Source: Crocinitomicaceae bacterium
GTDB taxonomy: Bacteria; Bacteroidota; Bacteroidia; Flavobacteriales_D; Crocinitomicaceae
Reading direction: 5' to 3'
NCBI GenBank assembly: GCA_018402525.1
Contig: JAGYIR010000014.1
Coordinates: forward strand, 124,001-188,000
DNA length: 64,000 nt
Shown: positions 1 to 64,000 of the stretch, piece after piece
Numbering within the stretch: position 1 is the first letter of the stretch
How the letters are laid out: every line of letters starts with the position of its first letter
Notes under the pieces: model-generated
Seen by the model: the letters and a program-made list of their open reading frames with translations, nothing else
The model's database searches: none
What the model was told of the DNA's origin: nothing
Program-made: the position numbers and the translations under genes

Positions 1-2
1 AT

Positions 3-71
3 TTGCTTAACAGTATTCCTATTCCAAAGCTGCATCGCTTGGCAAAATTAGAGAATTATGTGAAACAATGA
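3..71 (+). CDS. C-terminal end of a truncated gene at the window edge
   Basis: An open frame runs in from the left edge for 22 codons and ends at TGA 69-71. The tail ends in LAKLENYVKQ. Too little is present to identify a family, and an open frame of this length could be chance. The position directly upstream of an independently promoted gene is compatible with the end of a real gene. Confidence 0.35.
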   Translation: MLNSIPIPKLHRLAKLENYVKQ

Positions 72-167
72 CCATTCAATCTAATTGCACCGAACTAATA
101 TCTCATGCCTATGGATTTTTTTTTTGTTATTTTTTAGAAAGAGATTTAGCAATCAATTATTAGTACG

Positions 168-175
168 TAACTTTG
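168..175 (+). promoter_or_regulatory. Bacteroidota -7 promoter element
   Basis: TAACTTTG fits the Bacteroidota -7 consensus TAnnTTTG exactly and lies 20 nt before the ATG at 196. No TTG -33 element is seen at the usual 17-23 nt spacing, so only half the promoter is supported. Confidence 0.6.
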
Positions 176-195
176 CGCAAAAAAAACTAATCATT

Positions 196-1860
196 ATGAA
201 AAGAAATCTACTTTTTTTGGGATTCTTGACCCTAGCGTCCCAAGCTTTTACGCAAACTTCGAACTGTTTACCCGATTGGGAATACAGAATGCCAGTCACT
301 GTATCCAACGCGAATGCAGCCGTTTTGACAGATCATCAAGTGAACTTAACTGTTAATACACAAGCACTAATCAGTGCGGGTAAAATGAACCTTGATGGTT
401 CCGATATGCGTTTCGCTATTGATTGTTGCACTCCTGTGTGCTATTGGATTGAAAGTGGTCTGAATACTACGACCACGTCTGTTTGGGTTAACGTTAGTTC
501 CATTCCAGCAATGGGCGATGCGAACATTTTTATGTATTATGGTAACTCAACAGCAACAGATGCATCAGATGCGGCATGCGTATTCGATGTGTTTGACGAT
601 TTTGACAATGATGCATTGAACCAATTCTCTCAAGTGTGTGGAACTGGAGCAGAGTCGTTTGCAGGTGGTGAAATATCTTTATCTTGGTCGAGTGATGTCA
701 TTTATCAATCTTCTATGACACTTCCTCTAGGTAATATTTACACTATTGAGTCAAACATTACAGCCGCTTCAGGAAGTTGGCCAGGCATATACGCAATGAA
801 GCAAACCGATTCGCGTTCTTATGGAAACTTGATGGGTAGCTCTCAAATGCGAATTTCCGTAGGTTCAACATCCGTTTCAACCCCTTGTGACGGACACAAC
901 TGGGCTTCTACTCAATTAAGTTACACAAACCCTGTCGGAATCTGGTCGTTGACATGGAGAGGAACAGGTGATATCATTGCGGATTTCCCTACTATTGGTG
1001 CTGTAACATCCACCGACGTAACTTTCGCTTTGGACGATGCCTTAGTCGTTGGTTTTGGAGGAATCTCTGGAGGAACAGGTTCCATGACCATCGATTGGAT
1101 TCGTGCGCGTAAGTATGCGGCAATTACACCAACCTTCGTTTTCGGAACTGAAGAAGTTCCATCTGGAGCACAAGTAGTTTCAATCACGGCACCAGCTTCA
1201 GGAATTTGCCCAGGAGAAAGCGTTCAATTAGATGCTGGAACTGGATTTACAAATTATGATTGGTCGACCATGGAGTCTACACAAACAATTGATGTTTCAG
1301 CGGCTGGCTGGTATTATGTGACAGCTACAGATCTTGCTGGATGTTCAAGTGAAGATAGTGTTGAAATCAATGCATTCACATCTCCAATAGCTGCATTCGG
1401 ATCTGCTGTTGCTGGAGGAGACGTCACTTTTTCTAATTCTTCAACCGATGGTATCTCTTATGCTTGGGATTTTGGTGACGGAAATAGCTCTACCGACGAG
1501 AACCCATCTCACACATACGCGGCAAACGCTACCTATTCAGTTTGTTTAACCGTTACTAGTGCTGATGGTTGTACAGATGATATTTGCAATGACGTAATTG
1601 TTTCGACAGTTGGCTTGAGCGGATTAGAGCAACTATCGTTTGAGTTGTATCCGAATCCAACAAACAGCGAACTAAACGTTGTCTCTCCTTTGGAGAAAGA
1701 CGTATTATTCGAACTTACTTCGCTCGATGGAAAAGTGGTAAAATCAGGAAAGCTTGCGACAGGCGTGAACGTATTAAACGTTACTTCGATTGAAGCTGGA
1801 TCATACATCCTTCGTTTGCCAAACCATCCTGGATACGGTTCAAGAATCGTTGTTCAATAG
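196..1860 (+). CDS. Secreted DUF2341/PKD protein with type IX sorting domain
   Basis: The start at 196 gives a clean signal peptide (MKRNLLFLGFLTLASQAFTQ) just after a TAnnTTTG box; the frame is open further upstream but without a signal-like start. The 554-aa product has a DUF2341-like N-terminal region (WEYRMPVTVSN onward, about residues 25-330), an Ig-like stretch, a PKD domain around residues 435-510 (AWDFGDGNSSTDENPSHTY), and a C-terminal type A sorting domain beginning at ELYPNPTNSELNV. Such proteins cross the outer membrane by the type IX secretion system and are held on or released from the surface. The substrate or ligand is unknown. It is probably monocistronic, as a terminator follows at once. 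Confidence 0.85.
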   Translation: MKRNLLFLGFLTLASQAFTQTSNCLPDWEYRMPVTVSNANAAVLTDHQVNLTVNTQALISAGKMNLDGSDMRFAIDCCTPVCYWIESGLNTTTTSVWVNVSSIPAMGDANIFMYYGNSTATDASDAACVFDVFDDFDNDALNQFSQVCGTGAESFAGGEISLSWSSDVIYQSSMTLPLGNIYTIESNITAASGSWPGIYAMKQTDSRSYGNLMGSSQMRISVGSTSVSTPCDGHNWASTQLSYTNPVGIWSLTWRGTGDIIADFPTIGAVTSTDVTFALDDALVVGFGGISGGTGSMTIDWIRARKYAAITPTFVFGTEEVPSGAQVVSITAPASGICPGESVQLDAGTGFTNYDWSTMESTQTIDVSAAGWYYVTATDLAGCSSEDSVEINAFTSPIAAFGSAVAGGDVTFSNSSTDGISYAWDFGDGNSSTDENPSHTYAANATYSVCLTVTSADGCTDDICNDVIVSTVGLSGLEQLSFELYPNPTNSELNVVSPLEKDVLFELTSLDGKVVKSGKLATGVNVLNVTSIEAGSYILRLPNHPGYGSRIVVQ

Positions 1861-1882
1861 AAAATATAAACATGCGAAAAGG

Positions 1883-1914
1883 GGCTTCCATCTGAGATGG
1901 AGGCCTTTTTTTTT
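1883..1914 (+). terminator. Rho-independent terminator
   Basis: The stem GGCTTCCAT / ATGGAGGCC (one G-U pair, loop CTGAG) is followed by nine T. It sits 22 nt after the stop at 1860. The same 45-bp block recurs at 5005-5050. Confidence 0.85.
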
Positions 1915-2392
1915 GAAATAATTAGTGGATTTAAGTTTAGTATAAGACTTCGAAATACCAGATGAATATGATTCGTCATTATACACCAAGCGTAAATTTC
2001 CATTCCTTTTTCTCTCTGACAATATTAAAGACTCTCTATCAATATATTCTTGTATTCGGTCCGAGTGAATACATCCAACCTCTCAACTCAAAGCTCCGCT
2101 GGATTTACCTTCCCTGTCATTCGCCAGCTAGAGGTTCTGCTTCGCGGTGTAATCCTGCGGTTGAAAATATTATTTTATACTATTATTCAAAAGTAGTTTA
2201 AACATAAAAAAGACGATCCTTTGTAATGTCAAAGAAAAAGCATGTTCCGCTGGATTTGCAAATCCAGCGGAGCGGGATCCGTCATTTTGTTGAATTTTGC
2301 GTATGAAATTAAAGGTAAAGGTATCATGAAAGCAGTCAAAGCTAACCCTCCCTGCTTAATAATTTCCCTACGGGTAAACCTTGTTTTGCTCA
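1915..2392. other. 478-bp stretch without a gene
   Basis: I see no credible coding frame. The stretch holds a MITE-like repeat at 2089-2275 and AT-rich sequence on either side. Short open frames here lack start context and cross the repeat. Confidence 0.6.
2089..2275. repeat. MITE-like repeat, copy A
   Basis: This 187-bp element is bounded by GCTCCGCTGGATTT at the left and AAATCCAGCGGAGC at the right, a perfect terminal inverted repeat. It shares its core with 4854-4999, notably TTTAAACATAAAAAAGACGA and TGTCAAAGAAAAAGCATGTT. Relative to copy B it carries about 41 extra bases inside the left palindrome. It encodes no protein. It could be a non-autonomous transposon or a REP/BIME-type element mobilised by a Y1 transposase; no such enzyme lies in the window. 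Confidence 0.75.
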
Positions 2393-3598
2393 TTACATAT
2401 CCTTCGGGAACGGGTCTGAAAATCCTTGATTGTTATCAAACTGCTCTTGTTCGCTGGCTTGTAACAAACATTTTTCAATATCCTCTATCATTCTATCCTT
2501 GTCCAAGTACTGACCAATAAAAACAATTTCATTTTGTCTATCACCCCATTGCTTATCCCATTTACTCTCAATATATTCTGTGTTATCAACGAATGATTGA
2601 TAATTTATACGTTCATTATAGGGCATACTTATCCACCAAACACCAGCTTTCTCAAGTCGTGATGAACCGCCTGCTTGACTAAAATTGATGGCATCATCAG
2701 GTCTAGATGCTAACCAAAAGAGACCTTTTGCCCTGATCACTTCACTTGGATAGGCTTCATTCAAATAGTTCCATAAACGTTCGGGATGAAATGGCTTTTG
2801 ACTGCGAAAAACAAACGACGAAATGCCGTATTCTTCTGTTTCTGGGGTATGTACCCCACCTTCCAGCTCTCTTTGCCAACCAGCGGATGATTCGGCTTCT
2901 TCAAAATCAAACAATTTGGTATTCAAGATTTCTCTCGGATCGACTTTACTAAATTCTGAACTGATAATTTTTGCTCCTGGATTTAGCTTCTGTATCGATG
3001 CTTTTAACAATCCTACGGTTTTTGGAGGCACTAGATCTGTTTTGTTTAAGATAATCACATTTGCAAACTCTATCTGGTCAGTAAGCAAGTTGACAATCGT
3101 TCTGTAGTCGCCTTCCATATCGGTTAAATCGCGATCGATCAATAATTCGTCTGTTCCGAAATCATTGAAGAAGTTGAAACAGTCAACAACTGTTACCATT
3201 GTATCGATGTAACTGAATTTTGATAAATCAATTTCGCCGTCTTCACTTATAAAACTAAATGTTTGAGCGACAGGAACCGGTTCGCTGATACCTGTACTTT
3301 CGATGAGCAAATAATCAAATCGTCCCTCTTTGGCCAATTTTTCGACTTCTATCATTAAATCTTCACGAAGTGTGCAACAGATGCAACCATTGCTCATCTC
3401 TACCAATTTCTCTTCTGTTCGAGAAAGCACATTTTGTTGGTCTACCAATCTGGCATCTACATTTACCTCACTCATGTCATTAACAATGACGGCGACCCGT
3501 AAGCCTTCCTTATTGTGCAGAACGTGATTGAGCAAGGTTGTTTTTCCCGCGCCAAGAAATCCACTTAATACGGTAACAGGCAATTTGTTAGTTGTCAT
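2393..3598 (-). CDS. COG0523/CobW-family GTPase, probable zinc metallochaperone
   Basis: The 401-aa product belongs to the G3E P-loop GTPases. Walker A is GFLGAGKTT (residues 13-21), and the family metal-binding CxCC motif is C72-I-C74-C75. The second half matches the CobW C-terminal domain. The start chosen is the ATG at 3598, which overlaps the stop of the upstream 63-aa gene as ATGA; an ATG five codons earlier is possible. Members of this family are thought to deliver zinc to client proteins during zinc scarcity. The neighbouring Zur-type regulator and two palindromes in the divergent promoter support zinc rather than cobalt. The exact client is unknown. Confidence 0.85.
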
Positions 3599-3786
3599 AC
3601 TTGTTGATACCATTGAATTAGATTATTAAGATGTTGTTCACCGTACAGTGAACTAAATTTTTGCGTTTCAGGATTTTGTTTGTCTTGATAAACGGCTAAA
3701 CGCTGCTGTGCAAATTCCTTTGTCAGGTTTATTTTGCAATCGTTTACAATACAGTTTTTCCACTGTTCAAATGTTTGTGGGATCAT
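3595..3786 (-). CDS. Small conserved-looking protein coupled to the COG0523 GTPase
   Basis: A 63-aa protein starting [10 protein letters not shown] and ending [11 protein letters not shown]. It has no signal peptide or membrane segment and only two cysteines (C12, C17). Its stop overlaps the GTPase start by 4 nt, and its own start is 16 nt from a Zur-like palindrome, so it is first in a zinc-responsive operon. I do not recognise the family. A role as partner or client of the GTPase is inference from position alone. Confidence 0.7.
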
Positions 3787-3801
3787 TCAAAATATATTAT
3801 T

Positions 3802-3820
3802 AATGCAACACAATTGCAAT
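3802..3820. promoter_or_regulatory. Zur-like operator 1
   Basis: AATGCAA-CACAA-TTGCAAT is a 7-5-7 imperfect palindrome: 5 of the 7 bp in each arm pair. It lies 16 nt upstream of the leftward zinc operon start at 3786 and shares its left arm with operator 2. Confidence 0.6.
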
Positions 3821-3829
3821 AATAAGTAT

Positions 3830-3837
3830 TATCTTTG
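3830..3837 (+). promoter_or_regulatory. -7 promoter element of the Zur-type gene
   Basis: TATCTTTG matches TAnnTTTG exactly. It lies between the two palindromes, so a repressor bound to either would block it. The start codon is 37 nt downstream. Confidence 0.6.
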
Positions 3838-3839
3838 TA

Positions 3840-3858
3840 AATGCAATAATGTTGCATT
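3840..3858. promoter_or_regulatory. Zur-like operator 2
   Basis: AATGCAA-TAATG-TTGCATT is a perfect 7-5-7 palindrome just after the -7 element of the regulator gene. Its centre is 38 bp from that of operator 1. The position is what one expects for autorepression. Confidence 0.7.
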
Positions 3859-3874
3859 AATATTTTCAGAAAAG

Positions 3875-4258
3875 ATGAAACGAGGAAGAAAGACAGCAGC
3901 AAAAACAGAGGTATTTAACCTTCTCAATCAATCTGAGGTGGCTTTGTCTCACTCAGAAATACAGTCATCTTTGGATGGCTTGTGCGATAGGGTTACTATT
4001 TATCGAGTCTTAGATCGGTTGGTTGATGAACACGTGGTTCACAAAGTAGTGAATGTAGACGGTGGTGTGAAATATGCAAGTTGTCACCATTGCGAAACGA
4101 CTCATAACCATAGTCATAATCACATTCATTTTAGCTGCAACAAGTGTAAATCAGTGACGTGTATTGAAGATGTTGAGCCGTCATTTAAGTTGCCAACAAA
4201 GTATAAAATCAGTGAAGTGAATTTTACGGTGTCAGGGCTTTGTCCTCACTGTTCTTGA
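3875..4258 (+). CDS. Fur-family metalloregulator, probably Zur
   Basis: The 127-aa protein has the Fur-family winged helix (CDRVTIYRVLDRLVDEHVVHK, given here as residues 37-57) and the metal-binding half. Structural zinc cysteines are C88xxC91 and C123xxC126. A His-rich stretch (HNHSHNHIHF, residues 77-86) lies before the first pair. The start at 3875 follows the promoter and operators; the frame is open upstream, but that part would read through the operator. Linkage to a COG0523 GTPase and palindromic sites on both sides of the promoter indicate zinc sensing. Perception of another metal cannot be excluded from sequence. Confidence 0.85.
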   Translation: MKRGRKTAAKTEVFNLLNQSEVALSHSEIQSSLDGLCDRVTIYRVLDRLVDEHVVHKVVNVDGGVKYASCHHCETTHNHSHNHIHFSCNKCKSVTCIEDVEPSFKLPTKYKISEVNFTVSGLCPHCS

Positions 4259-4339
4259 GTTTTTTTTATTGCATCGTTGATTTAATTTCATACAAATCCT
4301 ATAGGTTAAGATGCTGACTTCATGAGTGTGATCAGCATT

Positions 4340-4816
4340 TTACTTATCGTTTTCCGTTATCATCTTTCTAATCAACGAAATTTGTCCAAGATGATAATAA
4401 CAATGTTCTATCACCGCTTCAATATTTCTCAAATACGTACCATACTTTTCGTCAACAAATGGCTCGTCTAGTTTCTGATCTGTTAGGTTAGCAACTTCTT
4501 GGACAAACTTTTCTGAATTCACTAGAAATTCATTCTTCAGTCTTAGCCAGTCAGTTTCTGATTCAATGGGAGGCATATCAAAACTATACTTGTCTCGAAT
4601 CTCAAGTCCACCACCATTAAAAACTTGTAGCAGTCCTGCGATATAATAGTTGATATGAAAAGTCAGTAAAGCGATGGTGTTCAATGTGCCAATTCTTTGG
4701 GTTGCTTCTTTCCACGTTACACTTTCTAATTGCAATTTGTAGTTCGTGTTCGCGATCCACCTTCCATTTAGAAGTACCTCATTCATTCGGTTGGCTAGTT
4801 CTTTAGTTCTTTGCAT
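4340..4816 (-). CDS. DinB/DUF1572-like four-helix protein
   Basis: A 158-aa soluble protein with the DinB-superfamily pattern: a histidine in the second helix (TFHINYYIAG) and a late HCYYHLGQI motif that would supply the other metal-binding histidines. The family includes thiol transferases and many uncharacterised proteins. No partner gene is adjacent, and the product is transcribed alone towards the Zur-type gene. The specific reaction is unknown. Confidence 0.7.
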   Translation of the reverse strand: MQRTKELANRMNEVLLNGRWIANTNYKLQLESVTWKEATQRIGTLNTIALLTFHINYYIAGLLQVFNGGGLEIRDKYSFDMPPIESETDWLRLKNEFLVNSEKFVQEVANLTDQKLDEPFVDEKYGTYLRNIEAVIEHCYYHLGQISLIRKMITENDK

Positions 4817-4853
4817 TGTTTGTTTTTTTAGGTTCGGGCATTGCTAGAAGTTT

Positions 4854-4999
4854 CAAAGCTCCGCTGGATTTGTAATCCAGCGGTTGAAAATATTATTTTG
4901 TACTATTATTTCTAAAGCAATTTAAACATAAAAAAGACGAACTTTTATACTGTCAAAGAAAAAGCATGTTCCGCAGGATTACAAATCCAGCGGAGCGGG
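4854..4999. repeat. MITE-like repeat, copy B
   Basis: A 146-bp copy of the element at 2089-2275. Its two ends form 26-nt inverted repeats with one mismatch, starting GCTCCGCTGGATTTGTAATC, and each end is itself a palindrome that can fold alone. The core is AT-rich and non-coding. No clear target-site duplication is visible. Confidence 0.75.
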
Positions 5000-5023
5000 G
5001 TAGAACATATAAACATGCGAAAA

Positions 5024-5060
5024 GGGGCTTCCATCTGAGATGGAGCCCCCTTTTTTTTTT
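5024..5060. terminator. Bidirectional hairpin terminator
   Basis: GGGGCTTCCAT / ATGGAGCCCC (one bulged T) is followed by ten T on the plus strand. Read leftwards it gives the same hairpin followed by TTTT, so it can end the leftward gene stopping at 5102. Confidence 0.7.
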
Positions 5061-5101
5061 GAGATTTTTTCCTTCTATACGAAAGGATTTTTTGTGAATT
5101 C

Positions 5102-6538
5102 TTAATGCTTTATAAGCAATTTCTTCGTTGAAGTATTACTATTGTTTTCAATATGAACCAAGTAAAGACCACAAGTCAAGTTCGATACATCTATTTTCTC
5201 ATATCCATTCATCGCAAGCTGCTCATATTTAATTCTTCCATAAGAATCTGTAATCGTAATGTTCGACAATTTTGGAACGTCACTGATAGTTACAATTTCA
5301 GCAGCCGGATTTGGGAAGATTTGAAACAAAGATTCATCCTCAACACTTCCAACCAAAGTGATTTCTCCATCTCCTAGCAGGCGAGCCACATTGAATCTCA
5401 CAATATCATTATATTCATCAAAGTCTCCACCAATTAGTATTTTACCATCTGTTTGAATTTCAAAATTACTTACGATGGCATATGGCAAAAAATCTGTAAC
5501 ACCAGTACCTGGATCAAAATCTGTATCAAGAGAACCATCTGAATTAAGACGAACTATGCATTTTCTATTAACGCCATCAAAGGAATTGAATTTACCACCA
5601 ATTAAAATTTTGCCATTCGGCATCACACAAACTGATGCCACTAGTGTACCGAACGTAATTTGCGCGCCACTCCCTGGGTCAAAAGTGTTATCAACTGTTC
5701 CATCAGCATTCAAACGAGCAATTCCATTTCTAGAAACGCCGGCAATGGAACCAAAATGACCTCCGACAATGATCTTACCATCTGACTGGATAGCCATATC
5801 CGCGATAATTCTTTCTGCTGCATTTCCACCCCCTAAAGAAGGAGCTGTGTACGTGCCATCGAATGAACCATCTTCGTTCAATCTCGCTGATAAACTTGAT
5901 GGATTACCGTTATAGGAATTAAACTTCCCAGCAATTAAAATTTTTCCATCGGGCTGTATAGTGAGGGTTTCTGCTTCCGCTGAAATACCAGCAAGACCAG
6001 TTCCTGAATCAAACGTATTGTCCAATGTACCATCAGCATTCAAACGTGCGATTCCTCCTTGCGAGGTACCATTATATTCAGTAAAAACACCACCAATAAT
6101 GATTTTTCCATCTGATTGTAAGGATACTACATTCACATAATTGTTTGCGCCTGCACCTTGATTAAAAGTGTTATCAACCGTACCATCTGAATTCAAGCGA
6201 ACAATATGGTTGACTGCAACACCGTCATACTCTGTAAAATTACCAACCAAAATCAATTTTCCATCAGGTAATACGACTGCATCCTTCAAAATTGCTGGCC
6301 AATCCGATGGTTGGTTAAAACTTAAATCTTTGGTTCCATCAGAATTTAAACGAACAATTTTACTTGTAAAATGACCTGTAACAATGATTTTGCCATCAGG
6401 TTGCAGGGTGATAGATTCACCTGCCCCATTTGCATTATTTTCAGGATCGAAAAGCAAGTCAAGTTCCGCTGCATTTTGCGCTGATGCGGCAACAGAAGCC
6501 ATCAAAACGACCCCAAGGGTAAGTAACTTTTTTCTCAT
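5102..6538 (-). CDS. Secreted delta-60 repeat protein with type IX sorting domain
   Basis: The 478-aa product starts with a signal peptide (MRKKLLTLGVVLMASVAASA). The ten codons upstream are open but lysine-rich and not signal-like. It then has about seven delta-60 repeats with the pattern QPDGKIIVGGxFxxYNG...IARLNADGTLDNTFD, which predict a beta-propeller-like fold. The C-terminus from LFQIFPNPAAEIV to KKLLIKH is a type A sorting domain. It should be exported by the type IX system and attached at the cell surface. Function beyond that is unknown. Confidence 0.85.
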   Translation of the reverse strand: MRKKLLTLGVVLMASVAASAQNAAELDLLFDPENNANGAGESITLQPDGKIIVTGHFTSKIVRLNSDGTKDLSFNQPSDWPAILKDAVVLPDGKLILVGNFTEYDGVAVNHIVRLNSDGTVDNTFNQGAGANNYVNVVSLQSDGKIIIGGVFTEYNGTSQGGIARLNADGTLDNTFDSGTGLAGISAEAETLTIQPDGKILIAGKFNSYNGNPSSLSARLNEDGSFDGTYTAPSLGGGNAAERIIADMAIQSDGKIIVGGHFGSIAGVSRNGIARLNADGTVDNTFDPGSGAQITFGTLVASVCVMPNGKILIGGKFNSFDGVNRKCIVRLNSDGSLDTDFDPGTGVTDFLPYAIVSNFEIQTDGKILIGGDFDEYNDIVRFNVARLLGDGEITLVGSVEDESLFQIFPNPAAEIVTISDVPKLSNITITDSYGRIKYEQLAMNGYEKIDVSNLTCGLYLVHIENNSNTSTKKLLIKH

Positions 6539-6676
6539 CTTTTTTTTGATTTTAAAATTAAAATTCAAAAATAGATGGTAAATTTTAAAATTTCAATACG
6601 AAATATGACGTATTTTATATCCATTTCCTGAAATTACAATGAATTGCATCTATAAAGAAGACCGAGCAAAAGTCAC

Positions 6677-7141
6677 CTACCACGTTATCTTATATAAATA
6701 GCACGTACCACTTTCGACGGTCATCGACTCATTCCACTCGCGTACTACGACATTTGAACCATCTAAAGCCCTAACTAACAACGAAATTGATTTACTTTTA
6801 ACTCCTTGCATGCTTATCCAGTTTCCAATGGCCGATGTGCTGCACTCTGGTGCAGAAGACCATAAAACAGAAGCTGGTAATATATTGGTAAAAACCTCTC
6901 CCTCTATATAAACTGAAACGGAAGCTACATTATTGGCAAGTAAACTATCCCTCGTTTCTGTGTCATACCATGGATTTAGATGCGCATGAAAACTGCAACT
7001 TCCGTCATCTACATTCGCTTTGTCATTGTAATTATCTGCATTTGCGTCTGTGCATCCGTTGATGTCTTTCTTACATGAGATGATTGCTAGTGAAAGCACA
7101 AGTATCATACATGTTCCAAGTATATTTTTGTTGATATTCAT
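6677..7141 (-). CDS. Small lipoprotein with a Bacteroidota GCTD...DDGSC motif
   Basis: The N-terminus has a lipobox-like LAIISC with Cys at about residue 22, so it should be a lipoprotein of 154 aa before processing. Next comes GCTDANADNYNDKANVDDGSC in full-length form (residues about 29-49), a Cys- and Asp-rich motif often repeated in secreted Bacteroidota proteins and possibly calcium-binding. The rest has no recognised domain. It is flanked by non-coding sequence and is probably a single-gene unit. Confidence 0.65.
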   Translation of the reverse strand: MNINKNILGTCMILVLSLAIISCKKDINGCTDANADNYNDKANVDDGSCSFHAHLNPWYDTETRDSLLANNVASVSVYIEGEVFTNILPASVLWSSAPECSTSAIGNWISMQGVKSKSISLLVRALDGSNVVVREWNESMTVESGTCYLYKITW

Positions 7142-7270
7142 GTTTAAGATTTTATTTCATTAGAACTTATTCAATGGAAGTAAGGATTATGTACGTGCAC
7201 CAAGCTACCGGGCGATTGCAATCGCGCGCGTGTCCATTATCCTTTTCCCAATTATATACTTCGCCCCCCC

Positions 7271-9964
7271 CTAAAACAACGTCGGTTGCACATCATCGTC
7301 GTCCTTTTTTAAGTCCCATTCGATGACATTTGTGCCACCTTCTCCTCCTTCAGAAGTATCTTCTCCCTCATCGGAGTCGTCGGAGTCACTCAGCACTGGC
7401 TCGTTTTCTTCTTCTGGCCATGGTTCATCGCCTTCAATGGGGTGTTCCAGTACAATCTCCTTCACCTTCAACTTCGTCATTTGATTGCCTTGCGATTTCA
7501 TGCCTTTTACATCAATGAATTCAGCCAAATCGACTTCGGTATCGGGGAGGTTTTTCGTTGCTTTGAGTAGTTTGTTGTATACGATGCGCGCTTTTGGTTT
7601 GTACGCTGTAGAAACGACATCCAACTGTGAACCTTCGCTTTCTGAAATGAAGAGCACTTTTTTGTCCGTAGTGACTTCGCACACAAAACGCTTGCAGAAG
7701 TGTAAATCTTTTTCTGCATCAAAGTAGACAGCAGTGATTGGTCGCTCGGGATGCCATTTTTCAATGTGAATCATGTCATCGTCGAAGTGCGTGGAAAGAT
7801 CGAACGTCGATAAACGGTATTCGCCCGTTTTGTAAAGGGTTAAAATTTTGTCGTCGCCTTTGAATTGTCCTAGGAATTTGCCACGTTTTTCATCGTTCAA
7901 ACGACCAACAACGGTATCGTACCAAATTTTACGTGCTGCCAAGGTAGATCCGCCGACTTCTTTCTGCACAATCTTGGAAACAATTTCCTTGGTGACTCTG
8001 TTTCCACCTGCATCACGTCCTTTGATGAGTTGTTCGCCCATGTCGATATCGAACTTCAGGCGTTTTAGATGCGGTCGTGCACGCAAAATAACCGTTACGA
8101 CTTCGCGCTCACCGTTTGGATGCACCGTGAAATACAACATTTTAGAACCTTTTGTTCCTTTGGTTAGATCGTATTCTGTGTCACGTGTAATGGAGTTTAC
8201 ATTGAAACGCTTCATCATTGTTGGACCGCCGACTCCGTCTTGGTACATCAAGTGATACACCGTGCGTTTATCTCCTTTTTTCCAAACGTTGGCGTAGACA
8301 ATTCCCTTGCCGACAAATTTCTTATCGGCAATTTTCGTCACCATCATCTTTCCTGTTGCGAAAAAGACAATCACATCGTCCAAATCAGAGCAATCGGCAA
8401 TGTACTCCGCCTTTTTCAAACTGTGACCGATAAATCCTTCGTCGTAATCAACGTAGAGTTTTTTGTTCGCAATGATAACTTTCGTCGCATTGATCGAATC
8501 GAAGGTTTTGATTTCCGTTTTACGCTCTCTCCCCTCTCCAAATCTCGTTTTCAAGTCCTTGAAATAGTCGATGGCGTATTCCACCAAGTTCGCAAGGTGA
8601 CCTTTCACGACTTCCATTTCCGCTTCAATCTTTGCAATGTTTTCGTCTGCTTTGTCAGCATCGAAACGCGTGATACGAATCATTGGAATTTGCGTCAATT
8701 TCTGTAAGTCTTCGTCTTCAATTTCACGCAGCAATACTTTTTGAAACGGCTTGAACGCATCGCGCATGTACACGAAAAGCGTTTCCTTGTTGCTGTAGTT
8801 CTTGAAATCGATGTACATTTCTTCGTTGATGAAGATTTTCTCCAAGGTCGAAAAATGCCATTGTTTTTCTAATTCCGCCAAACGGATTTCGAGTTCCAAT
8901 TTCAATAGCTCAACCGTTCTATCCGTGTTGACTTTCAAAATCTCCGAAACGCCCATGAAACGTGGCTTATCGCCATCAATCACCGAAGAGTTGGGAGAAA
9001 GCGAAACTTCGCAATCTGTAAATGCATACAATGCATCCACCGTTTTATCGGGGGAAACACCGGGCGCTAAGTGAATGATAACCTCAGCATTTGCCGCTGT
9101 GTTGTCTTCAATCTTTTTAATCTTTATTTTCCCTTTGTCGTTCGCTTTTAAAATCGAATCGATGAGGGTCGACGTTGTACCATACGGCACTTCGTGAATA
9201 ATCAACGTTTTGTTATCTTCCTTGCGGATTCTGGCCCGCAAACGCACTTTTCCACCTCTTAAACCGTCGTTGTAATTCGAAAAATCTGCCATTCCCCCGT
9301 TCAGAAAATCTGGCAAAATAGTGACTTTCTTCCCACGCAAGTGATTGATCGATTGTTCAATCAATTCCACAAAGTTGTGGGGCATAATTTTACATGCCAT
9401 TCCCACCGCAATTCCTTCTGCACCTTGTGCGAGGAGTAAGGGGAATTTTACAGGCAATTGCTCAGGTTCTTTGTTTCGACCGTCGTAGCTTTTTAGCCAA
9501 TTCGTTGTTTTCGCGTTGAAAACTACGTGCGAAGCAAACTTCGACAAACGTGCTTCAATGTAACGCGGTGCTGCTGCGCCATCTCCCGTGAGGGTATTTC
9601 CCCAGTTTCCTTGGCAATCGATCAATAAATCTTTTTGTCCCAACTGCACCAAAGCATCTCCAATCGATGCATCTCCGTGCGGGTGAAATTTCATGGTATT
9701 TCCGATGATGTTTGCCACTTTGTTGTAGCGACCATCGTCCATTTCCTTCATGGAATGCATGATTCGGCGCTGCACAGGCTTAAATCCATCGTACAGGGAA
9801 GGAACGGCTCTTTCGAGAATTACGTACGAAGCGTATTCTAAAAACCAGTTTTCGTAAAGCCCACCAACGGGAATGATCTTGTCCGTGGTCTCGCTCTTCT
9901 CAAAAGGATTTCCATCCTCATCCTTCATGTCGTTATTTTCTAACTCTTCGTTTTCGTCAGCCAT
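7271..9964 (-). CDS. parC: DNA topoisomerase IV subunit A
   Basis: The 897-aa protein is the breakage-reunion subunit of a type IIA topoisomerase. The catalytic tyrosine is Y135 in AAPRYIEARLS, with the upstream HPHGDASI motif at residues 94-101. The C-terminal half carries the DNA-wrapping domain, ending in an acidic tail. It starts 3 nt after the stop of parE, and the pair forms an A2B2 complex that decatenates daughter chromosomes. It is called ParC rather than GyrA because of the coupling with a 634-aa parE and the divergent C-terminal domain without a clear GyrA box. Confidence 0.9.
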   Translation of the reverse strand: MADENEELENNDMKDEDGNPFEKSETTDKIIPVGGLYENWFLEYASYVILERAVPSLYDGFKPVQRRIMHSMKEMDDGRYNKVANIIGNTMKFHPHGDASIGDALVQLGQKDLLIDCQGNWGNTLTGDGAAAPRYIEARLSKFASHVVFNAKTTNWLKSYDGRNKEPEQLPVKFPLLLAQGAEGIAVGMACKIMPHNFVELIEQSINHLRGKKVTILPDFLNGGMADFSNYNDGLRGGKVRLRARIRKEDNKTLIIHEVPYGTTSTLIDSILKANDKGKIKIKKIEDNTAANAEVIIHLAPGVSPDKTVDALYAFTDCEVSLSPNSSVIDGDKPRFMGVSEILKVNTDRTVELLKLELEIRLAELEKQWHFSTLEKIFINEEMYIDFKNYSNKETLFVYMRDAFKPFQKVLLREIEDEDLQKLTQIPMIRITRFDADKADENIAKIEAEMEVVKGHLANLVEYAIDYFKDLKTRFGEGRERKTEIKTFDSINATKVIIANKKLYVDYDEGFIGHSLKKAEYIADCSDLDDVIVFFATGKMMVTKIADKKFVGKGIVYANVWKKGDKRTVYHLMYQDGVGGPTMMKRFNVNSITRDTEYDLTKGTKGSKMLYFTVHPNGEREVVTVILRARPHLKRLKFDIDMGEQLIKGRDAGGNRVTKEIVSKIVQKEVGGSTLAARKIWYDTVVGRLNDEKRGKFLGQFKGDDKILTLYKTGEYRLSTFDLSTHFDDDMIHIEKWHPERPITAVYFDAEKDLHFCKRFVCEVTTDKKVLFISESEGSQLDVVSTAYKPKARIVYNKLLKATKNLPDTEVDLAEFIDVKGMKSQGNQMTKLKVKEIVLEHPIEGDEPWPEEENEPVLSDSDDSDEGEDTSEGGEGGTNVIEWDLKKDDDDVQPTLF

Positions 9965-9967
9965 TAC

Positions 9968-11872
9968 TTATGATGCTTTTTCAATGTTCGCTTCTTCCGC
10001 TGCCGCATCTAACGCACTTTCTACGTCTTCATCAATCACCAAATCCTCTTCTACACGGAGATTGTCAATGATAAATTCTTGACGTTCGGGTGTGTTTTTA
10101 CCCATGTAGTAGGAGAGAATTGAATCGATGGATGCTTCTTTGGAAAGAATCACTGGTTCCAAGCGAATATCGTCGCCAATAAAATACTTAAACTCGTCTG
10201 GTGAAATCTCACCGAGACCTTTGAATCGCGTTATTTCAGGATTTCTTCCCAACTCCTCAATGGCGTTGCGTTTTTCCTCTTCTGAATAACAGTAAATCGT
10301 CTTTTTCTTGTTCCGCACCCTGAAAAGAGGTGTTTGGAGAATGTAGACGTGGTTTCTTTTGACCAAATCGGGGAAGAATTGTAAGAAAAACGTCAGCAAG
10401 AGCATACGAATGTGCATTCCGTCGACATCGGCATCTGTTGCGACCACGATGTTGTTGTAGCGCAATTCGTCCATATCGTCCTCGATGTTCAACGCGGCTT
10501 GAATCAAGTTGAATTCCTCGTTTTCGTACACGACTTTTTTGGTCAGCCCGTAACAATTCAGCGGTTTACCACGCAGTGAAAACACCGCTTGCGTATTCAC
10601 ATCTCTGGATTTGGTAATCGATCCACTCGCCGAATCACCCTCGGTAATGAACAAGGTTGTTTGTTCTCGCAATTCGTGTTTTAAATCGGTCAAATGCACA
10701 CGGCAGTCACGCAATTTCTTGTTGTGCATGTTCGCTTTCTTCGCACGGTCACGCGCAATCTTACGAATTCCAGAAAGTTCTTTTCGTTCCTTCTCCGATT
10801 GCTTAATTTTCTTTTCAAGTGTTTCCACCGTTGCCGGATTCTTATGCAAGTAATTATCCAACTTTTCTTTTAAGAAATCATTGATAAATGCCCGCATTGA
10901 TTTACCGTCCGGTTCTATTTCCGTGGATCCTAATTTCGTTTTTGTTTGTGATTCGAAGACTGGTTCAATCACCTTCACTGCCACCGCAGCGACAATCGAC
11001 TGGCGAATGTCCGATGCTTCGTAGTTCTTTCCGTAGAAATCGCGAATAACCTTTGCTACCGACTCACGAAATGCGCTTTGGTGCGTTCCTCCTTGTGTTG
11101 TGTGCTGACCGTTGACGAAGGAATAATAATCCTCCCCGTATGTGCGACCGTGCGTAAAAGCCACCTCTATATCATCGCCTTCCAAGTGAATGATTGGGTA
11201 CAAGGGATCACCATCCATGTTGTCTTCCAGCAAATCCTTTAATCCAAATTTCGATTGAAATTTCTCTTTGTTGAATTTGATGAGCAATCCTCTGTTCAAG
11301 TAACAGTAGTTCCACAACATCTTGTACAAGAACGGCGTTCTGAATGAGAATTTTTTAAAGATCACTTCGTCGGGAATAAACTCGACATAGGTTCCGTTTT
11401 CTTCGTCGGTTTTTGAAACGGGTAAATCTTCCACCAATTCCCCTCGAACGAAGGAAGCTTGTTTCTTTTCTCCCTCACGGACAGAATAGACCATAAAGTG
11501 CGACGACAACGCGTTCACTGCTTTCGTACCTACTCCATTCAATCCAACTGATTTCTTAAATGCTTTTGAATCGTATTTTCCTCCTGTGTTAATCTGCGAC
11601 ACACAATCGATGACCTTTCCGAGTGGAATTCCACGTCCGTAATCGCGCACGGTGACTTTCCCATCAACAACAGTCAATTCGACTTTAGTACCATTCCCCA
11701 TCACAAATTCATCGATGCAATTATCGATCACCTCCTTCACCAAGATATAAATCCCATCATCAGCAGAAGAACCATCTCCTAGCTTCCCGATGTACATCCC
11801 AGGTCTAAGTCGAATATGCTCCTTCCAATCTAACGACCGGATATTATCTTCAGTATATTGATTTTCTGCCAT
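9968..11872 (-). CDS. parE: DNA topoisomerase IV subunit B
   Basis: The 634-aa ATPase subunit shows the GHKL motifs: EVIDNCIDE (motif I), DYGRGIP (motif II) and [15 protein letters not shown] (motif III). The TOPRIM acidic residues lie in EGDSASGSI and [12 protein letters not shown]-driven dimer closure captures the transported DNA segment. It is the first gene of the parE-parC operon, with a TAnnTTTG box 25 nt upstream of its start. Length and motifs are normal for the family. Confidence 0.92.
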
Positions 11873-11897
11873 TTAAAATTGATTATTGGTCGACTCT

Positions 11898-11905
11898 CAA
11901 AGATA
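11898..11905 (-). promoter_or_regulatory. -7 promoter element of parE-parC
   Basis: On the minus strand this reads TATCTTTG, an exact TAnnTTTG match, 25 nt before the parE start codon. No matching -33 TTG is seen. Confidence 0.6.
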
Positions 11906-11965
11906 ATGAAGAAAGGGCGTTGGATGCGAGAAACTTACGAGAACTTATTCACTAAATTGTGTGAA

Positions 11966-12877
11966 TTACACTAAATAGGTCGCGCCGTCGGATACAACCT
12001 CAGAATTTTGAAAGATGTGGCGTGCTTCTTCCTCATGTACAACGCCATCTTCATAGCGCGCACTTATGTGTCCCATAATCAGCTTTTTAACTTCTGCTTG
12101 CTTCGCGATATTGGCTGCATCAATTGCTGTGGAATGCATAGTTGCTTTTGCTCTGTCTCTAAACGCTTCTGTGAAGGTCGCTTCGTGATAAAGCAGGTCA
12201 ACTTCCCGTACAACGGGCAATATCGCTTCAAAATAACGTGTATCGGAACAAAACGCATACAATTTGGCAGGTTCTCCCGGCAAGGTGTAATCGCTCGATT
12301 TAATCAATTTGCCGTTTTCATCGGTGATATCTTCTCCCTTTTTTAGTCGGTGATAGTATTCGATTTTTACACCGTGCGCTTTGGCTTTATCATCGAGGAG
12401 TTTTCGATCTTTTTCTTTGCACAGAATTTTAAATCCAGTGGTTGGAATTTTATGCGACAAAGGAAAGGATGTCACTTCGATTTTTTCATCTTCGATAATC
12501 ACCTTTGGTTCATCGGCCTGTGTTGCAGTAAAGTGAACAGGAAATGAAAGTTGAGCACCAGCGTAATTTAACTGAAGGTTAATAATTTCTTCCAGTTCCT
12601 TCGGTGCAAAAATGTGAATCGGTTGAACCCGTCCGAGCAAGTGCATCGTACTGAGTAATCCAACCAATCCAAAGTAATGATCGCCGTGTAAATGGGAAAT
12701 TAAAATGTAATCGATGCGTTGAAATTTTACACCGAATCTGCGCATTTGCATTTGGGTACCTTCTCCGCAATCGATCAATAAATGCCGATTGGCACAAACG
12801 ATGTATTGAGACGTTAATCCCCGATTTGCTGTGGGTGTCGCTGAACCGCTTCCTAGTATTGTGACCGCAAAATCCAC
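11966..12877 (-). CDS. rnz: Ribonuclease Z
   Basis: The 303-aa metallo-beta-lactamase-fold enzyme trims the 3' end of pre-tRNAs. The zinc motif HxHxDH is H62LHGDH67, and the later ligands are in YHEATF and GHISARY. The N-terminal LGSGSATPTANRGLTS is typical of the family. It lies 3 nt after the STAS-domain gene, at the end of a pyrR-pyrB-STAS-rnz series. Given tRNAs in this window lack an encoded CCA, a tRNA 3' processing enzyme is required. Confidence 0.92.
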   Translation of the reverse strand: MDFAVTILGSGSATPTANRGLTSQYIVCANRHLLIDCGEGTQMQMRRFGVKFQRIDYILISHLHGDHYFGLVGLLSTMHLLGRVQPIHIFAPKELEEIINLQLNYAGAQLSFPVHFTATQADEPKVIIEDEKIEVTSFPLSHKIPTTGFKILCKEKDRKLLDDKAKAHGVKIEYYHRLKKGEDITDENGKLIKSSDYTLPGEPAKLYAFCSDTRYFEAILPVVREVDLLYHEATFTEAFRDRAKATMHSTAIDAANIAKQAEVKKLIMGHISARYEDGVVHEEEARHIFQNSEVVSDGATYLV

Positions 12878-12880
12878 GGC

Positions 12881-13216
12881 CTAGATGGTTGCCAACGCTT
12901 CTTTTTCTGTCGCTGTGATGGTAAATACTTTGTCGAGTTGAGCGATGCTGATCAATTTGCTCACATTTTCATTCAACCCACACAATACAAATTTCCCGTT
13001 GGTGTCCTTGCACATGCGATTTGCGACCAAAATAGCACTCAATCCAGATGAATCGCAGTAGCGCGTTTTTGAAAGATCAATGATGATATTGTTAACGCTA
13101 CCTTTATTCAATAAAACCAATTCAGCCTTTAATTCTGATGCATTTGCTGCATTGAGCTTCTCGACATTTGTTTTGACAACGGCTGTTCCGTTCTGTTGAT
13201 TAACGATAAAATTCAT
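12881..13216 (-). CDS. STAS-domain protein, anti-sigma-factor-antagonist-like
   Basis: A 111-aa single STAS domain with the phospho-acceptor region YCDSSGLSAIL, where a serine normally is the phosphorylation site. The start at 13216 is preferred over an upstream TTG, because that TTG is part of a TACATTTG promoter box. In other bacteria such proteins are switched by serine kinases and phosphatases; a SiaB-like kinase gene lies 2.6 kb away, but a link is inference. It sits between pyrB and rnz. Confidence 0.8.
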   Translation of the reverse strand: MNFIVNQQNGTAVVKTNVEKLNAANASELKAELVLLNKGSVNNIIIDLSKTRYCDSSGLSAILVANRMCKDTNGKFVLCGLNENVSKLISIAQLDKVFTITATEKEALATI

Positions 13217-13231
13217 GTATAGGTCTTTGTT

Positions 13232-13239
13232 CAAATGTA
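13232..13239 (-). promoter_or_regulatory. -7 promoter element of the STAS-rnz pair
   Basis: The minus strand reads TACATTTG, an exact consensus match ending 15 nt before the ATG at 13216. This suggests that STAS and rnz have their own promoter behind pyrB. Confidence 0.5.
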
Positions 13240-13246
13240 GTAAATA

Positions 13247-14179
13247 TTATTCACGTTTTATTTTTGACGCTAACAAATAAATTGCTGCCATTCGAATCGC
13301 CACACCGTTCTCTACTTGCGGTAAGATGATCGATTGTACAGAATCTGCCACATCACTCGTGATCTCAACTCCTCGATTGATCGGACCAGGGTGCATCACC
13401 ACGATCTCCTTCGAAAGATTGTCTAAAATTTCTTTATTCAATCCGTACTGCATGGAATATTCGCGCAGTGACGGGAAGTATTTAATTTCTTGTCGCTCCA
13501 ACTGGATACGCAACATATTCGCGACATCGCACCATTCAAGCGCGCGCTGCAAGTTATGTTCGACTTTTACGCCCAATTCGTGAATGTATCGAGGAACAAG
13601 CGTTGTTGGTCCACACACCATGACTTCAGCGCCTAATTTCTGCAAGCAAAAGATATTTGATAAAGCAACTCGTGAATGAAGAATGTCTCCCACAATCACC
13701 ACTTTCTTTCCTTTCACTTCTCCCAGTCGCTCACGAATGGAATATGCATCGAGCAAGGCTTGCGTTGGATGTTCATGCGTTCCATCTCCAGCGTTGATGA
13801 CCGTCGCGTTGATACGCTCTGACAAAAACTTTGCTGCACCTGGATTTGGATGGCGCATCACCACCATGTCCACCTTCATGGATAAAATATTATTCACCGT
13901 ATCAATGAGCGTTTCGCCTTTCTTCACCGAGCTACTCGCTGCTGAAAAATTAACGGTATCTGCTGAAAGTCGCTTTTCGGCAAGTTCAAACGATAAACGG
14001 GTTCGGGTAGAATTTTCGAAGAATAAATTGGCAATGGTAATATCTCGGAGCGAAGGAACTTTTTTAATGGGGCGATTAATCACTTGTTTGAACGCATCGG
14101 CGGTCTTAAAGATCAACTCGATATCGTTTGTTGTTAAATCCTTGATCCCAATTAAATGATCTACGCTTAAACTATCCAT
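13247..14179 (-). CDS. pyrB: Aspartate carbamoyltransferase catalytic subunit
   Basis: The product catalyses carbamoyl phosphate plus aspartate to carbamoyl aspartate, the committed step of pyrimidine synthesis. The carbamoyl-phosphate motif STRTR is in FFENSTRTRLSF, and HPTQALLD and HPGPINRGVE are also present. The ATG at 14179 gives MDSLSVDHL, close to the usual start; an ATG two codons earlier is possible. The gene overlaps pyrR by 8 nt, so the two are translationally coupled. No regulatory pyrI is present. Confidence 0.92.
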   Translation of the reverse strand: MDSLSVDHLIGIKDLTTNDIELIFKTADAFKQVINRPIKKVPSLRDITIANLFFENSTRTRLSFELAEKRLSADTVNFSAASSSVKKGETLIDTVNNILSMKVDMVVMRHPNPGAAKFLSERINATVINAGDGTHEHPTQALLDAYSIRERLGEVKGKKVVIVGDILHSRVALSNIFCLQKLGAEVMVCGPTTLVPRYIHELGVKVEHNLQRALEWCDVANMLRIQLERQEIKYFPSLREYSMQYGLNKEILDNLSKEIVVMHPGPINRGVEITSDVADSVQSIILPQVENGVAIRMAAIYLLASKIKRE

Positions 14180-14720
14180 TTGCATCCGGTGTAAAAAGTA
14201 CTACTTTATCTTCTCCTTCTAATTCATCCCATTCGACAGAGACGCGCTCTGAAATCAATGTGTCCACTGTCTTTCCGACGTAATCGGCAGAAATTGGTAA
14301 ATCTCTTTTAAAACGACGATCGATCATCGTTAATAATTCGACTTTCTTTGGACGTCCAAATGCAAGCAAGGCATCCAATCCAGCACGAATTGTTCTTCCC
14401 GTGTACAAGACGTCGTCAATCAACACGACTTTCTTATTCTCAATCACAAAATCAATATTGGTGGCACTTGGAATAAGCGGTGTTTCTCTTCGTCTGAAAT
14501 CATCACGGTAAAATGTGATGTCGAGATTCCCGCATACCACTTCCTTTTGTAGGATTTCTTCCAAACGTTCTTTCAAGCGCGTTACCACGTTTATTCCACG
14601 AGGTTGAAGTCCAATTAAAACAGTTTCCGAGAAGTCGTTGTGATTTTCAATGAGTTGGTAACAAAGTCGATTAATCGTCAGTTCAAAGTGCTTTGAATTA
14701 AGAATGACTTGTCTTTCCAT
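14172..14720 (-). CDS. pyrR: PyrR-type uracil phosphoribosyltransferase/regulator
   Basis: The 182-aa protein has the PRPP-binding motif VVLIDDVLYTGRTIRAG and the PyrR-typical LIGLQPRG loop. In Firmicutes PyrR attenuates pyr mRNA and also has uracil phosphoribosyltransferase activity. Here no leader of any length can exist, because a TAnnTTTG box ends 5 nt before the start codon. Attenuation at this site is therefore unlikely, and the enzyme role is the safer call. Confidence 0.88.
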   Translation of the reverse strand: MERQVILNSKHFELTINRLCYQLIENHNDFSETVLIGLQPRGINVVTRLKERLEEILQKEVVCGNLDITFYRDDFRRRETPLIPSATNIDFVIENKKVVLIDDVLYTGRTIRAGLDALLAFGRPKKVELLTMIDRRFKRDLPISADYVGKTVDTLISERVSVEWDELEGEDKVVLFTPDANG

Positions 14721-14725
14721 CTCAA

Positions 14726-14733
14726 CAAAGATA
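14726..14733 (-). promoter_or_regulatory. -7 promoter element of pyrR-pyrB
   Basis: The minus strand reads TATCTTTG. Only 5 nt separate it from the ATG at 14720, so transcription should start at or next to the start codon. Confidence 0.6.
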
Positions 14734-14896
14734 AAAGTATTTTAGTTAGGTCGAACAGCTTGAAAAAAAAAACATACTTTTTTGAACTAACTCGGTTTAG
14801 TTCGACTTCATTTTCAGTTTACATTGTGTTCATCTCCGTTCAATCAATCGTTCATACGGTTCACCATTTATTCAAAAACCGTAAGTAAAAACGGCT

Positions 14897-14904
14897 TATA
14901 TTTG
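14897..14904 (+). promoter_or_regulatory. -7 promoter element of a candidate small RNA
   Basis: TATATTTG is an exact consensus match on the plus strand. No gene follows on that strand, but a strong terminator does at 14965-15018. Confidence 0.5.
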
Positions 14905-14910
14905 AGAGAG

Positions 14911-15018
14911 TTAGGTTAGTAGGATTGAAAAACATCTATAAGTTTTTCGATTGTTTTTGGTTTAGGTTGCCTGATTTTACACCACTTAATCGCGTGTGAA
15001 ATCAGGCAATCCTTTTTT
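14911..15018 (+). ncRNA. Candidate intergenic small RNA
   Basis: Between a TATATTTG box and a strong terminator lies about 108 nt with no coding frame. It can form a 5' hairpin ATTGAAAAAC / GTTTTTCGAT (loop ATCTATAA), then a linker TGTTTTTGGTTT, then a long stem GTTGCCTGATTTTACAC / GTGTGAAATCAGGCAAT closed by six T. A terminator on this strand has no gene to end, which is the main support. The start is estimated from the promoter. I do not recognise an Rfam family. The surrounding 14721-15037 region holds nothing else. Confidence 0.5.
14965..15018 (+). terminator. Strong rho-independent terminator of the candidate small RNA
   Basis: About 17 bp of stem with two G-U pairs and a loop of about 11 nt is followed by CCTTTTTT. 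The T run is on the plus strand only, so it is poorly suited to the leftward gene ending at 15038. Confidence 0.75.
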
Positions 15019-15037
15019 AGGTCTATTTGAACGGGAT

Positions 15038-15376
15038 TTAGTTCCCTCCTTTCTTTTTGACTTTGTATCCTTCGGCCACTAATAAATCGTGCACCTTATC
15101 CTTAAAATTTCCTTGAACGATGATTTCACCATCTTTTGCACTTCCACCCACACCGCATTTACTTTTCAGTAGTTTGGCCAGATCTTTCAAGTCGTCATCG
15201 GAACCCACAAACCCTTCGACCAAGGTCACCTCTTTCCCCCCTCGCTGTTTGCGGTCGATGGAAACATATAACAGTTGTTCGCTTGGAGATAACGTTTCTG
15301 TTGCTTCGTCTTCGTCTGAATTGAACTGAAAATCTGGATTGGTAGAATAGACGATGAATTTTTTCTTCTTACTCAT
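15038..15376 (-). CDS. SUI1/eIF1-like translation factor
   Basis: A 112-aa protein whose C-terminal 75 residues form the SUI1 (YciH/eIF1) domain: RKQRGGKEVTLVEGF, LAKLLKSKCGVGG, and IIVQGNF. The ATG at 15376 gives a lysine-rich start MSKKKKF; the open frame further upstream overlaps another small gene in a different frame. Bacterial homologues are thought to affect start-site fidelity, but the role is not settled. Confidence 0.85.
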   Translation of the reverse strand: MSKKKKFIVYSTNPDFQFNSDEDEATETLSPSEQLLYVSIDRKQRGGKEVTLVEGFVGSDDDLKDLAKLLKSKCGVGGSAKDGEIIVQGNFKDKVHDLLVAEGYKVKKKGGN

Positions 15377-15425
15377 GTTACGGTTGAATTTTGGTTGTAA
15401 AAACGACCTCGTACTTGGAAGAAAA

Positions 15426-15563
15426 CTAAATCTTAGGACATTTTTTACAGTTAATACCGTGCTTCTTGTACTTCTTACAACACTTTTTCTTCTTACATTC
15501 AAAAGTAAAAACAAATTGCTTTTCAGTACTAACCTCTTGCTGAGTATCTGGTCCTAACTTCAT
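15426..15563 (-). CDS. 45-aa Cys/Lys-rich small protein
   Basis: The frame begins at the ATG 15563-15561 and ends at TAG 15428-15426. The C-terminal half has CKKKKCCKKYKKHG followed by INCKKCPK, giving five cysteines and many lysines in 23 residues. The Cys spacing (CxxxxCC...CxxC) suggests a small metal-binding knuckle, perhaps on nucleic acid. A perfect TATATTTG promoter box ends 20 nt upstream. It is too short for most gene callers. It precedes the SUI1 gene by 49 nt and may be cotranscribed. I recall similar Cys/Lys peptides in flavobacteria but could not search. Confidence 0.7.
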   Translation of the reverse strand: MKLGPDTQQEVSTEKQFVFTFECKKKKCCKKYKKHGINCKKCPKI

Positions 15564-15583
15564 CTATTTAGAATAAATCTAAA

Positions 15584-15591
15584 CAAATATA
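15584..15591 (-). promoter_or_regulatory. -7 promoter element of the small Cys/Lys gene
   Basis: The minus strand reads TATATTTG, 20 nt before the ATG at 15563. Its presence supports that the 45-codon frame is expressed. Confidence 0.6.
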
Positions 15592-15668
15592 ATTGTTTTT
15601 ATTTAAAGTGATTCTTAATAATGAAAAAAAAGTTAAAGATTCATGCTTCGGTATTTCTCATCTCTCAC

Positions 15669-15690
15669 CTCGACAAGCTCGATGACCGAT
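15669..15690. repeat. 22-bp dispersed repeat, copy 1
   Basis: CTCGACAAGCTCGATGACCG plus AT is identical to 22447-22468. It contains the inverted pair CGA-CAAGC-TCG. Both copies are in non-coding gaps. Confidence 0.6.
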
Positions 15691-15797
15691 GATCCAGAAT
15701 CAACCGGGCAAGTGGGTTTAACAACAATTAGCACGTTGAAGAAAGCTTAAGACATTTCAAAAGGACAAGTCTTAACGTCTTTTCCGAGTTTAAGCTA

Positions 15798-16376
15798 CTA
15801 ATGTGATTCTTCCACCCGGTTTTTCATCCTCAAATAACATTTCAACAACACACGTCCGTCGCTCATGCATTGCTTTTCAAAGTCGATTTTATTCTCCGTT
15901 TTAATACGCGCATTCACAAAACCTCGACCCTTTTTCCCATCGCTTCCCAACAATTCATTGGTCAAGATTTCATTGTACACTTCATACAACTCCTCCTGCG
16001 TGAAGTCATTGATTTTATTTAAATACTTCTCGATATTCACATAACCGTCTTCGGTAACCAAATTGGCAATTTGAAAGTTGTATCCTTCTGGTGTTCGGGA
16101 AACGATAAGAAATCCTACCTTATTGTTGAATTTATCGGGTTCTGCATAAAGTTTAAGATTCTTCAACCCTTCGAGTAAAATCGAAAATAATTTTGTGCAA
16201 AACTGGTGACTCTCGCCGTAACTGGTTGCAATCTTTGACAGACTATCTGCTAAACCACGTATAAACTCAGTAGAAAAGACGCCACAATGAGAAATGAGCA
16301 CCTTCTCCGATTTGTTTTTTGATACAGCATCGTGATGATCCTGAAATATCTCACGAATTTCAATATTAGTCGTCAT
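15798..16376 (-). CDS. SiaB-like protein (DUF6272), possible serine kinase
   Basis: The 192-aa protein resembles the SiaB family, whose Pseudomonas member phosphorylates the STAS-related protein SiaC in biofilm and surface signalling. Supporting stretches are ISHCGVFSTEFIRGL near the N-terminus, LLEGLKNLKLYAEP (the helix bearing the Asn-type motif of ATPase/kinase folds), and NELLGSDGKKGRGFVNAR, which would be the nucleotide lid. The ATG at 16376 is preferred to an upstream TTG. It follows the broken surface-protein gene by 24 nt. No SiaC gene is adjacent, so the partner is unknown. Confidence 0.65.
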   Translation of the reverse strand: MTTNIEIREIFQDHHDAVSKNKSEKVLISHCGVFSTEFIRGLADSLSKIATSYGESHQFCTKLFSILLEGLKNLKLYAEPDKFNNKVGFLIVSRTPEGYNFQIANLVTEDGYVNIEKYLNKINDFTQEELYEVYNEILTNELLGSDGKKGRGFVNARIKTENKIDFEKQCMSDGRVLLKCYLRMKNRVEESH

Positions 16377-16400
16377 AACTCGCTTTCTCTTCAGTAACAA

Positions 16401-19400
16401 TTATTCATTTAAAATGATCGTCACTGTTCCTGTTACGGTGTCTTTATTCTCGTTGTTCAAATCAATGATGTAATAATAAGACGCTACAGGCAATTTTTTG
16501 CCTTTGTACGTTCCATCCCATTGATTCAAATTATACGGATTTGTAACACTTGAATTGTGCTCAAACAACAAGTTACCCCAACGATTGTAAACACGGACAA
16601 TATTGTTCGGATAACTTACATCCAATCCAGGTAATTCCCATGTATCGTTCGACAAGTCACCATCTGGCGTGAACGCCGACGGGTAAGTGACGTCACAATT
16701 TTCTATCGTAATAAACACTGAATCAGGGGCACTTTGACAACCATCAATTGTTTCGGTGACATAATACACTGTAGTTCCAATAAAATCTGAAGGTGCATGT
16801 GAACTACCAATGCCTATCGATGAATTTAAGGTTTCATCCAGGTACCAATTGTACGTTCCGCCAGTTCCAATCACCGTCATTGAAGGCACAAACTCACCCA
16901 AACAGTAGGTTCCATCTTCCGAAGCAATGGGTGTCGGAGGTGTTGGATTCACGACAATCGTTACGGTTCCAGACACTACATCTGAACAGGTAGCATCGGT
17001 CAATGTATTGAGCACATAAACCCCAGGCACATTTCCTAGATTAATACTGCTCGTTGCACTATTCGCAGACTGTGGCACTCCATTAAATGTATAGTCCAAC
17101 GTCCATGGTGAATTACCGCTAACTTCAACCAATACATCTGCAGGAACTTCTCCTGTACAATACGTTCCACTGCCCGAAGTACTAACCACTGTCGGCGAAG
17201 GGTTCACTGTTACCACAAAACTAATTTCATCGTTACAAGCTCCGCTTCCGTCAAACACCCACACGGTTTGTGTTGCTGTTACAGTGCCTGAAATAACTGT
17301 TCCTCCCGCTGCTTGTGAGTTATTGTAGTAAGCTTGACCGCCTGTTAAATCAGTTCCAGTAATTGCTGGCAACACATAAGAATCACAGACAGTAACGTCT
17401 GCAATTGGATCCAGCGAAGGTCCAGGGACAATGGTTATCGTCGTATTTGCAGTATTCGTACAACCATTCGCGTCCGTCACTATTACTGTGAATACCTCGC
17501 CATCCACAGCTCCCGTAACACTTGGTGACTGATCTGTTGGCGTTGTAATCACTGCTCCTCCAACTGTGGACCATGCCCAACCTGTTGCATCACCACCGGT
17601 CTCATTTAAGTTAAATGCACCTCCTGCACAAGCGGGACCATCGTTCGAAGCAGTCACTGATGGTTGTGCATTAACCGTTGCGTTTACCGCTTCAATACTT
17701 GTACAACCATTTGCATCTTCCAATTGAATGAAATATGTTCCATTTGTTGCTGCCGCTGGTGTTCCATAAGCAACCGTTGCTCCTGCGTCTGTCCAATAGG
17801 TCAATGTTCCTGCATCAGAACCTGCTGTGACTGCTGCTGCCGTTAAATCAATCGTATTCGGTGCACAAACTGCCGCTGGATCCGTGATTACCAAGTTTGG
17901 AGTTGGATTCACGGTTACATTCACTGCTTCAATGCTTGTACATCCTGCTACTTCCAGTTGAATATAGTATGTTCCATTGGTTGCTGCCGCCGGTGTTCCG
18001 TATGAAACGGTTGCCCCTGCATCTGTCCAATAGGTCAATGTTCCTGCGTCTGAGCCTGCTGTAACTGCCGCCGCTGTTAAATCAACCGTTGCTGGTGTGC
18101 AGACTGCTGCTGGATCAGTAATGACTAAATTCGGTGCTGGCGAAGCTGTTACGTTCACCGGTTCAATTGCCGTACATCCTCCTACATCCAATTGAATGTA
18201 ATACGTTCCCGTGCCAACATTGGTAGGATCTGCCAACGGAACTGTTGCTCCGGCGTTGGTCCAATACGTTAACGTTCCGGCATCTGAACCTGCTGTTACA
18301 GCTGGCAAGGTAATGTCTACCGTATTGGGCGCGCACACTGGCGCTGGGTCTGTAATTACCAAGTTAGGAGCTCCCGGTAAAATAGTGACCGTAACAGGAA
18401 TTCTAAATGTTCCAGGACATGTTCCTACGTAAAATGTTGTTGTTGCCACCACGTTTGGTGAATAATTCAGTCCAGTTGTGTCAAACGAACTTGGAGCACT
18501 GAATTGCTGTGTATACCATTGAACGGTGTACCCTGCAGGAAGTGCCCCTAAAATAGTTGCAGTTAAATTGGCCACACCCGGCGCACAAAGCACTATATCG
18601 TCGACGATAATATCAAAATAAGGTGCAGGTAAACCTCCAAAACCATTGTTTCCTGTGGTTGCACCGTTGGGTGGAAATTCTGCCACGAGGTTACCACTAC
18701 TGATAGAAGTGGATGTTCCATTGACCCCGGCATTGAGCTGTTGTACAGCCCCACTACTATTGTAAGCAATGTACCCTCCGGTACCTGAACCACCTGGCCC
18801 ACTCGCTTCGCGAGGAATAGAAAAGTTTGCATATTGTAATACCTGATTTCCACCATCTCCACCCTGACTGCTCAAAGTAACTGTCGCTGGTAAAATGACT
18901 GCATTTTCAATAAAAATAGCACCACCGGCACCACCACCACCAGCACCGTCGACACCAATTCGGTCGATTCCAGGTTGTCCAATCACAAAGTTATTCGGGT
19001 TGGCATTTTGCCCGTCTTGTCCATTTGCCGAGATCGTTCCTGTACCTGTTGTGGTTCCGTAATTGGCAATGTACACGATTCCACCACCACGTCCACCTGA
19101 ACCGCCTTGGTTACTGTTGTCGTCTCCAGCACCGCCGCCACCTCCAAAAAAGAGACGGGTTGGGTCATAGGTCAAAGGGATGTCCACCGCGTCCACCATT
19201 ATTTTTTCGTGCATCTCCTCCCCATGCGCCATTATGTGATTGGGTCAACCGTCAAAGGCATCTCGATTATCATTCGCAATAGCATATCCTCCTCGTCCAC
19301 CACCTGGTGATGTTGATCCCGCAAATCCTGCTGTTTCTGTGATTCCATGCTCGCTGGATAACCAATAGGTGTTCCTTTACCTGTGTAGGTTCCTGGTCCA

Positions 19401-20300
19401 ATAAAAATATTGGAACCACCGCCCCCACCACCGCAGTTTTCGTAGCCACCACCGCCACCACCGTTGGCAGGAGCGCCAATACCATAGCGACCAACAAAGT
19501 GATGGCGTCAAAGTAATCATACTCTGCATGGTACCCAAAAATACTTTCTCCTTTTTCTGAACCTTCTGCGGGGTTCGAGCTACCCAAAAATCGAGTTTGT
19601 GGCGCCACATTACTTCCTGAAGCCCCTGTTAAATCGACTTGTCCACCACGAAAACCTGATGCGTCTGCGCTGATCAAACTCCCCGCGTTCATCGTTAAAT
19701 CTGTATTCACTTCAAGGGCTACAACACCTCCTGACGTTCCATTCCACAGTGTGGGAACAATGGAAGCTCCAGCATTTACCGTTAAATTTTCAAAACGTGG
19801 GATACGGATGACCTGCACCCGTTTTGTAAAATCATAATTGTTCTTTAGTCCGCATTGCAAGTTAATCGTTCCGCCTCCTGTAACACTGCGCACTTCGACT
19901 TGCTCAAATTTACCTGCATCGTTGTAAAATCCCCATGGGGCTGCTGGAGAACCCCATTGCTCTAATATCGTCCACCACGGAGTTCAAAAACAACAGTATT
20001 TCCTGGTACACTATATCCGCCACCATCAAACGCATCAATGCCCGCGCCGTACATTTGTACAATCATGATGAGGTCTCCGGGAGCAAGATTACCACCAAAG
20101 ACACCACCTGCCATGGCGTTGTTGGCCACACTGATGGATGCTGCTCCAGCACTTGCGCTTGCCGTTAAACTTGTATAGGTGTTCAACACCTCGTTTGCTG
20201 CCGTTACGGTATAAGTGCCGTCTTTTCCTCGTTGCGCATTTACTTGGTGTGAATAAGTGAATAGAATGGCGAAAAGAATGATGATTCTAGAGAGTCTCAT
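16401..20300 (-). pseudogene. Large secreted Ig-repeat/CHU_C protein gene, broken by several frameshifts
   Basis: The gene starts at 20300 with a signal peptide (MRLSRIIILFAILFTYSHQV). Its pieces are: 20300-19962; a second frame to about 19500; short Gly-rich pieces; and a long frame from about 19180 to 16401. Continuity is clear from translation across frames, for example TILEQWGSPAAPWGFYNDAG follows the first piece and NGAWGGDARKNNGGRGGHPF bridges about 19250-19180. I count five shifts. The C-terminal part has three repeats of about 78 aa starting NLVITDP, several Ig-like modules, and a type B (CHU_C) sorting domain from YPSAFTPDGDLSNDTWELPG to the end. An intact product would be about 1300 aa and surface-exposed. 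Real decay or consensus errors in Gly-rich DNA both fit. Confidence 0.75.
17660..18390. repeat. Three tandem 235-bp coding repeats
   Basis: Three units of about 235 bp encode near-identical Ig-like modules, each with VCxPxTxDxTxxAVTAGSDAG and LTYWTxAGATV. The two rightmost protein repeats (lower coordinates) are more alike than the third. Recent duplication or gene conversion is likely. Confidence 0.75.
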
Positions 20301-20372
20301 GAAAGAAGTTATTTTCTAAGTTTTTATAGTCTTACTTACAACTAACGAAAATAACTAAAAAAAGTTGGTTCG

Positions 20373-20858
20373 TCAACTAATTTTACCGAGTATCTCCATG
20401 GTAATTTTAGCGGCAGCGGGACAAATTTTCACATTCTCTTGTGTTAAGTCCAACACTTGCACTACTTTACGCTGGTCGGTATGTGGGTAATCGGTGCATG
20501 CTTGCGGGCGAAAATCGTAGATACCACATTTGTTGTCATCTTCTAAAAACGCACATGGTGAAGACTTTAGCACCCAAAAATCATCCTCGTCCATTCTCAG
20601 GTAGGTTCGTTCGAATTCAGCAACGCCTATTTTTAATTTTTTCGAAATACGTTTAATGTCGATGTCTCTAAAAATGGGGCTGGTCGTTTTGCAACAATTT
20701 GCGCACTCCAAACAATCGATTTTATCAAATGCCTTTTCGTGAGCCGCATGAAAAAGTCCATCCAACTCTTTGGGTTTCTTTTTTTTCAATCGCGAAAACA
20801 GTTTTTCGATCTGCTCTTTATTTTCTGCTGCCTCTTCTATGTAGTTTTGATATTTCAC
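20373..20858 (-). CDS. YkgJ-family Cys-cluster protein
   Basis: The 161-aa protein has the cluster CLECANCC near residue 50, followed by CAFLEDDNKCGIYDFRPQAC and DYPH. This Cys pattern is that of the YkgJ (UPF0153) family, thought to bind zinc or an iron-sulfur cluster. It is divergent from the flavoprotein gene at 20930, with 71 bp between. Function in this family is not established. Confidence 0.8.
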   Translation of the reverse strand: MKYQNYIEEAAENKEQIEKLFSRLKKKKPKELDGLFHAAHEKAFDKIDCLECANCCKTTSPIFRDIDIKRISKKLKIGVAEFERTYLRMDEDDFWVLKSSPCAFLEDDNKCGIYDFRPQACTDYPHTDQRKVVQVLDLTQENVKICPAAAKITMEILGKIS

Positions 20859-20929
20859 TGGAAACGAACTTGATTATTTCCAAGGAATTGTCTCCTTGGT
20901 TTTCTATATTTACGGCGAAAATACAAAAG

Positions 20930-22419
20930 ATGAACGAATTTGACTTGATTGTTATCGGAGGTGGACCTGCAGGTTACGCTGCGGCAATGCGCGCCATTGA
21001 CTTTGGCAAGACAGTTTGTCTCATCGAAAAGCACAAAGTAGGGGAGCTGGAATATACAACGGAGCGCTTTCGTCTAAAACACTTTGGGAGCTAGCCAATA
21101 AAGTGGCAGACATCAACGAATCACTTACATCCAAAGGACTTCCTGCATATTCGATGTCGTGGAAAGAGGTCAAACAAATCCATGACGAGGCCATTTTTGA
21201 GCGCAAATTTCAGTATTCCTGCCACATCAAATTGTTGCAGTACGAAACATCCAAACGACTGTTGTACTACGAGCGTGGATTGGGAAAATTGTTGTCACCA
21301 AATGAAGTTCTAATTGAGCATGAGGGCAGCGAAAAAACGATTCGCGGAGAAAAAATTATTCTCGCAACGGGAAGTCGACCGAGAACATTGCCAAGCTATG
21401 AAGTTGATGAAGAATACATTTTAACCAGTGACGGGATTGATCATTTGGAGGATTACCCGAAGAGTTTGGTGATTGTGGGAGCTGGTGTTATCGGCTGTGA
21501 GTATGCGACCATTTTCTCGAATTTTGGAAAAACGAAAGTCTATTTGATCGATCGTCAGGACATGATTCTACCGTTTGAAGACGATGACATCAGTCACCTT
21601 GCAGCCAAAAACCTGGAGAAGAACGGAGTTGTCATCCATAAAAGTTCAAGTTTACAGCGCTTGGAGCGAAAAGGAGACGGTGTAGAATACGAGATTCAAT
21701 ATCCTGATGGGCGGACCGAAGTTTTTCAGGTTGAGCGCGCATTATTGTCGGTTGGTCGGGTTCCAAACATTGAAAGTTTAGGATTGGAAAACGCTGGAAT
21801 TGCGATGTCGAAGCGCGGGGTGCACATAGGCGATGATGATACGCAAACGAATGTCCCAAACATCTATGCTGTTGGGGATGTTTCTGGAAGAATTTCGTTG
21901 GTGAACATGGGAGAAATTGAAGCGCGTCATGCTGTTGAAAAAGCATTTGGAGGTAAAATTGACCGTATTTGTTACGACGATGTTTGTACGATTATGTTCC
22001 TCAAACCAGAGGTCGCTGCTGTTGGAATGAACGAGAAGCAGTGCATCGAGCAAAACCTTCCAGTCAAGGTAGTTAAAATCGATTATTCAGTCATTACACG
22101 TGCCATAGCAATGCGAAAAACGGAAGGTTTTTTTAAAATCATCGTGACCAATGACGAAGACATGCGAGTTTTAGGAATGCGCGCAGTAGGAGAACATGCA
22201 TCTTCGGCAATTCAAGGAATTGGACTTTTAATTAAAATGAATGCACCGATTGAAGTACTTTCTGAGTTGATACACCCTCACCCTTCCATTGTTGAAGGAG
22301 TTCAGGAATGTGTTCGTATGCTGCTGAATAAATCACTGTTTAAATCATCTGTTTTTAAAGATAAACTGGCATGTTATTCGCTTGTAGATGGTGTAAAAAC
22401 GCCGTTGGAGCGATTGTAG
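20930..22419 (+). pseudogene. Lpd-like flavoprotein lacking the redox cysteines; one frameshift
   Basis: The start MNEFDLIVIGGGPAGYAAAM carries the FAD-binding GxGxxG. At about 21040-21045 the frame breaks at GTAGGGGAGCT; one more G restores KVGGAGIYNGALSSKTLWEL. The second frame then continues with the NAD motif VIVGAGVIGCEYA, the FAD motif IYAVGDVSG, and the dimerisation domain with HPHPSIVEG. In dihydrolipoamide dehydrogenase the corresponding stretch is GTCLNVGCIPSK; here both cysteines are replaced. The HP motif near the C-terminus is kept. It is therefore not an ordinary E3 enzyme; a transhydrogenase-like or other NAD(P)H oxidoreductase role is possible. Restored length is about 496 aa. 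Confidence 0.8.
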
Positions 22420-22446
22420 AATCTTGGCATCTCGGCATCTCGGCAT

Positions 22447-22468
22447 CTCGACAAGCTCGATGACCGAT
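22447..22468. repeat. 22-bp dispersed repeat, copy 2
   Basis: Identical to 15669-15690. It is preceded by three short copies of ATCTCGGC (22429-22449), which suggests slippage at the left edge. Confidence 0.6.
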
Positions 22469-22499
22469 ACCAGAGATTCTAAAGGCTACTAAGAATCAA

Positions 22500-23375
22500 T
22501 TATATCCCTCTCAATTCCATTGAGCGCAAGGTGTTTATCATCAATGAAGCGATGGTCATTGGACCTACTCCCCCTGGAACTGGTGTAATAAACGAGCATT
22601 TCGGAGCTACTTCATCAAATTTCACGTCTCCTTTCAACGCCCAACCATTTTTCTTGGATGCATCATCGACACGAGTTGTTCCGACGTCAATCACTACAGC
22701 TCCTTCCTTCACCATATCGGCCGTAACGAAATCTGGTTTTCCAATCGCTGCAATAACAATATCTGCGTTGGCTACTTTCTGTTTTAAGTCTTTCGTGCGA
22801 CTGTGCGCTAAAGTCACCGTACAATTTCCAGGATTTGAATTTCGCGCCAACATTATGCTCAACGGCATTCCAACAATATTACTACGGCCAATAACTACGC
22901 AATCTTTCCCAGAAGTTTCGATGTTATTTCGTTTCAAAAGCTCCAGAATACCCGCAGGAGTCGCTGGGAGAAAGCATGGTAGGTTCAACACCATTTTCCC
23001 TAGATTTTCGGGGTGAAATCCATCAACATCCTTTAGCGGATCAATCGCCATAGTAATTTTCAATTCATCAATATGACTTGGAAGGGGCAGTTGAACGATA
23101 AAGCCATCGATTTTATCATCGTTGTTTAATTCGTGTACCTTTGCGAGCAAGGCTTCCTCAGAAATATCATCGTAGCGAATGAGGGAGCTTTCAAATCCAA
23201 TTTGTTGGCATGCCTTTACTTTAGCATTTACATAAGTTAAAGAACCTCCATCGTTTCCTACCAAGATGGCCGCCAAATGCGGAACCTTTGTACCGTTCTT
23301 CTTTCTAACTTCAACTGCTTGTCTTAATTCTTCTCGGATTTCCTGTGCTGTTGCTTTGCCGTCGAGTAATTGCAT
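22500..23375 (-). CDS. folD: Bifunctional methylenetetrahydrofolate dehydrogenase/cyclohydrolase
   Basis: The 291-aa enzyme interconverts 5,10-methylene-THF and 10-formyl-THF with NADP. The active-site lysine is in [10 protein letters not shown], the substrate loop is QLPLPSHID, and the nucleotide loop is [14 protein letters not shown]. The end [15 protein letters not shown] is the family signature. It stands alone between convergent neighbours. It supplies one-carbon units for purines and for the methionine pathway encoded downstream. Confidence 0.93.
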
Positions 23376-23454
23376 GTAGATTTTTTTTTGCTAATATAAC
23401 ACTCATCGCTGTTTTTTGAACAGAAACTTGAAATTTCATTTCATCCAAAACTAC

Positions 23455-23462
23455 TATATTTG
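23455..23462 (+). promoter_or_regulatory. -7 promoter element
   Basis: TATATTTG ends 16 nt before the ATG at 23479. A TTG at 23428-23430 could be a -33 element, but 24 nt of spacing is slightly long. Confidence 0.55.
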
Positions 23463-23478
23463 AAAAAAAATTCAGGTT

Positions 23479-24090
23479 ATGAAGTATTTATTCGGTATTC
23501 TTTTCGTGTTATTATCAGTTTCATTGTATGCACAAGATGACGATTTCAATGAAGAAGAAGAGGAAGTTTATGGTGTTTACCGAGGGTCGGAAATTGGAGC
23601 AGATTTGGCGTTTTCCACTTCTACATTTGGTGGCAACTTTGGCATCGGATTAAAATACGGAGTTGCTTTGGGCGATTATTTCTTGGTTGGGCCTTGTTTT
23701 CGTTATGATAGAACTTGGCTAAAAAACAATACAACAGGTTTCAATGGAAATTTCAACGTTTACGGGGGAGGCGCATTTGTCCATGCTCGTTTTTTGAATG
23801 CCTTCTTTTTGGGGGTTGAATTCGAATATTTGAAATCGCCTTACGCTGTGAATGGGATGTTGAACAATCAAGGAACTTGGGCTCCTACCTTGTTTGCGGG
23901 CGGAGGCTTTTCGATGGAGTTCAATGAAATTGTGCGTTTGAACGTTGGAATTATGTATGATGTCATCAATGCGGAAAATAGTCCGTTTAGAAATTCCTAC
24001 TCAATTACTACAAAGGATGCGAATGGAAACATTACTGGAATTTTGCCGATTATCTACAGAATTGCGTTTTTTGTTCCTTTGGGAAGGTAG
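23479..24090 (+). CDS. Outer-membrane beta-barrel protein of unknown function
   Basis: The 203-aa product has a signal peptide (MKYLFGILFVLLSVSLYA), an acidic linker (DDDFNEEEEEVYG), then alternating Gly/aromatic strands such as FGIGLKYGVALGDYFLVGP. It ends in a strand finishing RIAFFVPLGR, as in small beta-barrels. No specific family is recognised. It is monocistronic and followed by a minisatellite. Confidence 0.65.
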   Translation: MKYLFGILFVLLSVSLYAQDDDFNEEEEEVYGVYRGSEIGADLAFSTSTFGGNFGIGLKYGVALGDYFLVGPCFRYDRTWLKNNTTGFNGNFNVYGGGAFVHARFLNAFFLGVEFEYLKSPYAVNGMLNNQGTWAPTLFAGGGFSMEFNEIVRLNVGIMYDVINAENSPFRNSYSITTKDANGNITGILPIIYRIAFFVPLGR

Positions 24091-24094
24091 TGAA

Positions 24095-24290
24095 TAGTTT
24101 CTGGTGACTAGTTGGTAGTGATTAGTTTTTAGTGATTAGTTTTTAGTGACTAGTTTTTAGTGATTAGTTTTTAGTGATTAGTTTTTAGTGACTAGTTTTT
24201 AGTGATTAGTTTTTAGTGACTAGTTTTTAGTGACTAGTTTTTAGTGACTAGTTGGTAGTGATTAGTTTTTAGTGATTAGTTACTAGTCAT
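24095..24290. repeat. 14-bp minisatellite, 14 copies
   Basis: Fourteen head-to-tail units of 14 bp, consensus TAGTTTTTAGTGAY, with variants TAGTTGGTAGTGAT and a terminal TAGTTACTAGTCAT. There are no unique spacers, so it is not CRISPR. A related array of TAGTTATTAGTGAC lies at 33895-33960. It is non-coding. Confidence 0.9.
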
Positions 24291-24369
24291 TAAACACTAT
24301 TCACCAGTTAAAAAAAAATCGCCCAACATTTCTGAAGAGCGATTCAAATCCTTTTTAATTAAGAGATAT

Positions 24370-25294
24370 TTACATTCCTCCTGGCATTTGAGGTTGTTGA
24401 GGTTTAACCAAAGAACCCGCTGGTCCAAAGTCCACCAACTCGATGAAGAAGCACAGCGACTCTTTACCGCCTTGCTCACCATATGCCAAGTTCCAAGGAA
24501 TATATGCGCGGTATTTTCCTCCTTTTTTCATTTTAGGCACTGCGAACGTCCATCCAGGGATTACTCCACCGGCTAAACTCAATGGCACTGCATCTGTGGA
24601 GCCCGTCATTGTTTTCATTTGGTAACTGCTTTGAACGGTATCTCCTAAAGCATTTGTGAGAATGTACTCCACAGCAACATCGTCTGCTTCTGATGGACTT
24701 CCACCCGTTCCTTCTTGAATTGTCTGAAGAACAACCCCGTTATCAAACACTTGAACACCTGGGAGTGCTTTAGCTTTTGCCATCATCTTGTTTCCAGTTT
24801 CAACGTTCAAATCACCAATAAATCCTTGTACCAATTCACGTTTTTCATCATCTGTAAAAAGCGTGTCTGTTTCAGTACATCCCATGTTTGAATCCAGCTT
24901 TCACCATGTCCAAATTGATTCTTTTTTCTCCTCCCATGCGGATCATGTCAGCATAGAACGAAAAACTCGTCTTACGTCCCAAACATTTTGAACCTTGCTT
25001 CAAGTAAGTCGTATCAAAATCTTGGTAATACGGTCCGAACAATTGTTTCAGTACATCGTCACATTCAGAACAGTCATCTGCGTTTAGGTTTTGGTTGAAT
25101 CCAGCAATCAGCTCTTCTTTGTCCAATTCTTTCATCTTGTCACCACTACCTAAAATGGATCCAGCGTTCAGCGCACCGAGAATATATCCAATTTTATCTT
25201 CAGATGTTTCCAACACCAAAGGTTCCTCTTTCATTTCGCCATCTCCACAGGCAAACATCAACCCCAATGGGGCAATAAACAACCACTTTTTCAT
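24370..25294 (-). pseudogene. FKBP-type prolyl isomerase lipoprotein, one frameshift
   Basis: The N-terminus is a lipoprotein signal (MKKWLFIAPLGLMFACGDGE, Cys at 16), followed by an FkpA-like dimerisation domain to about 24885. The frame breaks at KHG, where CATGGGATGT read with one G fewer continues as CTETDTLFTDDEKREL. The rest is an FKBP domain with VVLQTIQEGTGGSP, VIPGWTFAVPKMKKGG and IPWNLAYGEQGG, then a short Pro/Gln tail. Restored length is about 307 aa. The start overlaps the stop of the FKBP gene at 25294 by 1 nt. The intact product would be a periplasm-facing or surface foldase. Confidence 0.75.
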
Positions 25295-25893
25295 TATGCT
25301 ATATCAATTAGTTCAACATCAAATACCAACGCCATGTAGGGTTCAATTGGCCCTCCAGGATGTGGTTGCGCACCGTACGCTAAATTTTCAGGAATATACA
25401 GTCTATATTTTGCTCCTTTGGGCATCAACTGTAAGGCTTCTGTCCAACCTGGAATCACTTGATTTACACCAAAAGATGCGGGTTGTCCACGTTCCACTGA
25501 ACTATCGAAAACAGTTCCATCGATCAAGGTTCCGTGGTAATGAACCGTTACATTACTTGTCGCAGATGGCTTTTCACCACTTCCAGCTTCAATGACTTCA
25601 TATTGCAATCCTGAAGCAGTGATCGTAACTCCTTCTTTCGATGCATTTTCACTTAAAAATTTCTCACCTGCTTCTTTGTTCGCTCCAAATGCTTTTTCGC
25701 TTTCGGCTTTCAAGAAGTTTTGGATGATTCCATTTGCTTCTTCAGGTGTAAATTTCAATGCGGTTCCTTCAAATGTATCTTTGATTGCTTTTGACATCGC
25801 ATCAACATCCAAATTAGACAGGTTTTGCTGTAACAAACTTCCTCCTAAACTCATTCCCACACAGTAACTTACTTCTTTAATTTCTTCTGACAT
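25294..25893 (-). CDS. FKBP-type peptidyl-prolyl isomerase
   Basis: The 199-aa protein has an FKBP_N-like helical domain (VSYCVGMSLGGSLLQQNL to about residue 85) and a C-terminal FKBP domain with the active-site stretches VHYHGTLIDGTVFDSS, VIPGWTEALQLMPKGAK and IPENLAYG. No signal peptide is visible at MSEEIKEV, so it may be cytoplasmic, unlike its downstream lipoprotein paralogue. It catalyses cis-trans isomerisation of Xaa-Pro bonds. Confidence 0.88.
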   Translation of the reverse strand: MSEEIKEVSYCVGMSLGGSLLQQNLSNLDVDAMSKAIKDTFEGTALKFTPEEANGIIQNFLKAESEKAFGANKEAGEKFLSENASKEGVTITASGLQYEVIEAGSGEKPSATSNVTVHYHGTLIDGTVFDSSVERGQPASFGVNQVIPGWTEALQLMPKGAKYRLYIPENLAYGAQPHPGGPIEPYMALVFDVELIDIA

Positions 25894-25958
25894 TCAATAA
25901 TTTTTTAAGCAAAGATAATCTTTCTGTCAGGATAGCAAATAAATTGGAAATGTTTTGA

Positions 25959-27116
25959 TTAAAATGCCTGTTTCAAATCATTCCACAAGTCGTCGACATG
26001 TTCTAAACCAATTGAGAGTCGAATTAAACCATCCGTAATCCCAACTTCCAAACGCTGTTCTTCTGTTAACTTTGAATGTGTCGTTGAAGCTGGATGCGTA
26101 GCGATACTTTTGACATCTCCTAGATTTGCCGTCAGAGAAAAGAGTTTCACTCGATCCAAAAAACGCTGACCACCATGAAATCCCGTTTTCAATTCAAAGC
26201 TGATAATTCCTCCCCCTGCACTCATTTGTCGCTTGGCAATTTCGTACTGCGGATGCGATTTCAAAAATGGATATTTCACCTTTAACACAGAAGGATGTTC
26301 TTCCAAACGCTTGGCGATTTCAAACGCATTTTTGCAATGACGCTCCATTCTGACATCTAAGGTTTCGAGCGCTTTGGACTGAATCCAAGCGTTAAATGGG
26401 CTTAGTGCTGGACCGGAATGCCGTGCAAAATTCCTCACCTCATCGATGATGGCATTAGAAGCCAAAATCACTCCACCCAAGGTTCGACCTTGTCCATCAA
26501 TGTATTTTGTCGATGAGTGAATGGAAACATCTGCTCCGAGCGCAATCGGTTGCTGCAACAGCGGTGTCGCGAAACAATTATCAACCACCAATAAGACATT
26601 TTTTGCTTTGCAAATCGTCGCCAAACGCTGAATATCGATGATGTCTAATCCAGGATTGCTGGGAGACTCAATATAAACGATTTTCGTCGAAGGTTGAATC
26701 GCTGCTTCATATCCAACATAATCGTCAAAATCGACGTAAGTCGTTGAAATGTTCCATTTGGGTAAAATCTCCGTCAATAATTTGTGCGTTGAACCGAAGA
26801 CGGAGCGACACGAAACAATGTGCTCACCTGCAGAAAGTAAAGCGCCAAACAACGTGAAAACAGCTGACATTCCAGTCGCGGTTGCCCAACCATTTTCAGA
26901 TCCTTCCAAAACTGCCATGCGCTGAACAAACTCATTGACGTTGGGATTTGCATACCGTGAATAAATCAACCCTTCTTTCTCGTCGCAAAATTGCGCGCGC
27001 ATGTCTTCTGGATCATCAAATACATAACTGCTTGTCAAATAAAGCGGTGCTGAATGTTCGTTGTTCTTTGAGCGTTCGATTTGATTGCGTATAATCTTCG
27101 TTTGTTTATTTTCCAT
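25959..27116 (-). CDS. metZ: O-succinyl/O-acetylhomoserine sulfhydrylase (PLP enzyme)
   Basis: The 385-aa Cys/Met-metabolism PLP enzyme has the lysine motif SIHSSTKYIDGQGR, with K in the family position, and SAPLYLTSSYVF at the N-terminus. The ATG at 27116 is preferred; six bases upstream a TTG would also fit. It is the last gene of the methionine operon and overlaps the stop region of osmC-like 27106. With metX present, direct sulfhydrylation of an acylated homoserine is the likely reaction. Cystathionine gamma-synthase activity cannot be excluded. Confidence 0.85.
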   Translation of the reverse strand: MENKQTKIIRNQIERSKNNEHSAPLYLTSSYVFDDPEDMRAQFCDEKEGLIYSRYANPNVNEFVQRMAVLEGSENGWATATGMSAVFTLFGALLSAGEHIVSCRSVFGSTHKLLTEILPKWNISTTYVDFDDYVGYEAAIQPSTKIVYIESPSNPGLDIIDIQRLATICKAKNVLLVVDNCFATPLLQQPIALGADVSIHSSTKYIDGQGRTLGGVILASNAIIDEVRNFARHSGPALSPFNAWIQSKALETLDVRMERHCKNAFEIAKRLEEHPSVLKVKYPFLKSHPQYEIAKRQMSAGGGIISFELKTGFHGGQRFLDRVKLFSLTANLGDVKSIATHPASTTHSKLTEEQRLEVGITDGLIRLSIGLEHVDDLWNDLKQAF

Positions 27117-27522
27117 GGTCAACTTTTTTGAATTTTAGTTCAATGCGAATTTCATCATTCAACGAGGCAGCAACGGAGCAGTACTTTTCAAGCACCAATG
27201 CTACTATTTTGCTGAAATTTTCTTCTTCTTGATCTTTCTCCAATGCAAATTCAAGGGTAATCAATTCAAAAGGTGCCAATTCACCCGGTTTTCGTTTGGT
27301 TTCAATGTTGATACTAAAGTTCTCAGGTTCTTTGCGTTGCTTTTTCAAAATATGCAGCACATCAATCGAAATGCAGCCGGCCAAGGAAGCTGCTAGCAAC
27401 TCCATCGGTCGAAAACCTTTGTTCTTGCCACCAATTTCTTGACTTGCATCGATCAAACATTTCACTCCTATGTCGTTTGTCACCTCAAACACAAAAGGAG
27501 TTTCTATCCGTTCTAACTTCAT
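27106..27522 (-). CDS. OsmC-family protein
   Basis: The 138-aa protein has the OsmC fold features: GFRPMELLAASLAGCISIDVL, containing one redox cysteine, and later KYCSVAASL with the second. OsmC proteins reduce organic peroxides or handle sulfane sulfur. Its position between YeeE-type transporter genes and metZ in a SAM-riboswitch operon favours a role in sulfur handling, which is inference. Its start overlaps the upstream gene by 4 nt. Confidence 0.82.
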   Translation of the reverse strand: MKLERIETPFVFEVTNDIGVKCLIDASQEIGGKNKGFRPMELLAASLAGCISIDVLHILKKQRKEPENFSINIETKRKPGELAPFELITLEFALEKDQEEENFSKIVALVLEKYCSVAASLNDEIRIELKFKKVDHGK

Positions 27523-27938
27523 TTTTTTTCAATTTTAGATGCGACTAAACTGTAGAGATATGTACCTAGCAATACACCGGCAAAAAGTAGTAGACCAATT
27601 TCCCATTTAAATCCAACTAACACATAAATTGGAGCGGTACATGCACCCGAGATGGCCCAACCGACACCAAAGATCAATCCACCGAAAATAGCTCTTTTCC
27701 AACCTGTTTGTTTTTCGGTGACGGTGATCTCTTCGCCATTTATCGATTTTACATCCTTTCGTTTGAAGATAAACACAAAAATGGCTGACGTTCCAATTGC
27801 CGAAAAAAGCAATCCGTACATGTGAAACGATTCGAAATAAAACATCTCTTGAATGCGGTACCACGAAAATGCTTCCGATCCAATCAGCACTGCACCGAAC
27901 AAAAATCCAAGAACGAGCGTAATAATAAATTTTAACAT
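27519..27938 (-). CDS. YeeE/YedE-type membrane protein, half 2 (DUF6691-like)
   Basis: The 139-aa protein has four predicted membrane segments. The key motif is FGVGWAISGACTAPIYVLVG, where a conserved Cys lies in the membrane. YeeE/YedE (TsuA-type) proteins import thiosulfate through such cysteines. Half-length pairs are known in which two small proteins replace one long one. It follows its partner with 2 nt between stop and start. Confidence 0.8.
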   Translation of the reverse strand: MLKFIITLVLGFLFGAVLIGSEAFSWYRIQEMFYFESFHMYGLLFSAIGTSAIFVFIFKRKDVKSINGEEITVTEKQTGWKRAIFGGLIFGVGWAISGACTAPIYVLVGFKWEIGLLLFAGVLLGTYLYSLVASKIEKK

Positions 27939-27940
27939 GA

Positions 27941-28432
27941 CTAAAAAATGTAAGGGTTAATAAATTGAGCTGTAATAACTCCTGCCACAAAAAACGCTAC
28001 GGTTGCTATGATCGAACTCACTGAAAATTGAGAAACGCCCATGATGCAATTTCCAGCTGTACAGCCATTGGCATAACGAGCCCCAAAACCGAGGAGAATT
28101 CCACTCAATAAAAAGATCAGTGCATTTTCTATTCGATAGACTGGTTCTACCAAATAGTCGTCATGCGCTGCTAAATCAGGGATAATTAAATCTTCAGGCG
28201 AAATGAAGTTAATCGACACAAGGGCAGCCGCAATAATGCCCAATCCAAAGTGGAATTGCCAATTAGAAGTGGTTCGAGCGCTTTTGAAAGAATCGTTTTT
28301 CGGTAGGAGTTGTCCCAACAAAAAATTAAAACTGGACGACATTCCAAATTGCTTTTGGCGCAAGATTAACAGCGCTGGAACAATAAGACCAATCATAGGT
28401 CCTGCGATGTACCAAGGTAAGACAGGGTTCAT
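27941..28432 (-). CDS. YeeE/YedE-type membrane protein, half 1
   Basis: The 163-aa protein has about four to five membrane segments and the YeeE signature LGFGARYANGCTAGNCIMGVSQF in full length (only its core is given: GCTAGNCIMG). These cysteines are thought to pass sulfur species through the membrane. It starts 10 nt downstream of hom. Together with the next gene it probably forms a sulfur-compound transporter feeding methionine synthesis. Confidence 0.82.
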   Translation of the reverse strand: MNPVLPWYIAGPMIGLIVPALLILRQKQFGMSSSFNFLLGQLLPKNDSFKSARTTSNWQFHFGLGIIAAALVSINFISPEDLIIPDLAAHDDYLVEPVYRIENALIFLLSGILLGFGARYANGCTAGNCIMGVSQFSVSSIIATVAFFVAGVITAQFINPYIF

Positions 28433-28442
28433 AATTTTACTT

Positions 28443-29688
28443 TTATATGTGTGCGACTTCTTTTCTCAATTTCGCCTTGTCTTTCAAGAACTCTTCTGCC
28501 GAAATGACTTTCTCGGGAAGAATGACAAGCGACATTTCCTTTCTAAAGTTGAAATTGAATGTTTCCAATTCACTGAATCGCACCCAACCCGTTTGGTAGA
28601 CGTACTCCTCGCTTTGGAACAATTCATCGATGCGGTAGAACGGAACCTCGTTGATTACTTCAATGAATGGCGAACCCAAATATATTTTTAGAAAAAAATC
28701 GTTGGTGAACAACAAATTTTTATTCTCATCTTCCTTTCGGTATTCGTACTTGTAGTCAAATTTTAAGGCGGAGACATCTGAAAGCACAGCGCTTGCCGTT
28801 GGATAGCTCCCTGCCCCTTTTCCAATAAATAGTTGCTTGTCAGAAAACAGAGCCTCCACAACAACCGCATTGAATTCATTGTCGACATTGTAGGCAAAGT
28901 GATTCTCCTTGATGAAATGCGGAGCGACAAATCCAATGATTGCATCACCCAATTTTTCTGCTCTGGAAAACAATTTGATGCGGTATCCTTTTTCTTTGGC
29001 ATACGCTACTTCGTGTGGCGTGATGTGCTTGATTCCAATATTCGCCACTTTTTTCGGTTCAACGGTGATTCCAAACGCATGTTTTAACAACAATACGAGT
29101 TTATATTTCGAGTCAAATCCATCGACGTCGAGGGTAGGATTCAACTCCAGCAAAACCTAATTCCTGAGCATTTTTTAGTGCAGCATCGTAGCCAATTCCC
29201 TCGTTGGATTTCGTTAAGATGTAATTTGTAGTTCCGTTCACAATCCCTTCCACAGATGTCAATGAATCATTGTTATAATACTCTTCGAGGTTACGAATAA
29301 TGGGCACTGACCCAGCAACCGCTCCTTCGTACAACAAAGAGACGTTGTTCTTTTTCGCAATGGCGATTAATTCGTCTAAATGTTCTGCCAATAATTTTTT
29401 ATTCGCTGTAACGACATCTTTTCCAGCTTCTAACGCACGTTTGACAATGTCGTATGCGGCATCGCTGTCATTGATTAATTCGATTACAACATTGATTTCA
29501 TCGTCTTTTAAAACATCATCGACATTGTACGAAAAGTGACTTTCATCAATGCTTCTAATTTTAAATCGGTCTTTCACTACAATTTTTGAAATGTGTGCGC
29601 TGATCAATTTGGATTTGTTCAACACTTCATAAAGTCCTGAACCTACACATCCAAAACCGATTAGTCCTATGTTTAACTCTTTGCTCAT
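28443..29688 (-). pseudogene. hom: Homoserine dehydrogenase, one frameshift
   Basis: The first part (29688 to about 29150) has the NAD(P) motif IGLIGFGCVGSGLYEVL and the catalytic region VTANKKLL and VEGIVNGTTNYIL. At GCTGGAGTTG the frame breaks; with one G fewer it reads GFAELNPTLDVDGFDSKYKL, the exact family motif, and continues to 28443. The restored length is about 415 aa, normal for a homoserine dehydrogenase without aspartokinase. It makes homoserine for metX, which precedes it by 6 nt. Because an inactive copy would block methionine and threonine synthesis unless another exists, a consensus error is likely. Confidence 0.82.
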
Positions 29689-29694
29689 GTCTAT

Positions 29695-30774
29695 TTAATT
29701 TAAATTATTTAAGTGTATTAGTTCTGATTTTCGAATGGTATTTTTAAATACCGTGGGTTTATTTAATTTATCATCAACAAAATCTGCTAGAATTGAAGAA
29801 ATTGCCTCCGTTTCTATCAAAAATCCATCGTGTCCATATTGAGATTGAATCTCATGGAAGTGCGCTTTTGGAATGCAGTCCGCAACCAATTGCTGCTCTG
29901 CGACTGGAAACAACTGATCAGTGGAAATTCCAATAACAAGCGTTTGTGCTTCGACTTGCTCCAGCGCTTTTTCAAGCGATTCACGACCTCGTGCCACGTT
30001 GTGACTGTCCATCGCCTTGCTCAGCGAAACATAACTGTACGCATTGAAACGCTTTACGAGTTTTTGTCCCTGATAACGCTGATAACTCGCCGCTTTAAAA
30101 TCATCGACGCGTGAAGTGTCACTTTCCTTTTGCGTATGTCCGTATCCTTCGTAGGAACGATAACTCAACAAAGCAATACTTCGCGCGATTGCCAATCCGT
30201 TTTTTCCTCCTTGTTGATTTCCATTTCCAAAAGTAGGATCTGCATAAATCGCCAAACGTTGGCTTTCATTGAACGCAATTCCGTATGGAGAATGCTGTGC
30301 ATTGGTTGCAATCAGTACCAATTGCTGAATAACAGACGAAGATTCAATTGCCCATTCGATGGCTTGTTGTCCACCCAGTGAAGCACCAATCAACAACTTG
30401 ACCGTGTCGATGTTTAACTTCTTGCGAAGTGCTTCATGTGCTCGTGCCATATCACGGGTAGTGAAGTGCGGAAATTGATCCAATAATGGCGGCTTGTCTC
30501 CGATTTTCGATAACGGCCCTGTCGTTCCGTAGCAAGATCCCAAGGCATTTGGACAAATGATAAAGTACTTTGTGGGATCAAAAAGGCGTCCCTTTCCGAA
30601 AAGTCCCGGCCACCAATCGAGCACATCGCTGTTTGCGGTAAGTGCGTGACATACCCAAATGACATTGTCGCGTTGCTTGTTAATTGTTCCGTAGGTGTGA
30701 TAACCTATTTCTAGCGGTTCTATTGTTGAACCATTTTCTAATTCAAATGATTGAATAATTTGTGTTGAATACAT
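29695..30774 (-). CDS. metX: Homoserine O-acetyltransferase
   Basis: The 359-aa alpha/beta hydrolase-fold enzyme acylates homoserine with acetyl-CoA (some members use succinyl-CoA). The nucleophile motif is GASLGGQQAIEW, and the catalytic His lies in SQYGHDGFLIE. HALTANSDV and LGSCYGTTGP form the oxyanion side. It is the first full gene after a SAM riboswitch and a Met/Cys leader ORF, and it is coupled with hom. Confidence 0.9.
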   Translation of the reverse strand: MYSTQIIQSFELENGSTIEPLEIGYHTYGTINKQRDNVIWVCHALTANSDVLDWWPGLFGKGRLFDPTKYFIICPNALGSCYGTTGPLSKIGDKPPLLDQFPHFTTRDMARAHEALRKKLNIDTVKLLIGASLGGQQAIEWAIESSSVIQQLVLIATNAQHSPYGIAFNESQRLAIYADPTFGNGNQQGGKNGLAIARSIALLSYRSYEGYGHTQKESDTSRVDDFKAASYQRYQGQKLVKRFNAYSYVSLSKAMDSHNVARGRESLEKALEQVEAQTLVIGISTDQLFPVAEQQLVADCIPKAHFHEIQSQYGHDGFLIETEAISSILADFVDDKLNKPTVFKNTIRKSELIHLNNLN

Positions 30775-30803
30775 GATTTTACTGACTTAAATGAATGACT
30801 TTC

Positions 30804-30822
30804 AAGTGCAGGATGTGCACTT
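30804..30822 (-). promoter_or_regulatory. Perfect hairpin between leader ORF and metX
   Basis: AAGTGCA-CATCC-TGCACTT on the minus strand forms a 7-bp stem, 28 nt after the leader stop. No T run follows, so it is not a standard terminator. It could act in translational or Rho-dependent attenuation. Confidence 0.45.
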
Positions 30823-30850
30823 AAGGATTGAATGAAGGTGTTGCTGAGAA

Positions 30851-31006
30851 TTAACAGCAGCGCATCATGCAACACATTCGTTGCCAGCAATACATAGAAA
30901 GTTGATGTTGGTTTCGGATGAACCAATTCGATACAATTTGCTTAGGTACGTTCGTTTGAACGAGACCCAACGCATTTCCTGTTTTTTTTGTGTGTACGTT
31001 TTTCAT
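30851..31006 (-). CDS. 51-aa Met/Cys-rich leader peptide ORF
   Basis: The ATG at 31006 lies 35 nt downstream of the riboswitch. The ORF starts MKNVHTKKTGNAL and ends MYCWQRMCCMMRCC; of the last 14 residues 4 are Met and 5 are Cys. This bias is what a ribosome-sensing leader for methionine or cysteine would show. The stop lies 76 nt before metX. A second hairpin (GCTG-TTAATTCT-CAGC) overlaps the last Cys codons. Amino-acid attenuation is inference; expression as a stable peptide seems unlikely. Confidence 0.6.
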   Translation of the reverse strand: MKNVHTKKTGNALGLVQTNVPKQIVSNWFIRNQHQLSMYCWQRMCCMMRCC

Positions 31007-31040
31007 AATCGTTACATTTATATTCTTCCGTTTGTTCGGA

Positions 31041-31140
31041 ATCAGGAATTGGCACCGGTTTTCCAATACTGAGATACTTTTCAGCACTTAAAGTTGGTTG
31101 CCAGAGGATCACAGAGCCTGTCTCTCACCTCTTCTTTATA
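31041..31140 (-). promoter_or_regulatory. SAM-I (S-box) riboswitch
   Basis: The minus strand carries the S-box landmarks in order: AGAGGTGAGAGACAGGCTCT, then GATCCTCTGGCAACC (GGCAACC at 31102-31096), a variable hairpin, and GGTGCCAATTCC (31056-31045). These match the conserved core of SAM-I aptamers, including the kink-turn and binding pocket strands. It precedes the leader ORF and metX, as expected for repression of methionine synthesis at high SAM. Exact P1 boundaries are uncertain. Confidence 0.8.
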
Positions 31141-31527
31141 AATCATCGATCCACCGTCGTGGCAATGATGCTGCAAATGTTTCAAAATTTGTTTGGATAT
31201 TCCAAATTAAAAATGAAAAAGTTTATTTGGATCTAGGCGAAACGCTTTGAAATTCACCAATATAGTGAGCTTTTTTGAGCGTAGTTAAACCGCAAAGGCA
31301 CAAATGGAAAAGGGAAAATGAGCAGGAAACTAATATTGACATGCAAAAACAATTAGTGTGAAACTGGTAAAACAAGTGCGCTAGGTATAGAAAGTCGTCT
31401 TTTAGACGACTCCTTGTGTACTTTTTACACCAAGATAATTCCTCAGTCTCCCGTCACTGACGTTCGGTCTTCAAAAGCTTCGCTTTTTCTCCTTTGTGCC
31501 CCTTTGCGATAAAACTAACCGCAATAA
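31141..31527. other. 387-bp gap without a gene
   Basis: This holds the upstream side of the riboswitch, an AT-rich stretch, a hairpin at 31393-31411 and no credible frame. No exact TAnnTTTG box is seen before the riboswitch; AACATTTG (minus strand) is one mismatch away. Confidence 0.5.
31393..31411. repeat. Hairpin flanking the GxxExxY gene, left copy
   Basis: AGTCGTCT-TTT-AGACGACT is a perfect 8-bp inverted repeat. A close copy, AGTTGTCT-AAC-AGACGACT, lies at 32036-32054 on the other side of the gene. Confidence 0.55.
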
Positions 31528-31917
31528 CTATGTATTGTCTATATAACCGTTGACCACTCTTCGAACACCGTTTTTGAACAATGGAACATTAAAATTGATT
31601 AATAAACCGAGATTGCAGTTCGATAACTTCAAATAAGTTAGTAGCTGGGCTAAATGCAAATCGGTTAATTCATTAACAGTCTTCATCTCAATAATTAATT
31701 TCCTTTCGACAAATAAATCAACTTTATATGCTGAAGGAATTATCAATTCTCCAAATTTCAGAGGCAAGGTAACTTGCCTTTCCACTTTGAGCCCTCTTTT
31801 GCCAAGTTCATAAGCGAGGCATTTTTCGTAAGTACTTTCAAGAAGACCTGGGCCAATCTCTCGGTGAATTTTAAGTCCTGATTCGAATACTATTTTTGAT
31901 AATTCATTTAAAGTCAT
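31528..31917 (-). CDS. GxxExxY-family protein
   Basis: The 129-aa protein contains the name-giving motif GLLESTYE (residues about 24-31). A later YKVDLFVERKLIIEMK has the D...ExK arrangement of the PD-(D/E)xK nuclease fold. Family members are common and scattered in Bacteroidota genomes; the function is not known. It is alone between two gaps and flanked by similar hairpins, which suggests an acquired cassette. Confidence 0.82.
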   Translation of the reverse strand: MTLNELSKIVFESGLKIHREIGPGLLESTYEKCLAYELGKRGLKVERQVTLPLKFGELIIPSAYKVDLFVERKLIIEMKTVNELTDLHLAQLLTYLKLSNCNLGLLINFNVPLFKNGVRRVVNGYIDNT

Positions 31918-32035
31918 AACTATTTCATTTTTAATAAAATCTTTGATTTTTATTTATTTCTACAAAGCATAAGCAGCAAAAGTATCGCAAAGATGTTTTT
32001 TGTGAATAAAGTAAAAAGTGTGAACGCATGCAAAA

Positions 32036-32054
32036 AGTTGTCTAACAGACGACT
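32036..32054. repeat. Hairpin flanking the GxxExxY gene, right copy
   Basis: AGTTGTCT-AAC-AGACGACT forms an 8-bp stem with one G-U pair on one strand. It shares both arms with 31393-31411 apart from one base. Confidence 0.5.
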
Positions 32055-32138
32055 TTCCTTTGCGGACTTTTTTCGCCCATACTTACACAAAATATCCTAG
32101 CGCCCCTTGCGAATCCATTTTGCCCTACGCTAAACTAA

Positions 32139-33698
32139 CTACATCCCTGCCCAATTTTCCCTGTCCAAACTTCGGTATTGAATCGCCTCTGCAATGTGCT
32201 TTGATTCAATGGACGCCGCATCATCTAAATCCGCAATTGTGCGTGCAACCTTTAAAATCCGATCGTATGCACGCGCTGAAAATCCAAGGGAATTCATCGC
32301 ACGTTTTAGAATCTCAGCGCTGTCGGTGTCGATTTGGCAATGTTCTTTAATAGCACGACTTCCCATTTCCGCATTGGAGTAAATTCGTTCTGGTTGTTCT
32401 TCTGCTTGCGGTGCACTGAATCGCTTGATTTGAATTAATCGTGCTTTCATCACACGACTGCGGATTTCTTCGCTCCCTTCTTTTGGGACATCGTTCGCCA
32501 ATTCATCATAATTCACCGGAGTAACTTCCACATGCAAATCAATTCGATCCAGTAATGGTCCAGAGACTTTGTTTAGATAACGTTGCACAACGATAGAACC
32601 GCACGAACATTCTTTGTCGGGGTGATTGTAGTACCCGCACGGACAAGGATTCATAGCCGCTACAAGCATAAATCCCGCTGGGTAATCAACGGTGAATTTT
32701 GCACGAGAAATCGTGACCGTTCGATCTTCCATCGGTTGGCGCATGACTTCCAATACTGTGCGTTTGTATTCAGGTAATTCGTCCAGAAACAAAACGCCGT
32801 TGTGTGCCAAGGAGATCTCTCCTGGTTGTGGGTAACCACCGCCTCCAACGAGGGCGACATCGGATATCGTATGATGCGGTTTTCGAAAAGGGCGTTCGGT
32901 AATTAACCCTTGATCGCCTTTCACCTTTCCAGCGACAGAGTGAATCTTTGTTGATTCGAGTGATTCTTCCATGGACATCGGTGGTAAAATGGTCGGTAAG
33001 CGCTTTGCTAGCATCGATTTCCCTGCACCCGGAGGACCGATGAGAATGACGTTATGCCCCCCTGCCGCAGCAATTTCAAACGCACGCTTGATGTCCATTT
33101 GTCCTTTCACATCTTTAAAATCGACTCCTAAATTGCGCTGAGCTGAATTAAAAATTTGTTCAATATCGATGCGAAGCGGTTCAATGGTTTTATCTCCTTT
33201 CAAAAAATCAACGACTTCCGAAATGTGGTTCACGCAAATCACGTCTAGTCCATCCACCATGGCTGCTTCCCTTCCGTTTTCAGTGGGAATAATCAATCCT
33301 TTGAATCCTCCTTTCTTGGCGTTTATGGCAATAGGTAACACGCCTTTGAGTGGGTTCAGATGTCCGTCCAAGGACAGTTCTCCCAAAATGATGTATTGAT
33401 CCAACTCTTCGATAGGAAGTTGTTCACTCGCTGCTAAAATTCCAATCGCGATGGGTAAATCGAAAATGGAACCTTCCTTGCGAATATCGGCGGGTGCCAT
33501 GTTAATGGTAATTTCCTTGCCCGGATATTTGTAACCGTTGTTGGTGAACGCAGCTTTGATTCGCTGCTGACTTTCTTTGACTGCTGAGTCTGGTAATCCG
33601 ACAAGAAAAAAATTAATTCCCTGTGCTAAATTTACTTCAATTGTGATGGTGGTGGCATCTATTCCGAACACGGCTGCGCCAAAGGTTTTTACTAACAT
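32139..33698 (-). CDS. comM: YifB/ComM-family AAA+ ATPase
   Basis: The 519-aa protein has an N-terminal Lon-protease-like domain (to about residue 170), then a Mg-chelatase AAA+ core with Walker A GPPGAGKSMLAKRL and Walker B GVLFLDELPEY. A zinc-like cysteine cluster follows in NPCPCGYYNHPDKECSC. ComM homologues promote branch migration during natural transformation. A comEC homologue is present at 42467-44407, so DNA uptake is plausible for this organism. Confidence 0.9.
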   Translation of the reverse strand: MLVKTFGAAVFGIDATTITIEVNLAQGINFFLVGLPDSAVKESQQRIKAAFTNNGYKYPGKEITINMAPADIRKEGSIFDLPIAIGILAASEQLPIEELDQYIILGELSLDGHLNPLKGVLPIAINAKKGGFKGLIIPTENGREAAMVDGLDVICVNHISEVVDFLKGDKTIEPLRIDIEQIFNSAQRNLGVDFKDVKGQMDIKRAFEIAAAGGHNVILIGPPGAGKSMLAKRLPTILPPMSMEESLESTKIHSVAGKVKGDQGLITERPFRKPHHTISDVALVGGGGYPQPGEISLAHNGVLFLDELPEYKRTVLEVMRQPMEDRTVTISRAKFTVDYPAGFMLVAAMNPCPCGYYNHPDKECSCGSIVVQRYLNKVSGPLLDRIDLHVEVTPVNYDELANDVPKEGSEEIRSRVMKARLIQIKRFSAPQAEEQPERIYSNAEMGSRAIKEHCQIDTDSAEILKRAMNSLGFSARAYDRILKVARTIADLDDAASIESKHIAEAIQYRSLDRENWAGM

Positions 33699-34018
33699 AC
33701 TTGTGACTAATTAGGTTAAATTATTTACTACTAGAAGCTGAACTTCTTGTATTAAGTTAGCGAAAAATATCAATTGGATGCAAGTGGATGGTGATTTTTT
33801 TTTACGAATTTCAAGGTTAGGTTTTAACCGCACCACGAAGGAGCAGCGAAGTACAGGCGCAGAGTTGAAGGAGAAAAAAAGCGAGTTAATTTGAAACTAG
33901 TGACTAGTTATTAGTGACTAGTTATTAGTGACTAGTTATTAGTGACTAGTTATTAGTATAGTCAAAATAAATATGTCAGACAAAGAATTGGCTCTGCGGT
34001 TAAAACATATTACTCGGG
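33699..34018. other. 320-bp gap without a gene
   Basis: The gap contains an AT-rich start, a region with scattered GC, and the minisatellite at 33895-33960. No credible frame or terminator for purC or comM is seen. Confidence 0.5.
33895..33960. repeat. 14-bp minisatellite, about 4.7 copies
   Basis: Four units of 14 bp (three TAGTTATTAGTGAC and a final TAGTTATTAGTATA) preceded by a partial AACTAGTGAC. It differs from the 24095-24290 unit at one or two positions, so the arrays are related. Confidence 0.85.
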
Positions 34019-34978
34019 TCACAATCCTTCCAAATATCGATCAACGTTCTTTTGAATGCGCTCGGAAATGTTCGAAGTATCTGATTTCTCAAAAGTGCTT
34101 CCTGTAATTTTTTCGTACAATTCAATGTACCGTTCAGAAACCACTTCAACGAATTCATCTGGCATTACGGGCATAGTTTGACCGTCCAATCCTTGAAATC
34201 CATTTTCAATCAACCATTGGCGCACAAATTCTTTGGAAAGTTGTTTTTGCTCTTCGCCGTTGCGCTGTCTTTCTGCGTAACCATCTGCATAAAAATAGCG
34301 AGAAGAATCTGGGGTATGAATTTCATCAATCAGAATCACTTCTCCGTCTCGGATGCCAAATTCGTATTTTGTATCGACAAGAATTAATCCACGTTCCGCA
34401 GCCATTTCTGTTCCACGTTGAAACAAATCGCGGGTGTATTTTTCTAATTGCACGTAAATATCTTCAGGAACAATTCCTTTAGCGATGATGTCCTCACGCG
34501 AAATGTCTTCGTCGTGACCTTCCTCCGCTTTGGTTGCAGGTGTAATGATTGGTTCTGGGAATTTATCGTTTTCCTTCATTCCCTCTGGCATTTCAACACC
34601 ACAAAGGACTCTTCTGCCCGCTTTGTATTCACGTGCTGCGTGACCTGACATGTAGCCACGGATCACCATTTCCACACGAATGGGATCACATGCGTAACCG
34701 ACAGCGACGGACGGATCTGGCGTTGCCAACAACCAATTTGGAACAATGTCTTCCGTTGCTTTCAAGAAAAGCGTAGCCACTTGATTCAATACCTGTCCTT
34801 TGTAGGGAATTCCCTTCGGCAAGATGTGGTCAAATGCAGAAATTCGATCCGATGCCACCATCACCAACAGACCATTGTCAAGCGTGTAAACATCCCGTAC
34901 TTTTCCATTGTATACTTTTGTCTGCCCTTTAAAATGAAAGGTGCTTTCTGTTATAGCATTGCCACTATTAATTGTCAT
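34019..34978 (-). CDS. purC: SAICAR synthase
   Basis: The 319-aa enzyme joins aspartate to CAIR with ATP in purine synthesis. Key stretches are [26 protein letters not shown] in the family (core shown: [10 protein letters not shown]), [15 protein letters not shown] and LVDTKYEFG. It is longer than the E. coli enzyme (237 aa) and matches the longer form common in Bacteroidota. Its start overlaps the phoH stop by 11 nt. Confidence 0.9.
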
Positions 34979-35948
34979 TGTTATCTTGATTATCGTTTTT
35001 TTCCTTTTCTTCTAGTTTCTCAAATGCAGAAATAATTTTTCGCACCAATGTGTGGCGCAATACATCTGCTTCTCCCATGCGTATGATTTCAACACCTTCC
35101 ACATCTTTCAATGCATCAAGTGCGTAGGCCAATCCAGACCGTTGCTTTCTCGGCAAATCAATTTGGGACATATCACCAGTAATTGCAAACTTTGCCGTCA
35201 TCCCCATACGGGTTAAGAACATTTTCATTTGCATGGTTGTTGTATTCTGCGCTTCGTCCAAAATCACAAATGCCTTGTCCAATGTTCGACCGCGCATAAA
35301 CGCCAATGGAGCAATTTCAATCACGCCAAATTCAATCATGTCAGCCAATTTCTCAGCAGGGATCATCTCACGCAAAGCGTCGTACAACGGCATTAAGTAA
35401 GGATCTAATTTTTCTTTTAAATCTCCAGGTAAAAAACCAAGGTTTTCCCCTGCTTCAACCGCTGGTCGCGTTAAAATGATTCGTTTAACTTCCTTTGCTT
35501 TTAACGCTCGAACAGCTAGCGCAACGGCAGTGTACGTTTTCCCTGTCCCAGCTGGTCCAACGGCAAAGACCATGTCATTTTTATTGACCGCTTCAACGAG
35601 TTTCTTCTGATTGATCGTCTTCGCAATGATCTTAGCTCCATGATTTCCATGAACAAGTACATCCTTATGTTCCTGGGAGTTCAACAATTCAGAACCGTCT
35701 TCGGTCATTAAATTATCGATGTTGTTCTTGGTCAAACTATTAAATCGGTGAAAATGGCGCAGAATTAAATCAAATTTCTTTTGAAATTCGTCCATTACCT
35801 CTTTATCACCTGCTATCGTTATGATATTACCTCTAGCTACAATTTTTAGCTTTGGGAAGAACGATTGAATGTATTTCAATTTATCGTTGTTCACTCCGAA
35901 CAATTCTGCCGGATTAATTCCCTTGATTTCAATGTTATTTTCTAGCAA
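34968..35948 (-). CDS. PhoH-family ATPase
   Basis: The 326-aa protein has an N-terminal KH-like region (about residues 1-110), then a PhoH ATPase with Walker [16 protein letters not shown] and the Walker B-like [11 protein letters not shown]. The downstream [10 protein letters not shown] stretch is typical. The family is linked to RNA metabolism and ribosome maturation. It is transcribed divergently from the gene at 36051, and its stop overlaps purC. Confidence 0.88.
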
Positions 35949-36050
35949 TTGAATATTTTAGTTTACGTATCTTTAATAATACCTAGATTAACCTTATTTT
36001 TGGTCAAATTTAGAAAAATTATTCGCCACTGCGCGTTGAATTTATTCACA

Positions 36051-36908
36051 ATGGGAATAATAACGTTAACAACTGATATGGGACTCAACGACTACTATGT
36101 AGCAGCGTTGAAAGGCACGTTGTTAAGTCGCGTTAAAAACATCGCTATTGTTGATATCTCCCACGCCGTCAAACCATTTGATATTTCGGAAGCAGCTTTT
36201 TTGGTGCGCTCTTGTTTTCAGAACTTTCCGGAGAACACAATTCACGTAATTGGCGTTGATAGTGAGCCGATCGTCAATTTTTCTGGAACCGACGGCTCGT
36301 TCCCTTCCATATTGGTCTATCAGAAACAGTATTTCATCTCCAACGACAACGGCTTTTTCGGCGCATTTTTGCAAGAAAATCAACCTGAATCATTTTGGAG
36401 AATAGACGATGTTCTGTCGAATCCTAATTTGTTTAAGTTTCCAACGAAAAACATGCTCGTTGCAGCTGGCATCGAACTGCTCAACGGAAAATCGATTGAA
36501 GAAATTGCTTCACCGATGGAAGGGTACAAAAATGCATTAACGCTGACAGCCGTTTCAGAAACGAATCTCATTCGTGGGCACATTGTTCATATTGACAATT
36601 TTGGAAACGCAATTACAAATGTACACCGAAGTCTTTTCGAACAAGTCGGAAAAAATGCGCCATTTACAATTCGATTCAAGAAACAAGCGTACTTTATTGA
36701 TGTAATTTCTAATTCTTACAACGAAGTCATGCCGGGTGAAAAGGTGGCTATTTTCAACGAAAATGATTTTTTAGAAATTGCGATCAACCGAGGTGCAAAC
36801 GGAAGTACAGGTGGGGCTGAGCAATTATTTGGTCTTCATTTGCAGGACATGATTCGCATTGATTTTACACCACAAGGTTCCAGAGAAACACTAGAATCGC
36901 TGTTCTAA
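36051..36908 (+). CDS. SAM hydrolase / DUF62 family protein
   Basis: The 285-aa protein starts MGIITLTTDMGLNDYYVAAL, with the conserved Asp of the DUF62 fold. HAVKPFDISEAAFLV and IDNFGNAITNV are family motifs. DUF62 enzymes use S-adenosylmethionine and water, giving adenosine and methionine; related halogenases use fluoride or chloride. The later Gly-Gly loop lacks the fluorinase-type insertion, so hydrolase activity is likelier. The frame is open 34 codons upstream, but the alignment begins at 36051. Its stop overlaps the next start (TAATG). Confidence 0.85.
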   Translation: MGIITLTTDMGLNDYYVAALKGTLLSRVKNIAIVDISHAVKPFDISEAAFLVRSCFQNFPENTIHVIGVDSEPIVNFSGTDGSFPSILVYQKQYFISNDNGFFGAFLQENQPESFWRIDDVLSNPNLFKFPTKNMLVAAGIELLNGKSIEEIASPMEGYKNALTLTAVSETNLIRGHIVHIDNFGNAITNVHRSLFEQVGKNAPFTIRFKKQAYFIDVISNSYNEVMPGEKVAIFNENDFLEIAINRGANGSTGGAEQLFGLHLQDMIRIDFTPQGSRETLESLF

Positions 36909-37210
36909 TGATTACACGTATTGTAAAATTAGAGTTTGAAAAAAATCGAATTGACGATTTCCTTGCGTTTTTTGAAACGATCAAGCACCGCGTCAATGAA
37001 TTCCCAGGATGTTACGGAATGAAGTTGTACCAAGATGTTGAACACCCATGGATTGTTATGACGTATAGTCACTGGGAATCGCAAGAAGCACTCGATACTT
37101 ATCGAAATTCGACTACGTTTGGAGAGGTTTGGCCCACCATCAAAGCATGGTTTAATGCAAAGCCAGAAGCATGGAGTGTGCAGGCGTATTTTAATGGGTT
37201 TAATAATTAG
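36908..37210 (+). CDS. ABM-fold monooxygenase-like protein
   Basis: A 100-aa protein of the antibiotic biosynthesis monooxygenase fold, with the dimeric ferredoxin-like pattern MITRIVKLEFEKN, GCYGMKLYQDVE and YSHWESQEALDTYRNS. Such small proteins act as quinol monooxygenases or as heme/flavin-free isomerases. Translational coupling to the SAM hydrolase gene suggests joint expression. The substrate is unknown. Confidence 0.8.
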   Translation: MITRIVKLEFEKNRIDDFLAFFETIKHRVNEFPGCYGMKLYQDVEHPWIVMTYSHWESQEALDTYRNSTTFGEVWPTIKAWFNAKPEAWSVQAYFNGFNN

Positions 37211-37289
37211 TTCTTCTCTTCTTGCAAAATTATTCCTAGATAGATTTTTTAGACCGTGAGTTGCATTTTTCATTTAATATAGATCCTCC

Positions 37290-37460
37290 CCCTGCGCCCC
37301 CTCCAAAGGGGGAAACGTGCCGAGTACATTTCTTTTTTAACTTACTATGTACTCATGGTTAAAATACCAAACAACCTAACATTCGGAGATGAATTAAAAT
37401 TCCCCCTTTGGAGGAGAAGAAGCGAAAGCTTCTGATGGTAAAAGGGGGAAGACCTTGAAT
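37290..37460. repeat. Inverted-repeat element with C/G-run ends
   Basis: The left end reads CCCCCTCCAAAGGGGGAA and the right part has TTCCCCCTTTGGAGGAG and later AAAGGGGGAAG, in inverted orientation. Between them is an AT-rich core. A small hairpin AGAAGC-GAAA-GCTTCT lies within the right part. Elements of this type are common as dispersed repeats in Bacteroidota; whether it moves is unknown. Confidence 0.55.
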
Positions 37461-37574
37461 TCATCATTAAAATTTATGTTGAAAATTTAAGTGAGTTCAC
37501 CTTTAAACAATCGCATCTTAATAAATGAAGTGGGTACTTCACCATTTTCAGCAGCTAGAATCAATTAGAAATCT

Positions 37575-37582
37575 TATTTTTG
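37575..37582 (+). promoter_or_regulatory. -7 promoter element of gldF-gldG
   Basis: TATTTTTG fits TAnnTTTG and ends 22 nt before the ATG at 37605. No -33 TTG is seen. Confidence 0.5.
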
Positions 37583-37604
37583 GGCTGAATATTCAAACCA
37601 GCGA

Positions 37605-38345
37605 ATGAAAGCGTTATATTTCAAAGAAATCAGGAGTTTTTTAAGTTCCGTTATTGGATATGTGTTTATCCTCATCTACTTGATTGCATCGGGGATTATG
37701 CACTGGGTGGCATCTACCCCATCCAATTTACTGGAGGGTACTGAAGCCGATTTAATTCCATTTTTCAATTCTTCTCCGATTATCTTTTTGATTCTGATAC
37801 CAGCCATTACGATGCGTTCAGTGGCAGAAGAGCGACGAACAGGAACGATGGAGTTGTTGTTCACACGACCGATTTCCGACTTGAAAATTATCCTCGCCAA
37901 GTATTTCGCCAGTGTTACTTTGATGTTAATAGCTATCCTTCCAACGCTTGTGTACTACTACTCAATGAAAAGTTTAGCGTTAGAAGGCGAATCATTTGAT
38001 CACGGAGCGACCATTACTTCGTACATCGGATTAATACTCATCGGTTCGGCTTTTGTTGCCATTGGAATTTTCGCATCATCCCTTACAAGTAGTCAAATTG
38101 TGGCGTTTATACTTGCACTATTTTGTTGTTGGATTTTCATGCCGCAAATTGGTGGATTGGCCTTGCTTGGTTCTTACAATTTAATGGGTGATTTTGATTC
38201 TGTGATTCAATATTTTGGTATGACCTATCACTATGAAGGAATCCAACGTGGTGTTATTGATACCAAAAACATTGTATACTTCTTATCGGTAATTGTATTG
38301 TTCATCTACGCTGCTTTGACAGTGATTAAATCACTAAAAAAATAG
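37605..38345 (+). CDS. gldF: Gliding-motility ABC transporter permease GldF
   Basis: The 246-aa membrane protein has six hydrophobic segments and the permease motifs PAITMRSVAEERRTGTMELL and FTRPISDLKIILAKYF. In Flavobacterium johnsoniae GldF and GldG form an ABC transporter with GldA, needed for gliding there. It lies 2 nt upstream of gldG. The ATPase gene is not in the window. Confidence 0.9.
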   Translation: MKALYFKEIRSFLSSVIGYVFILIYLIASGIMHWVASTPSNLLEGTEADLIPFFNSSPIIFLILIPAITMRSVAEERRTGTMELLFTRPISDLKIILAKYFASVTLMLIAILPTLVYYYSMKSLALEGESFDHGATITSYIGLILIGSAFVAIGIFASSLTSSQIVAFILALFCCWIFMPQIGGLALLGSYNLMGDFDSVIQYFGMTYHYEGIQRGVIDTKNIVYFLSVIVLFIYAALTVIKSLKK

Positions 38346-38347
38346 AG

Positions 38348-40135
38348 ATGGCTGAGAAAAGAAAAATAATAAAAGGCTTTTACAATTGGACGTTTTTAAC
38401 GATTGTCATTGTCGCTTTGTTGCTGATTAACATCATCAGTTCTTTTGTTTATCAACGGTACGACATGACTGCAGATAAACGCTATTCCCTGGCGGAAGGC
38501 ACGATTTCGTTTTTGGAGGATACGGATAAGTTCAACAGTCGCATCAATATCAAAATATACTTGGACGGTAATTTGCCCGCTGACTTGAATCACTTTAAAA
38601 ATGCAGTTGAGGACAAGCTGAAAGAGTTCAAACAATACGCTGGAAACAGGATAGAATATCAGTTTATCAACCCAAACGAGGGAACAGAGCAAGAGCAGCA
38701 GGAGTTATTCGATGTGCTTTTTGCCAAAGGAAAAGGAATTCTACCTATGGAATTGGTGTACATGGAGGATGGTTCGCAAACTCAAATGATGGTATGGCCA
38801 GGTGCCATTATCGAGTACGGTGGATCTACGGTAAATACGGTGCAACTCTTACCAGGTTCAAAATCGGGGCGACCATACCAGCTCAATGGTATGAAGGACA
38901 TTATTCAAAATTCCATCAATAATCTTGAGTACATTCTAGTTAGCTCGTTAAGACGTGTAACGCAAGTCAAAAAACCCCGCATCGCATTTTTACATGGTCA
39001 TGGTGAATTAAGTTTCCCTCAAACCCAACGTGTTCGGGCATTGATTTCGCCTTATTACTCTATTGCTGACATTACCATTAATGATTCGGTTGCTGCATTG
39101 GACAATGTTGATGGTTTGATCATCGCGCGCCCTAGAGAACGTTATACTGCAAAGGACTTGTTTATCATCGATCAATTTTTAATGCGTGGCGGTCGATTGA
39201 TGTGCTTTATCGACGCCCTAAAAATTGATGAAGACACGCTGAAAAAATCGGGACAAACCCATACCACACGCTATGACAAGCTAAAAATAGATGACATGCT
39301 GTTCGATTACGGCTTGAAACTCAATGCTAATTATGTCATGGATGCACAATGCGTTCCAATGGCTTTGCCACTCGCAAAACAATCCATGATTCCATGGTTC
39401 TTCAACGTATTGGCGACACCTACCAAACATCCAATTTCAAGAAACGTTGAACCTGTTTCACTAAAATACACCAGCGAAATTCAATTTGTGGGGGAGAATC
39501 CCAAAGTCGCTATGACACCTGTTTTGACTTCAAGTACAAATTCAGCGGTGACTGGACTTGCACCTGTTGTCAACTTGATGCTACCGTTGAATTACGGAAA
39601 AAATCCCGAATTGGTCGCAAATCCAAATGATGAGTCGAATAAAAAGTGTATTGCGGGACTTGCTGAAGGAATGTTTCGATCGCATTTCAGAAACAGGATT
39701 TCAGATGCTTACGCAAAAAACCCTGAAGCAAAAGTATTGGATTCAAGCAAGGTAGAAGGGAAAATATTTTTAGTTGGCAACGGACGATTCCTGGAAAACC
39801 AATACGACTCCATGCCGAGTAAACTAGGCGATGGATACATGTATCGCCCAAAACAAATTAATGACCTACAATTCAATGAGGATTTAATTAATTTGAATAT
39901 TCCCCACTTTTTTGGGAACCAAGAGTTCTTTCAAAATTTAGTCGATTATATGATGGGGGATAATTCAGTTTTGGATATTCGAAGTCGCCAAATTGACATT
40001 CACCAAATTGACACCGAAAAAATTAAAACAGAAGCAGGATTCTACAGGGTTCTGAATATCGGCTTGCCAATAATTATCATCCTTGCGTTGGCTTTTATTA
40101 TCAACTTTATGCGTTCCAGAAAATACGCGAAATAG
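38348..40135 (+). CDS. gldG: Gliding-motility auxiliary protein GldG
   Basis: The 595-aa protein has one N-terminal and one C-terminal membrane segment and a large periplasmic ABC_transp_aux domain. Supporting stretches are YQRYDMTADKRYSLAEGT, FLHGHGELSFPQTQRV and FIDQFLMRGGRLMCFID in the conserved middle. It partners with GldF in the gliding-associated ABC transporter. Order gldF-gldG-dnaN recurs in Bacteroidota. Confidence 0.9.
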   Translation: MAEKRKIIKGFYNWTFLTIVIVALLLINIISSFVYQRYDMTADKRYSLAEGTISFLEDTDKFNSRINIKIYLDGNLPADLNHFKNAVEDKLKEFKQYAGNRIEYQFINPNEGTEQEQQELFDVLFAKGKGILPMELVYMEDGSQTQMMVWPGAIIEYGGSTVNTVQLLPGSKSGRPYQLNGMKDIIQNSINNLEYILVSSLRRVTQVKKPRIAFLHGHGELSFPQTQRVRALISPYYSIADITINDSVAALDNVDGLIIARPRERYTAKDLFIIDQFLMRGGRLMCFIDALKIDEDTLKKSGQTHTTRYDKLKIDDMLFDYGLKLNANYVMDAQCVPMALPLAKQSMIPWFFNVLATPTKHPISRNVEPVSLKYTSEIQFVGENPKVAMTPVLTSSTNSAVTGLAPVVNLMLPLNYGKNPELVANPNDESNKKCIAGLAEGMFRSHFRNRISDAYAKNPEAKVLDSSKVEGKIFLVGNGRFLENQYDSMPSKLGDGYMYRPKQINDLQFNEDLINLNIPHFFGNQEFFQNLVDYMMGDNSVLDIRSRQIDIHQIDTEKIKTEAGFYRVLNIGLPIIIILALAFIINFMRSRKYAK

Positions 40136-40141
40136 TACATT

Positions 40142-41197
40142 ATGAAGAAAATTGTCACACTTGTTATTGCAATCGCTGTTGTCATTGGACTTAGTTTTTA
40201 TACCTATAAACTAATGAGCAACAAAGGTAAATCGGATGGTAATTTAAAACTCATCGAATTCGCCATTGAAGATGTTACAACAGTCGATAAAGTCATAATT
40301 TCAGATGCGTTTGGACAAACCTTTGAGGTCGTTAAGAAGGCAGATGAATGGACGGATAAAGACGGGAATTGTGTAGTGAAGGAAAGTGTTGAATTTATAC
40401 TAGATGCGTTTAAAAACATTGAGTTCAAAGGTTATTTACCTGACAGCTCATTGGTCAAGTACAACAAGCTAATCACCGTTCAAAACACCCGTGTGGACAT
40501 ATACCAAAATGGCGAGTGGTCGAAAACATGGTATATAGGCCCGCCAACACCGGACCACCACGGTCAAATTATGCTCCTTGATTCAGAAGAAGGTGGTAAA
40601 AGCGATTTTCCTGTCGTGATGAAAATCAAAGGGATGCACGGCATAATTGAACCCCGCTTCTTTGCAGATGCCCGCAAATGGCAATGCACGAATATTTTCA
40701 GTATTCCATTGCATAAACTATCGAAGGTAGAAGTGAAATTTAACGATGAACCCGAACGTAGTTTTACAGTGGATAAGAAAGGTTTTGACATGAAAGTATA
40801 TCAGCAAGGGAAACTTTTACCAGATGTAGACACTGCTATGATCTTCCGATACCTGAACAACTACAAGAAAATTCACTTTGAAATACCCAACTATGAATTA
40901 AACGAAAAACAAGTGGACAGTGTTAAGGCTACAACACCTTTTTGCGTTTTAAAAGTGACAGAAACTGGTGGAAAAATAACCAAACTGAGATGTTTTAGAA
41001 CTTTGGAAAAGGCAGCCACAACGCAAGGGGTTATTCAATACGATAGTCCAGACCGAAATCGTTTTTGGTGTGAATTGCCGAATGGAGAATTGGTGAAATG
41101 TCAATATTTTGTATTCAATCCTTTGTTCTTAGGTCACATCTACTTTCCAATGGATGTATCTATGCTTGAAACGCACGATGGCATGCTCAAGAAATAG
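40142..41197 (+). CDS. DUF4340-like membrane-anchored protein
   Basis: A 351-aa protein with an N-terminal anchor (TLVIAIAVVIGLSFYTYKLM) and an extracytoplasmic region with DKVIISDAFGQTFEVVKK and WYIGPPTPDHHGQIMLL, resembling DUF4340. Such proteins often accompany Gld/ABC auxiliary proteins. It starts 6 nt after gldG and ends before a gap with the dnaN promoter. Its exact role is unknown. Confidence 0.65.
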   Translation: MKKIVTLVIAIAVVIGLSFYTYKLMSNKGKSDGNLKLIEFAIEDVTTVDKVIISDAFGQTFEVVKKADEWTDKDGNCVVKESVEFILDAFKNIEFKGYLPDSSLVKYNKLITVQNTRVDIYQNGEWSKTWYIGPPTPDHHGQIMLLDSEEGGKSDFPVVMKIKGMHGIIEPRFFADARKWQCTNIFSIPLHKLSKVEVKFNDEPERSFTVDKKGFDMKVYQQGKLLPDVDTAMIFRYLNNYKKIHFEIPNYELNEKQVDSVKATTPFCVLKVTETGGKITKLRCFRTLEKAATTQGVIQYDSPDRNRFWCELPNGELVKCQYFVFNPLFLGHIYFPMDVSMLETHDGMLKK

Positions 41198-41265
41198 CTA
41201 ACAATTTGTTAATAACTAAGGATAAAAAGGCCGGCGATAAACACATGAAATCGTATTGAAATTAA

Positions 41266-41273
41266 TAGTTTTG
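41266..41273 (+). promoter_or_regulatory. -7 promoter element of dnaN
   Basis: TAGTTTTG fits the consensus and ends 23 nt before the dnaN start. It implies that dnaN has a promoter of its own behind the gld genes. Confidence 0.5.
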
Positions 41274-41296
41274 GGAATCAAATCAATTGTTTCAAA

Positions 41297-42412
41297 ATGA
41301 ATTTTGTAATATCAAGTGCATCATTATTAAAACACCTTCAGGGTATCTCGGGTGTATTGAGTACGAGCAACTCTTTACCTATTTTGGATAACTTTCTGTT
41401 TGAAATTGCTGACGGCCGTTTGACTGTTTCCGCTTCAGATTTAGAGACAACCATGCGTACTTCTATGGAGGTTGAGGCAAAGGAAGATGGGAAAATTGCA
41501 ATTCCAGCGAAACTGTTGTTGGATGTCTTGAAAAACCTACCCGATCAACCTTGTACGTTCGTGATTAACATGGACAATTTTGCTGTGGAGATTGCATACG
41601 ACAACGGGAAATCAAAAATGGTAGGATACAACGGTGATGATTTTCCACGTACTCCAGGGTTAGACAATTCGAATTCCATTCGCATATCGGGAAGTATTGT
41701 TTCAAATGCCATCAATAAAACATTGTTTGCAACGGGTGTTGACGATTTACGACCAGTGATGAGCGGTGTATTCTGTGAGTTTTCTCCAGAAAGCATCACA
41801 TTTGTCGCTACGGATGCGCATAAATTGGTTCGTTATACCCGCACGGATTCACAGGCGTCAGGTAGTTCATCCTTCATTTTACCAAAAAAACCTTTGAATC
41901 TCCTAAAAAGCAATTTAGCTGGCGACGAAGAAGTGCAATTGGAATACAATGAATCAAACGCGGTTTTTTCTTTTAATGATATTGTGTTGATCTGTCGATT
42001 AATCGATGGGAAATACCCCAATTATGAAGCGGTTATTCCAAAAGAAAACCCAAATGTATTGACCATTGATCGTCTACAATTTTTAAGTTCAATCAAACGT
42101 GTTTCTATTTTTGCGAATAAAACAACACATCAAATAAAATTGAGATTGGCAGGATCTGAACTTGCGCTTTCAGCGGAAGACATCGATTTTGCAAATGAAG
42201 CAAACGAACGTTTGACATGTAATTACTCAGGTGAGGACATGGAAATTGGGTTCAATTCACGTTTTCTAATGGAAATGTTGAACAACCTAGATACGACAGA
42301 AGTGCGTTTGGAAATGAGTGAACCAAGTCGCGCAGGACTTTTAATGCCTGCTGTATCAAATGAAAACGAAGATATTCTGATGTTGGTGATGCCTGTAATG
42401 TTGAACAGGTAA
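41297..42412 (+). CDS. dnaN: DNA polymerase III beta subunit (sliding clamp)
   Basis: The 371-aa protein has three clamp domains. Typical stretches are SNSLPILDNFLFEI in domain 1, FATGVDDLRPVMSGVFCEF in domain 2, and the C-terminal MLVMPVML, which closes the partner-binding pocket. It encircles DNA as a dimer and tethers the polymerase. A strong terminator follows. Confidence 0.93.
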   Translation: MNFVISSASLLKHLQGISGVLSTSNSLPILDNFLFEIADGRLTVSASDLETTMRTSMEVEAKEDGKIAIPAKLLLDVLKNLPDQPCTFVINMDNFAVEIAYDNGKSKMVGYNGDDFPRTPGLDNSNSIRISGSIVSNAINKTLFATGVDDLRPVMSGVFCEFSPESITFVATDAHKLVRYTRTDSQASGSSSFILPKKPLNLLKSNLAGDEEVQLEYNESNAVFSFNDIVLICRLIDGKYPNYEAVIPKENPNVLTIDRLQFLSSIKRVSIFANKTTHQIKLRLAGSELALSAEDIDFANEANERLTCNYSGEDMEIGFNSRFLMEMLNNLDTTEVRLEMSEPSRAGLLMPAVSNENEDILMLVMPVMLNR

Positions 42413-42440
42413 GCCTCACAGAAATATACAGTATTAAATG

Positions 42441-42468
42441 CGTCTGCTCATAACGAGCAGACGTTTTT
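42441..42468 (+). terminator. Rho-independent terminator of dnaN
   Basis: CGTCTGCTC-ATAAC-GAGCAGACG is a perfect 9-bp stem followed by TTTTT. It overlaps the last bases of the convergent comEC gene. Confidence 0.88.
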
Positions 42469-44407
42469 AGTTCAACGCAATAATTTTTGCACCCTGCTCA
42501 AGGTTGTAACGCTGAGCATTACTCGCCAAATAAGACATATCCAGTACGTTTTCCATTTCAACGAAGCTAGTTGCGTAACCTGTTCGAAGGTAAAAAGACA
42601 CCTCATCGCTTTTGACATCAACGCCGTATTTATCCTTTGAGAATTTCACATCCAACTTAGGGTGGCTGAATTTGGTTTCGCCATCCCTCAAAGGGAAATA
42701 CTTTACATCGCCAGGTCGAACTGCGGTGTAACCTTGCATTAATGCTTCCACTTTTTTAACCCTTTCCTCAGTTGCACTATGAAAACAGTAGATATCTCCC
42801 CCACTTTTCAATGAAATCACGACATCGTCCGCATTAAAAACCACCAATTCGTTCGCACTTAAGTTTTCATACCGTTCCCAATGCACCATGATGAACACAA
42901 TTAAAACAGTTACAAAAACAGGAATTTTCAATCGTTTTAACGGAAGGAAAATCGCACAAATAATTAAGAAATAAATCAATGAAACCAACACTGGGGAAAG
43001 AACAAAGCCTTTAGCAACACTCCCCGGAATCCAATCAATGAATTGCACAAAATAAAGCATCACGAGAATTCCAACTTTAAGCACCCATCCTGTCGCTACT
43101 GCCAAATAGCTCGACCATTGAACAGCAAAAAACAACAAACCTACACCTAATAGGACGCCTGAAAAAACCATCATTCCAATATTGGTCAACATAAAATAAT
43201 TCGGAAACTGGTGAAAATAATACAAGGTCAATGGCACTGTAAATGCCTGTGCTGCTATTCCAACAGCCGTTCCCTCCCACAACTTTCGGATCCATTCGTT
43301 TTTAATGTAAAACCAGGTCGAAACAATCGGATAAAGTACGAAAATCCCAACCATCGCTAAATACGATAGCTGAAAACCAATATCGTAAATGAGCAGTGGA
43401 TCTATTACAAGAAGTACGAATGCTGTGAAGAAAAGAATGTTCATCGCATCAAAATTTCTACCTGCAAGTTGCGCCAAAACCAGCATAGAAAACATGAAGC
43501 TCGCGCGAATAACTGAAGGTGAGAATCCTGTTACTCCCGCATAAAGCCAAATGATAACTACCGCTGTAAGGACTGCCGTTGTTTTAGAAATCAATTTTGG
43601 AAATCGCCCCAAAATAAACATCAATACATACAACACAATCCCGACGTGCAAACCAGAAACGGCGAGTACGTGCATTGCTCCGGCATTGCTGAAGTGCGTT
43701 CTTGTCTCCGCTGAGAGCAATTGCTTATCTCCCAACAGCAGCGCATTTGCAACTCCCAATACGTCTTCATCAAACATTTTCGATAGTTGAAAGGACAGTT
43801 GATCGCGAAGCGAAAGAAAAAATTGTTTGGCGAAATTGGGTTCCCTATATTCTAGAAGTCTAAAATCCCTTTCTCCGACAAACCCTATCTGATAAATGTT
43901 TTTATTGTTCCAAAATGACTTCACATCAAACTCGCCAGGATTGTTCTTATTATCAATCATTGAAAAATTTGCATTGAGCATCAGTACATCTCCAACTTCA
44001 ATTTGATTTGACTTAAAAAACACCAGAACACGCTCAGAATAGGTCCGTAGCGAATCATTATCAACGACGTGCGTTGTGACACAAATCGCCTTTCGCCAAG
44101 CATCCGAAGGTCGCGCTATTTCTTTTACCTCAGCAATAATTGAATTCTCTTTACTAAATGAGTTCGGCGTTTGCCGCGTCAATGAGGAGGTTATTCCGCC
44201 GATTGCAACAATTCCTATAAATAGCGCCAACAATTTTAATCGCTCAACTTTAGGTGAAGTCGAAAAAGAAAGTGCGCTGTAGCCAATAAGCGCAACAGAG
44301 ACAATTTTAATTGACAGGTCAAATGCCCACTTTTCGTTATCAAAAAACAAAATCCCGAGCATGAGAAAGGGGGTCAAAGACACAAATGGAAGTCGTGAGA
44401 ATTTCAA
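42467..44407 (-). CDS. comEC: ComEC/Rec2-type DNA-uptake channel protein
   Basis: The 646-aa protein has an N-terminal DUF4131 region with three membrane segments, a soluble stretch of about 100 aa, and a competence domain with about eight segments. The motif FSNAGAMHVLAVSGLHVGI is the family signature. The C-terminal beta-lactamase-like part is short, with few metal ligands, as in many Bacteroidota members. It would carry single-stranded DNA across the inner membrane. ComM at 32.1 kb fits natural transformation. Confidence 0.88.
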   Translation of the reverse strand: MKFSRLPFVSLTPFLMLGILFFDNEKWAFDLSIKIVSVALIGYSALSFSTSPKVERLKLLALFIGIVAIGGITSSLTRQTPNSFSKENSIIAEVKEIARPSDAWRKAICVTTHVVDNDSLRTYSERVLVFFKSNQIEVGDVLMLNANFSMIDNKNNPGEFDVKSFWNNKNIYQIGFVGERDFRLLEYREPNFAKQFFLSLRDQLSFQLSKMFDEDVLGVANALLLGDKQLLSAETRTHFSNAGAMHVLAVSGLHVGIVLYVLMFILGRFPKLISKTTAVLTAVVIIWLYAGVTGFSPSVIRASFMFSMLVLAQLAGRNFDAMNILFFTAFVLLVIDPLLIYDIGFQLSYLAMVGIFVLYPIVSTWFYIKNEWIRKLWEGTAVGIAAQAFTVPLTLYYFHQFPNYFMLTNIGMMVFSGVLLGVGLLFFAVQWSSYLAVATGWVLKVGILVMLYFVQFIDWIPGSVAKGFVLSPVLVSLIYFLIICAIFLPLKRLKIPVFVTVLIVFIMVHWERYENLSANELVVFNADDVVISLKSGGDIYCFHSATEERVKKVEALMQGYTAVRPGDVKYFPLRDGETKFSHPKLDVKFSKDKYGVDVKSDEVSFYLRTGYATSFVEMENVLDMSYLASNAQRYNLEQGAKIIALN

Positions 44408-44499
44408 GTAGAGTGGTTTTATCAGGGCATGTTATCAATCAGTTTTCAAAATAAATATACTTAAAAAACTCAACGAAAAGCTAATTATGAAGTTTAAGT

Positions 44500-44507
44500 T
44501 ATCTTTG
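44500..44507 (+). promoter_or_regulatory. -7 promoter element of map
   Basis: TATCTTTG ends 5 nt before an ATG at 44513. Transcription would begin about there, so the ATG at 44534 is the better start for map. Confidence 0.6.
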
Positions 44508-44533
44508 CAACAATGAATTTTTTAAACCAACGC

Positions 44534-45313
44534 ATGATTATTTATAAATCCCTTGATGAAATCGAAATAATGCGCGAAGCAGCGCAGATCGTAAGTCGAA
44601 CGTTAGGAAAAGTAGCGGAAATGATAGGACCAGGAGTTACTCCTCGTCAATTGGATGAAATGGCAGAAGCATACATCATTTCCCAAGGCGCCATCCCCGG
44701 TTTCAAAGGACTTTACGGTTGCCCAAGCACTTTATTGATTTCAGTTAATGAGCAAGTGGTCCACGGTTTGCCAACAGATACACCATTTATGGAAGGGGAT
44801 ATTGTTTCAGTGGATTGTGGTTCATTGTACAAGGAATATTATGGCGATCACGCCTACACGTTTGAAATCGGAACCGTTTCAGAAGAGAAAAAGAAATTGT
44901 TAAAAGTCACACTAGAATGTCTTGAATTAGGCATTGCCGAAGCAAAAGTTGGAAATCGAATCAGTGACATTGGATTTGCCATACAGCAACACGCCGAAAA
45001 GCATGGATATGGGGTAGTACGTGATTTAGTTGGACATGGACTAGGAAAATCGTTGCATGAGGACCCACAAGTCCCCAATTATGGCAGACGTGGTAGAGGA
45101 AAGAAAATTCAGGACGGCTTAACAATTGCCATTGAACCAATGATTAACATGGGAACAGAAAAAGTGGTGCAACTGGACGATAATTGGACGATCGTAACAG
45201 AAGATGGTTTACCGAGTGCGCATTTCGAGCACGATATTGCGGTCATCAATGGGAAACCAGAAATCTTGTCCACATTCAAGTACATTGAAGAAGCGTTGGC
45301 TAAAAAGCAATGA
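44534..45313 (+). CDS. map: Type I methionine aminopeptidase
   Basis: The 259-aa enzyme removes the initiator methionine. Metal ligands are in SVDCGSLYKEYYGDHAYTF (two Asp), GHGLGKSLHEDPQVPNYG (His), IEPMINMG (Glu) and FEHDIAV (Glu). The start MIIYKSLDEIEIMREAAQ aligns with family members; the ATG seven codons upstream lies at the predicted transcription start. It overlaps the next gene by 4 nt. Confidence 0.9.
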   Translation: MIIYKSLDEIEIMREAAQIVSRTLGKVAEMIGPGVTPRQLDEMAEAYIISQGAIPGFKGLYGCPSTLLISVNEQVVHGLPTDTPFMEGDIVSVDCGSLYKEYYGDHAYTFEIGTVSEEKKKLLKVTLECLELGIAEAKVGNRISDIGFAIQQHAEKHGYGVVRDLVGHGLGKSLHEDPQVPNYGRRGRGKKIQDGLTIAIEPMINMGTEKVVQLDDNWTIVTEDGLPSAHFEHDIAVINGKPEILSTFKYIEEALAKKQ

Positions 45314-45870
45314 CGAAAGAAGCACGTTTAATCTTTCTCGCTGCATTGACACTGGTCTTTTATGCACTTAGTATTTACCTCAGTGAAGGTGCATTGATTT
45401 TTCCATTTCCACTGAATGAAGCCATTCTTTTCATAGTTGCACTTCAGTTCGCTTATTGGAATCGAAAGAATGCGAAGCTAAGTTTATTAATCGTCGTTAT
45501 CGGACTTTTTAGCTTTTTGGGCAATGAGGTCTATTGGTCCTTTATATTGGGAGACCAGCAGATGCTTCAATTTTCAGAATCAATCGCTACTGACATCTTT
45601 CAGTTGATTGCGGCCTTTTCATTACTTGTTTTTGCATTTCTGACCCTCAAAGAACAAAAGAATAAAATCGCTCAGTTGTTCACTGTAATTTTCATTTTAT
45701 TATTCATGGGTTCGATTAGTTATTTATCACCAAGTTTCGTTTTTTTGGGACTCTGTTTTATGGCTACAAGTATCATAATCAACCCTGTACTAAAGCCGTT
45801 TCATTTGATTTGGATCCTCTTGTTTTTGCTTGAATCAACTAAGTTCCTTACGATTGTCATTAATAATTAA
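45310..45870 (+). CDS. Membrane protein of unknown function
   Basis: A 186-aa protein with about six hydrophobic segments (for example LIFLAALTLVFYALSIYL and LLIVVIGLFSFLG) and short loops. It is coupled to map by an ATGA overlap. No recognised family motif. The C-terminus ends in a membrane segment and a short hydrophilic tail. Expression with map is likely; the role is unknown. Confidence 0.6.
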   Translation: MTKEARLIFLAALTLVFYALSIYLSEGALIFPFPLNEAILFIVALQFAYWNRKNAKLSLLIVVIGLFSFLGNEVYWSFILGDQQMLQFSESIATDIFQLIAAFSLLVFAFLTLKEQKNKIAQLFTVIFILLFMGSISYLSPSFVFLGLCFMATSIIINPVLKPFHLIWILLFLLESTKFLTIVINN

Positions 45871-45963
45871 TTATTAACTGAATTTTTCCGTCAAAAATGT
45901 TGTGTGAAATGGATGGAATTACTAATTTCGCCGTCCTTACTTAGAAGCTATTTTTAAGTGAAC

Positions 45964-46051
45964 GGAGAGGTGCCTGAGTGGCCGAAAGGACTTGTTTGCT
46001 AAACAAGCGTACCTCAAAAGGGTACCCGGGGTTCGAATCCCCGTCTCTCCG
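45964..46051 (+). tRNA. tRNA-Ser (GCU)
   Basis: 88 nt with acceptor GGAGAGG / TCTCTCC (one G-U), anticodon stem TTGTTTGCTAAACAA with GCT, a long variable arm GTACCTCAAAAGGGTAC, and the T-arm GGGGTTCGAATCCCC. The long variable arm and anticodon identify serine. CCA is not encoded. Its 3' end is copied in the repeats that follow. Confidence 0.95.
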
Positions 46052-46403
46052 CAATGAAATGAAGGAGTTAGGGGATGAGAACCAGAGGGGTTCCGACCTG
46101 AGGCTTAAAAGCCGAAAGCATGGAGCGAAGCGGAATAATCCCCGTCTCTCCGCAACGAAGTGAAGGATAGATTGGGATGAGAACCAGAGGGGTTCCGACC
46201 TGAGGCTTAAAAGCCGAAAGCATGGAGCGAAGCGGAACTACCGCGTAAGCAGCGACGAAGTCAATCCCCGTCTCTCCGCAACGAAGTGAAGGATAGATTG
46301 GGATGAGAACCAGAGGGGTTCCGACCTGAGGCTTAAAAGCCGAAAGCATGGAGCGAAGCGGAACTACCGCGTAAGCAGCGACGAAGTCAATCCCCGTCTC
46401 TCC
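46036..46403. repeat. Tandem repeats carrying the tRNA-Ser 3' end
   Basis: AATCCCCGTCTCTCC occurs four times: in the tRNA (46036) and at 46137, 46263 and 46389. The unit lengths are 101, 126 and 126 bp. The two 126-bp units are identical; the first lacks CTACCGCGTAAGCAGCGACG plus five bases and has some changes. The first three copies extend to a 19-bp identity ending CGCAA. No tRNA 5' half is present, and frames through the repeats look like chance. They resemble att-like duplications at a tRNA 3' end. Confidence 0.9.
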
Positions 46404-46473
46404 AAGCCGATCCGACTCGGGAGGATCAAGACCCTGGACAGGAAGTCCAGACTTGTAAAAATTTAGAATTGGG

Positions 46474-46503
46474 TTGCAGAATTAAATTAAATAGTTACTT
46501 TTG
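46474..46503 (+). promoter_or_regulatory. Complete promoter of the tRNA-Pro/tRNA-Arg unit
   Basis: TTG at 46474-46476 and TACTTTTG at 46496-46503 are 19 nt apart, which fits the Bacteroidota -33/-7 consensus in both boxes and spacing. The first tRNA starts 71 nt after the -7 box. Confidence 0.75.
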
Positions 46504-46574
46504 CACACCTTTTGCAAGAACGTTTGCGAAACTATTGAAATAAAAACAATGATATTAGAGATTTATCTCAATAT

Positions 46575-46649
46575 CGGGGTGTAGCGTAGCCCGGTCATCG
46601 CGCCTGCTTTGGGAGCAGGAGGTCGCAGGTTCGAATCCTGCCACCCCGA
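46575..46649 (+). tRNA. tRNA-Pro (UGG)
   Basis: 75 nt with acceptor CGGGGTG / CACCCCG, anticodon arm CCTGCTTTGGGAGCAGG with TGG, and T-arm GCAGGTTCGAATCCTGC. CCA is not encoded. A terminator follows immediately. Confidence 0.95.
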
Positions 46650-46650
46650 C

Positions 46651-46678
46651 AAGGGATGAGAAATCATCCCTTTTTTTT
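46651..46678 (+). terminator. Terminator after tRNA-Pro
   Basis: AAGGGATGA-GAAA-TCATCCCTT is a 9-bp stem followed by a run of T. It lies between two tRNAs, so it may only partly stop transcription or tRNA-Arg may have another promoter. Confidence 0.8.
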
Positions 46679-46694
46679 ATTACACTAGGTGTAT

Positions 46695-46768
46695 GGGCTC
46701 GTAGCTCAGCTGGATAGAGCACCTCCCTTCTAAGGAGGCGGTCTCAGGTTCGAATCCTGACGGGCTCA
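46695..46768 (+). tRNA. tRNA-Arg (UCU)
   Basis: 74 nt with acceptor GGGCTCG / CGGGCTC (wobble pairs), anticodon arm CCTCCCTTCTAAGGAGG with TCT, and T-arm TCAGGTTCGAATCCTGA. CCA is not encoded. Confidence 0.95.
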
Positions 46769-46771
46769 CAA

Positions 46772-46800
46772 AAAAGCACTCTGCAAAGGGTGCTTTTTTT
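46772..46800 (+). terminator. Terminator after tRNA-Arg
   Basis: AGCACTC-TGCAAA-GGGTGCT (one G-U) followed by seven T. Confidence 0.85.
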
Positions 46801-47256
46801 GTTGCACGACATTCGAACCTGTTCGAAACGTAAAGCTTCCAGTGGAAGGTTTATGTTCACCGACCGTAAGGAGGCTAATCGTTGTCCCACTGTTGTCCCA
46901 CTAGAACGACGAATATGTTGCTCTACTATCCTATACTACTCGTTTCTGAGGTTTATTTTGTGGACGTTGTCCCACTAGGGCTCGAACCTAGACTCCAATC
47001 TCTACATCCTAATAAATATGCACCTTTCAAACTTAGTTCTTTCTTTTCAAAAGCGTTCCTTATAAGGAACAATCCCAAAATACGTATTATTTCGTCATTT
47101 CTACACATCTTTTTGGTCATTAGGTATTTATTTTAGATTGCCTGAATTTTTCACCTATAGGATCTTCCATTCTATGGCATCCCCATTTGAATTATAGGAC
47201 GTATCCTTTTGCTCGTCATTTTGGGTCGTTAGTTTTTTTGAAAATCAATTTTTATC
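46801..47256. other. 456-bp gap with a tRNA-like relic
   Basis: No credible gene. TTGTCCCACT occurs three times (46883, 46893 and 46970). On the minus strand the third is preceded by CTAGGTTCGAGCCCTAG, which looks like a tRNA T-arm with an acceptor end TGGGACA, but no matching 5' half is found. The rest is AT-rich. Confidence 0.45.
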
Positions 47257-48558
47257 TTAGTTTAAACGTCTTTGCACATGAGCCAATTGGCAGGAAGAAC
47301 AGGCGTTACACTTGTTCACAATATAGCGGTTTTTTCGCGCTAAATGTTGTTGTTTTTCACAGTGAGCATCGAAATAATTATCATGTTGAAAATACACTTC
47401 TGAAGGCGTCATTCCATCTAAAACGTGTGCAGGTCGTTCATCATTGAAATCCTGAACATAATCATCAAGTTCTTTCCGTAATTGACTGAAGTTGATAATC
47501 TCTTTACGGTAAAGCCAATTGTATTTCAAAATCCGAAAATGTGATTCCACTTGTGTATTACCAAAACGAATATCATGCAAGGCCCTTATTTTTTTTAAAT
47601 GGGGTTGCTTACTCACATAGTCATTGACTAAATGATTGTTGTTTTCGCTACCACCATCTACCATTAAGATTAACTCTTCTGGATCTACCCCAATTTCATT
47701 TTCGTAAGCCGTTTGTATGGTTTGTAGTCTAAGCGCAGCACTAAGTGAATTACTAACAAGATGGGATAAAATCTTCCTAGAATAATTGTCAACTAGGAAG
47801 TAGATGTAATACGTTTGTACACCTATTTTAAAATAACTCACATCGGCATGCCATATTTCATTCGGTCTGCTTGCTTTGATTCCTGTTCTTTTTTTATACT
47901 CCTTCTTTTTGATTTTTTCTCGCTTCACTTTGAGCAGCTTAGCATATTTATACCACGTAGAATGTGAAGCGTAAATGAGTCCGTTCCGCCTGGCATAATG
48001 TGCAATAGATGAAATTGGCCAATGAGCATATTCTTTTGAGGTCAAAAGTGATTCCATGGTCTCAAGCTCTTTTGCATCCATTTGTTGTGGTTGGCGAATT
48101 AAGCACCAGTCCAATTTAGAGTTATTGCAATTTGAGTAAAGTCCCATTACCCATGTATTGTAAGTTGTTTTAGAAAGTCCAAAGCATTTCAATACGTGCT
48201 CAAATGGCATACTAGTGCGCGCGCGCTCCACAATGTCTATTACATCCTCCTTGTTTTGTTTAAATTTTGCACGCATGAATTTGTCACTCGCTAATTCTTG
48301 TATAAAACGACCAATACGTACATAGGTTATAAATATTCGCTTCGCCTTTTTTGAACGCGCAAATTCTTTTAAAAGTTCTAGTTCTGATTTTGCAAGATTG
48401 TTCAATTCACAACCAAGGTATTTGTTGTCCTTTTCTTGCCGCCATCGGTGAAGTGTAGTTCTTGGAATGGACTTTCTCAATGAAATAGGAATCCCTTCTT
48501 CAAGCCCCATTCGATACAAATGTTTTATGGCTGTATCATATGATGTTCTGGTTCGCAT
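47257..48558 (-). mobile_element. DDE (rve-fold) transposase, IS3/IS481-like
   Basis: The 433-aa product has N-terminal helix-turn-helix regions and an integrase core: WHADVSYFKIG (first Asp), ILMVDGGSENNN (second Asp) and NTQVESHFRILKYNW (Glu). The C-terminus has CNACSSC, a possible zinc knuckle. The ATG at 48558 (MRTRTSYDTAIKHLYRMG) is preferred over a start 46 codons upstream that has no transposase-like sequence. It appears intact. I cannot fix the element ends: no convincing terminal inverted repeats or target duplication were found. Confidence 0.8.
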
Positions 48559-48726
48559 GCGCGACAAACTAACAAAAAATAGGAGAACAATAATTTTGCT
48601 CGGAATTAGAAACACTAAAGGTTTATGAAATAATCCAACGGGAGAAGTTCTTGGTATAGACCGTGAACTCGACCTGCCCAAATAAATTCTATCCACCCCT
48701 TGTTACTTTCATGCAATTTAGAATTC

Positions 48727-48734
48727 TATATTTG
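48727..48734 (+). promoter_or_regulatory. -7 promoter element
   Basis: TATATTTG ends 21 nt before the ATG at 48756. A TTG at 48700-48702 may be the -33 box with 24 nt spacing. Confidence 0.5.
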
Positions 48735-48755
48735 TAATACACAAAAATCACAACC

Positions 48756-49277
48756 ATGGAAATTGTTCTTCAATTAGCTTTAATTATTGTTCCAGCCGGG
48801 GCTGTTATGCTGACGGCCATTTACTTTATGCGCAATGCCACCCAAAACGAAGTAAGATCGATGCAAATTCAGTTGAAAAAAGAACGTCAAGAATTTTTTC
48901 TACCGAATCGTGTGGACGCTTACCAACGTGCAATTTTATTGATGGAAAGAATTCACCCGAATAGTTTGGTGATGCGATTGAACAATCCAGGACTTCCTGC
49001 GGCGGCGTTTCAAGTGAAGTTGTTAGAATCTATTCGTGAAGAGTACGAACACAACATTGCGCAACAAATGTTCATCTCCTTAGATGCATGGAACATGGTG
49101 AAGAAATCCAAAGAAGAAACAATTAAAATCATCAACTTGGCAGGTCGACAAATGGATGCGACTTCTATGGCACTTGACTTAGCCGGTAAAATATTTGAAA
49201 TTACGGCGGAAGTTGGAACGCTTCCAACAGAAATCACCGTGGATCAATTGAAAAAAGAAGTGCAATCGCTATTTTAA
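48756..49277 (+). CDS. Membrane-anchored DUF7935-like protein
   Basis: A 173-aa protein with one N-terminal membrane segment (LQLALIIVPAGAVMLTAIYF) and a helical cytoplasmic part with LPNRVDAYQRAILLMERI and EEYEHNIAQQMFISLDAW. This pattern fits the DUF7935 family of Bacteroidota, as I recall it; the function is unknown. Its end overlaps the convergent S4 gene by 9 nt. Confidence 0.65.
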   Translation: MEIVLQLALIIVPAGAVMLTAIYFMRNATQNEVRSMQIQLKKERQEFFLPNRVDAYQRAILLMERIHPNSLVMRLNNPGLPAAAFQVKLLESIREEYEHNIAQQMFISLDAWNMVKKSKEETIKIINLAGRQMDATSMALDLAGKIFEITAEVGTLPTEITVDQLKKEVQSLF

Positions 49278-49478
49278 TACAATTGTAATTTCATCGATTT
49301 TAATAACGTCTCCAGCGACTAATTTCGCACGCTTTCGAGTTTCGAGTTCACCATTTCGCACTACCTGCTCATCATCAACAATCATCTTAGCATGACCGCC
49401 TGTTTGGGCGATACCAAGGACTTTTAAAAGTTGAATCAATTCAATATATGCACCTTCAATGGTGAATTCCTGTTCCAT
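49269..49478 (-). CDS. Small S4-domain RNA-binding protein (YbcJ-like)
   Basis: A 69-aa single S4 domain: YIELIQLLKVLGIAQTGGHA, then MIVDDEQVVRNGELETRKRAKL. This is the usual RNA-binding loop pattern, as in YbcJ. It overlaps the upstream meaB end by 23 nt and is probably cotranscribed. Its RNA partner is not known. Confidence 0.82.
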   Translation of the reverse strand: MEQEFTIEGAYIELIQLLKVLGIAQTGGHAKMIVDDEQVVRNGELETRKRAKLVAGDVIKIDEITIVLK

Positions 49479-50502
49479 CTTTGTAAATTTTATACATTTT
49501 TTCAGCAGCTTGAAAAGAAGTTAAACTTCCATTTACCACTTTAGATTCAATTTCCTTAAGCGATTGAAGCAACATTGAATTACCGAAAAAATCATTCAGA
49601 ATCAATTCCTTTAGTGTTTCTCGCAACCATTTGATGTCCTGTTGACGCCTGTTTGATTCAAAAAAACCGTTGGATTTAACTTTCGACTCGAACTCATTAA
49701 TCACTTTAAACACCTTGTCAATATTGGTATTCTCATACGCGCTACACGTGAACACTTGAGGAACCCAGCCATTTGCATTTGGAGGAAACAAGTGCATTGC
49801 ATTTCGGTATTCGGTAGCCGCTAAGTTCGATTTTCGAACATTATCCCCATCTGTTTTGGTGATTACCAGCGCATCCGCCATCTCCATAATCCCCTTTTTA
49901 ATTCCTTGTAATTCATCTCCAGCACCTGAAAGCATTAGGAGTAAAAAGAAATCGACCATTGATTTGACAACCGTTTCAGATTGCCCTACTCCTACTGTTT
50001 CGATTAAAATGACATCGTAACCAGCTGCCTCACATAGAAGAATACTTTCCCTTGTTTTTCTCGCAACACCGCCAAGTGTATCTCCCGCAGGCGAAGGTCG
50101 AATAAACACTTCCTGCATGGTTGAAAGTTCGTTCATGCGTGTTTTATCCCCCAAAATACTTCCGCCAGACACAGAACTAGACGGGTCAATTGCTAAAACA
50201 GCTACCTTTTTCCCTTCAGCAACGAGTAATTTACCGAATGCTTCAATAAATGTACTCTTCCCGACACCTGGCACACCCGTAATTCCAATTCGAATAGAAT
50301 TTCCACTTTTAGGCAAACACAGTTGTAACAACTCATTTGCTTTATGGCGATCATCCGGATTCGTACTTTCAATTAATGTAATTCCAGAACTCAACGAAGA
50401 ACGATCGAACGAAACAATCCCATTGTACAATTCACTTGGAACAAGACGTTTACGTCGCTCCTGTTTCTTGTGAATCCAATTTTCTGTTCCCTTTTTCTTC
50501 AT
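49456..50502 (-). CDS. meaB: MeaB/ArgK-type G3E GTPase
   Basis: The 348-aa GTPase has Walker A GVPGVGKSTFIEAFG, the Mg-binding AIDPSSSVSGGSILGDKTRM, the switch ETVGVGQSE and the G4 motif TKTDGDN. It protects and loads methylmalonyl-CoA mutase with its B12 cofactor. No mutase is in the window. It is divergent from the carotenoid operon. Confidence 0.88.
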   Translation of the reverse strand: MKKKGTENWIHKKQERRKRLVPSELYNGIVSFDRSSLSSGITLIESTNPDDRHKANELLQLCLPKSGNSIRIGITGVPGVGKSTFIEAFGKLLVAEGKKVAVLAIDPSSSVSGGSILGDKTRMNELSTMQEVFIRPSPAGDTLGGVARKTRESILLCEAAGYDVILIETVGVGQSETVVKSMVDFFLLLMLSGAGDELQGIKKGIMEMADALVITKTDGDNVRKSNLAATEYRNAMHLFPPNANGWVPQVFTCSAYENTNIDKVFKVINEFESKVKSNGFFESNRRQQDIKWLRETLKELILNDFFGNSMLLQSLKEIESKVVNGSLTSFQAAEKMYKIYKDGTGIHH

Positions 50503-50600
50503 TTTCTGGTTGCCATCTGCAAATACACCGCTAATATACGGGATTGGAACATAATTTAGGCAAACTTATCGTTCATCTTCATTTGAAGCGGAAATCTAGT

Positions 50601-50608
50601 TAAATTTG
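50601..50608 (+). promoter_or_regulatory. -7 promoter element of crtI-crtB
   Basis: TAAATTTG is an exact match ending only 4 nt before the crtI ATG at 50613. If used, the transcript is leaderless or nearly so. Confidence 0.55.
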
Positions 50609-50612
50609 AAGC

Positions 50613-52076
50613 ATGAAGAAAGTGGGAATTATTGGTGCTGGCTTTTCCAGCTTATACGCTGCATGTTACCTAGCTAAACGCGGATATAGCGTTGATGTAT
50701 TCGAGAAAAACAGTATGGTCGGTGGACGTTCGCAGGTTTTTGTTGATCAGGGGTATACTTTTGATATGGGTCCTTCGTGGTACTGGATGCCCGATGTAAT
50801 CGATCGCTTGTTTTCTGAACTTGACGAAGATCGCAAGGATTATTTTTCGCTTCAACGCTTAGATCCAGCCTACAAAATTTTTTGGAAAGATGATGCCCCC
50901 ACATCAATACCTGCATCCAAACAAGAATTAATTGCTCTTTTTGATTCATTTGAACCAAACGGTGGAAAAAAATTAGTCACTTTCCTGAAAGATGCTGAAA
51001 AAAAGTACAAAATTTCGATGCATTCTTTTATCGAAATACCCGGTGTTAAAATTGGTGAATTGCTCAAGTACAACATCCTCTCTGAAGGTCTAAAATTATC
51101 GGTTTTCAAATCAGTCGAAAAAGATGTAGCCAATCGATTTACTTCAGAAAAAGCTAGAAACATCCTCAATTTTCCTGTGTTATTTTTGGGTGAAAGAGCA
51201 CATAAAATCCCTGCACTTTATACGTTAATGAATTATGCCGATTTGGAACTAGGAACTTGGTATCCCGAAGGCGGGATGGGTGCATTGGCAAAAGCACTAG
51301 AGAAGATTGGAACTAAATATGGGGTTCGCTACCACTTCCATGCGCCAGTGGATAAAATCATAACAAAAAATGATACTGCAGTTGGACTTAAAGTCAATGG
51401 TACTGACCACGCGTTTGACGCGATCATTGCAGGAGCTGACTATCACCATGTAGAACAACAACTCATATCGAAATCTCATCGCAGGTACGATGAAACCTAC
51501 TGGAACAGTAGAAAATTAGCTCCAAGTGCATTGCTCTTTTACGTGGGATTGAATAAACAATTCGAGCAATTCAGTCACCATAATTTATTTTTTGACGAAG
51601 CCCTAAAGTTGCACGGAGAGGAAATTTATGAATCGCCCAAATGGCCAACAAAACCGCTTTTCTACGTTTGTGCTGCATCAAAAACAGATAGTGACATTGC
51701 GCCAGCAGGACATGAAAATTTAATGATTTTGATGCCCATCGCACCCAACTTAAAAGACGACAAAGCAAATCAAGAAACCTATTTCGAACTTATCCTTTCA
51801 CGCATAGAACAACAGTTTGGAGAATCGATCGCACCTCATATCGTTTATAAGAAATCTTTTAGTGTAGATGACTTTAAATCTACCTACAATGCGTACAAAG
51901 GAAACGCTTATGGTTTGGCAAACACATTGAAACAAACAGCTCATTTCAAGCCTAAACTAAAATCGAAACTTAAAAACGTTTATTTTTGTGGGCAACTTAC
52001 CGTGCCTGGCCCTGGAATTCCACCCTCACTAATTTCAGGAAAAATTGCTGCCAACCAGCTCGATACTAGCAAATGA
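50613..52076 (+). CDS. crtI: Phytoene desaturase
   Basis: The 487-aa FAD enzyme begins with KKVGIIGAGFSSLYAACYLA, a dinucleotide-binding motif, and GGRSQVF. The C-terminus has PGPGIPPSLISGKIAANQL, the typical bacterial CrtI end. It desaturates phytoene to lycopene in steps, at the membrane. No in-frame ATG lies nearer to the promoter box, so the start at 50613 is well supported. It overlaps crtB by 4 nt. Confidence 0.9.
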   Translation: MKKVGIIGAGFSSLYAACYLAKRGYSVDVFEKNSMVGGRSQVFVDQGYTFDMGPSWYWMPDVIDRLFSELDEDRKDYFSLQRLDPAYKIFWKDDAPTSIPASKQELIALFDSFEPNGGKKLVTFLKDAEKKYKISMHSFIEIPGVKIGELLKYNILSEGLKLSVFKSVEKDVANRFTSEKARNILNFPVLFLGERAHKIPALYTLMNYADLELGTWYPEGGMGALAKALEKIGTKYGVRYHFHAPVDKIITKNDTAVGLKVNGTDHAFDAIIAGADYHHVEQQLISKSHRRYDETYWNSRKLAPSALLFYVGLNKQFEQFSHHNLFFDEALKLHGEEIYESPKWPTKPLFYVCAASKTDSDIAPAGHENLMILMPIAPNLKDDKANQETYFELILSRIEQQFGESIAPHIVYKKSFSVDDFKSTYNAYKGNAYGLANTLKQTAHFKPKLKSKLKNVYFCGQLTVPGPGIPPSLISGKIAANQLDTSK

Positions 52077-52909
52077 AAACGATTTATGACACATATTGCT
52101 ATGAAGCGTCTCGACTAGTCACAAAGACGTATAGCACTTCCTTTTTTGCAGGTGTAAAAAGTTTGGGCAAGGAAATTCAACCTGAAATACACAACATTTA
52201 CGGCTTTGTCAGATTTGCAGACGAAATTGTAGATACTTTTCACGAGTACGACAAGCTCGAATTGTTTTTGGATTTTAAGTCAAGTACTTATTCAGCCATT
52301 GAGCGAGGCATTTCGCTTAACCCGATTTTGAATTCATTTCAATCGACTGTGAATAAGTATAACATTGACATCCGGCTCATTGATCAGTTTTTACACAGCA
52401 TGGAAATGGATCTAAATCCAGTCGAGTACACCAAAGAAAAGTACGATGAATATATTTTAGGTTCTGCGGAAGTTGTTGGACTAATGTGTCTCAAAGTTTT
52501 TGTCAAAGGCGATGAAGAGTTCTATGAAGAATTGAAACCTTCCGCAATGATATTGGGTTCTGCATTTCAGAAAATTAACTTTTTGCGTGACCTAAAGCAC
52601 GATATGAATGAACTCGGCCGCGTGTACTTTCCAAATTTAGAAGGCAACAAGATCACTGCTGATGACAAACAAAAGTTGGAAAAGGAAATACAGCTCGAAT
52701 TCGACCAAGCATTGAAAGGTATTAAAAGGCTACCTAAATCGTCACGATTCGGCGTTTATTTGAGCTACTCTTATTATTTAAAACTTCTCCAAAAAATAAA
52801 GGGTGAATCGGCTGAAACACTTATGAATAAGAGAATAAGAGTCTCTTCTTTTGGTAAACTTCGAATTTTCTGCGCAGTATATTTAAAAAAACTGTTCAAC
52901 CTCATTTGA
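52073..52909 (+). CDS. crtB: Phytoene synthase
   Basis: The 278-aa enzyme joins two GGPP molecules. The two aspartate-rich motifs are FVRFADEIVDTFHEYD and LRDLKHDMNELGRVYFP, with YVSGS-like replaced by YILGSAEVVGLMCLKVF. It is coupled to crtI. Downstream 134 bp include a new promoter box. Confidence 0.9.
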   Translation: MKTIYDTYCYEASRLVTKTYSTSFFAGVKSLGKEIQPEIHNIYGFVRFADEIVDTFHEYDKLELFLDFKSSTYSAIERGISLNPILNSFQSTVNKYNIDIRLIDQFLHSMEMDLNPVEYTKEKYDEYILGSAEVVGLMCLKVFVKGDEEFYEELKPSAMILGSAFQKINFLRDLKHDMNELGRVYFPNLEGNKITADDKQKLEKEIQLEFDQALKGIKRLPKSSRFGVYLSYSYYLKLLQKIKGESAETLMNKRIRVSSFGKLRIFCAVYLKKLFNLI

Positions 52910-52994
52910 TGATGAATACTACATCGACCATAACTCACGAAAAAAAATTGGACAAGACATATTAAAAATTTACAGAATTATAGAGAATGGTTCT

Positions 52995-53002
52995 TACTTT
53001 TG
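52995..53002 (+). promoter_or_regulatory. -7 promoter element of the crtD operon
   Basis: TACTTTTG fits the consensus, 41 nt before the ATG at 53044. It implies the later carotenoid genes can be expressed separately from crtI-crtB. Confidence 0.55.
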
Positions 53003-53043
53003 TTACACTTGTCATATCAAGAGAAGAAATTAATTTGTAAGTC

Positions 53044-54504
53044 ATGAATAAGCAATCAGATGTCGTTGTAATTGGTGCTGGGTTATCTGGAATTGCATGT
53101 GCCTTGCGTCTCAAAGCCAAAGGAAAATCCGTTGTTCTGATAGAAAAAAATGGAAAGCCAGGCGGAAAACTAGATGAATTTGAAAACAACGGTTTCCGCT
53201 TTGATAAAGGTCCTTCGCTTTTTACAGAACCCAATTTAGTGGATGAACTCTTTGAATTATTTGGGAAAAATCCTAGGGACTACTTTAACTACACAAGGCA
53301 CCATGAATCTTGTCGCTATTACTTCCCAGACGGTACACATATCGTCTTATATGATGACAAGGAAAAAACCATTGAAGGATTAAAAAAAATCTTCTCTTCA
53401 GAGGACGTAACTGCTTTTAGTCGATATTTATTTGAAATAGAAAAATCATACAGCGGAATCGGAAAATTCTTTCTTGACAATCCAAAACCTGAATTAAAGG
53501 ACACCATAAAATGGAGTTTTATCAAACGATATCCCCTCTTTATGAAAAAGAAAATGAGGGTGAGTTTAGACAAATACAACGCTTCTAAATTTAAGGATTT
53601 AAGGCTCATTAATTTATTCAATAAATTCGGAACATACAATGGTTCTAACCCTTATGAAATGAGCGGTCTTTATAGTATGATTTCAAACCTTGAATTGAAC
53701 CGAGGTACTTTTTTTCCTGAAGGTGGGATGCGATCCATCGTTACCAGCCTAATCAAGTTATGTGAAGAAGTCGGAGTGGAAATCGTATACGATGAAGAAG
53801 TAACAGCAAAAATTGAATCTGGTATGTATTCGCTGATAGGGAAAAACAACTACACGTGTAATCAACTTGTTAGCGCGATAGATCACTTAACGTTTTACAA
53901 TAAAGTGTTAATAGACAAAGATCTATTTTCAAAATATGTAAAAAAAGAACGCAGTACTTCTGGACTAGCACTATACGTCAGTATTGATAAGCGAATACCG
54001 GAACTTGGGCTGCATAATATTTTATTTAGTACTGATTACAAAAGAGAATTCGACGAGCTGTTCATTGAAAGAAAATTGGCATCTAATCCTACTATATACA
54101 TTCATGTTAGCTCAGAAATCAACAGTTCAGATGCTCCAGAAAATGGTCAGAATTTATTTGCTTTGATTCACACAACGTCCTATCAGGCTCCAGACAACGT
54201 ATTTATTGACACAATGAAGGCGCATTTGGTAAAGCGAATCAACGATTATTTTGGAATTGACATCACCGACCACATTGTAAACTTTGACTTTTGGTCGAAC
54301 AATGAAATTGAAACGTTAACAGGGAGTTACATGGGGGCTATTTACGGTGGAACCTCGAATAAACTCACAGCTGCACTTACAGCACACCCAAATCACAGCA
54401 ATAAATACCCTAATCTGTATTTTTGCGGTGGAACCGTTCACCCAGGGGGAGGAATGCCATTAGTACTGAGATCGGCGAAAATAGTGGCCGATAAAATATC
54501 ATGA
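53044..54504 (+). CDS. crtD: CrtI-family desaturase, probably 1'-hydroxycarotenoid 3',4'-desaturase
   Basis: The 486-aa protein has the FAD motif VVVIGAGLSGIACALRLKAK and the end YFCGGTVHPGGGMPLVLRSA. It is a paralogue of the crtI product. CrtD-type enzymes act on carotenoids already hydrated at C-1', which fits the adjoining cruF. The call CrtD over a second phytoene desaturase rests on this context and on the CrtD-like PGGGMPL end. Confidence 0.78.
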   Translation: MNKQSDVVVIGAGLSGIACALRLKAKGKSVVLIEKNGKPGGKLDEFENNGFRFDKGPSLFTEPNLVDELFELFGKNPRDYFNYTRHHESCRYYFPDGTHIVLYDDKEKTIEGLKKIFSSEDVTAFSRYLFEIEKSYSGIGKFFLDNPKPELKDTIKWSFIKRYPLFMKKKMRVSLDKYNASKFKDLRLINLFNKFGTYNGSNPYEMSGLYSMISNLELNRGTFFPEGGMRSIVTSLIKLCEEVGVEIVYDEEVTAKIESGMYSLIGKNNYTCNQLVSAIDHLTFYNKVLIDKDLFSKYVKKERSTSGLALYVSIDKRIPELGLHNILFSTDYKREFDELFIERKLASNPTIYIHVSSEINSSDAPENGQNLFALIHTTSYQAPDNVFIDTMKAHLVKRINDYFGIDITDHIVNFDFWSNNEIETLTGSYMGAIYGGTSNKLTAALTAHPNHSNKYPNLYFCGGTVHPGGGMPLVLRSAKIVADKIS

Positions 54505-55121
54505 TAAAGACAGATAGACTATACATATATGTTCTATTAATATTCCATACAATTGGCCTATTTATATTTTACTTTTTTCCGTCGTTGGTCTCACTGGCCT
54601 ATGTCACCTTGCTTGTGTGTGGATCGGTACTCTTTCTTTCTGAATCGGATAAGAAAAAAGCATTTCCTGCATATCTAATCATTTACGTACTTGGTTATTT
54701 AATTGAGTACATTGGAATTCACACGCAACTTTTGTTCGGTGATTACACCTATCAAACTGCAATGGGCTATAAACTAGGAGAAGTTCCCTTGGTAATAGGC
54801 GTCAATTGGTTTGCCATTGTTGTGTCAAGTGTCTCTGTTGTGAGGTCAATCCCAGTAAAAATGAATATTTGGATAACCTCATTAGTCGCTGCGCTATTAT
54901 GTACATTAATGGACTATATCATTGAACCAGTTGCCGTGAAATTCAATTTTTGGTCGTGGGAAGGCAACCAAATTCCCATGTCTAATTATTTTGATTGGTT
55001 CATTTTCAGTTTTATATTTGCATGGATATATGCTCGACAAAAATTCAGCGTTAATAAGTCAGCAGTAATTCTTTATTTTATCTGGATAGTGTTTTTTAGC
55101 GTGATTAAATTTTTAGTATGA
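54501..55121 (+). CDS. cruF: CruF-type carotenoid 1',2'-hydratase
   Basis: A 206-aa protein with about six to seven membrane segments. Family stretches are YIGIHTQLLFGDYTYQTAMG and WFAIVVSS, and the later FWSWEGNQIPMSNYFDWF. CruF homologues add water to the psi end of gamma-carotene or lycopene. It overlaps both crtD and crtZ by 4 nt, so the operon is translationally coupled. Confidence 0.82.
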   Translation: MIKTDRLYIYVLLIFHTIGLFIFYFFPSLVSLAYVTLLVCGSVLFLSESDKKKAFPAYLIIYVLGYLIEYIGIHTQLLFGDYTYQTAMGYKLGEVPLVIGVNWFAIVVSSVSVVRSIPVKMNIWITSLVAALLCTLMDYIIEPVAVKFNFWSWEGNQIPMSNYFDWFIFSFIFAWIYARQKFSVNKSAVILYFIWIVFFSVIKFLV

Positions 55122-55555
55122 TATTTATCCTTGCCTTCTTTTTAGCATTTTTCTCGATGGAGTTCGTGGCCTGGTCAGCTCATAAATTCTTAATGCATGG
55201 ACCATTGTGGAACATTCATAGAGACCATCACCAGCCGACTGGAAAAACATTCCAAAAAAACGACTGGTTCTTTTTAATATTTGCCATCCCCTCTTGGCAA
55301 TGTATCATGCTAGGTTTTATTTTTGGTAGTATATTTTCTATCGGATTTGGATTTGGAATAGCATTGTACGGTATCTGTTATTTTTTATTTCACGAAGTCC
55401 TTGTACATAGACGTTTTAATTGGTTTGACAATGTAAAAAATCGCTATTTCGATGCCGTAAAAAGAGCGCACAGAGTACACCATGAAAAGCGAGAAAAGGA
55501 AGACGGCAGGTGTTTCGGACTATTATTCGTTCCTAAACAATACTGGGCGAAATGA
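55118..55555 (+). CDS. crtZ: Beta-carotene 3-hydroxylase
   Basis: The 145-aa membrane di-iron hydroxylase has the histidine boxes HKFLMH, HRDHH, HEVLVHRRF and HRVHH. It adds a 3-hydroxyl to beta-ionone rings. It starts in the end of cruF and ends in the start of the cyclase, with 4-nt overlaps. Confidence 0.9.
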   Translation: MIFILAFFLAFFSMEFVAWSAHKFLMHGPLWNIHRDHHQPTGKTFQKNDWFFLIFAIPSWQCIMLGFIFGSIFSIGFGFGIALYGICYFLFHEVLVHRRFNWFDNVKNRYFDAVKRAHRVHHEKREKEDGRCFGLLFVPKQYWAK

Positions 55556-56232
55556 AATGGCTTTACCTACTTCTTGATATTGGCACATTTTTAGGACCTT
55601 TCTTTTTAAGTTTTGAAAACAATGTGAGGTATCGTTTTGCTTGGAAAAATTCGTTGCTTTCAGCAGTGATTATTGCTATTCCATTTTTGGTGTGGGATTT
55701 TTACTTCACTTCAAATGGCTTTTGGGGATTTAATCACGAATATATTTTAGGGATATACATTTTCAACCTACCCATTGAAGAAGTACTCTTTTTTATTGTG
55801 GTTCCATTTGCCTGTACTTTTATTTATGAAGTAACAAAATACTATTTTTCCAAGGTAAACTTACAATGGTTGAATCGTTTGTTTTACATGGCGATTCCAA
55901 GTTATGCACTTTTATTGACATTCATTGGGGATATTGGATACTACACGGTTTCTGTGATTATTTCTTCAACTTTGGTATTGTTTTGGTTACTGAAAAACAG
56001 CAACTTAAAATTTGTGGCCATTTCATTTATCCTAAGCTTGATTCCATTTTTTCTGATGAATGGAGTCCTAACAGGCGGAATGACCGAGGCCCCAGTTGTT
56101 TGGTACAACGAATTGCAAAAGGTGGAACCTAGGTTATGGACAATTCCTATGGAAGATGTTTTGTACAGCTTCACCCTGCTCGTCGCCAACATTATTCTGT
56201 TCGAAAAACTGCAGCAGCGAAAATTAGTATGA
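55552..56232 (+). CDS. CrtYcd-type lycopene cyclase
   Basis: The 226-aa protein has about seven membrane segments and two related halves. The motif FNLPIEEVLFFIVVPF fits the CrtYc half and TIPMEDVLYSFTLL the CrtYd half (PxE and DxxF-like). It forms beta-ionone rings on lycopene. The fused small-domain type is common in Bacteroidota. It overlaps the next gene as ATGA. Confidence 0.85.
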   Translation: MKWLYLLLDIGTFLGPFFLSFENNVRYRFAWKNSLLSAVIIAIPFLVWDFYFTSNGFWGFNHEYILGIYIFNLPIEEVLFFIVVPFACTFIYEVTKYYFSKVNLQWLNRLFYMAIPSYALLLTFIGDIGYYTVSVIISSTLVLFWLLKNSNLKFVAISFILSLIPFFLMNGVLTGGMTEAPVVWYNELQKVEPRLWTIPMEDVLYSFTLLVANIILFEKLQQRKLV

Positions 56233-56726
56233 AGCGAATAGGCCTAATGTCGGATACCCACGGTTATATAGACCCAAAAGTATACAAGTACTTCAGCGAA
56301 GTAGACGAGATATGGCACGCTGGTGATATTGGAACCATTAACGTCGTGGATGAATTACGCGCATTCAAACCATTCCGAGGGGTTTATGGTAACATTGACG
56401 GAGCAGAAATTCGGAGTGAATTAAATGAATTTGAACGTTTTACATGCGAAGAAGTTGATGTGCTCATAACACATATCGGAGGAAAACCTGGCAAGTACTA
56501 CCCTAAGGTACTCAAAGAACTCCAGCAGCAATCTCCAAAACTTTTTATTTGTGGGCACTCACATATTTTATTGGTTAAAATGGATCCTCAATTCAACATG
56601 CTCTGGATGAACCCTGGAGCGTGTGGATTTAAGGGATTTCACGACGTAAAAACACTTTTAAGATTTTCAATTAGTGGCGATAAAATTCACGACTTGGAAG
56701 TGATTGAAATTGGAAAAAGAATTTAG
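56229..56726 (+). CDS. YfcE/MJ0936-type metallophosphoesterase
   Basis: The 165-aa protein has the calcineurin-like motifs SDTHG, GDIG, YGNIDG and CGHSHI. Start at 56229 overlaps the cyclase stop by 4 nt and gives MKRIGLMSDTHG. The frame open upstream lies within the cyclase. Family members cleave phosphodiesters in vitro, and physiological substrates are unknown. Its place at the end of the carotenoid operon may be incidental. Confidence 0.88.
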   Translation: MKRIGLMSDTHGYIDPKVYKYFSEVDEIWHAGDIGTINVVDELRAFKPFRGVYGNIDGAEIRSELNEFERFTCEEVDVLITHIGGKPGKYYPKVLKELQQQSPKLFICGHSHILLVKMDPQFNMLWMNPGACGFKGFHDVKTLLRFSISGDKIHDLEVIEIGKRI

Positions 56727-56764
56727 AATAAAATTTTTGATAAAAAACTGCGTTAAAGAGCAAC

Positions 56765-57802
56765 ATGAAAACATTACTTCTAACGGTTATTTCGGTTTCA
56801 ATTTTGACTTTATCTTACAGTCAAACAGGAGGAATGACATCGTTTCAGTTACTGGACTTAACGTTTAACGCTCGATCGGCTGGTTTAGGGGGCGATTTTA
56901 TCTCAGTAAAAGACAAGGATATCAATATGGGTGTTGCCAATGCTTCACTATTGAATTCGGACATGCATAACACCATCAGTTTTAGTACTGCACTGCTTGC
57001 TGGAGGAATCAACTATGGCACATTGGCTTATGGTTATAACCTAAAAGACATTGGAACCATGTCGACATATATTAAGTATGTCAGTTACGGTACGATTCAA
57101 CGGACGACAATAACGGGTGAATCAGAGGGCACTTTTAGTCCTTTCGAAATGATTGCTGGAAGTTCGATAGGAAGAGAGTTAAACCCACGATTGTCCATCG
57201 GAGCAAACGTAAACATTTTATATTCACAATTAGAAACATACTACTCCTTAGGTGCTTCAGTCGATTTTTCCGGAACCTTTTACAACGAGGACAAAGGTTT
57301 TTTAGTCACCGTTCTTGCAAAGAATATTGGTTATCAATTCAAAACATTTACTACCGATACACGCGCTCCACTTCCAGTAGAGGTGCAACTAGCGACTTCC
57401 TATAAACTGCCACACGCACCATTTAGAATCTCGATTCTTGCTCACCATCTGAACAAATGGGACATTACGTACAACGATCCAAATCAAGAACCATCCGTGG
57501 ATCCGCTAACTGGTGAATTCATTCCTATAGAAAGTGCTGGATTTATGGAGAAGCTAGCCCGCCATTTCACCTACCAACTTGAGGTTTTAATTGGAAAAAA
57601 TATCGACTTAAGAGCCGGATTTGATTATCATAGAAGAAAGGAGATGGCATTGGCAGAACGACCTGGAGTTTCAGGGTTTTCTTTTGGCGCAGGCGCCAAG
57701 TTCAAAAAATTCAGCCTTGACTACGGTTTTGTTATCTATTCTAGAGCTGGCTACAGCAATATGCTCACACTTTCTACAAATTTATCTTCCTGGAAGAAAT
57801 AA
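56765..57802 (+). CDS. porQ: Type IX secretion protein PorQ
   Basis: The 345-aa protein has a signal peptide (MKTLLLTVISVSILTLSYS), the start GGMTSFQLLDLTFNARSAGL typical of the PorQ family, and a beta-barrel build with a C-terminal aromatic strand. PorQ anchors the PorZ sortase component at the outer membrane. Sorting-domain cargo genes elsewhere in the window depend on this system. It lies 38 nt after the phosphoesterase gene. Confidence 0.85.
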   Translation: MKTLLLTVISVSILTLSYSQTGGMTSFQLLDLTFNARSAGLGGDFISVKDKDINMGVANASLLNSDMHNTISFSTALLAGGINYGTLAYGYNLKDIGTMSTYIKYVSYGTIQRTTITGESEGTFSPFEMIAGSSIGRELNPRLSIGANVNILYSQLETYYSLGASVDFSGTFYNEDKGFLVTVLAKNIGYQFKTFTTDTRAPLPVEVQLATSYKLPHAPFRISILAHHLNKWDITYNDPNQEPSVDPLTGEFIPIESAGFMEKLARHFTYQLEVLIGKNIDLRAGFDYHRRKEMALAERPGVSGFSFGAGAKFKKFSLDYGFVIYSRAGYSNMLTLSTNLSSWKK

Positions 57803-57931
57803 TGCAAAATCGGTATAGATATAGCGTTTTACAGGTATTTTATTATTAACAATCAAAATGTGAATTACTTTTTTGAAACTTTTACGTGAAAAGTCAGTAT
57901 ACTTGCATAAACCAAAAAATTATTTGTTTTT

Positions 57932-58867
57932 ATGAAAAAGTCAATTTTAGCAGTAGCAGTTGTTCTAGGATCAACTACTTTATTTGCACAAAATTTAGAA
58001 TCAAAAAATGGGGAAGCTTATTTGCCAGCAGCTGGTGATTGGGCTATTGGAGTAGACGCTACACCATTCCTTAATTATGTAGGTAACCTTATTGGAGGAA
58101 ACGATGGTAACACGGCTCCAACTTGGAACTACTTAACTACTAACCAAACTATTACTGGTAAGTACTTCGTGGAAGATGACATGGCATACCGTGCGTCTTT
58201 AAGATTAGGTTTCGGATCTGCATCTAGCAAAATGATGGTAGCTGATCGTTCTATTGATCCTACTGCTCCATCTACATGGCCAGCAAATGCTGCTGAAGTA
58301 GAGAACGTAATGAAAGCTGGATCAATGAACATTGGTATCGGTGTTGGTATGGAGAAAAGAAGAGGTTTTGGACGCCTTCAAGGTTTCTACGGAGCTGAAT
58401 TAGGTATTATGCTTTCTTCTTCTTCAGAGAAATATGAGTACGGAAATGCTTTGACTGCTTCTAACTCTGCTGTGAACGTTGATATTACTGGTGCTGACGA
58501 TTTCGGAGGAAACGTTGTTGGTGGTGGTGACATCGATGGACAAGATAACGCGAACGATTACCGTGTAACTGAAATGAAAAGCGGTTTAGGTTTCGGAATT
58601 GGAGTTAGAGGATTTATCGGAGCTGAGTACTTCGTATTGCCAAGATTGGCAGTAGGTGGTGAGTTCGGATGGGGTCTTGCTTTCATGAGCCAAGGTGCTT
58701 CTTCAACTACTTACGAAACTGAAGGTTTCACTGCAACTGGTGCTGTTGAGCAAATCGAAACTAGAACTATGGAAGGTGGTAAATCTTCTAGCTTTGGTGT
58801 TGATACTGACAACATGAACTCTGTTTTCGGACCTGCAGGAACATTAAGAATGACTTTCCACTTCTAA
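57932..58867 (+). CDS. Abundant outer-membrane protein of unknown family
   Basis: A 311-aa protein with signal peptide MKKSILAVAVVLGSTTLFA. It has an N-terminal stretch AGDWAIGVDATPFLNYVGN, repeated Gly-rich strands, and ends in TLRMTFHF, a beta-barrel C-terminus. Strong codon regularity (many GGT/GCT/TCT codons) and a UUCG terminator suggest high expression. A TATACTTG box at 57898-57905 is one base off the -7 consensus, with TTG 22 nt upstream. The function is unknown. Confidence 0.7.
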   Translation: MKKSILAVAVVLGSTTLFAQNLESKNGEAYLPAAGDWAIGVDATPFLNYVGNLIGGNDGNTAPTWNYLTTNQTITGKYFVEDDMAYRASLRLGFGSASSKMMVADRSIDPTAPSTWPANAAEVENVMKAGSMNIGIGVGMEKRRGFGRLQGFYGAELGIMLSSSSEKYEYGNALTASNSAVNVDITGADDFGGNVVGGGDIDGQDNANDYRVTEMKSGLGFGIGVRGFIGAEYFVLPRLAVGGEFGWGLAFMSQGASSTTYETEGFTATGAVEQIETRTMEGGKSSSFGVDTDNMNSVFGPAGTLRMTFHF

Positions 58868-58889
58868 GAAGTAGAAATAATAAATTTGA

Positions 58890-58923
58890 AAGGTGTTTGC
58901 TTCGGCAAACACCTTTTTTTTTT
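58890..58923 (+). terminator. Strong UUCG-capped terminator
   Basis: AGGTGTTTGC-TTCG-GCAAACACCT is a perfect 10-bp stem with a UUCG tetraloop, followed by nine T. Confidence 0.95.
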
Positions 58924-59090
58924 GTGCTTCACTCCTACCTCCACGGTAAAACAAATAGTTGTGTATCAAATTAATCTGTTGTAACTTGTGAAAATGAACG
59001 GATCAGTAACGACTGATGAATAGAATTGTCTCTCCATTGTAAAACGTAACTCGTGAACATTTTAAAAGTGTTCAGTTAAATAATAGCATT

Positions 59091-59285
59091 ATGGAAACAA
59101 TTGGGAACAGCACCGCACATCATCAAGTTGAGCTTATGTTACCTGGAATTGACAAAGTCTGGGTGAGATCAAAAGGACAATGGGTTGACAAGGAAAGTTT
59201 AAAGCAAGCTATAGAGCCAACTGAACAAACTGAAGAAATAGAGACAGTTCCACAAGAAAAAAAACCTTGGTGGAAATTCTGGTAG
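59091..59285 (+). CDS. 64-aa protein of unknown function
   Basis: Starts METIGNSTAHHQVELML and ends KKPWWKFW. It has no signal peptide, but the tryptophan-rich end could touch a membrane. A middle acidic stretch (EPTEQTEEIE) precedes it. It is preceded by a gap of about 167 bp after the terminator and converges on uspA. Coding is probable from its length and stop-free composition but not certain. Confidence 0.5.
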   Translation: METIGNSTAHHQVELMLPGIDKVWVRSKGQWVDKESLKQAIEPTEQTEEIETVPQEKKPWWKFW

Positions 59286-59303
59286 AATTAAAGATTCAGT
59301 GGG

Positions 59304-60137
59304 TTATTCAACTGGAAAGGTCAACAAAGGCACTTGAACGTGGTGTGCAATTTTCTTTGACACGCTCGTACTAAACAAACGCGTAAACAAACCTTTTTTA
59401 CGAGGTTGCACTGCCACAACATCAATTTCATTCAGCGCAATAAATCCCGACAGCGATTGTTCAATATTGTCGCCCTTTTCCACTTTGAATTGCACATTAC
59501 CTTTGTTGAGAGTCGAACGCCATTTTTCCATGCGCTCGTGACTTTCAATTTCCTCGTTGACATCCAAGTGTAAACAAATTAACTTGGCACCAAAAATATT
59601 AGCAAAATCAAGGGCTTGTTCAAAACCGATTGTTTCCTCCTGTCGATAGTTTGTAAGGTATGTTACGTTCTCAATTTCATGTTTGTATGTCACCTCATCT
59701 GGAATACTTAACACTGGTACGCGTGTATGTTCCATAACACCCGAAGTAACAGATCCCAAAAACACCTCCTTCAATCCAGTAGCTCCTTTGGTGCCCATAA
59801 CAACATAATCCACTCCCATTTCAACCGCCTTTTCAGTTATCATTAAAACGGCTTCACCCTTAATCATCTCGTGAGTGAAATCGACATGTCCCATTCCATG
59901 CTCCTCAGCAATCGCCCTTAAAGCGTCTACAGATTTCTTGAAATCCTCCAATTCCTCCATTTCGATCAATTCATGCACCTGCTGGGTCGTTGACTTTAAA
60001 GCACGTCCAAAACTTGGCAGTTCATAAACATGAATCAAATCTACTTCAGCACCCGTTTTAGACGCTAGGGTCAATGCATACAAAAAAGCGTTTTCGGCAG
60101 TTTTTGAAAAATCTGTTGGAAATAAAATACGTTTCAT
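59304..60137 (-). CDS. Two-domain universal stress protein
   Basis: The 277-aa protein has two Usp domains. The first has the ATP-binding GTKGATGLKEVFLGSVTSGV; the second (about residues 150-277) has a degenerate form. N-terminus MKRILFPTDFSKTAENAFLY is typical. The role is in general stress survival, with specific partners unknown. Confidence 0.87.
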   Translation of the reverse strand: MKRILFPTDFSKTAENAFLYALTLASKTGAEVDLIHVYELPSFGRALKSTTQQVHELIEMEELEDFKKSVDALRAIAEEHGMGHVDFTHEMIKGEAVLMITEKAVEMGVDYVVMGTKGATGLKEVFLGSVTSGVMEHTRVPVLSIPDEVTYKHEIENVTYLTNYRQEETIGFEQALDFANIFGAKLICLHLDVNEEIESHERMEKWRSTLNKGNVQFKVEKGDNIEQSLSGFIALNEIDVVAVQPRKKGLFTRLFSTSVSKKIAHHVQVPLLTFPVE

Positions 60138-60284
60138 TGGTTTAATTTAAGATGCTTAAAATTAGGCAAAACTTTTCAAACCAAAATTGCTATATTTTTT
60201 TTTACATGCACCATAAATCGACGTTTATTTTCGAAAAACTAACATAAATCATAGAAATCTATGATATGTTCAAACCAAAATAAA

Positions 60285-61415
60285 CTAGGACCTGCTCTCC
60301 TCACTCCCATCTGAGTATTGGGCAAATCGTCCCAAACTCTTGTCATGAACGTGATCATATCTTTCCCAAGGCCAGTTTCCAAATGAACCCCGTTGATAAT
60401 CCTGAAAGGCTTCTTGAATCTCTTGCCGCGAATTCATCACAAAGGGCCCATGCTGCACAACGGGCTCATTGATAGGTCTGCCTTGTAGCACGAGAAGTTT
60501 AGAAACCCCACCGCCATTTGTAATCACGACTTCCTTTTCAGATAAAACATCTGCAGCATGATAACTCGGGATCTCCTCCCCTTCCATGATCAAATCAGTC
60601 CCTTCATAAAAGTAAATGGTGCGATTAACTCCCTCGTCAATTGCTGGCAGCGTAAACTGAGCATTTGGCGCCAGTTGAATGTTAAAAACACCTACGTGAT
60701 TCTCTTTGTGATACGCCCATGAATCTTTTGGAGGTGTCGGAGATGTTTTACCGAACAATTCCCCAACCAACACTTCCACATATACCCCCTCTGCATAGTC
60801 AAACTTAGAAATATCTTCACTCCAGAACATTTTATAATCAGGGTTTGCCATTTTATTTGCTCTAGGTAAGTTCAACCAAATCTGAAACAATTCGAGCGGA
60901 TTCTCACTGGTATCACTCAACAACGGAAACATTTCCGAATGCATTAATCCCTTTCCAGCTGTCATCCATTGTAAATCTCCATTACCATAACGTCCCGCAC
61001 CTCCTGCTGAATCAGCATGATCCACCAGACCAGTCCGCACAACTGTCAATGTTTCAAAGCCCCGGTGCGGATGTCCCGGAAAACCTGGAATTTTCTCTCC
61101 ATGATACATACGCCAGCCGTCTTTGATGTTAAAATCTTGTCCCAAATTTCTTCCCTCCAATGAGTCCAATGGTCCCATTTCACCATTGCCTCGCGGGTAT
61201 TTATCTTCGTGATGAACACAGAACAAAAACGGATCCAACGTTTCCCATTGAAATCCGAGTGCCCTAATCTTTCTAATCGCTTTCATATCTTCCTTTTTCT
61301 CTAAGGCCCCATTTACTGATTGAAATGACCCCAAAACAGGCGCCGCTACAGCTGCAGTTGTACCAACCAATAGTTTACTCAAAAACTTTCTTCTACTATT
61401 CTCGTCTTCTTTCAT
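60285..61415 (-). CDS. Tat-targeted pirin-family protein
   Basis: The 376-aa protein begins with a twin-arginine signal (SRRKFLSKLLVGTTAAVAAP), followed by a bicupin pirin domain with GFPGHPHRGFETLTVV and MTAGKGLMHSEMF, which supply the metal ligands (His). Pirins are usually cytoplasmic, so a Tat signal implies an exported metalloprotein. Start at 61415 is chosen; six codons earlier is another ATG. Pirins act as quercetin dioxygenases or regulators; the substrate here is unknown. Confidence 0.8.
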   Translation of the reverse strand: MKEDENSRRKFLSKLLVGTTAAVAAPVLGSFQSVNGALEKKEDMKAIRKIRALGFQWETLDPFLFCVHHEDKYPRGNGEMGPLDSLEGRNLGQDFNIKDGWRMYHGEKIPGFPGHPHRGFETLTVVRTGLVDHADSAGGAGRYGNGDLQWMTAGKGLMHSEMFPLLSDTSENPLELFQIWLNLPRANKMANPDYKMFWSEDISKFDYAEGVYVEVLVGELFGKTSPTPPKDSWAYHKENHVGVFNIQLAPNAQFTLPAIDEGVNRTIYFYEGTDLIMEGEEIPSYHAADVLSEKEVVITNGGGVSKLLVLQGRPINEPVVQHGPFVMNSRQEIQEAFQDYQRGSFGNWPWERYDHVHDKSLGRFAQYSDGSEESRS

Positions 61416-61536
61416 ACTCCACTTATTTACCATGGTAAATATATAAATTATTTAAAGATTAATTAGGTTTTAGATTGTTAAATATTCAAAAAAAGAATTT
61501 ATTTGATTAATTTACAGTTCGATATAAAAATCAGCT

Positions 61537-62004
61537 ATGAAGAGTTCCATTACATTTCAGTTTTTAAGTGAACCAACCGATGTCAATTTTGGAGGAAAGG
61601 TCCATGGTGGACAGGTTATGAAATGGATTGACCAAACGGCTTATGCCTGCGCCACGAACTGGGCACAAAACTATTGTGTTACGGTTTACGTGGGTGGAAT
61701 TCGGTTTTATCGTCCAATATCTATTGGTGCGATTGTAAAAGCTGAAGCGCAAGTCATCTACACTGGAACAACCAGCATACATATTTCTGTTGATGTCTAC
61801 TCTAGAAAGATCAAATCAAGTCGATTCGAGAAAACGACACATTGTGTTATTGTATTCGTTTCGACCGACGAAAATGGAAAACCAATTCCTACGGAAAAAT
61901 TTGTTCCCACAACCGAGCATCAAATCGAAATGGAGAAATATGCACTACGCCTGATTGAACTTCGAAAATCAATTGATGCTGAGATGAGTAAATTTATTGA
62001 ATAA
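61537..62004 (+). CDS. Hotdog-fold acyl-CoA thioesterase
   Basis: The 155-aa protein has GGKVHGGQVMKWIDQTAYACA, the helix and catalytic Asp typical of acyl-CoA thioesterases like YciA, and then FYRPISIGAIVKAEAQV. It hydrolyses acyl-CoAs to free acids and CoA. Chain-length preference cannot be told. Confidence 0.85.
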   Translation: MKSSITFQFLSEPTDVNFGGKVHGGQVMKWIDQTAYACATNWAQNYCVTVYVGGIRFYRPISIGAIVKAEAQVIYTGTTSIHISVDVYSRKIKSSRFEKTTHCVIVFVSTDENGKPIPTEKFVPTTEHQIEMEKYALRLIELRKSIDAEMSKFIE

Positions 62005-62170
62005 TCGGTTCGGTAAAGGGCAAACAGTTTTAACGAAAGTCAAGTACGCTAATCCTCTAAACTGGACTTAAAAGTAGCCGTCAATCGTTAATTATTTGAT
62101 CTTCCGCAAGTACTCCCTTTCAATGTTTTCATTATTTTTGATGTTAAATTTCAAAGCTCAATTTTCGTAT

Positions 62171-63829
62171 ATGACAAAAAATTATGATGTTGCAATTCTC
62201 GGTGGTGGTTTAGCAGGACTCACCCTCGCATTACAAACCAAACAAGCTAATCCTGATGCGTCCATTATCATTTTAGAACGCCGTGATGGCAGCGCACCTG
62301 ACGCAGCACATAAAGTGGGTGAATCTACCGTTGAATTAGGTACGCACTACATTCGAGAAATTCTTGATTTGAAAGATTACATGGACGAGCACCAACTTCC
62401 AAAACATGGATTGCGCTTTTTCTTTTCTCCACAACATAAGAATGACATTTCGAAACGTGTTGAGTTAGGTCCACGAAAATTACTCCCCGTTCCAAGTCAC
62501 CAAATAGACCGAGGAAGCTTTGAGAATTACTTAACTGAACTATGCATTGAGCGCGGAATTGAAGTGCAACTTGGAGCGAAAGCTTCCAACGTAGACTTAA
62601 ATTACGAAGGGCATACCGTGCATGTGGAAAGAGCCGGTGAGACACATATTCTTCACTCCAAATGGGCAATTGATACCACTGGTCGTTCTGGACTTATCAA
62701 GCGAAAATTAGGTTTGAAAAAGGACATCGATCACGCTGTATGCGCTGCTTGGTTTCGAATTAAAGGCGATTTAAATGTTGATGAATGGTCTGACAACAAA
62801 GACTGGAACACATTTTTAGAACCGGGACTTAGACGTTTAGGAACCATTCACTTTATGGATAAGGGATACTGGGTTTGGTTGATTCCATTGGCGACTGGAA
62901 ATACAAGTGTTGGAATTGTTGCTGATCCTGCAATTCACCCGTTTGACACATACAATAAACTTGACAAAGCGCTAGAATGGTTAAAAATCAACGAACCACT
63001 TTGTTACGAAAACATTGAGCCTCGAAAAGAAGACATTCTTGATTTTAAAGTATTAAAACATTTCGCACTGAATTCTGAAAAGCTGTATTCAGAAGAACGT
63101 TGGGCGGTTTCAGGTGAGTCAGGAGTTTTCTTAGATCCATTTTACTCTCCTGGCACTGATTTTATCTCAATGAGTAATACGTTCATTTCGGATTTAATTA
63201 CAAGAGATTTACGAGGAGAGGACGTATCTCTTCACACTTCCGTGTACGAAAAAACATTGTTTGCAGTCTTCAATAACTGGGTGCCGCTCTACCAAAACAA
63301 ATACCCTATGTGGGGGTCGACCCAAACCATGATTTTAAAAATCTTCTGGGACTGGGCGATTTATTGGAGTGTACCAACGTTGATTTTTACCAATGAGATG
63401 TTCACCAATCTTTCCGTTCTCAAAAACCTATTCGCAAGTGAGGACGGAGCTGGGCAGCGGTTTGGGAGACTTAACGCACAAGTGCAGACTTTACTCACGG
63501 AATGGGTAGAACACGATGATCAGGCTTTTTCAGATCGCTATATTGATCCTTTTGATATCGGATACTTAAAGGAGTTTCACCTTGGTTTGGAAGAACGCTA
63601 CTCGTCGCGCGAATTGGTGCAAAAAATTAATTCGAACATGGTAATTCTTGAAGAGATAGCTTCGGAAGTTTTTCGTTTAATGAGTACAAAAATCTACGGA
63701 ACAGCAACCGATCTAAAAGTAGACCCATACACTATGACCTTGAAAGAGCGTCCAATCGACAATGAAATGGGTACCTTAGCTCGACCAGCCATTAAAGCCG
63801 ACGTCGCCGTGATGTGGTACTATAAATAG
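62171..63829 (+). CDS. Flavoprotein of the tryptophan-halogenase fold
   Basis: The start at 62171 gives MTKNYDVAILGGGLAGLTLA, a GxGxxG-type FAD motif; 25 upstream codons are open but unlike the family. VGESTVELG (residues 49-57) matches the halogenase GEAT-like motif, K78 aligns with the catalytic lysine of PrnA-type halogenases, and GYWVWLIPL is close to WxWxIP. GVFLDPFYSPGTDF follows. These features are shared by halogenases and some non-halogenating oxygenases, so the reaction is open. The start of another gene follows after 13 nt. Confidence 0.72.
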   Translation: MTKNYDVAILGGGLAGLTLALQTKQANPDASIIILERRDGSAPDAAHKVGESTVELGTHYIREILDLKDYMDEHQLPKHGLRFFFSPQHKNDISKRVELGPRKLLPVPSHQIDRGSFENYLTELCIERGIEVQLGAKASNVDLNYEGHTVHVERAGETHILHSKWAIDTTGRSGLIKRKLGLKKDIDHAVCAAWFRIKGDLNVDEWSDNKDWNTFLEPGLRRLGTIHFMDKGYWVWLIPLATGNTSVGIVADPAIHPFDTYNKLDKALEWLKINEPLCYENIEPRKEDILDFKVLKHFALNSEKLYSEERWAVSGESGVFLDPFYSPGTDFISMSNTFISDLITRDLRGEDVSLHTSVYEKTLFAVFNNWVPLYQNKYPMWGSTQTMILKIFWDWAIYWSVPTLIFTNEMFTNLSVLKNLFASEDGAGQRFGRLNAQVQTLLTEWVEHDDQAFSDRYIDPFDIGYLKEFHLGLEERYSSRELVQKINSNMVILEEIASEVFRLMSTKIYGTATDLKVDPYTMTLKERPIDNEMGTLARPAIKADVAVMWYYK

Positions 63830-63842
63830 AAACAGAAAATAG

Positions 63843-64000
63843 ATGCTAGAAAAAAGAATTGACATCATACAATCTAGTTTTCAAGCAGGTAAGTTAGAAG
63901 CCGAACGATTAGGGTTGATTTCAAATTTTGAATTTGACCAATCGATACCAAAAGAGTTCATCTCGGTTGCTTTTGAAGGCTTTTCCATGGGAATTGCCGT
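63843..64000 (+). CDS. Truncated gene at the right edge, possibly DUF1702-like
   Basis: An ATG at 63843 begins MLEKRIDIIQSSFQAGKLEA and runs off the edge after 52 codons. It contains EFISVAFEGFSMGIA, which resembles the Glu-Gly stretch of DUF1702. Only the start is visible, so this remains a suggestion. It is 13 nt downstream of the flavoprotein and likely in the same operon. Confidence 0.5.
   Translation, partial: MLEKRIDIIQSSFQAGKLEAERLGLISNFEFDQSIPKEFISVAFEGFSMGIA

Follow-up and report, generated by a model that had tools for sequence, protein, structure and literature searches.

Studies of gene control usually treat riboswitches and leader-peptide attenuators as alternative devices. In Salmonella, the mgtA Mg2+ riboswitch carries the mgtL leader, a leader peptide with proline codons. 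Cys-rich uORFs were reported in mycobacteria (PMC4633059), where cysteine-responsive attenuation was described by Canestrari 2020 (via PMC9031893 and PMC13236596), and poly-Cys leaders were predicted before the cys operons of Actinobacteria (PMC1262725). For the LEU element of Actinobacteria, a pairing of leucine codons with a downstream Shine-Dalgarno sequence was likewise predicted (PMC1262725). The uORFC-8-2 motif, which stands before cysS in Rhodobacterales, includes a tandem-Cys uORF proposed to sense the charging of tRNA-Cys (PMC8632094), and a SAM-I riboswitch of Xanthomonas also binds uncharged initiator tRNA (PMC7270179). In Flavobacterium johnsoniae, which belongs to a phylum that lacks Shine-Dalgarno sequences, RNA structure between positions -20 and +20 modulates initiation (PMC6847099), and signs of leader peptides have been mentioned for Flavobacterium psychrophilum and Bacteroides thetaiotaomicron (PMC9723704, PMC7366714).

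The window analysed here, a stretch of 64,000 nucleotides, comes from a genome of 3.16 Mb in 19 contigs belonging to Crocinitomicaceae, a family of Flavobacteriales. It contains a SAM-I (S-box) aptamer upstream of methionine genes, the metX operon, and between the two a short ORF whose end is rich in Cys and Met (Table 1). The aptamer resembles the translational type of SAM-I riboswitch since it passes the model, precedes methionine genes, and has its P1 helix beside a translation start; however, the start by P1 is here that of a Cys/Met leader ORF and not that of an enzyme gene. With the mycobacterial and actinobacterial poly-Cys leaders, the system shares a short ORF, a Cys run near the stop, sulfur amino acid genes, and the lack of a clear intrinsic terminator; a run of Cys codons ending a short ORF before sulfur genes was found both in the family and in the best 80 named loci. 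For neither group is a riboswitch mentioned, and the mycobacterial ORFs are leaderless, whereas the ORF here directly follows a SAM aptamer, belongs to another phylum, and is sometimes Met-rich. In the window the leader ATG is base 139 from the first base of the aptamer, and the ORF is therefore not at the 5' end of the aptamer-bearing RNA.

The other systems differ in further ways. The LEU element shares a regulatory codon run that pairs with a downstream start region, which is seen here in only part of the family, but it concerns leucine and has no riboswitch, unlike the SAM aptamer with its Cys/Met leader. The Xanthomonas riboswitch shares SAM-I control of a met operon and, if the reading proposed below holds, a second input from tRNA charging at the translational level; its expression platform binds tRNA directly, whereas the present system has a leader ORF with Cys/Met codons. 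The uORFC-8-2 motif has an intrinsic terminator and is alphaproteobacterial, and no riboswitch is mentioned for it, unlike the leader of the window. In the mgtL/mgtA system, too, a leader peptide is encoded on the same mRNA as a riboswitch-like leader, but the architecture is different. A SAM riboswitch followed by a Cys/Met leader was not described among the literature matches listed, most subscription papers and bioRxiv preprints being outside the scope of that search. Two known devices occur here in a real, conserved, and apparently undescribed combination, and the riboswitch appears to control the leader peptide.

We consider it probable that the locus encodes a riboswitch-gated leader peptide, with two sensors in series on one mRNA. 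In a first step, SAM would stabilise the short P1 helix, made of A and U only, and hide the overlapping start region of the leader, while low SAM would open this start. In a second step, ribosomes would slow or stall at the Cys/Met codons of the leader end when charged Cys- or Met-tRNA is short, and in a third step the position of the ribosome near the leader end would decide the expression of metX, or elsewhere of metY. The outcome would be a sulfhydrylation and sulfur-import operon that is on at low SAM, with a further increase under a shortage of sulfur amino acids. If this is true, the end product and the supply of building blocks are joined as a two-input gate on one mRNA in a phylum using little Shine-Dalgarno, which offers a testable route for coupling a riboswitch to translation in such bacteria.

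Table 1. Positions of the aptamer, the leader, their putative regulatory structures, and the downstream genes in the window
Feature	Position	Strand	Basis and remarks
SAM-I (S-box) riboswitch aptamer	31015..31144	-	Rfam RF00162, 66.3 bits vs gathering score 44.4, full model 1-108
P1 helix 3' strand, UAUAAAU	31016..31022	-	Read from sequence; can pair with AUUUAUA at 31143-31137
Leader ORF, 51 codons	30851..31006	-	Translation MKNVHTKK...MYCWQRMCCMMRCC*; no Pfam family matched by the peptide
Cys/Met-rich leader end, last 14 codons (proposed sensor codons)	30854..30895	-	5 Cys and 4 Met
Possible hairpin, GTGTTGC (30875-30869, UGU UGC Cys codons) with GCAACAC (30844-30838)	30838..30875	-	Read from sequence
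Perfect hairpin AAGUGCA-CAUCC-UGCACUU in the leader-metX gap	30804..30822 (30822-30816/30810-30804)	-	Sequence; MFE and centroid folds
Predicted base pairing between leader and metX start	30772..30896	-	MFE and centroid folds
metX (homoserine O-acetyltransferase-like), first gene past the leader	29695..30774	-	TIGR01392 MetX best NCBIfam match, 353 bits; Abhydrolase_1 (Pfam)
Homoserine dehydrogenase, two frames (29688-29113, 29153-28443)	28443..29688	-	Pfam NAD_binding_3 and both Homoserine_dh parts
Two short sulfur-transport-type membrane proteins (28432-27941, 27938-27519)	27519..28432	-	Pfam PF04143 Sulf_transp, over cut-off
OsmC-like protein	27106..27522	-	Pfam PF02566, over cut-off
Homoserine sulfhydrylase-type PLP enzyme (MetZ-like)	25959..27122	-	Pfam PF01053, 446 bits; NCBIfam PRK08133, 512.2 bits

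The S-box aptamer named in the first-pass annotation of this DNA was borne out by a match to RF00162 above its gathering score (Table 1). It is the single riboswitch match across the window at gathering scores, and no second known aptamer, as in a tandem riboswitch, was found. The 51-codon ORF with four Met and five Cys in its last 14 residues (MYCWQRMCCMMRCC) also stood; its full translation, from 31006 to 30851 on the minus strand, is MKNVHTKKTGNALGLVQTNVPKQIVSNWFIRNQHQLSMYCWQRMCCMMRCC. The gap of 35 nt that had been placed between the aptamer and the ORF was wrong, the ATG lying 8 nt past the last base of the Rfam match and 9 nt past the end of the P1 3' strand. The P1 of this aptamer consists of A-U pairs only, with a duplex energy of -3.5 kcal/mol vs -5.0 for one metH-class P1. 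Given the effect of structure on initiation in F. johnsoniae, a SAM-stabilised P1 near the leader AUG should block initiation. The longest Cys run in the window leader is two. Among 641 small ATG ORFs of the window (15-70 codons, both strands), this leader was the only one with four or more Cys within the final 12 codons.

Of 240 Crocinitomicaceae genomes, 216 gave SAM aptamers and 93 gave metX, and the regions upstream of metX were read in 77 of these 93. An aptamer followed by a leader ORF was present in 52 of the 77 regions (including G008, where the contig ends before metX), an aptamer directly before metX in 12, and no aptamer in 13. Twelve of these last rows were checked with cmscan over up to 1151 bases, and the other, G015, is a cut contig; in one of the twelve (G121), an aptamer and leader stand before metY elsewhere (L164). 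Five aptamers of the window's genus without a following metX in the stretch (G003 twice, the second copy of G005, G026, and G031) were excluded from the 77. The check proposed with the first-pass annotation, whether related genomes keep a small ORF with Met/Cys-rich final codons upstream of metX, was positive: a leader ORF is present in 52 of 77 family regions and in 78 of the best 80 named metX loci.

The 52 family leaders span 13 genera and are 25-51 codons long, setting aside G082, for which a wrong ATG was picked. Their layout is the same: the aptamer, UAUAAAU or a near variant, and then the ATG of the short ORF, at a median spacing of 9 nt (IQR 8-9, n = 51). In the 12 leaderless relatives, the ATG of metX itself lies 8-12 nt past P1 in 11 as scored. 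Since metX has its own start at the position of the leader start in these genomes, the reading in which P1 blocks initiation is supported, by position as well as by this natural swap. For the same reason, the two nested controls of the first-pass annotation, supported as two putative control elements on one operon, look serial rather than merely nested.

The swap would also suit a passive ORF for translation coupling or ribosome standby, in which low SAM admits ribosomes and the sequence of the leader is irrelevant, since the leader start takes the riboswitch-adjacent position that metX takes in 12 relatives. The composition of the leaders argues otherwise: they vary over most of their length, but show a strong bias to Cys and Met at the end. 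Cys makes up 35.1% of the last 12 residues of the 52 leaders vs 1.4% of the remainder, and Met 13.3% vs 1.2%. As scored, 48 of the 52 leaders have two or more Cys among their final 15 residues and 42 have three or more; three leaders (G005, G007, and G011) have 0-1 Cys near the end, and the low score of G082 results from the earlier, wrong ATG, its intended ATG giving a poly-Cys end. With one ORF per genus (13 genera), there were 4.64 Cys in the last 12 residues vs 1.67 in within-ORF shuffles. In addition, the leader stop lies 31-95 nt from metX in the 43 leaders used for folding, a distance that is long for translational coupling. Such a passive ORF is quite unlikely.

The reading frame bears on another alternative, in which the UGY repeats are conserved as an RNA anti-start element that hides metX or metY, translation of the ORF merely opens it, and no amino acid is sensed. 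The leader end is indeed complementary to the metX start in genera g8, g4, and g18 and in some members of g1. However, 226 TGY triplets of the 52 leaders are in the ATG frame vs 85 and 15 in the other frames, and runs of at least three TGY, present in 37, 0, and 0 of the 52 by frame, are confined to the ATG frame. Synonymous TGT/TGC changes occur inside the Cys run (G126 vs G110), the Cys bias holds in 62 named loci whose pairing does not exceed chance, and Met codons stand in its place in six loci of two lineages. Therefore, an RNA element of this kind appears unlikely. A chance ORF was rejected by the conservation, reading-frame, and within-ORF controls. In many leaders of g1, g8, Marinifilaceae, and Hymenobacter, the Cys or Met run contains or is directly preceded by a recurrent codon pair, CGA ATG (Arg-Met).

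Other SAM aptamers served as a control for the association with metX. A second aptamer type stands before metH in 28 of 34 genomes of the window's genus; about 40 nt separate it from the gene start, and no leader is present. In the family, metH follows in all 53 metH-class loci and a poly-Cys ORF in none of them; the set comprises 53 of the 58 loci L001-L058, with L002, L030, and L031 (long class), L037 (another PLP-type gene next), and L048 (aptamer near the locus end) left out. The leader is therefore tied to metX and not to the aptamer. Among 58 aptamer places drawn from high-scoring matches across the phylum (for L241-L270, 18 of 30 loci were covered), there was one poly-Cys leader (L255, before metY) and one Cys-Cys leader (L285), whereas at L289, before a metY-like gene, the ORF at the leader position ends without Cys or Met. 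With 56 of the 58 places lacking a Cys-rich leader, the leader is not general for the SAM aptamers of the phylum, and a general feature of SAM leaders was rejected on these counts together with the 0 of 53.

Beyond the family, the best 80 loci from a scan for metX relatives formed the named-genome set, nine of which (L161-L168 and L211) were already in the family set. In 78 of these 80, an aptamer and a leader are present, comprising 71 Cys-type leaders, six Met-rich leaders, and one weak leader (L168); without the family overlap, the figure is 69 of the remaining 71. No aptamer was found in the DNA stretch examined for L172 and L180. In 69 of the best 80, the ORF after the aptamer core has two or more Cys among its final 12 residues (three or more in 65, four or more in 53), and by motif 51 of these 69 stand before metY and 18 before metX; Thermoflexibacter ruber and Solitalea longa bring the Cys-type total from 69 to 71. 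The picker for the named loci keeps the most Cys-rich ORF among the ATGs 15-150 nt past the core, and so it favours Cys. Across most relatives, aptamers were recognised by a simple hand-written core pattern, and cmscan upheld the aptamer in 25 of 27 named loci tested. Short sequence motifs served to identify the genes metY, metX, and metH, with one metY (L205) and one metH (L001) checked against NCBIfam. Many named loci have no aptamer within 700 nt of metX because metY is first in the operon, and the aptamer and leader lie further upstream.

Orders carrying the aptamer and leader include Flavobacteriales, Sphingobacteriales, Cytophagales, and Marinilabiliales, and the arrangement recurs in cultured genera such as Pedobacter, Mucilaginibacter, Hymenobacter, Olivibacter, and Marinifilum. 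In 310 loci (965 kb including overlaps), 89 distinct small ORFs of the poly-Cys kind were counted; 83 of them have their end no more than 420 nt past a SAM core, and two of the remaining six (L177 and L218) follow an aptamer by cmscan; since this DNA was taken around metX or SAM aptamers, 83 of 89 is an association and not a genome-wide rate. Judging from sequence comparison, many Bacteroidota methionine operons probably read SAM and the supply of sulfur amino acids through one RNA.

The Met-rich leader ends, from five Marinifilaceae and Sphingobacterium detergens (L187, L191, L198, L213, L217, and L235), have 4-6 Met in the last 12 residues, with ends such as RMRMQHMMRMI, MMRMQRMMRML, and SMRMRMHMH at the same site after the aptamer. 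The Cys/Met codons themselves, and the replacement of Cys by Met in two lineages, fit the sensing of tRNA charge. The six loci with Met-rich ends would lack a common thiol chemistry, which weighs against a Cys-rich nascent chain or peptide as sensor or product (of sulfide, persulfide, redox state, or metal) in place of tRNA charging. For such a peptide speak the up to eight Cys in a row of the G020 leader and the sulfur transport and OsmC-like proteins of the operon, but the Cys run is usually near the stop, and residues close to the stop are mostly still within the ribosome tunnel. A peptide of this kind is highly improbable. With tRNA charging as the second input, we lean towards a class of serial RNA gates in several Bacteroidota orders, in which P1 would switch the leader ORF, the leader would read the charging of Cys- or Met-tRNA, and the residue would be swapped over evolution. 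The natural variants, with the leader present or absent and with Cys or Met codons, represent a ready comparison set.

How the leader end might act on metX can be approached through the folding of the RNA. In the window, UAUG (30896-30893) is predicted to pair with CAUG (30775-30772), which contains the metX AUG, and UUGCUGGC (30890-30883) with GUCAGUAA (30786-30779), ahead of this AUG. The stability of the fold of 30915-30755 on the minus strand is somewhat above that of dinucleotide shuffles (z -1.99), with 8 of 200 shuffles scoring as well. The duplex between leader end and start region in the window was not beyond chance when compared with shuffles (z -0.41 and -0.40). In 43 of the 52 family leaders, those with at least two Cys by an earlier picker and a recognised metX start, this pairing had a mean z of -1.11 and -1.32, with 33 and 34 of the 43 negative. 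It was strongest in g4, g18, and g8 and present in part of g1, and not beyond chance in g17 (mean z +0.08). Seven g8 leaders have a consensus helix with one-sided changes only, and two-sided covariation was not found among them. In 62 named loci, all but one (L211) outside the family and including three (L220, L223, and L231) with gene starts that are probably mis-picked, the pairing was not beyond chance (mean z -0.27 and -0.46; 35 and 33 negative). Since the leader end pairs with the gene start on average in the family and not in the named loci, such pairing was rejected as a general rule and is kept only as a partial mechanism.

A ribosome paused on the leader was modelled in the same 43 leaders. 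With a ribosome mask at the first Cys codon, the mean accessibility of the metX start rose from 0.480 to 0.614; a displaced mask gave 0.504, and a ribosome placed on the stop codon 0.521 (+0.041). The gain of 0.133 with the stalled mask exceeded that with the displaced mask (0.024) and with shuffled ORFs (0.021), with Wilcoxon p values of 0.0008 and 0.0016 that treat related genomes as independent; by leader, only 30 of 43 had a higher value with the stalled mask than with the displaced one, and only 25 of 43 a gain above that of shuffled ORFs. The unmasked start was less accessible than with shuffled ORFs (0.480 vs 0.570). In the window, masking raised the accessibility from 0.45 to 0.59, with shuffled ORFs giving 0.00 (sd 0.08). 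It appears as if a paused ribosome would free the metX start in several family genera, with a weaker prediction in the window, and the third step is partly supported by this model.

The same two sensors could instead have a transcriptional read-out, either Rho-dependent or by pausing or termination at the hairpins after the ORF. The first-pass annotation had placed a hairpin over the final Cys codons of the window leader; such a pairing is readable in the sequence, with its GCAACAC arm just past the leader stop, but it was absent from the minimum-energy fold of 30915-30755 on the minus strand. The second, perfect hairpin, located 28 nt past the stop, was confirmed and is part of that fold. Two sets of Pedobacter loci (8 and 6, including L205, L199, and L209) also have two hairpins past the leader stop, the first stem nearly invariant and the second changed on both sides of several pairs, and this, as well as the start pairing being not above chance in the named loci, is in line with a transcriptional step. 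Against it, no terminator-like site (a hairpin with a U run) was found on the minus strand of the window between 30700 and 31300, in agreement with the earlier statement that neither hairpin is followed by a T run, and no U run was seen after the Pedobacter hairpins. A classical attenuator with an intrinsic terminator was rejected for this reason, and the release of the start predicted on average by masking in the family leaders also disfavours a transcriptional read-out. We regard the latter as possible but rather doubtful; the final read-out step of the riboswitch-gated leader may differ between lineages.

The genes past the leader probably import sulfur and fix it into homocysteine, as judged from their domains (Table 1). 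Therefore, an input of cysteine or sulfur would be as sensible for this operon as an input of SAM. The metX match to TIGR01392 is below the curated cut-off of 500, and the PRK08133 score of the MetZ-like enzyme is just under its cut-off of 522, still being its best NCBIfam match. The homoserine dehydrogenase is split into overlapping frames near profile position 53 of Homoserine_dh, for which a sequencing error, decay, or frameshifting is possible.

Several minor observations were made on single loci. Five aptamer matches in four genomes of the genus (L070, L073, L074, L076, and L077) have no metX in the stretch examined; L076 and L077 score under the Rfam cut-off, and L073 retains a leader containing Cys and Met (SMRMYCMTTFCYN). 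The record of L162, whose leader is as in G126, is titled Chitinophaga pinensis; both its leader and its metX place it with the Crocinitomicaceae-like family, and the title may be wrong. In L183, L201, L216, L221, and L234, the poly-Cys leader is separated from metX by an ORF of 72-77 residues that is similar among these loci, and four of these five ORFs end in SKN or GKN.
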